Source: a virus. Taken from it: 22,728 nucleotides of DNA. Positions 1-22,728 of the stretch are shown here, piece after piece. The first letter of the stretch is position 1; the number at the start of each line of letters is the position of its first letter. The notes under the pieces were generated by a model. It was not told the DNA's origin, ran no database searches, and was given only the letters and a program-made list of their open reading frames with translations. Where the stretch lies: positions 1 to 22,728 of the IMG/VR virus record IMGVR_UViG_3300035698_005275; one strand, given 5' to 3'. The position numbers and the translations under genes were made by a program.

Positions 1-2
1 CA

Positions 3-170
3 ACTAGTAGTGCACGGGGTTTAATGCAATTTCTAGACAGTAGCTTCGTTAATTATGGCTGTGGGCGCTATGGTGGCAGAACATCGAGTCGTGGACAATT
101 ACTTTGCTCGCTTAATATTATTAGAGACGGGGGCGCTTACAACACCTGGTATATGTATTGGGGAATTTAG
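3..170 (+). CDS. Lysozyme/lytic transglycosylase-like protein, C-terminal end (5' truncated by window)
   Basis: This is the last 55 codons of a gene that enters from the left, read in the third frame and ending at TAG 168-170. The visible part has the pattern of the lysozyme-like transglycosylase (SLT) fold. A small-residue/G-L-M-Q-F segment (SSARGLMQFLDSSF) near the start is followed by YGCGRYGG, then a helix-like stretch and a GAYNTWYMYWG end, matching the usual G-Y-x-x-W close of SLT domains. The catalytic glutamate would lie upstream, outside the window. In phages such domains cut peptidoglycan, either as a virion-borne enzyme at entry or as an endolysin at lysis. The family call comes from motif recognition only, and which role applies cannot be told from the fragment. 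Confidence 0.6.
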   Translation, partial: TSSARGLMQFLDSSFVNYGCGRYGGRTSSRGQLLCSLNIIRDGGAYNTWYMYWGI

Positions 171-192
171 ATCCGTTATAATGGTTCTGCGT

Positions 193-226
193 GTGGATCA
201 GCTTAGGCTCGTCTGCTTTTATTTTT
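193..226 (+). terminator. Possible intrinsic terminator after the lysozyme-like gene
   Basis: An imperfect stem pairs 193-202 with 207-216 around the loop TTAG, with one C-C mismatch and several G-U pairs. It is followed directly by TTTTATTTTT (217-226). The stem is weak but the U-rich tail is good, and it lies 23 bases after the upstream stop in a 139-base gap. It would separate the lysozyme-like gene from the next transcription unit. Confidence 0.4.
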
Positions 227-295
227 ACTATATTAATACGTTACTTCTATGTAATATAAATTTAGTTGATTTATATACTAATTAGCTATGGATAT

Positions 296-304
296 TGTTA
301 TAAT
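296..304 (+). promoter_or_regulatory. Possible extended -10 promoter immediately before the CxxC microprotein gene
   Basis: TGTTATAAT matches an extended -10 element (TGn-TATAAT) and ends five bases before the ATG at 310. No convincing -35 is present. If used, transcription would start at or next to the start codon, giving a nearly leaderless mRNA. That fits the lack of a Shine-Dalgarno sequence here. The region is AT-rich, so a chance match is possible. Confidence 0.3.
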
Positions 305-309
305 TCGTT

Positions 310-501
310 ATGAACAAACACCCACTCCAATGCTCTCACTGTAGAGACTTGTACAGCAACAAATATGATCAAATGCTGATACTTCATTTAGCAACTTGTA
401 TACATTGTTTGTACGAACTAAACAAAACACCAAATTCCAGAATTAAATTACTAAACGAACTTAACTCTTTAGGTTACAAATGGGCACAACATGTCAGATG
501 A
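310..501 (+). CDS. Small double-CxxC (zinc-ribbon-like) protein, 63 aa
   Basis: I do not recognise this family. The protein has two CxxC pairs, CSHC at residues 8-11 and CIHC at 30-33, 18 residues apart, with a histidine at 26. This spacing suits binding of one zinc ion. The second half is helical and basic. There is no Shine-Dalgarno sequence, but a -10-like element sits just upstream. The 3' end overlaps the methyltransferase start by 11 bases, so the two are probably co-translated. In position it lies two genes before the large terminase, where a small terminase subunit is often found, but it has no visible helix-turn-helix and is short for one. It could be a small DNA- or protein-binding accessory factor. 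Coding status is supported by the tight overlap and the paired cysteines. Confidence 0.55.
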   Translation: MNKHPLQCSHCRDLYSNKYDQMLILHLATCIHCLYELNKTPNSRIKLLNELNSLGYKWAQHVR

Positions 502-1072
502 ACGTGTAATACCAGGAACAACTGAAATCTATAACGTTAACAAACATATAGCTAGATACAACATGGCTATGCAACGCTGTCAAGGTAAGGATGTGCTCGA
601 TGTGGCCTCAGGGGCCGGTTATGGCACCAACATGCTGTCCTGGGTCGCTAGGCACGTTTTAGGGGTAGAAAAAGACATAGGTGCGTGGCAATATAGTCAG
701 CTAGAATTCCATAGATATAATGTTGATTTTCATTGTGAAGATCTCACCACATTTATAGACCCAGAAGGGTTTGATGTGATAGTGAGCTTTGAAACTGCAG
801 AACATATAGAAAATCTAGACGACTGGCGAGCTATGGTTAAGCGTAATTTGAGACCAGGAGGACACTTGATCTATTCTGTACCACTAAATGAGGTCCCTGG
901 GTTTAATGAGCATCATTATCATTCTTTTGATTTAGAATCAGCAAAACAATTATATCCTCATGGCCGGCTAGTAGGTTCTGCTATACAAAAAGGTGTAAAT
1001 ATGATGGATGAATCTGAATATGAAGCAGATGAACAATTTACTTATTTTCTAGGAGTTGTTCATAATGGGTAA
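491..1072 (+). CDS. Class I SAM-dependent methyltransferase
   Basis: This 193-residue protein has the Rossmann-type methyltransferase motifs in order. The SAM-binding loop VLDVASGAGYGT is at about residues 35-46, the acidic end of strand 2 is in GVEKD (58-62), FDVIVSFETAEHIE is at 94-107 and RPGG at 121-124. The N-terminal pattern, a short lead then HIARY, resembles methyltransferases found beside glycosyltransferases in polysaccharide clusters; that link is from memory. There is no target-recognition domain or DPPY/NPPY motif of the kind expected in DNA adenine methyltransferases, so a small molecule, glycan or protein substrate is more likely. It overlaps the CxxC gene by 11 bases and the terminase start by 8 bases, so it sits inside the packaging operon. 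The glycosyltransferase at 7607 may act in the same modification pathway; this is inference. Confidence 0.8.
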   Translation: MSDERVIPGTTEIYNVNKHIARYNMAMQRCQGKDVLDVASGAGYGTNMLSWVARHVLGVEKDIGAWQYSQLEFHRYNVDFHCEDLTTFIDPEGFDVIVSFETAEHIENLDDWRAMVKRNLRPGGHLIYSVPLNEVPGFNEHHYHSFDLESAKQLYPHGRLVGSAIQKGVNMMDESEYEADEQFTYFLGVVHNG

Positions 1073-2768
1073 ATATGACAAAGATTCTGCAATTCTAGAA
1101 TGGATTGATAAACACGGCCTAGTAAACAGCAGAGGTGAAAAATTTGAATTTGATGCACACTCTTTTCTACTCGAACCTTTATCTGATTGGTCACAGACTA
1201 TTGCAATACCTAAATCAGCGCAAATCGGCTTCTCTGAGAGTTTTGGGATACTGAAAGCTCTTTTTGCGGCATACTACTATAAACATAATGTAATCTATAC
1301 AAACCCTACATCTTCTGCTTCAGATACATTTGTATCTACTAAGGTTAATACTATTCTAGATAAGAACCCAGCACTTCTAGACTTAGTAGAGTTTAGCAAG
1401 CTAGATTTAAAACAACTTAAGACGATGGATGGCGGAAGTCGTTTCATATATTTTAGGGGTACTCACTCAGGTGAGACTAAAGACAGACAATCGGATGCTA
1501 CAGCTGGTCTGTCTATTACGTCTGATTTGAATATTTATGATGAACGTGACCGCTCTGACCAGTTCGTTATTGATCAGTATAATTCACGTCTAGAAAATTC
1601 ATCTTATGCAGGTGAATGGTCATTCAGCAACCCTACGTATCCAGGTGTAGGCGTTAGTAAGTTGTGGGATGATAGTGATCAAAAGCATTGGTTCGTGAAA
1701 TGTCCTCATTGCGGGCACAGACAATACTTAGATTGGATAAAGTTAGGAGAAGAAGACCAGGGTGGAACGCCCGAACACTGCTTAGTAGATATCGAAGGTC
1801 TAAAATTTGTTTGCAGTAAATGTAGTAGACACATTACAGACCAAACGAGAATGTTAGGTGAATGGGTGGCTAAATATCCAGGCAAAGATATTTCTGGTTA
1901 CTGGATGTCTCAAATGAACTATATAAAACATTCTGTAGGCCGTATACGTGAAAAGGAGTTAGACCGCGAACCTAGCAACTTCTATAACTACGTACTAGGC
2001 AAGCCGTATCAGAGCGAAGATGTTTCGATCGATAGAAATATCATTTTCAGCAATTTAGTGCCAGGTAACAAAAAAGATATCAAAGCGAGTTATATGGGGA
2101 TAGATCAGGGCGTTACAAAGCACTATGTAATAGGTAATGTAGATGGTATTTTTGAGATAGGTACTACTGATGACTGGGCAGAAATTGAGGCTCTTATCCA
2201 CAAATATAAACCAGAGGTTGTTGTAAGTGATGCTATGCCTTATCCTAATGCGGTAAACAAATTAATAGAGAAATTCAAAGATAGTAGACACACACGCATC
2301 TTTATGGCTTATTATAAAGAGCCTAAAGACCAATCACAACCAATACAATGGCAGAAAGGTAAGAAGCGTCATGAAGTTATTGTAAACAGAACAATGATGT
2401 TTGACATTGTAGTAGATAAGCTAATATCAGGTAATGTCCCAATATCTATGAGCCAAAGCGAAGCTATGCCTTTAGCTGATGCATGGTCTACAATGTACCG
2501 AGGCACCAGAGAGGACAGTTTAGGCATACAGCGGCCTACTTGGGACACTTCGAACAAATCTATTGATCATTATGCACACGCAACCATATATGCAGAAGTG
2601 GCAAAAAGTAAAGCGACCGGGACTATGAGTGGGACATACGAAACAGACAGACAGCGAGATGATAAGCAAAAACAAACGATCAAAATAGATGATCATTTAA
2701 TGGCTAAGTTGCCTGATCTTAATGACTTTGTAGAGCAATATAATAGACGGCGTAATCGCAGACGTTGA
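1065..2768 (+). CDS. terL: Terminase large subunit (GpA-like), DNA-packaging ATPase/nuclease
   Basis: The 567-residue protein matches the lambda GpA-type large terminase, which pumps DNA into the procapsid through the portal and cuts concatemers. A Walker A-like segment IPKSAQIGFSES lies at 48-59. The Walker B strand with its acidic pair, NIYDE, is at 156-160. A zinc-binding insertion typical of GpA proteins has C213/C216 (CPHC) and C250/C253 (CSKC). The RNase H-like nuclease domain shows D347 (MGIDQG) and D389 (VVVSDAMP), and a late aspartate in SIDHYAHA. The C-terminus is basic (RRRNRRR). I chose ATG 1065, not the upstream TTG at 1056, because AGGAG at 1051-1055 is spaced nine bases from it. 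This is the clearest Shine-Dalgarno sequence in the window. It overlaps the methyltransferase by 8 bases. No small terminase is recognisable nearby. Confidence 0.93.
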   Translation: MGKYDKDSAILEWIDKHGLVNSRGEKFEFDAHSFLLEPLSDWSQTIAIPKSAQIGFSESFGILKALFAAYYYKHNVIYTNPTSSASDTFVSTKVNTILDKNPALLDLVEFSKLDLKQLKTMDGGSRFIYFRGTHSGETKDRQSDATAGLSITSDLNIYDERDRSDQFVIDQYNSRLENSSYAGEWSFSNPTYPGVGVSKLWDDSDQKHWFVKCPHCGHRQYLDWIKLGEEDQGGTPEHCLVDIEGLKFVCSKCSRHITDQTRMLGEWVAKYPGKDISGYWMSQMNYIKHSVGRIREKELDREPSNFYNYVLGKPYQSEDVSIDRNIIFSNLVPGNKKDIKASYMGIDQGVTKHYVIGNVDGIFEIGTTDDWAEIEALIHKYKPEVVVSDAMPYPNAVNKLIEKFKDSRHTRIFMAYYKEPKDQSQPIQWQKGKKRHEVIVNRTMMFDIVVDKLISGNVPISMSQSEAMPLADAWSTMYRGTREDSLGIQRPTWDTSNKSIDHYAHATIYAEVAKSKATGTMSGTYETDRQRDDKQKQTIKIDDHLMAKLPDLNDFVEQYNRRRNRRR

Positions 2769-2821
2769 TTCCTTGTCAGCTGTGGAGATTTAGACTAACA
2801 TGAACTACTTATTTGTACTAA

Positions 2822-4918
2822 ATGACCGATTTCACTCAACAAAAAGACTATACTGAAGACATTAAAACCTTGCGTACTGATCAGTACAAAGAAAATATTG
2901 ATGACGACAAGATAATTGAAATGTACAAAGAGGATCTGAACGATGCTGATAGCCTATACAACGAGCTACTAAGTGTATTCCATAAATCCGAACGCTATTG
3001 GAGAGGCCAGCAAGTTACTATCGGCGATTTACGCTATGGTGAATCTAATATTGTTGATAATAAAATCCTGGTTGCAGTCGAAAAGTCTGTAGCTAAAATT
3101 ACATCTTCTACGCCACACCCGTGGATAACAGTAACTCCCAAAAATAGTAAAGGTTTGGCTATCCAAGAAAAGTTACAAAGGATGATGATTGATGCGTGGG
3201 ATTATGATTTGAATATGCAACAAAAAGGTGAAAGAACCTCCCGTATCTATTATATGGCTCGTGTCGGATGGGCCAAATATGGATTAGATGATAGTAGTGA
3301 CTTGTTTGTTGACGTAGTTAGACCGGAATCAATAAGATATGAAATAAATAAAGAATTACACGAGAGTAGATTTTTTATTCACTACTTGACTGCCTCAATT
3401 GCTGAACTTAAGGCTAGGTTCCCAAATTCCAAAGAACATTTAAATGATCTTGCTAAGCAACATGGTAGTAATAGATCAGAAATAACATACGCAGAGTATT
3501 GGGGTAAGTTTTATACAGATAGCGGTGAATGTAAGATTTTTGTATCATGGTTATACAATGGCCACGTTTTCAAGACAGACGTTGACCCTTTGTGGCATAA
3601 GACAAAGAAAAATAACCACTTCAAATATAATAGATTCCCATTTATACCTATGCACTCGCTGGCTACAGCAGGGTCTGTAGTAGATGAAACGTCATTAATT
3701 GAGCAGTCGTTAGCATTGCAAGATAATATCAATGAGCGTAAGCGTCAGATCTCGCGGAATGCATGGTTAGCTAATGGGATACTTGTAGCAACAGCGGCTG
3801 CTATGGATGAAGCTGACTTTTTATCAATGGATTTCTTCACGGACAAGGTGTTTCTAAAAGCAGAGATGGAAAGTATCAGTGCTGGGTTTGGAACAGTAAC
3901 AGGCCGACCATTTGAAAGTGGTATTTATGATGATATGCAACAGTCTGCTAGTTCAATCAGTGATATATTTGGGATTGTAGACATTATACCCGGTGAAATA
4001 TCTCAACCAGAAGGCACAGGTCGGCTAGACTTAACTGCGCGAGCATACGAACAGTTTGCAGAAGATATATATAATGCCGTCTTACAGCTAATGTGTGTTA
4101 GCTCTAAGGACGAATACATCATATCTACAGATAAAGATGAATATGGAGACACTGTTATGCCAGGCGCAAACACCGGGCTGACTACTATTGATACAAACGA
4201 CAATAAAATAGCTAAAAAAGATCTATATAACTTTGATGTAAAAATTAGAGTACGCAAAGGGACTGTATTGCCAAAAGATCCTGTCACTGATAGAGACGCA
4301 GCGTTTAAGTTGATGCAAACAGGACAGTTAGATCCTTATACATTTGCTAAGATGGCTGGTTTAGATAATCCGAAACAGTTCGCCAAGCGCATGTTTATGT
4401 GGAGTGACCCAGAGCTTAAGAAAGATCTGTTCCCTGACTTGGCAGGTGGTGAAAACTTGCACCCAACAGGGATTAGACAAATTGAAATAATAAATAAGGC
4501 ATTTGATAATGAAGGCTTTATGAAGAAGTACGCTGACAGCCTAGAAGACCTGCCTGCAGCTACTGTATATGCTGACTTTATGGATGCTGAAGATTTGAAC
4601 TCACACGTCAACACTCATAATCTATATATGAGAGGTGCTGAAGTACACCCTGACTTGATACCATTTAGTGATTTACCTATTGACCTACAAACAATACATA
4701 TGAAGCATGTGAAGTTTGAAAAAGATCAATTAGAAATGCTTTTGAAAGAAGAACAACAGAACCAACCACCACAAGCAGAACAAATGCCGCCAGAAGGACA
4801 AATGCCTGCTGAAATGTCTATAGATGGCCAATTACCTCCAGAGGCGGCTCTACCTATAGACCAACCTCTACCCCCAGAGCAAGCCTTGCCTATTGAGGTA
4901 CAACCCCCTGTCGTATAA
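2822..4918 (+). CDS. Portal protein (P22-like)
   Basis: This is a 698-residue protein in the standard place between terminase and scaffold. It has the features of the long P22-type portal, the dodecameric ring at the capsid vertex through which DNA passes and onto which the terminase and tail dock. Supporting segments include an N-terminal helical wing with a YWRGQQ-like segment, a central TASIAELKARFP stretch, and helices around QSLALQDNINERKRQISRNA. A long C-terminal helical part precedes a flexible tail. The last 60 residues (about 639-698) are rich in Pro, Gln and Glu, with repeated PPE and LPI units. The 53-base spacer upstream has no Shine-Dalgarno sequence near the start. Length and order agree with the family; the assignment rests on pattern and context rather than one diagnostic motif. 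Confidence 0.87.
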   Translation: MTDFTQQKDYTEDIKTLRTDQYKENIDDDKIIEMYKEDLNDADSLYNELLSVFHKSERYWRGQQVTIGDLRYGESNIVDNKILVAVEKSVAKITSSTPHPWITVTPKNSKGLAIQEKLQRMMIDAWDYDLNMQQKGERTSRIYYMARVGWAKYGLDDSSDLFVDVVRPESIRYEINKELHESRFFIHYLTASIAELKARFPNSKEHLNDLAKQHGSNRSEITYAEYWGKFYTDSGECKIFVSWLYNGHVFKTDVDPLWHKTKKNNHFKYNRFPFIPMHSLATAGSVVDETSLIEQSLALQDNINERKRQISRNAWLANGILVATAAAMDEADFLSMDFFTDKVFLKAEMESISAGFGTVTGRPFESGIYDDMQQSASSISDIFGIVDIIPGEISQPEGTGRLDLTARAYEQFAEDIYNAVLQLMCVSSKDEYIISTDKDEYGDTVMPGANTGLTTIDTNDNKIAKKDLYNFDVKIRVRKGTVLPKDPVTDRDAAFKLMQTGQLDPYTFAKMAGLDNPKQFAKRMFMWSDPELKKDLFPDLAGGENLHPTGIRQIEIINKAFDNEGFMKKYADSLEDLPAATVYADFMDAEDLNSHVNTHNLYMRGAEVHPDLIPFSDLPIDLQTIHMKHVKFEKDQLEMLLKEEQQNQPPQAEQMPPEGQMPAEMSIDGQLPPEAALPIDQPLPPEQALPIEVQPPVV
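4735..4915 (+). repeat. Degenerate Pro/Gln/Glu-rich repeats at the portal C-terminus
   Basis: The end of the portal gene encodes an irregular series of short units (MPPEGQMPAEM, LPPEAALPIDQP, LPPEQALPIEV). The DNA is correspondingly repetitive around cctccagag/cccccagag. Such a stretch would be disordered, with polyproline-like segments, and could contact scaffold or internal proteins. The repeat is real in sequence; the role is inference. Confidence 0.6.
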
Positions 4919-5000
4919 CAATTGCCAATAAAAAAGTATTAATGTATATTAAGTTTGTACATCTAACCGAACGAGTCGGGTATAAGCGGAAAACTAGATA

Positions 5001-5018
5001 TTTTTTACAATCCTATCA
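5001..5018 (+). promoter_or_regulatory. T-tract leader element before the scaffold gene
   Basis: Six T's (5001-5006) are followed by exactly 12 bases and then ATG 5019, with no Shine-Dalgarno sequence. The same arrangement recurs before the genes at 5785, 6857, 7093, 8981 and 11212. TACAAT (5006-5011) overlaps the tract and could also be read as a -10 box, so it may act in transcription or translation. Confidence 0.4.
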
Positions 5019-5768
5019 ATGGATGAAGCAACAACAGGCGCAATCGCTCAGAAATCGCCATCTGAGACTAACGCAAGTGCAAGCGAAACCGCACAGATCG
5101 AAGGTCAATCTGATCAAGATCCACAAAAAGGACCTGTCCCATATGACAGATTTTCAGAAGTGGTTCAAGAAAAGAATACTTTCAAAGCAGAACTTGAAGA
5201 ACTTAAAGCATCTCAACAGGACTTGCTGAAAAGGTTTGAAGAAGGATCGCAAAAAAGTGAGGAAGCTCAAACCGAACAGGTAGATAAATATCTGCAGTTA
5301 GGTGAAAAGTATTTCCAAACCGAGGAAGATCGTCAGATTTTCCGCAAATTATTTCCTGCTATGAAGGATGCAATTTTTACACAAGCTGCGGAAGCAGAAG
5401 AAGCAAGAATTGCTAACGAAACAAAGCAGCAAGAAGAAGCTCGCAAAGCTGAAGAAAAAGCTGAGCAACAAACACAGCAAGTTGTTAAGGAAATAGAGGA
5501 TAAACTAGGCAGTAAAGAAAAGGTGGCCGAATTTGGTACTTATCTAAAAGGTTTTTTAGACAAGTTCCCAAAGCTTCAAGATGCATTAGACAACGACGAT
5601 TTACGCCGCTTGGCAGATGACTTTCTTGAACAAGATTCGAGCAATTCAACATCTATCGGTAAACCTAGCCAATCGGGTAGGCCTGATAATACTAAACCAG
5701 TTCCAATAGATCCTAATGATGACACCGTGACACATGCTTTAAAGGCATGGAGAAATAAATTTAATTAA
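5019..5768 (+). CDS. Capsid scaffolding protein
   Basis: The 249-residue, highly charged protein lies directly before the major capsid gene. Residues 1-40 are acidic and Ser/Thr/Gln-rich. The segment VPYDRFSEVVQEKNTFKAEL at about 40-59 is a pattern I associate with phage scaffolds, leading into a coiled coil. A second long Glu/Ala/Lys/Gln helix covers roughly 120-165. The C-terminus has a disordered Ser/Pro-rich linker and then a basic segment (HALKAWRNKFN) that suits the capsid-binding helix of scaffolds. It would direct procapsid assembly and then be lost. No protease domain or catalytic triad is visible, so it seems to be a pure scaffold. A 100-base gap separates it from the portal. A different-frame ORF from 4942 to 5229 has no support. 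Confidence 0.83.
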   Translation: MDEATTGAIAQKSPSETNASASETAQIEGQSDQDPQKGPVPYDRFSEVVQEKNTFKAELEELKASQQDLLKRFEEGSQKSEEAQTEQVDKYLQLGEKYFQTEEDRQIFRKLFPAMKDAIFTQAAEAEEARIANETKQQEEARKAEEKAEQQTQQVVKEIEDKLGSKEKVAEFGTYLKGFLDKFPKLQDALDNDDLRRLADDFLEQDSSNSTSIGKPSQSGRPDNTKPVPIDPNDDTVTHALKAWRNKFN

Positions 5769-5784
5769 TTTTTAATCTAAAGTA
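5769..5784 (+). promoter_or_regulatory. T-tract leader element before the major capsid gene
   Basis: TTTTT at 5769-5773 and then AATCTAAAGTA precede ATG 5785. The stretch TTAATCTAA is also seen just before the next gene (6842-6851, CTTAATCTAA). It therefore appears twice at the same distance from a start, which argues for a shared leader signal. Confidence 0.4.
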
Positions 5785-6846
5785 ATGATTCTTGATGCAA
5801 ATGCACAGTCATTCATCCAAACAGATATTCTACCAAAAGCGGTAGATACTCTAAACAGTGGTAATGCGCTGACTCAGTTTTTGCTAAATAACACAAAAAC
5901 ATGGTCAGGCCGTCTTTTAGAGCGTCCTATTATTATCGGCTCTGCTGGCAATGGTGGTTCTTTCTCAGGACTAGACAAATTTTCTACAAACACTACAGAC
6001 ACTAAAGTCAAAGCATCTTTTGATCCTCGTGGATATGAACAACCAGTTGTTCTACCGCAAATGGAAATTGATATTGCTCGTGCTAGTGATTCATCTATTG
6101 AGATTGTAGCTGCTTCAATTGAAGAAGCTGTAAACGAAATGGCCGACAACCTAGGAGATCTATTCTATGGTGATGGGACAGGAAACACTAGTAAAGACTT
6201 TTTGGGTCTTGCAGCTGCTGTAGATGATGGTGGTGAAGTAGCTACTTATGGTGGCATTTCTCGTTCAACTTATACAACTTGGAAATCTTACGAAGCCGAT
6301 CAAGGTGGTGCGTTAACTTTAGCTGCAATGGCTAATGCTTTCGACGCTGCTACACACGGTAGCGACAGACCAACTGTTATTTTGACAACAGAAGCTATCC
6401 GAAGTGCTTATGAAACACTATTAACACCAACGCTACGTCATACAGACGGTCTAAAAACTGTTCTACCTAATGGTAAGATCAGTATGGACGGTACTATGGC
6501 AGGTCACTCAGGTGATCTAGGGTTTACAGGAACGTTCTACCGTGGTGTACCTATTATCGCAGATGAAAAGGCTACAGCTGGTACTATGTACTTCTTAAAC
6601 TTGAAGCACTTAGCGTTCTATAGACTAAAGTCTACTGCTGAAGGGTATACTAACGTTAAATTGGGTGGAAACACTCAAATTGATGGTGTTTACTCTGACC
6701 AGTTTGCTTCATCCGCAGCTGGGTTTGATTGGAGCGGATTCATGATGCCAGAAGATCAATACGCAAGTGTAGGTCATCTTATCCTTATGGGTAACTTGGT
6801 AACATTCAACCCTAATCGTCATGCAGTAATTAACACTATTTCTTAA
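5785..6846 (+). CDS. Major capsid protein (HK97 fold)
   Basis: This 353-residue protein follows the scaffold after 16 bases and has the pattern of HK97-fold coat proteins. After an N-terminal arm come a strand-rich E-loop-like region (PIIIGSAGNGGSFSGLDKFS), a long helix with VAASIEEAVNEMADNLGDLF around residue 110, and then the characteristic YGDGTGNTSKDFLGL. The P- and A-domain pattern includes PTVILTTEAIRSAYETLL and the closing strand segments. It would form the icosahedral shell. There is no N-terminal delta domain large enough to replace a scaffold, which fits with the separate scaffold gene. The start ATG has T5 at 5769-5773 placed 11 bases before it and no Shine-Dalgarno sequence, although this should be among the most highly expressed genes of the phage. 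Confidence 0.9.
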   Translation: MILDANAQSFIQTDILPKAVDTLNSGNALTQFLLNNTKTWSGRLLERPIIIGSAGNGGSFSGLDKFSTNTTDTKVKASFDPRGYEQPVVLPQMEIDIARASDSSIEIVAASIEEAVNEMADNLGDLFYGDGTGNTSKDFLGLAAAVDDGGEVATYGGISRSTYTTWKSYEADQGGALTLAAMANAFDAATHGSDRPTVILTTEAIRSAYETLLTPTLRHTDGLKTVLPNGKISMDGTMAGHSGDLGFTGTFYRGVPIIADEKATAGTMYFLNLKHLAFYRLKSTAEGYTNVKLGGNTQIDGVYSDQFASSAAGFDWSGFMMPEDQYASVGHLILMGNLVTFNPNRHAVINTIS

Positions 6847-6856
6847 TCTAAGCAAC

Positions 6857-7072
6857 ATGGCTAAACTAAGCGAAGTACAACCAGCATTATCCCCAACAGG
6901 GGCTATTGATGCTGACATCGTAACCGCAACTAGTGGTGCTACATGTATTAGATTAATATCAGTAGACGGTACAGAGTATTTTATCTTTCCGGATAATAGT
7001 GGAGACCTAAGAATCTCCACTACTCTGCCAACAACTGATACTGCTGGTACTGTAGTTGGAACACAATCTTAA
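6857..7072 (+). CDS. Small hypothetical head-module protein, 71 aa
   Basis: I do not recognise this family. The protein is short, has little charge and is rich in Thr, Ala, Gly and Ser, with alternating hydrophobic residues (ATCIRLISVDGTEYFIF) typical of a small beta-sandwich or beta-hairpin protein. It starts 10 bases after the major capsid stop and ends 20 bases before the decoration-like gene. It is therefore placed where capsid accessory or cement proteins are encoded. The start has the T-rich/12-base leader seen at its neighbours. The size, composition and strand pattern suit a capsid-surface or spike protein, but that is inference from context. Confidence 0.6.
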   Translation: MAKLSEVQPALSPTGAIDADIVTATSGATCIRLISVDGTEYFIFPDNSGDLRISTTLPTTDTAGTVVGTQS

Positions 7073-7074
7073 TA

Positions 7075-7092
7075 TTTTTTAATTAATTCAAA
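7075..7092 (+). promoter_or_regulatory. T-tract leader element before the decoration-like gene
   Basis: Six T's at 7075-7080, 12 bases, then ATG 7093. The spacing is the same as at 5019 and 8981, and there is no purine-rich ribosome-binding sequence. Confidence 0.4.
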
Positions 7093-7560
7093 ATGGCACA
7101 AAAGTCAATTAACGCAGGCGCTGTAACAGACTCAAGCACTGAGCGTTTACACGAATTTGGTCGACTTCGTTTCGAAACTGACGGCGGAGTAGAAAAAGTT
7201 TATCAGTACGTTCAAGTAGTAGATGCTGCTGTAGCAGACGGCGATGCACTAGAAGTAGCTAGCGCAACTAATCCTTACATCGTATCTAATGACCGTTCAG
7301 GTGGTTCGTCTATAGCAGGTGTACCAGCTGGTGTTGCAGTAGGAACTATTGCAGCTAACTCATACGGGTGGATTCTTGTAAGAGGTTATAAAGCTAATGC
7401 TAAAACAGATGGTTCTGTAGCAGCTGGACAAGCTGTGATTAGAGCTTCGGCTGATGGTGTGTTAGACTCTGCAGATAGTATTTCCGCAGGTAAAACCTTC
7501 GGAACTGCACTTGCTAATGACACAACTAGTCGAGGAAAAGTATTCGTAAGCACGCTGTAA
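7093..7560 (+). CDS. Capsid decoration/cement-like protein
   Basis: The 155-residue beta-rich protein lies just after the coat gene. It has the pattern of phage head-decoration proteins of the DUF2190-like kind: an early VYQYVQVVDAAVADGDAL strand pair, a GVPAGVAVGTIAANSYGWILV segment, and then DGSVAAGQAVIRASADG and a late GTALANDT turn. These proteins bind the outside of HK97-type shells and stabilise them against internal DNA pressure. The start has the T6/12-base leader. The gene is followed at once by a strong hairpin (7563-7603) that could define the 3' end or stability of the highly expressed head mRNA. The family call is from pattern and position. Confidence 0.65.
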   Translation: MAQKSINAGAVTDSSTERLHEFGRLRFETDGGVEKVYQYVQVVDAAVADGDALEVASATNPYIVSNDRSGGSSIAGVPAGVAVGTIAANSYGWILVRGYKANAKTDGSVAAGQAVIRASADGVLDSADSISAGKTFGTALANDTTSRGKVFVSTL

Positions 7561-7562
7561 AG

Positions 7563-7603
7563 TTTTTACACTCGGCCCACTCGTATGGGCCGGGATGTGA
7601 AAA
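7563..7603 (+). other. Strong RNA hairpin between the decoration-like gene and the glycosyltransferase gene
   Basis: CTCGGCCCA (7571-7579) pairs with TGGGCCGGG (7586-7594) around the loop CTCGTA, nine pairs with one G-U. Beyond a one-base bulge the arms continue as TTTTTACA against TGTGAAAA. No U-run follows on either strand, so it is not a standard intrinsic terminator. It begins two bases after the upstream stop and ends three bases before the next ATG, so it should both protect the upstream mRNA end and occlude the next start. Confidence 0.7.
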
Positions 7604-7606
7604 TTT

Positions 7607-8962
7607 ATGGTAAAATGCACTATGCAAGGAACACCTTTCGAACTTCACATAGGCATACCTAATAAAAGCAATCTCCCAACCGCATTCGTAAATTCTTTGA
7701 TCGAATTAATAAGGTATACGGAAAAACAATATCCAGAATGTAAGATAAGCTATCAGTTTCGTGAAGATGTGAGAACTGACCGTAATCGTAATCACATACT
7801 AAAAGCGTTTCTGGAAAGCGATGCTAAGTATTTGCTTTTCCTAGATGCAGACATGACGTATCCTAAAGATATGATCAAAAAGTACATTGAGGCGGACAAA
7901 GATATCATTGGTGGGATATATGTTAAACGAAGCCCCCCCCACACACCACTTGTATATATGCACACCAGCGCAGGCAAATTTGGTTATATAGATGTGTTTA
8001 GATTAGAACAAGGGGTACCTAATAAAGTTGATGGCATAGCTACTGGCGGGATGTTTATAAAAAAAGACGCTGTACTTAAAATGTTTAAGCAAGATATGCA
8101 TTGGTTCAAATACGGCGATGATTATCATTTGCCAGTTGCTGGTGGTAACCAAGTTAGTCATGATTTGATGTATTGCATTCAAGCTGAAAGGTGCGGAGTT
8201 GAAATATGGGTGCATGAAGATGTCAAAATGGGACACATTACAGAAAATGTCGTTACCTTGGCTGACTACGTTCCAGAACCTGCACATAGGCATCATGTAT
8301 CGATACTTATACCCTCATACGGCGCCGATGCTTATCTGAAGCTAGCAACTACACTTAATACTATCGTAGAGAACACTGCAGGGGCTGATTACACCGTTTT
8401 TGTGACAGTAGATGGGGACCCAGAGCTAGCCAAGAAGGTCAAGGCTGGTTTTGAGGGTAAAGATGATCGAATACAAGTGATTTATCAGAATGAGAACATA
8501 GGGTATGGGCAAACGATCAATAAACTTATACAAAATAATGAATCAAAATATTATATTTATTTAGCACAAGATGTGTTAGTAGGTTATAATTGGTTAACCA
8601 ATGCAATTTCTAAATATGAAGCAGCTTTTCCGGATGGCGATGGACTGCTAACTTTTAATGATGGAAAAAAGTATGACATGATTGCAAACCATGGAATGGT
8701 CACCAAAAAGTTTATTGACAAATACACAGGGGAAACGCTGTTCCATCCTGGGTACAAGCACTACAATGTAGATCTTGAACTATCTCACGTTGCGAACAGC
8801 AATGATAAATTAGCGTATGCGGATAATTCCGTTGTATTCCATGCGCAAGCAAAAAGAGGTTTTTCTGTTTCAGATAAATCTTTTGACAAGGCTCGTGAAG
8901 TTATAGATGAAGACCAGAAGCTCTTTCTTGAAAGAAAGGCTAATGGTTTTCCAAAACATTAA
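7607..8962 (+). CDS. Two-domain GT-A type glycosyltransferase
   Basis: The 451-residue protein has two nucleotide-sugar-transferase-like domains. Domain 1 (about 10-220) begins HIGIPNKSNLP, has a DxD metal/UDP-sugar motif in LLFLDADMTYP (D80, D82), then IIGGIYVKRSPPHTPLVY and an acidic/histidine-containing second half. Domain 2 (about 230-440) restarts with SILIPSYGADAY and has TVDGDPE, the family-2 segment NENIGYGQTINKLIQN (295-310) and AQDVLVGYNW in the place of the DxD strand. No membrane segment is seen, so it is likely cytoplasmic. It sits between head genes and would be expressed late, so modification of virion proteins, or of a glycan they carry, is a reasonable inference; host-surface modification is the alternative. 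ATG 7622 is an alternative start. A run of eight C's lies at 7933-7940. Confidence 0.82.
   Translation: MVKCTMQGTPFELHIGIPNKSNLPTAFVNSLIELIRYTEKQYPECKISYQFREDVRTDRNRNHILKAFLESDAKYLLFLDADMTYPKDMIKKYIEADKDIIGGIYVKRSPPHTPLVYMHTSAGKFGYIDVFRLEQGVPNKVDGIATGGMFIKKDAVLKMFKQDMHWFKYGDDYHLPVAGGNQVSHDLMYCIQAERCGVEIWVHEDVKMGHITENVVTLADYVPEPAHRHHVSILIPSYGADAYLKLATTLNTIVENTAGADYTVFVTVDGDPELAKKVKAGFEGKDDRIQVIYQNENIGYGQTINKLIQNNESKYYIYLAQDVLVGYNWLTNAISKYEAAFPDGDGLLTFNDGKKYDMIANHGMVTKKFIDKYTGETLFHPGYKHYNVDLELSHVANSNDKLAYADNSVVFHAQAKRGFSVSDKSFDKAREVIDEDQKLFLERKANGFPKH
7933..7940 (+). repeat. C8 homopolymer inside the glycosyltransferase gene
   Basis: AGC-CCC-CCC-CAC encodes Ser-Pro-Pro-His at residues 109-112, just after the first DxD motif. 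It is the longest C run I noticed in this AT-rich window. A one-base slip would truncate the protein after domain 1 has barely formed. Confidence 0.7.
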
Positions 8963-8980
8963 TTTTTTATCAATACAATA
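8963..8980 (+). promoter_or_regulatory. T-tract leader element before the SAP/HeH head protein gene
   Basis: Six T's at 8963-8968 directly follow the upstream stop codon. Then come 12 bases and ATG 8981. This is the same layout as at 5019 and 7093. Confidence 0.4.
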
Positions 8981-9532
8981 ATGGCTCGAGTTTCATTAAA
9001 GGAGCAAAACGAACAAGTAAAGATTAAAAACATTTCCAAGACTGATTTTCTAGAATTAGATATGGAAGGCGCTAATGAAGAATGGCGAGGCGGTATATCT
9101 CAAAGCAGATTGCAATACGTAAAGAACCGTCAGATGACAAGTCCTAAGTCTTCTGGTACAGCATTTGTAAAACCAGACAGACCAGTGCTTATGTGGGATG
9201 GTGAAACTTATGGTATGGAAGCAGGTGAAGTAAAATCATTTAGCAAGCCTATTGCTGATCATTTTGCAAGAAAAATAGCACAACGTGCCATTCTAGAACG
9301 TGCATCTGAAAACGAGGTGACCGGTATGAGGTTACCCGAAGTGATGGCCCCTTATCTAGATGATATTTATATGCGTGAACGTAATTCTGCAAAAGAAATG
9401 ATTCCTGTTAAGAAAAAACCAGAAGATATGAACATGGCTGAACTGCGCAAAGTGATGTCAGAAAAAGGGCTAAAAGCACCTAATACAGCTAAAAAGGACG
9501 AAGTATTGGGACTGATAGCTAATGCAGACTAA
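8981..9532 (+). CDS. Structural-module protein with C-terminal SAP/HeH-like motif
   Basis: The 183-residue protein starts 18 bases after the glycosyltransferase. The first 145 residues are charged and mixed alpha/beta, with a WDGETYGMEAGEVKSFSKPI segment followed by a helix with ARKIAQRAI. This resembles small head-completion proteins, but I cannot name the family. The last 35 residues (MNMAELRKVMSEKGLKAP and then KKDEVLGLI) match the helix-extended loop-helix pattern of SAP, HeH or Rho-N-like domains. These bind nucleic acid and are common on phage head proteins. A role at the capsid-DNA interface or in packaging is possible. Its end overlaps the next gene by 11 bases. Confidence 0.6.
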   Translation: MARVSLKEQNEQVKIKNISKTDFLELDMEGANEEWRGGISQSRLQYVKNRQMTSPKSSGTAFVKPDRPVLMWDGETYGMEAGEVKSFSKPIADHFARKIAQRAILERASENEVTGMRLPEVMAPYLDDIYMRERNSAKEMIPVKKKPEDMNMAELRKVMSEKGLKAPNTAKKDEVLGLIANAD

Positions 9533-10073
9533 AGACTATGGTGCAGATATAGCATCAAAAATTGCAATCATTGATGAACTTAGACGTGGTATGAATGAGG
9601 CCCGGGATGAACATGCTCGGGTCATGTCTGATTTAGAACAACAAGTTATAGATAAGCAAGCAGATGTAGCTATCAAACTAGCTGAGTTAGAAAAGAAACT
9701 AGACACTCCTGAAGTTTCTATTAGTGATCTGAGAGCAGAACTAAACTCCAAAGTAGAAGACATTGAAGAACGCACAAAACTGCTTGCGGATATAGAATTC
9801 TCAATAGGAGAAACGCAAGCAGTCCTAGACAATAAAGAATCAGCGTTAAACGCTACAGACCACGAATTGACAGTACTAGCAAATAATTACATAATATCGA
9901 TAAACAAATTAACTCAATTAGAATTTGCTCGGTTAAAATCTTGGGAATCGATACTAGATACTAAAAAACAAGCTTACGCTCAACGTGAGAGATTGTTAAG
10001 TGATAGACTTCGAACCCTAAAGGCCACAGAGCAAGAAATGCAAGCAAAATGGCACAAGCTCAAAGAGACCTAA
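9522..10073 (+). CDS. Coiled-coil protein of the structural module
   Basis: I do not recognise a named family. The 183 residues are almost entirely helical and heptad-like, with charged residues alternating with Leu, Ile and Ala (MSDLEQQVIDKQADVAIKL, LAELEKKLDT, LADIEFSIGETQAVLDNKES). A slightly more hydrophobic patch occurs at NNYIISINKLTQLEFARL. It has no signal peptide or membrane span. It overlaps the SAP-domain gene by 11 bases and the beta-repeat protein gene by 25 bases, so it is embedded in the virion operon. It could be a fibrous structural rod, an assembly chaperone for the fibre-like genes that follow, or an internal protein. The sequence does not decide between these. Confidence 0.55.
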   Translation: MQTKDYGADIASKIAIIDELRRGMNEARDEHARVMSDLEQQVIDKQADVAIKLAELEKKLDTPEVSISDLRAELNSKVEDIEERTKLLADIEFSIGETQAVLDNKESALNATDHELTVLANNYIISINKLTQLEFARLKSWESILDTKKQAYAQRERLLSDRLRTLKATEQEMQAKWHKLKET

Positions 10074-11206
10074 ACCATGTCACTACACTAATAGGTGTAG
10101 ACTCTAACGACACAACAACAACAGCCAACGCGTATGTAAATTCGTCTAACGGGCGCTTATTAGTTGAGGCTACCGGTACTGTTACAGGCCAGCAATATAC
10201 AGATGGCGATGTTGATGCAAATCCTACTGGTAGTTTATCTATGTTTAAAAATCCGTCTGACGAAATTGTTGCGGCTTCAGCCGATGCTAGTGGGAATCTA
10301 AATGTGAATATAGCTGCAGGTTCATCTAGCGGAACAGAATATACAGAAGGCGATATTGATGCAACCATTACAGGGCCTGCTGTATTAGCTGAAGGGCCAA
10401 GCAACACCCTGACACCACTACAGGCCGATTCTAATAGCAATTTAAAAGTAACTATAGAAGCTGATAATGCTGGTATTGGTGGAGGTACTCAATACGCAGA
10501 AGACACTAGCCACACAACAGGAGATACTGGCACATTATCTTTAGCTGTCAGAAACGACACGCCATCATCACTAGTCAGTGCAGATGGAGACTACACGGCT
10601 TTAACTACGGACAGTACTGGTAAGCTGCACGTTAATGTAGGCAATACTGTAGCTGTTTCTGGGTCTGTTACGACGTCGGGTACAGTTACTGCTAACGCAG
10701 GTACAAACTTAAATACAAGCGCTTTAGCATTGGAATCAGGTGGCAACTTAGCTGCGGTTGCAGGAGCGGTTAGCGGATCTGAAATGCAAGTAGATATAGT
10801 AGCAGCCTTACCATCTGGAACTAATAATATAGGTGATGTTGATATTGCATCTGCTATTCCAGCAGGTACTAACAACATCGGGGATGTGGATATAGCATCA
10901 GCTATCCCTGCTGGAACAAATACAATTGGAGCAGTTGAATCAGATGGTACTGCCCTAGGCAATGGGCAAGTATCTGTTAATACTACAGCCGGCGGTACTA
11001 CAATATTAGCGGCTAGTGCTGGTAGACAAGGTGCAGTAATTACAAATCAAGGTTCTGTTACTTGTTATATAGGTACTGGATCTGTAACAACATCTAACGG
11101 TTTTTTGCTTGCAGCTGGTGAGTCAATTGCACTACCTACAGACAGCGATATAAAAGGAATTACAGCAAGCAGTTCTACAACTGTAGGTTACTTATCTTTT
11201 AGTTAA
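10049..11206 (+). CDS. Repetitive beta-rich virion protein (fibre or capsid-surface like)
   Basis: This 385-residue protein is rich in Thr, Gly, Ser, Ala, Asn and Val with very few Lys or Arg, the composition of extended beta-structures in phage fibres. The N-terminal half has three imperfect 45-60 residue units, each beginning Q/E-Y-T/A-D/E (QYTDGDVDANPTG, EYTEGDIDATITG, QYAEDTSHTTG) and ending in a G-N/K-L-x-V strand. Residues 257-288 contain two identical 16-residue units (GTNNIGDVDIASAIPA) and a diverged third. The C-terminal 75 residues (RQGAVITNQGSVTCYIG, LLAAGESIALP) look like a compact beta-sandwich. I infer an exposed structural protein. Start ATG 10049 is supported by the 25-base overlap with the coiled-coil gene and the natural N-terminus MAQAQRDLNH. 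Confidence 0.65.
   Translation: MAQAQRDLNHVTTLIGVDSNDTTTTANAYVNSSNGRLLVEATGTVTGQQYTDGDVDANPTGSLSMFKNPSDEIVAASADASGNLNVNIAAGSSSGTEYTEGDIDATITGPAVLAEGPSNTLTPLQADSNSNLKVTIEADNAGIGGGTQYAEDTSHTTGDTGTLSLAVRNDTPSSLVSADGDYTALTTDSTGKLHVNVGNTVAVSGSVTTSGTVTANAGTNLNTSALALESGGNLAAVAGAVSGSEMQVDIVAALPSGTNNIGDVDIASAIPAGTNNIGDVDIASAIPAGTNTIGAVESDGTALGNGQVSVNTTAGGTTILAASAGRQGAVITNQGSVTCYIGTGSVTTSNGFLLAAGESIALPTDSDIKGITASSSTTVGYLSFS
10817..10912 (+). repeat. Two 48-base tandem units encoding identical 16-residue repeats
   Basis: Units 10817-10864 and 10865-10912 encode the same 16 residues, yet differ at 11 third-codon positions and at no other site. A third, diverged unit follows at 10913 and a partial one precedes. 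The protein unit resembles the PAGTNxIGxV repeats I recall from other phage structural proteins. Confidence 0.85.
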
Positions 11207-11211
11207 AACAA

Positions 11212-11304
11212 ATGGAGATATACAAGACATATAGTAATCCCGCCTTTACATCAGAAGACAGCCCATTTGATTTAGACATTACTTTAGTTGGGATTTATAT
11301 ATAA
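11212..11304 (+). CDS. Small gene, 30 aa, between fibre-like genes
   Basis: An ATG at 11212 opens a 30-codon frame that fills the gap between two large genes and ends in TAA at 11302-11304. Its last base is the first base of the next ATG (TAATG). The peptide is MEIYKTYSNPAFTSEDSPFD followed by a strand-like LDITLVGIYI end. The frame has the T-rich leader (TTTT at 11197-11200, 11 bases before ATG) seen at other genes of the module. The exact fit to the gap and the coupled stop/start make it a plausible real gene. Its function is unknown; it could be a small structural peptide or serve mainly to couple translation to the next gene. Confidence 0.45.
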   Translation: MEIYKTYSNPAFTSEDSPFDLDITLVGIYI

Positions 11305-12254
11305 TGCACCTAGGAGCTAAAAATCACGCTAAAAAACATTCTATTACAAGCACTGATAATCATAGCGCATCGACTTATAAAACATTTTATTCTGATTCTG
11401 CAGGTGATGTTCAAGAATTAACACACGGGGCAAGTACACAAGTACTGACGTCAAACGGTGCTAGTGCCAATCCTAGCTGGGAAGATGCTACTGGTTCATC
11501 TTTTACAGGGTGGGATGGTTGGATAGATGCAGGAGAAACATGGACGTACGCAAGCGCAACAACCTACACAAATACAAACACAACATATGAAGGCACTTTT
11601 ACAATATCTGGTAATGTTACAACAAAATATCAAATAGGAATGAAGGTTAAATTTACGCAATCTGTAGATGGTACAAAATATGGGGTTATCACAAGTGTTA
11701 GTTATTCAGTACCCAACACTACAATAAAGATATTTTTAGGGACTTCTAGTGACCTGGATAATGCCACCATTACATCCCCATATTATTCTTTCTCGCGAGT
11801 TCCTTTTGGATTCCCATCAGATCCTAATATGTGGAAAGTGTCTTTCTCTAGCTCTACTGACCACAGCCAAACAGCACCAACTATAGCTGTTTGGTACAAT
11901 ATAGGTACAGTTAGTTTAAATGTACCAGCAGGGGCATGGAATTTGGGGTATTATGTCAATCTTTATAATGATGATGATATTCGTAATCCACATGCACAGG
12001 TGGCATTATCCACAAGCTCAAGTAGTTTACCTAGCTCTGTATGGCTTAGTTCACATCAGATGTCTTTGTATAGTTCGTCGACAGATTTATTCGGTTTTAT
12101 TTTGCTGCCAGCTAACGTTGAATCAACCATATCACAGACGACAAATACGACATATTATCTGATAGCTCGTACACGTAAGGCGGGTACTAACGATTTGCAA
12201 TTCAGAGGTAGTAATCAACCTACTGCGGTAGAAGCTAAATTTATGTATTTATAA
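11304..12254 (+). CDS. Tail fibre/receptor-binding-like protein
   Basis: The 316-residue protein is rich in Ser, Thr, Asn, Tyr and Gly. Near the N-terminus it has histidine-rich MHLGAKNHAKKHSITSTDNH, and then GASTQVLTSNGASANPSWED at about residues 42-61. That is the repeat-like segment commonly found where phage tail fibres begin (Q-V-L-T-S-N-G and then P-S-W). The rest is strand-rich with many aromatic and Ser/Thr residues (TWTYASATTYTNTNTTYEG, APTIAVWYNIGTVSLNVPAG) and probably forms one or two beta-sandwich domains that could bind host glycans. It starts within the TAATG overlap of the 30-codon gene and ends seven bases before the adaptor gene. The fibre label is an inference from composition, the N-terminal motif and location. 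Confidence 0.6.
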   Translation: MHLGAKNHAKKHSITSTDNHSASTYKTFYSDSAGDVQELTHGASTQVLTSNGASANPSWEDATGSSFTGWDGWIDAGETWTYASATTYTNTNTTYEGTFTISGNVTTKYQIGMKVKFTQSVDGTKYGVITSVSYSVPNTTIKIFLGTSSDLDNATITSPYYSFSRVPFGFPSDPNMWKVSFSSSTDHSQTAPTIAVWYNIGTVSLNVPAGAWNLGYYVNLYNDDDIRNPHAQVALSTSSSSLPSSVWLSSHQMSLYSSSTDLFGFILLPANVESTISQTTNTTYYLIARTRKAGTNDLQFRGSNQPTAVEAKFMYL

Positions 12255-12261
12255 ATCATTT

Positions 12262-13158
12262 ATGATAACTTGGACAGGACTACAAACAACAGTAAAAAAT
12301 ATAGTAACAGAGACTGGCACAGATAAAGACTCTTTTATCCAAGCTAGAATTAATGAGGCGCATAAACACATATGTGATCTATATGATTGGCCTTGGTTAG
12401 AAAAAACTCTGACAAAAACAAGCACAGCTTCACAACAAGAAATAACATTACCTGTTGACTATTTAAGGCTTATCACTTACCGTGTAACAAATGGCACTAC
12501 AGACTATACGCCTCACTATGTTGCCAACGCAGAAGATTTTGACCGTATTAATTATGCAGGCTCTACAATTTCATCTAACATCCCTGAGTTTTTCACAATT
12601 CGAAACGGGGATATATTGAACTATCCTGCGATATCTAGTGCTGGCCTACCAATTACTATCGAATACCTAAGCAAGCCAGTAGATTTCGAGCAAGCAGACT
12701 ATACAATAGGTACAATCACAGCTGTTGCAAATAATATGACAACCGTGACGGGAGACAGCACTGCTTGGGATACTGGTAATAATGTGCTGGTCGGTTCATT
12801 CATCCAACTGCCTGACAACAACTGGTACGAAATAGCTACTATCGTGAGTGACACATCTCTAACAATTTCTAAACCTTATCAAGGAATAACAGTAGCAGCT
12901 GCTACAGAACCTTATACCATTGGTGATTTGCCAAAGGTACCAGAAGCATTTCAAGATGTTGTATGGCTCAGGGCCGTATCTAGATACTTCATGCTTAAAG
13001 GTGATGAAGCCAGGGCAAAAGAGTATTTGACTTGGTATGATGACGAATATGACAAGCTAAGAAGGCGTTACAGCACAAAGACAACCAAAAGTGTTTATAA
13101 CAGACCTGCTAAACATATGAATGCAAACTATGATCCGCGGGCTATTACAATAACTTAA
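12262..13158 (+). CDS. Head-tail adaptor (tail tubular A-like) protein
   Basis: The 298-residue protein has the pattern of adaptor proteins that attach the tail to the portal in short-tailed phages. An N-terminal helix-rich start with INEAHKHICDLYDWPWLEKT at about 29-48 is followed by ITLPVDYLRLITYRV and a beta-rich middle. The C-terminal helix bundle includes VPEAFQDVVWLRAVSRYFML and YLTWYDDEYDKLRRRYSTK. The W-P-W after a helix and the L-P-x-D-Y-x-R-L strand are hallmarks I associate with T7 gp11/P22 gp4-type adaptors. The residues about 150-215 (TITAVANNMTTVTGDSTAWD onward) look like an inserted small beta domain that makes it longer than T7 gp11. It is directly followed by the nozzle-like gene, the same order as T7 genes 11 and 12. 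Confidence 0.75.
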   Translation: MITWTGLQTTVKNIVTETGTDKDSFIQARINEAHKHICDLYDWPWLEKTLTKTSTASQQEITLPVDYLRLITYRVTNGTTDYTPHYVANAEDFDRINYAGSTISSNIPEFFTIRNGDILNYPAISSAGLPITIEYLSKPVDFEQADYTIGTITAVANNMTTVTGDSTAWDTGNNVLVGSFIQLPDNNWYEIATIVSDTSLTISKPYQGITVAAATEPYTIGDLPKVPEAFQDVVWLRAVSRYFMLKGDEARAKEYLTWYDDEYDKLRRRYSTKTTKSVYNRPAKHMNANYDPRAITIT

Positions 13159-13159
13159 A

Positions 13160-15454
13160 ATGGCTAGAAAAATAGGCCCTAGAGCAAGAACAGGACAATG
13201 GACCATTAGTGACTTTACTGGTGGCTTAAGCGAAGGTAGCAAGTCAGGCATACCTGGTTCTTTTAGATATGGGTATGGTTTAAATTATAGAGATGACCCA
13301 GACCAGTTAACAGCTAATAAAAAACTAGTATTAGACAGTGATTCAACTGTTGATTCTATTCCGAAATGGCTGGTTGCTGATGGTGATAATCTGTACATAT
13401 ACCAAGATAATGGGAAATTGATATTACGTAATTCAGGCGGTACATACTCATTAATTGGTACTATCAGCGATAGTAGTGGTAATGGGATGGCTTTGTTTGA
13501 TGACTATATCTATTTAACCAGTGATAAAGGTTTACACAGATATGGGCCGTTATCAGGTACACCAGCACTGCAAGAAAATTTTCTATTATCACCAGCGTAT
13601 GAAATTGATCAATCTACTGGGCAAGTAGGTGGTAGCAATGTTTATACACTCCTAACCAGCATAAATGAAGGAGCTACACACAGACAGACATTTACACCAA
13701 CTGCAGATAATATCAGCGGTGTAGTGCTAAATATCGTCGCTAAAGGCACCGGAAACGTCACAGTGACAGTACATGACAACAGCAATGCTTTGATCGGTTC
13801 TAAGACCATCACAAGCGCAAATTTACCTACTGCTGGGCGTGTCAGGTTCGACTTTCCTGGTATCTATGACCTAACACCATCTGCGAGCTATCACATACAC
13901 GCTATTACCTCGACAGGTACTACAACAATCAGATCGCTCACATCCTCTGATATGGAAGATGCTGAATACGCAACACTTGTGGAGTATTTGAGGGAAGATG
14001 TTGATCAAAGTAATGATCTAACTATAGATACAGATCTAACTTCGACTTATACACTAACTACGGCCATTAATGAAGGCGAGACGCATCGTCAGACATTCAC
14101 AGCTGAAAAGTCCAACATTAACGCTGTCTCTGTACTTGCAGGAGCTAACGGAACAGGAGACTGGACACTGACAGTACATGATGACCGTGACCAGGTAATA
14201 GCATCTAAAACGTTGGCTAATGCTAATGTCAGAGAAACAAAGACATGGGTCAAGTTCGAATTCACTGACCCGGTTGATATAGTACCCAGCGCTGATTACC
14301 ACTTCCATGTAACTTCTACTGTGGCTGACGGCACAATATACTCAAGCACAGCGTCTAACTTGGAAGCTAGCGGATTTCTAACCCACTACCAAATACTACA
14401 AACAGACACAAACTGGCATCCTTTGCTTTACTTCCCAGGTTCTGCCTCTCTTGTGATAGGCAATGGTAATTTCCTTTCTAAATATGATGGAATCGTATAT
14501 AGAGAAGCTGGGCCGCTTAGTGGTAGTGAAAGACTACAATTCGATAAATCAGAACGTGTGCGTGATTTAGAGCTAATTGGCGACCATTTAGTAATACTTA
14601 CAACGCAGGGTGCAACAGTTAATGACAACACTTCATCTAGGCTTTACTTCTGGGATGGCGCAGCGCCTTCATATAACGCATTTAAAGATGTGCCTGGTGA
14701 AGGGCAAGCAATACAATTCGGTCAAGATGGCCTACTTCGTGTATTCCACGGATATGGGCAATTGGCTGTTTACAATGGGGCGCTAACACCAAAGAAGAAT
14801 GTTCCACTTATAGGGGAAAATAAATACGTTGAAGTGTGGCCAGGCGCAACCACCAACTGGCAAGGTTACACAATGTTTGGGATATCAGACGGTGATTCTA
14901 CTTCGGCGATCAGAGGTGTTTATGGGTACGGACAACAAACAAACAATTATCCCATGTCACTTAACCTTGATTTCCCAATTAGTACCGGCAACTTGGGTAG
15001 TGATGTACAGGTAACATCTATGCTAGGCCTAGGACCTTCTAAACTATACGTAGGTTGGAAAGATGATACAAATTATGGTATTGATTTAATAGATGTCGAT
15101 AATGACCAAGCAGCTGTTCTATATGAATCGTTAAGATTTGATGCTGGCTTAGTAGAGTTTGAAAAAAAGAGCAGTACTATAAAACTAACATTTGCACCAT
15201 TAGCAGACGGCCAATCAATAGGAATCAAATACAAGATAGATAGGGGATCTACATGGTTAGACTTAGATACAACAGTATCATCTGCTACTTATGCAAATAC
15301 TAATAATGGGTCGCAGGTTGTCAAAAGCTTTAGCTTCGATAAAAGGTGGCACGAATTGGAATTACAAACCACATTAGCAACAAGTACTGCTGACGCACCA
15401 GTGCTAACTAGTTGTACAACATTTTTTGAAATAGTCGCAGATGTCCAAGAGTAG
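13160..15454 (+). CDS. Tail nozzle/hub-like protein with duplicated inserted module
   Basis: The 764-residue protein starts one base after the adaptor stop and is close in length to T7 gp12-type nozzle proteins. Its N-terminus (ISDFTGGLSEGSK, later GLNYRDDPDQLTANKKLV) has the F-x-G-G-L and N...P..L pattern seen at the start of such proteins. The regularly spaced strands with SIPKWLVADGDNLYIYQDNG, GMALFDDYIYLTSDKGL, LIGDHLVILTTQG and LRVFHGYGQLAVYNG look like beta-propeller blades. Between the propeller segments lie two consecutive copies of a 135-residue beta-sandwich-like module (residues 162-296 and 297 to about 430), each with INEG-x-THRQTFT, an x-TVHD strand and a SADYHxHx strand. These may be carbohydrate-binding. 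The C-terminal part is strand-rich again. The nozzle role is inferred from order, size and N-terminal pattern. Confidence 0.68.
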   Translation: MARKIGPRARTGQWTISDFTGGLSEGSKSGIPGSFRYGYGLNYRDDPDQLTANKKLVLDSDSTVDSIPKWLVADGDNLYIYQDNGKLILRNSGGTYSLIGTISDSSGNGMALFDDYIYLTSDKGLHRYGPLSGTPALQENFLLSPAYEIDQSTGQVGGSNVYTLLTSINEGATHRQTFTPTADNISGVVLNIVAKGTGNVTVTVHDNSNALIGSKTITSANLPTAGRVRFDFPGIYDLTPSASYHIHAITSTGTTTIRSLTSSDMEDAEYATLVEYLREDVDQSNDLTIDTDLTSTYTLTTAINEGETHRQTFTAEKSNINAVSVLAGANGTGDWTLTVHDDRDQVIASKTLANANVRETKTWVKFEFTDPVDIVPSADYHFHVTSTVADGTIYSSTASNLEASGFLTHYQILQTDTNWHPLLYFPGSASLVIGNGNFLSKYDGIVYREAGPLSGSERLQFDKSERVRDLELIGDHLVILTTQGATVNDNTSSRLYFWDGAAPSYNAFKDVPGEGQAIQFGQDGLLRVFHGYGQLAVYNGALTPKKNVPLIGENKYVEVWPGATTNWQGYTMFGISDGDSTSAIRGVYGYGQQTNNYPMSLNLDFPISTGNLGSDVQVTSMLGLGPSKLYVGWKDDTNYGIDLIDVDNDQAAVLYESLRFDAGLVEFEKKSSTIKLTFAPLADGQSIGIKYKIDRGSTWLDLDTTVSSATYANTNNGSQVVKSFSFDKRWHELELQTTLATSTADAPVLTSCTTFFEIVADVQE
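13643..14452 (+). repeat. Tandem duplication of a 135-residue module within the nozzle-like gene
   Basis: Copy 1 (13643-14047) begins YTLLTSINEGATHRQTFT and copy 2 (from 14048) begins YTLTTAINEGETHRQTFT. Both continue with VTVHD/LTVHD, an xSKT segment and SASYHIHAITST/SADYHFHVTSTV. The end of copy 2 is approximate. The first 18 residues of the copies are about 80% identical and the similarity falls off later. Confidence 0.8.
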
Positions 15455-15923
15455 TGATCTAACCGAATCAGTTGGGTCAGTAAACAATAATTATCAACCT
15501 AAAGTATTAGCAGACGCACCTCTCAATGATGTGCCTCCAATGTTAGATAACCTGGTAGATAATCCCTATCAAAAACGTGCCCAGGGAAATATTGATACTA
15601 CTTTCAGCCTAGCTACTATTCTTTTTAAGCGAGTTCAGATAGCAGTTGATACAGATGCAGCGACAGGATTCGGTGTTAAGTTTGTACACAACTTAGGATT
15701 CACTCCTTATGTGATGGGTGCTTATCGTATTCTAGATGGTGCAGAACCATCAAGTCCGTCTACTGAGTTTGATATAAGAAACGGACAGATCAGACAAATA
15801 CCTAGTTATAGCGCATATATTGACACCATCCCTGCTACTAAAGATAAAGAGATATACATTCAATTGTTAGGGGGTACTAAGGCTGAAGTTGTTCTATATT
15901 TCTTTAAAGAACGAGGTATATGA
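15441..15923 (+). CDS. Tail appendage-like protein, paralogue 1 of 3
   Basis: The 160-residue protein overlaps the nozzle-like gene by 14 bases. It shares a layout with the next two genes. The N-terminal motif YQPKVLADAPLNDVP is followed by PYQKRAQGNID, then two strands and the motif VKFVHNLGFTPYVMGAYR at about 80-97, and then a strand-rich C-terminus (IYIQLLGGTKAEVVLYFF). The H-N/G-L-G-x-x-P-x-V motif is familiar from small structural proteins of tailed phages, but I know no defined function. The start has six T's 13 bases before ATG. Position after the nozzle suggests a component attached to the tail tip or fibres. No catalytic motif is visible. Confidence 0.62.
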   Translation: MSKSSDLTESVGSVNNNYQPKVLADAPLNDVPPMLDNLVDNPYQKRAQGNIDTTFSLATILFKRVQIAVDTDAATGFGVKFVHNLGFTPYVMGAYRILDGAEPSSPSTEFDIRNGQIRQIPSYSAYIDTIPATKDKEIYIQLLGGTKAEVVLYFFKERGI

Positions 15924-16381
15924 GGCCTAAAAGATACGATATCAAACCAATAAAAGAACAGGATATAGAGTCAAACCCTGACTTTCACGAGAGCATGGGC
16001 GGGATGCCATATTCATATAGATTTGACAGCGCAAAGGAAACAAAAGAAAATATGCTGTTGCAGTACAAATTAATTGTATATCCATTTACTGCGCAAGTAG
16101 TAATAACACAAAACGCGATAACATTGAAAATCAAGCACGGGCTAGGGTATCCACCATTGGTAACTGGTTACGCTGTGGATCAAGAGGACGGTAAGGCTTA
16201 TTTGTTTAGTAAACCAATCAATCCTTATTTGGGTATAGTCCAACTATTACAGACTCCGCAACTTGAAGTAACCGACGTAGACGCTGAACATGTGTACGTA
16301 ACATATGCACAATTAGGAGACGGAACCAGCACCGATTGGAAGCTATATCTTAGGATTTTCTATAATGGAGCTACTGCCTGA
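15920..16381 (+). CDS. Tail appendage-like protein, paralogue 2 of 3
   Basis: The 153-residue protein starts inside the ATGA overlap with paralogue 1. It has the same N-terminal motif (YDIKPIKEQDIESNPDFHES, then GMPYSYR) and the same central motif LKIKHGLGYPPLVTGYAV. It ends in strands (HVYVTYAQLGDG and LYLRIFYNG). It is closest to paralogue 3 in the N-terminal third. A weak purine run (GAGG) lies just before the start. The role is as for paralogue 1; three related subunits in a row suggest a hetero-oligomeric or stacked structure. Confidence 0.6.
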   Translation: MRPKRYDIKPIKEQDIESNPDFHESMGGMPYSYRFDSAKETKENMLLQYKLIVYPFTAQVVITQNAITLKIKHGLGYPPLVTGYAVDQEDGKAYLFSKPINPYLGIVQLLQTPQLEVTDVDAEHVYVTYAQLGDGTSTDWKLYLRIFYNGATA

Positions 16382-16829
16382 AAAATATGAAACAAAAGTG
16401 CTAGATGACAGAGATCTAAATCTAATACCAGACTTTAATAAAAGTTTATCTGGATTCCCATATTTAGAGAGGACAGCAGGCGATATTGATATCAAGCAAT
16501 CGTTTCCAATACTAGAAGATGCAGATACCTTTGAAGTTACTATGATAGACGGGCCTCCTGTATTTATGGGGCCGCCTGATTATGTATTTGGGTCGTACAC
16601 ATACAGACATGGGCTGGGCAAAATACCAATCGTTATCGCCACATTGATAACACAAGATGATAGTAAGTCATATTTTCAGTTGCCCTATACAGGCAACGAA
16701 GGGGATGGCGCAACACTTGATATAACAGAATTAACAACCGAAAGCATTACTATTGGCATTTATTTTGGATACTTTTCAAATCCTGGATCTGTTAAAGGTA
16801 ATATATATTTCTTAAGACCGACTGAATAA
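16365..16829 (+). CDS. Tail appendage-like protein, paralogue 3 of 3
   Basis: The 154-residue protein overlaps paralogue 2 by 17 bases and ends in TAATG shared with the next gene. Its N-terminus (KYETKVLDDRDLNLIPDFNK, then GFPYLERTAGDID) bridges paralogues 1 and 2, matching KVL-x-D-xx-LN in the first and P-D-F-x-x-S in the second. The central motif is YTYRHGLGKIPIVIATLI. Compared with the others it has an insertion before this motif (GPPVFMGPPDYVFGS). The C-terminal strands end ITIGIYFGYF and IYFLRP. The same overall fold is expected; the function is unknown beyond a structural role by context. Confidence 0.6.
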   Translation: MELLPEKYETKVLDDRDLNLIPDFNKSLSGFPYLERTAGDIDIKQSFPILEDADTFEVTMIDGPPVFMGPPDYVFGSYTYRHGLGKIPIVIATLITQDDSKSYFQLPYTGNEGDGATLDITELTTESITIGIYFGYFSNPGSVKGNIYFLRPTE

Positions 16830-17788
16830 TGGCATCACAAGATATACTAAAACAACTTACTGCAACCCGTGAAAGGTTTGCAAAAGAGGATGTAGGCCTG
16901 CGTGATAGATTAGCTGAAGAAACTGGCCTGAATCAATACAGACAAAGTGCTAATCAAATACGTGGCACTATTGCAGACACTGAACGTGTACTAGAAAACA
17001 TCCCAACGTCAACAAACCAAAGAGCTAGACGGCTAGGCGGTCCAGTCACGTCTGCTGTTTTGAACAGACTGACAACAACCAACCAACAACCAGTAGCAGA
17101 CCAACTAAACAAATTCAGCCGCAACTTAAGCGTACAACAGGCAGGATTGCAAGACGCTAATACAGAAGTTAACCAACGTATAACTGATCGTGGCAATGAA
17201 TTCCAACGCACTTATGGTAGCTTGTATAATGAATACAAAGCGTCTGCAGATAAAGAACAAGCGGATAGACAATATGCATTACAACAGCAACAAATAAAGG
17301 CAGAAGCTGACAGAGCTGCATATGCAAATCTTCTACAACAACAGCTCATAGACGCACAAAATCGTGATAATAATGGAGGCACAGACCGTAGTATTTCATC
17401 AAATCCAGATAAAGATATTGCATTACGGAAAGATAGACCAACAGGCCGCACAAGTGGAATAGGCGGTGAAATAGAACGGGGGCTTGCTGGTGTTCCAGAA
17501 GGTGTAATTAGAGGGTTGGCAGGTAATAACGTTGCTAACGCTTTCACACAACAAGATATAATCGGCAATGTACTTGCTTCTGCAACAAATGGTGGACGTA
17601 CTGCATATGGAGCCAAGCTAGCAGGTAATGACTACGCTAATTATGTGCGTGATCAGACTTCACAATCACTGGTTAGACAATATGGTAATCAAGGCGCTAA
17701 CGCAATAGTACAATATCAAAGACAGACAGGACTTCCAGCTTATAGAGCTATTCAGGAACTAGTTAAACGCGGGGTAATTAAAACATAA
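16829..17788 (+). CDS. Coiled-coil internal virion (ejection)-like protein
   Basis: The 319-residue protein begins in a TAATG overlap with paralogue 3. Residues 1-160 are helical and charged (QLTATRERFAKEDVGLRDRL and a Gln-rich helix around EQADRQYALQQQQIKAEADR). A low-complexity Asp/Asn/Gly/Ser linker covers about 180-205. A Gly/Ala-containing region (GGEIERGLAGVPEGVIRGLA) is followed by a helical end (YRAIQELVKRGVIKT). It has no signal peptide and no enzymatic motif. It lies between tail genes and a long Gly/Ala-rich protein, where podoviruses encode the internal proteins released into the cell at infection. I infer that role. The family itself is not recognised. Confidence 0.5.
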   Translation: MASQDILKQLTATRERFAKEDVGLRDRLAEETGLNQYRQSANQIRGTIADTERVLENIPTSTNQRARRLGGPVTSAVLNRLTTTNQQPVADQLNKFSRNLSVQQAGLQDANTEVNQRITDRGNEFQRTYGSLYNEYKASADKEQADRQYALQQQQIKAEADRAAYANLLQQQLIDAQNRDNNGGTDRSISSNPDKDIALRKDRPTGRTSGIGGEIERGLAGVPEGVIRGLAGNNVANAFTQQDIIGNVLASATNGGRTAYGAKLAGNDYANYVRDQTSQSLVRQYGNQGANAIVQYQRQTGLPAYRAIQELVKRGVIKT

Positions 17789-19779
17789 TGGCAACAGTTG
17801 ATCTAAAAGCATTAGCTAAATTAAAACCAGAGATAATAGGTGATAGGCTAGATAAGGCTGTCAGCAATGTGCGCGGTTTTAATGATAATTTTGTGGTAGG
17901 GGACGCGGCCAATCAATATATACAAGAAAACCCTAATGCAGGTTACAATCTTATAGATATACCATCAGGACAAGTAACCAGCAGACAGAATGCAACCCAA
18001 GACTATGGCGCTTTAGGTAATTTAGCTTATGGTATTATTTCACCATTTACGAATCTAGGGCAAGTAGCAGGTGAGATAGGAAAGGACCCTAATCAAAGGG
18101 GTGCATCCGAGTCTTTACTATCTGAAGAAAATTTCAAACGATATAAAGCTGACCCCCTTGCATTCACAGGTCAGCAAGCTATTGGAGCTGCTTCTACATT
18201 CGTACCAGCAGGTGGTACTCTGCTTGGTGCTGTAGCTAAAGGAGCTGCCGCGGGTGCTGGTAGTGCATTCTCTGCTGCAGATCTTACTGATGAAAATCTA
18301 GACTTAGGTGGTGAGTTACTTAAGGGCGCTGCTCTTGGTGGTGGCCTTGGTGCTATCGCTAAAGGTGTTAGCTCACTTGCTTCTAAAGGAGCTGGTGCTG
18401 CAGATGATGTTGTCACTGGTGCCGCTAAGGGTAATGCTCTAACTAGAGCAGGTCGTGGTCTTAAGAAAAGCGCACTAGGCTTATCTGACGAAGTAAGTCC
18501 TACAGGATTCCAGAGAACTCAACAACTAGCAGATGACGCTATAAATATACTTGATTCTACAGGTGGTAAAGCAACTCCTGCTGGACTTAACAAATCATTC
18601 AGTAAATTAAATAACGAATTGGCTACTGTAGTAAAAGGAGCTGACACTAGGTTCAACCCAACTAGTATTATGGATGACACAATAGAACGGCTGTCATTAG
18701 AGGTTGACGATGTAGCTGCAGGCGCTGTTGGTAAGAATGTAGAAGTCCTTAGAAAGAAACTAGCCAACTTAGGAGATAGCCCAACCGCAGATCAAATAGT
18801 AAAACTAAAGAGCGAAGTACAAGGCCAAATGGGTAATATATACAAAAAGTTGTCTAGTGGTAACGCACCTTTATCGCCTTCTGAGCAAGCTACCCTTGCA
18901 TTTAGAAACTCTTTGGATGATGCTATTGCAGCCACACTACCAGAAGCGAAAGCCATCACATCACAGATGTCTGTCTTGCACCAGATTGCACCAGACATAT
19001 ACAAAAATTCACAGAAGGGCTTGAAGGTTGGTAGCCCATTATTAGGCACACAGTTAAATCTAAGCGGGCCAGTTCAAGGCCTTAAGAATGCAGTAGGTAA
19101 TGTAGCTGAGAGAATTGGACAAGGTGCAGTACCTGGCGGTGGTGCTGTTTCTAGGTTTGCTGATCTTGCTAATACTGCACAACAAAAGGCTATGTTATCG
19201 AGTACAATACCAGCTGCAGTACTTAGACAACCAGAAGGCACACCTGCGAACCCATTTGCACCAGAACCAATGATAGAAGATCCTATGCTTATGGAAGATG
19301 AGATACTTGCAGAAGATACAGGCGATACTGGCATGACTGTCCAAGAAGCTACACAATATTTCTTGAATCAAGGCATGAGCATAAAAGATGCTAAGGAGTA
19401 CGGTAAAGTTTATGGTACAGAACCTAAAAAAGAAAAGGAGTTGAGTGGTACAGAAAAAGAAAAAAACTCAAATTTGAACACTGGTCTAAGAGCATTGAAT
19501 AAAATAGAGTCTGTAATTGCAGAAGATCCAAGCTCGCTAAGCAATGCTTTCTTGCCTGGTATATTACAATCTTCTAGCACCCGCCAATTAAATACTTCTA
19601 TATCACAATTATCTGACGTGATTGGACGTATGCGATCTGGTGGAGCTATCAGCGAACAAGAAGAAGCCAGGTTTAGAGGGTTCTTGCCTTCTACTAATCC
19701 TTTAGCTCCAGATGATCCTGAAACAATAGCCTTCAAACTAAACGAAATCAAGCAATTGTTATCTGATGCGCTAGTTTAA
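17788..19779 (+). CDS. Large internal virion/DNA-ejection-like protein
   Basis: The 663-residue protein starts in a TAATG overlap. Two Gly/Ala-rich hydrophobic stretches (about 130-165 and 175-205, for example GAVAKGAAAGAGSAFSAA) look like membrane-inserting segments of the sort found in ejection proteins and tape measures. A helical middle follows (about 225-430). A Pro/Glu/Met-rich acidic segment (APEPMIEDPMLMEDEILAED) comes after residue 480. The C-terminal 110 residues form a distinct module ending around SGGAISEQEEARFRGFLP (617-634), followed by a helix. I recall similar SGxAISxxE ends in proteins from other phages. No lysozyme or transglycosylase motif is visible inside it. A role in forming the channel for DNA entry is inferred. 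A tape-measure role is less likely because no tail-tube genes are seen. Confidence 0.55.
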   Translation: MATVDLKALAKLKPEIIGDRLDKAVSNVRGFNDNFVVGDAANQYIQENPNAGYNLIDIPSGQVTSRQNATQDYGALGNLAYGIISPFTNLGQVAGEIGKDPNQRGASESLLSEENFKRYKADPLAFTGQQAIGAASTFVPAGGTLLGAVAKGAAAGAGSAFSAADLTDENLDLGGELLKGAALGGGLGAIAKGVSSLASKGAGAADDVVTGAAKGNALTRAGRGLKKSALGLSDEVSPTGFQRTQQLADDAINILDSTGGKATPAGLNKSFSKLNNELATVVKGADTRFNPTSIMDDTIERLSLEVDDVAAGAVGKNVEVLRKKLANLGDSPTADQIVKLKSEVQGQMGNIYKKLSSGNAPLSPSEQATLAFRNSLDDAIAATLPEAKAITSQMSVLHQIAPDIYKNSQKGLKVGSPLLGTQLNLSGPVQGLKNAVGNVAERIGQGAVPGGGAVSRFADLANTAQQKAMLSSTIPAAVLRQPEGTPANPFAPEPMIEDPMLMEDEILAEDTGDTGMTVQEATQYFLNQGMSIKDAKEYGKVYGTEPKKEKELSGTEKEKNSNLNTGLRALNKIESVIAEDPSSLSNAFLPGILQSSSTRQLNTSISQLSDVIGRMRSGGAISEQEEARFRGFLPSTNPLAPDDPETIAFKLNEIKQLLSDALV

Positions 19780-19794
19780 AATATACAAGCATAG

Positions 19795-19800
19795 TATACT
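19795..19800 (+). promoter_or_regulatory. Possible -10 element before the M23-like gene
   Basis: TATACT lies six bases before ATG 19807 in the 27-base gap after the ejection-like gene. No convincing -35 is seen at the expected distance (19772-19777 is TAGTTT). It might give a lysis-cassette promoter with an almost leaderless mRNA, but it may be chance in AT-rich DNA. Confidence 0.25.
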
Positions 19801-19806
19801 GCTGAC

Positions 19807-20817
19807 ATGAAAAACCCATTCAATAAACAGTATGGTGTATCAAGCAGCTTTGCAGCCCACTTGCGCCGCAACCCACCAAGTAATTTCCCAGGTACAGATT
19901 ATTTGACCCCTTATGGTTCGCCAATATACGCACCAGAAGACGGTTGGATGCAACAAGAGGCTAAAAACTCCTTTATAGGAGCGAACGTCGCTAGTTTGCA
20001 CAATAAAGTTAATAAGCGAAAATGGTTCTTTGTCCATCTAAAATCAATTGTATCTCCTGGCAGAAACGTCAGAGAAGGGCAGTTAATTGGATACGCAGGC
20101 AATACAGGTTATGTAATTCCAGCACCAACCCCATCTAACCCCTACGCTGGCACTCATACTCATGTTAGCTTGAAAGCAAGCATTAATGATAACGGTACAG
20201 GTGGGAAGTTAATCGATGTAGAGCCGGTGCTAAATTCTATAACCACAAATAACACACCAACACCAGCAAAAAATGAGGCCATAGACGCTATGAAAACACA
20301 AATATCCAAGCTAGAAGCCCGGCTAAAGCAAGAAAGGGAACAAGCTGCCAATGATCTACAATCAACCATCACAGAGAAAGAAAAAGAGTTGGTTGATAGC
20401 GCTGAACAATTAGCACAACTACAACACGAAATAGACGAACTAAAAAGCTATGGTAAGAATGAATTAAACATTAACTACGCCGACCTAGCAACTTCTATCG
20501 TAGAAGAAACTCAAATTGCAGATGGCTTACTAAATAAGTGGGCGACGTTTATTGATTCTAAAATACCAGAGAGCTGGACAGTGTTGCGTTCTTTATTGAA
20601 ATATGACATCTTTGTTATGATTGGTCTTGGAGCTGGTTACTTAGTAACTGACACTTTGATTCTGCAAACTTATGGTGTATCTACAGAAGTAGCCGCAGTG
20701 ATTGTAGCTGGCGCTGGTATTGTCTTCAAAATCTTTGTCACACAATACGATACGAACAAAGACGGTAGACTAACACTTGACGACACGCAAATATTGAAGG
20801 AGTATATAAGTGAGTAA
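19807..20817 (+). CDS. M23-like (LytM) / coiled-coil / two-helix membrane / EF-hand fusion protein
   Basis: The 336-residue protein has four parts. Residues 1-140 have the M23 metallopeptidase pattern: GTDYLTPYGSPIYAPEDGW (29-47), WFFVHLKSIVSPGRNVREGQ (73-92), IGYAGNTG (94-101) and the H-x-H in GTHTHVSL (117 and 119). These enzymes cut peptide cross-links in peptidoglycan. D31, H77, H117 and H119 are in place, but the usual zinc histidine four residues before D31 is F27; H18 or another residue may substitute, or the domain may only bind. Residues 160-215 form a coiled coil. Residues about 266-285 and 293-311 are hydrophobic membrane-span-like helices. Residues 315-326 fit an EF-hand loop (D315, N317, D319, G320, D326). 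It lies before a holin-like gene. A lysis or entry role is inferred. Confidence 0.72.
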   Translation: MKNPFNKQYGVSSSFAAHLRRNPPSNFPGTDYLTPYGSPIYAPEDGWMQQEAKNSFIGANVASLHNKVNKRKWFFVHLKSIVSPGRNVREGQLIGYAGNTGYVIPAPTPSNPYAGTHTHVSLKASINDNGTGGKLIDVEPVLNSITTNNTPTPAKNEAIDAMKTQISKLEARLKQEREQAANDLQSTITEKEKELVDSAEQLAQLQHEIDELKSYGKNELNINYADLATSIVEETQIADGLLNKWATFIDSKIPESWTVLRSLLKYDIFVMIGLGAGYLVTDTLILQTYGVSTEVAAVIVAGAGIVFKIFVTQYDTNKDGRLTLDDTQILKEYISE

Positions 20818-20878
20818 GTAAGGCTTTTCAGTAAAATTCTGCAGTGCTACCATATACTTGCTTATATACAGTTTTATA

Positions 20879-21172
20879 ATGAATTTAAATATTTTTTTAT
20901 ATATGGTAGTAGGGTTTTTACCCGGTGTAATAGTTGGATTTATATTCGGCTATAGTACTGATTTATACAAGACGTCCTTTAAAGATGTTAATGTATTTCT
21001 AAAACTAATTTTTTCTGTTGTCTTATTGATCCTATTAGTATTTCTCACTGTCGTAGAAATATTTGCACAAGATTATAGTATTCCTGTTATGTTGTGGCCT
21101 ATTCTTGGGGCACCTGTGGGATTACTGTTCGGAGAATATTTTAAGCATTCAAATGACAAAACTAAAAAATAA
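20879..21172 (+). CDS. Holin-like small membrane protein
   Basis: Read from ATG 20879 the protein has 97 residues; a TTG at 20858 in the same frame would add seven but has no ribosome-binding sequence. It has three probable membrane helices: about 5-24 (LYMVVGFLPGVIVGFIFG), 40-62 (LKLIFSVVLLILLVFLTVVE) and 70-88 (SIPVMLWPILGAPVGLLFGE). The tail is short and basic (KHSNDKTKK). Size, number of helices and basic end fit class I holins, which make the lesion that triggers lysis. It sits between the M23-like gene and a membrane-anchored beta-rich protein gene, a sensible lysis-cassette position. Holins have little sequence conservation, so the call rests on topology and context. Confidence 0.5.
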   Translation: MNLNIFLYMVVGFLPGVIVGFIFGYSTDLYKTSFKDVNVFLKLIFSVVLLILLVFLTVVEIFAQDYSIPVMLWPILGAPVGLLFGEYFKHSNDKTKK

Positions 21173-21674
21173 TTTATGGATGATTTCCGCCCTGTTGGTT
21201 GGTATGGGCATAGGTTCTTCTTTTGGTGTGATCGGAATGTTTGGACAAGATTACTACTATAATAATCACGATTTTTATAAAATAGAAACTATACTGGTGA
21301 ATGGTACAGATATCCGCCCATGTTCTAAAGTTGAAATCACTTTCTTGCGAGATAGTGAAGTAAATGATCCGCAAGCCGTATTCACAAGAGAGTTGACGTT
21401 TGTACAGGTGTTAGATGGTGCAGATATATATTATGAGGTCCGAACTACCACAACTACTAATGCTATTGATAAAGGCAGGCAGACAATTTCTGGATATGTA
21501 GAACTCCCTTGCAATGCGCAACCAGGAGTATATTTTTTTAAGTACACAGTAGGTTATAGTGTAAATGGTTACAAACGTTCTACGTCTGCTAGGAGTACTC
21601 AGTTTGAGGTTGGCGCAGCCAATCAAGTTGGTCCTGTAGATCCGTTTCCAGATCTAGTAGATCAGGAAGTCTAG
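21153..21674 (+). CDS. Membrane-anchored, exported beta-rich protein
   Basis: I choose ATG 21153, giving 173 residues, because it provides a classic basic-then-hydrophobic N-terminus (MTKLKNNLWMISALLVGMGI) and overlaps the holin-like gene by 20 bases. The open frame extends upstream to 21063, but that would lie fully inside the other gene. Residues 8-30 form a single membrane anchor or uncleaved signal. The remainder should be outside the inner membrane and is strand-rich, Ig-like in pattern (KVEITFLRDSE, FVQVLDGADIYYEVRT, ISGYVELPC, YFFKYTVGYSVNG). It has two cysteines, C57 and C120, that could form a disulfide. The family is not recognised. A spanin-like or superinfection-exclusion role is possible from position. 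Its 3' end overlaps the minus-strand HNH gene by 86 bases. Confidence 0.55.
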   Translation: MTKLKNNLWMISALLVGMGIGSSFGVIGMFGQDYYYNNHDFYKIETILVNGTDIRPCSKVEITFLRDSEVNDPQAVFTRELTFVQVLDGADIYYEVRTTTTTNAIDKGRQTISGYVELPCNAQPGVYFFKYTVGYSVNGYKRSTSARSTQFEVGAANQVGPVDPFPDLVDQEV

Positions 21675-21993
21675 GTTGGTATATTTGTCTACTCCTTATC
21701 TGTAATTCTCCAAACTTAGCATCACCAATTTTATCTAGTATAATTTTCATATTAGCCTTATCATAAGGTGATTGCTCAAAGCCAAATTTGTCGAACTTAT
21801 GACAATAAGGACACAAGCCTAATCCATTATCTAATTCCCACCTAGTTGCTAGCGCACGTCTACCAAATATATGATGGGCTTCAGTTGTCATTTTACCGCA
21901 TTTGCAACAGTGTGGATCTCGTAGCCTAACGCACTGACTCCACAACTTGTCACACGCTTTTTTTACTGACTTGCTTGTACGTTTTCGTGGCAT
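21589..21993 (-). CDS. HNH endonuclease, NinG-like
   Basis: The 134-residue minus-strand protein has the zinc-stabilised HNH pattern: C29-x-x-C32 (CKCG), EAHHIFGRR with H40/H41 at 39-46, an Asn at 56, and C61-x-x-C64-H65 (CPYCHK). The basic N-terminus (MPRKRTSKSVKKACDKLWSQ) is typical of NinG-type proteins. These are phage recombination/DNA-processing nucleases that can assist Holliday-junction or branched-DNA processing. HNH enzymes also act in packaging or as homing endonucleases, and the sequence does not separate these. It starts 44 bases inside the upstream helix-turn-helix gene and ends 86 bases into the convergent plus-strand gene. The core motifs are clear; the exact role is inferred. 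Confidence 0.78.
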   Translation of the reverse strand: MPRKRTSKSVKKACDKLWSQCVRLRDPHCCKCGKMTTEAHHIFGRRALATRWELDNGLGLCPYCHKFDKFGFEQSPYDKANMKIILDKIGDAKFGELQIRSRQIYQPRLPDLLDLETDLQDQLDWLRQPQTEYS

Positions 21994-22186
21994 TTGTTTT
22001 AAACCAAATTTTAAATTGCGTATAATGATATTCGGTGAATTCGTAGTTACCTCTAAATTTAGGGAGTCTGTATTTGATTGCGTATTGACGCACTTTACTA
22101 CTGTTGGTGCCGTTTACTTTTGCTATTTGTGAGGCAGTGAAGATCTTGGTTATATTCTCTTGATAATAGCCGCGGATAAAAGCCAC
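21950..22186 (-). CDS. Small helix-turn-helix DNA-binding protein (B)
   Basis: The 78-residue protein is read from GTG 22186, the only reasonable start after an in-frame stop. Residues 16-43 (IFTASQIAKVNGTNSSKVRQ and then YAIKYRLPK) form a helix-turn-helix like those of MerR or excisionase proteins. This is followed by a wing-like strand with FRGNYEFTEYHYTQFKIW. The layout matches the protein at 22370-22621: A-x-x-(V/N)G-x-(T/N)-N-(S/N), then YA-x-KY-(R/G)-(L/V), K, and an aromatic-rich wing. The C-terminal tail is basic. Its first 89 bases overlap the unrecognised gene at 22098 in another frame, and its end overlaps the HNH start, so the exact N-terminus is uncertain. It may regulate the early region or help guide the nuclease. 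Confidence 0.55.
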   Translation of the reverse strand: MAFIRGYYQENITKIFTASQIAKVNGTNSSKVRQYAIKYRLPKFRGNYEFTEYHYTQFKIWFKTNATKTYKQVSKKSV

Positions 22187-22367
22187 GTGCTTGATTATAA
22201 CTTAAAACACATGACTGTGTTAATTGTGTTTGTAATGGGGTAGTTTCGTCGATATTGAGGATAATATATGCACAATAAACACCACAATCTTCTACTAATA
22301 CAACTGCCAAAGATGGGATTAGTTGTTGTGCTAAAGTTTTAAGTTTTGTTGTTGCTATCGTCTTCAT
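22098..22367 (-). CDS. Hypothetical protein, 89 aa, overlapping the helix-turn-helix gene
   Basis: I do not recognise this protein. It starts two bases after the stop of the upstream gene (TAA, CC, ATG), which favours translation. The N-terminal 40 residues (MKTIATTKLKTLAQQLIPSL, then VVLVEDCGVYCAYIILNID) look like a helix and two strands. The last 30 residues (from about ARGFYPRLL onward) lie over the start of the next gene in a different frame and are basic and featureless (SKSKRHQQ). Either both frames are used, or this gene and the helix-turn-helix gene are one reading frame broken by a frameshift or a sequence error. Confidence is limited by that doubt. Confidence 0.4.
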   Translation of the reverse strand: MKTIATTKLKTLAQQLIPSLAVVLVEDCGVYCAYIILNIDETTPLQTQLTQSCVLSYNQARGFYPRLLSREYNQDLHCLTNSKSKRHQQ

Positions 22368-22369
22368 GG

Positions 22370-22621
22370 TTATCCGGTGAATTTTTTACTAGCATATTTA
22401 TTGAACTGCATACCTGGTATTTTATAAGCCGCTATCTTAAGTGTGACCGCTTTCAGCCCGCGGGAACGCAATTCTTTTTGTAATCGCTGCACTTGCATAT
22501 CTGACCACATATATTTGTGGGTTCTGCCAGATTTGACTTTAGACACCCCATATTTTTTAGCATATGTGAGTATTCTGTTGTTTGTTTTGCCTACTAGTGT
22601 TGCTACTTCTTGGTTTGTCAT
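22370..22621 (-). CDS. Small helix-turn-helix DNA-binding protein (A)
   Basis: The 83-residue protein starts at ATG 22621 in an ATGA overlap with the partial gene upstream. Residues 3-28 (NQEVATLVGKTNNRILTYAK and then KYGVSK) make a compact helix-turn-helix, followed by a wing (GRTHKYMWSD) and a helix (MQVQRLQKELRSRGL). The pattern matches protein B at 21950-22186 with the same order and spacing, so the two are probably paralogues. The C-terminal 25 residues are basic (ASKKFTG end). It is likely a DNA-binding regulator or adaptor of the early region. A known family name cannot be given from the sequence alone. Confidence 0.6.
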   Translation of the reverse strand: MTNQEVATLVGKTNNRILTYAKKYGVSKVKSGRTHKYMWSDMQVQRLQKELRSRGLKAVTLKIAAYKIPGMQFNKYASKKFTG

Positions 22622-22728
22622 AAGTATTTATCTAACTCGCCTTGTTCGATATTATAAAGTAAATTTTGTGACATGGTATCTAGTCTTATTTTCCACCATT
22701 CACGGTCTTCATCTGTTATTTCATATAC
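22618..22728 (-). CDS. Partial gene at the right edge (C-terminal 36 residues)
   Basis: A minus-strand frame enters from the right edge and ends at TGA (22618-22620), overlapping the next ATG in an ATGA junction. The visible residues include ITDEDREWWKIRLDTMSQNL and end GELDKYL. The peptide is acidic and helical. Too little is present to name the protein. The ATGA overlap supports it as real and as the upstream member of the same minus-strand operon. Confidence 0.5.
   Translation of the reverse strand, partial: VYEITDEDREWWKIRLDTMSQNLLYNIEQGELDKYL

Follow-up and report, generated by a model that had tools for sequence, protein, structure and literature searches.

Endolysins with membrane domains

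The endolysins M4Lys of phage BSPM4 and ORF39 of phage Enc34 consist of an N-terminal enzyme and a C-terminal membrane domain, which has two helices in Enc34 (PMC8943055, PMC7143992). M4Lys lysed E. coli without a holin and without Sec, and its membrane domain was required (PMC7143992). In Enc34, a separate putative holin lies beside the endolysin with the two-helix domain (PMC8943055). A natural holin-endolysin fusion, WP_163247266.1, has been described for Clostridium sporogenes (PMC9527704). For Enc34 and M4Lys, the release to the wall of an endolysin that is anchored at its C-terminus and has no signal sequence is an open question.

Here we describe a 336-residue protein of similar layout, which is encoded in a 22,728 nt stretch of viral DNA (“the window”), possibly a genome fragment. 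The open reading frame starts with ATG and occupies exactly positions 19807-20817 of the plus strand. The following features were assigned:

19807..20817, plus strand: 336-residue protein, M23 peptidase, coiled coil, two-helix hydrophobic hairpin and EF-hand/dockerin-like loop
19807..20241, plus strand: M23 peptidase domain, about residues 1-145 (Pfam, AlphaFold, Foldseek)
19858..19899, plus strand: first zinc motif in a spaced form, H18-(x)12-D31 (subfamily alignment)
20035..20163, plus strand: catalytic H77 and second zinc motif H117-x-H119 (aligned M23 domains)
20263..20454, plus strand: coiled coil, residues 153-216 (a single AlphaFold helix)
20578..20745, plus strand: hydrophobic hairpin, helices 258-288 and 293-313 (hydropathy, AlphaFold secondary structure)
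20749..20784, plus strand: EF-hand/dockerin-type loop, D315-D326 (pattern, below the Pfam cut-offs; low model confidence)

We consider it fairly likely that this protein is a phage endolysin, which is anchored on the cytoplasmic membrane by its C-terminal hairpin. It resembles Enc34 ORF39 and M4Lys in layout, i.e. an N-terminal enzyme, a C-terminal membrane domain and no signal sequence, and the genes of these two also lie in a lysis cassette beside that of a separate putative holin, as is proposed for the window. It is not a member of the PHA02564 family, to which the lysozyme-like, all-helical enzyme domain of Enc34 and M4Lys belongs, but has an M23 domain. In addition, Enc34 and M4Lys as described have neither a coiled coil nor a calcium loop, and their hosts are Gram-negative enterobacteria. 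The C. sporogenes fusion likewise unites a membrane-active part and an enzyme on one chain, but its holin part is N-terminal, and it is of the TpeE type.

The initial annotation had noted that endolysins and holins are normally separate proteins. The published examples show that an enzyme and membrane helices on one chain have precedents, although such proteins are uncommon. The layout with the enzyme first and two helices last is already described, whereas the version with an M23 domain, a coiled coil and a calcium-type loop is new, and we found all of these parts together in no other protein. A noisy scan of the loci compared here for enzymes with two C-terminal membrane helices revealed no further clear case among the matches listed. 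The enzyme and the phage group are both unrelated to those of Enc34 and M4Lys, which suggests that the layout arose more than once, and this apparently independent case offers a second system for the question of how anchored endolysins are released.

The M23 domain and its zinc site

The M23-like domain proposed in the initial annotation was clearly recovered. Pfam matched residues 28-102 to PF01551 (E-value 1.3e-10, 41.8 bits versus a cut-off of 28.7). AlphaFold, with an input alignment of 21 relatives, modelled residues 11-100 mostly at block pLDDT values of 90-96, and Foldseek matched the model to LytM (1.6e-8), lysostaphin (1.2e-7) and also Csd2. The sequence matches of the domain in the PDB were a zinc peptidase, ShyA, LytM and lysostaphin.

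The canonical histidine of the Hx3D motif is absent, and its position, four residues ahead of D31, is occupied by F27. In an alignment of 23 M23 domains, all 21 members of the subfamily (including the 336-residue protein) have a histidine equivalent to H18, and none has one at position 27, which is Glu, Asn or Phe. The remaining two domains have a histidine at position 27 and no equivalent of H18. Because histidines at the two positions are mutually exclusive, the alignment suggests that H18 took over zinc binding and replaces the canonical histidine as a ligand. H77 and H117-x-H119 are invariant in all 23 domains, and the set of zinc and catalytic residues, H18/D31/H119 plus H77/H117, is complete in the spaced form.

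The motif spacing is known to vary among M23 enzymes; LasA, for instance, has H(x)12D, and gp13 of phage phi29 has H(x)7D (review, PMC9662197). The spacing between H18 and D31 is H(x)12D, as in LasA. Since the conserved H18 results in this LasA-type spacing, the site is probably active as a zinc peptidase. A dead enzyme, as the missing Hx3D histidine might imply, was rejected in view of the alignment and the spacing precedents of LasA and gp13.

The nearest relatives of the domain are annotated lysin A or endolysin proteins of Microbacterium phages, as well as proteins of uncultured phages. Two of the Microbacterium phage lysin genes are directly followed by genes for membrane proteins. The M23 lysin A proteins of the Eekayvirinae, a group of Microbacterium phages that includes e.g. 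Mazun and Pabst, share the spaced H...PGTD motif with the 336-residue protein, but they have a different C-terminal half and no membrane helix in a hydropathy scan. Two proteins of uncultured phages from IMG/VR, L111 and L113, belong to the same M23 subfamily and have a C-terminal membrane helix; they differ in having one helix instead of two, another middle region and no calcium loop.

The spaced form H(x)10-13D, and not Hx3D, was observed in the whole group of phage M23 lysins (L087-L113 and the Eekayvirinae lysins), and the spacing is longer still in the Birdfeeder lysin, as read by eye. As H(x)12D is conserved across the phage lysin group, automatic checks for Hx3D may wrongly classify such enzymes as inactive.

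Gene order and related lysis cassettes

The following neighbouring genes were considered:

16829..19779, plus strand: two ejection-like virion proteins of 319 and 663 residues, just upstream of 19807
20879..21172, plus strand: 97-residue candidate for a separate holin, three predicted membrane helices
21153..21674, plus strand: 173-residue protein with an N-terminal membrane helix and a beta-sandwich ectodomain

We compared the gene order with that of phages that share the terminase, portal, major capsid and tail genes and that were reached via the terminase, and the ejection-like genes served as the anchor. The product of 16829-17788 matches a protein of phage G009 (E-value 5e-5), which has orthologs in G011, G004, G006 and MW202566; the 663-residue gene was called ejection-like from its position and composition only.

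A cassette recurs after the ejection-like genes. Its genes encode a coiled-coil protein with one helix, a hydrolase of the wall, often with a terminal coiled coil, and a small hydrophobic protein of the hairpin type. In G011, an M23 enzyme with a coiled coil is followed by a hydrophobic hairpin of 68 residues, and in G009 and G004, CHAP enzymes with a coiled coil are followed by small proteins of 72 and 80 residues, respectively. G015 has an amidase with a coiled coil, a coiled-coil gene and then a protein of 67 residues; in G031, an amidase is followed by a protein of 93 residues, and the hydrolase of G006 is also an amidase. MW202566 encodes a CHAP-type enzyme here but no hairpin protein; the amidase gene of the TM7 phage, overlapped by a gene for 61 residues, is located elsewhere in the genome. 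In the window, the fused 336-residue protein occupies the corresponding place. The enzymes of G011, G009 and G004 are similar to it in position and in the order of an M23 or CHAP domain and a coiled coil; however, their hairpin protein has its own gene, and the M23 domain of G011 is of the ordinary type.

Lysis cassettes typically show such an exchange of enzyme types at one place beside small membrane proteins, and this is our main argument that the 336-residue protein is an endolysin. It also bears on a different function, i.e. that the protein travels in the virion with the ejection proteins, degrades peptidoglycan as the DNA enters and inserts its hairpin into the membrane. The genes directly upstream encode virion proteins and not lysis genes, and the 336-residue gene directly follows the two ejection-like genes. 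Moreover, M23 domains are known from tape-measure and ejection proteins: a similar one is part of the tape-measure protein of Streptomyces phage Karp, Foldseek matched the model to the M23 domain of the cyanophage A4 pre-ejectosome (9k2v, E-value 3.8e-5), and phi29 gp13 also contains an M23 domain (PMC9662197). However, the corresponding stretch of the related phages, with CHAP, amidase or M23 enzymes beside small membrane proteins, has the pattern of a lysis cassette, and no other endolysin candidate was seen among those open reading frames of the 22.7 kb window, a part of the set, that were searched against domain libraries. The genome context favours lysis over entry, and we regard a virion-associated entry enzyme as rather improbable.

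Coiled coil and predicted membrane hairpin

After the M23 domain, AlphaFold predicted helices at residues 153-216, 224-252, 258-288 and 293-313, and a short one at 324-335 that follows the loop. The spacer coiled coil of the initial annotation corresponds to the first of these, a single helix of 64 residues with block pLDDT values of 84-94 and a length of about 95 angstrom, if it is helical throughout. The two membrane helices also described there coincide with hydropathy peaks of 1.91 and about 2.02 and with the helices 258-288 and 293-313. In contrast to the confident M23 fold, the hairpin was modelled with modest to low confidence (blocks of about 45-74 pLDDT, <50 at 267-275), and the confidence for the loop was low, because the C-terminal half has no homologues. 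Only three proteins of the window passed the hydropathy threshold, namely the 336-residue protein and the products of the next two genes. The hairpin has a short uncharged loop; positive residues flank both sides, and acidic residues are more numerous after the second helix.

For the whole protein, no close relatives were found among the viral contigs searched, and a phage search with the C-terminal half yielded zero matches at E-values up to 10. The sole match in species genomes comprised 20 residues of the calcium loop in an Anaerofilum MAG and was taken as convergence. No similarity of the hairpin to known holins was found. The proposed function of the C-terminal half is derived entirely from its composition and position.

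The 336-residue protein has no recognisable signal sequence and no N-terminal hydrophobic stretch of the SAR endolysin type. An anchored endolysin would, as it has no signal sequence, be made in the cytoplasm, and its hairpin would attach it to the cytoplasmic side of the membrane, presumably with the loop outside and both ends inside. Lysis would start with a collapse of the membrane, caused by the hairpins, by the neighbouring three-helix protein as a holin, or by both. This collapse would give the M23 head access to the wall; still tethered, the head would cut the peptide cross-links of the peptidoglycan, with its reach set by the coiled coil of ~95 angstrom. The role of the calcium-type loop would be limited, at most, to stabilisation or oligomerisation of the tail. 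With both ends of the hairpin inside, the enzyme would be separated from the wall by the membrane, which leaves its release unexplained, as in Enc34. For the 336-residue protein, the computations show the M23 fold, the full set of zinc and catalytic residues in spaced form, the coiled coil, the two hydrophobic helices and the position of the gene, and we infer enzyme activity, membrane topology, the release mechanism and the identity of the holin. Read from the sequence, the membrane-tethered wall hydrolase of the initial annotation, with peptidase, spacer and hairpin in one chain, is supported by the location of the gene at the place of lysis genes in related phages.

The same gene order could also mean that an ancestral endolysin gene and a small hairpin gene were fused, so that oligomers of the hairpin permeabilise the membrane and the enzyme on the same chain then cuts the wall. 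A small hydrophobic gene of the hairpin type comes directly after an endolysin gene in G009, G011, G004, G031 and the TM7 phage, whereas in the window the hairpin is within the enzyme, and the C. sporogenes protein shows that holin-endolysin fusions occur naturally (PMC9527704). Yet the hairpin has no detectable sequence similarity to the separate hairpin proteins of the related phages, for which nothing significant was found (hhalign probability 0.4%), and the argument for a fusion is thus one of position only. Furthermore, the gene that follows at 20879-21172 encodes the three-helix protein, which is weakly similar (E-value 0.003) to the 93-residue membrane protein beside the amidase of G031, and a separate holin is probably present in the window. 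A bifunctional endolysin-holin is accordingly viewed as unlikely. As the hairpin is not detectably related to the separate hairpins and the next gene encodes a three-helix protein, an anchored endolysin with a separate holin is the safer interpretation.

The gene at 21153-21674 overlaps the three-helix gene before it. For the ectodomain of its product, a model from the single sequence (pLDDT 63) shows a generic beta sandwich.

The calcium-type loop

The terminal loop described as an EF-hand in the initial annotation is present at D315-TNKDGRLTLD-D326, but it is weak as a domain. The strict 12-residue pattern occurs in 0.03% of composition-preserving shuffles of the protein, and all four expected acidic/Asn positions are filled. 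With the C-terminal segment alone, the E-values were 0.005 for Dockerin_1 and about 0.07 for EF-hand, both below the cut-off. The PROSITE pattern PS00018 did not match; the 12-residue core fits and the last position is Thr. Functional EF-hands and dockerins normally have two loops. Here there is one loop, without the pairing found in EF-hands and type I dockerins, and the pLDDT is <50 at residues 310-324. As judged from the sequence, it is possible that the loop binds Ca2+.

An EF-type loop, DIDRDGVVEPSE, is also found within the amidase of the related phage G031 (C1:6212-6796, minus strand).

Calcium gating, i.e. that Ca2+ entering upon membrane damage binds to the loop and triggers the enzyme, is conjecture. 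The four filled positions, the rarity of the strict pattern in shuffles and the loop DIDRDGVVEPSE in the amidase of G031 are compatible with it. However, the loop is single, below the Pfam cut-offs, modelled with low confidence and far in sequence from the active site, and this part of the initial annotation is not supported; a calcium-gated lysis enzyme appears extremely unlikely. A complete lysis machine on one chain, which would combine the enzyme, a measured stalk, a pore-forming holin hairpin and a Ca2+-responsive tail and would have arisen by fusion of endolysin and holin genes, is very unlikely.

Relationships of the phage and gene leaders

The window also encodes a terminase, a major capsid protein and tail-type proteins. 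A portal-size gene for 698 residues matches the gene annotated as portal protein in MW202566 and in related phages, and the product of 12262-13158 is of the podovirus tail adaptor type. For the genes 13160 and 17788, no relatives were found among the viral contigs searched. The best annotated relatives of the capsid protein are those of the TM7 phage DolZOral124_53_65 and of MW202566, with which the genes 12262 and 13160 are also in common. The capsid relatives point towards phages of the Saccharibacteria type, but the Shine-Dalgarno leaders of the TM7 phage are largely missing from the window and from its nearest relative L002.

Gene leaders were compared for the gene starts in window positions 1-21674 and for L002, L078 and G011. 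A four-base Shine-Dalgarno match precedes three of the 22 window genes, and the leader is T-rich in ten of the 22, e.g. TATTTTTTAATC. Shine-Dalgarno leaders were observed for 15 of 21 genes of the TM7 phage and for 8 of 12 genes of G011; L002, the nearest relative, has none in eight genes read by eye. The window also encodes a glycosyltransferase-like protein of 451 residues between the capsid and the tail genes (7607-8962) and a methyltransferase-like protein directly upstream of the terminase (491-1072).
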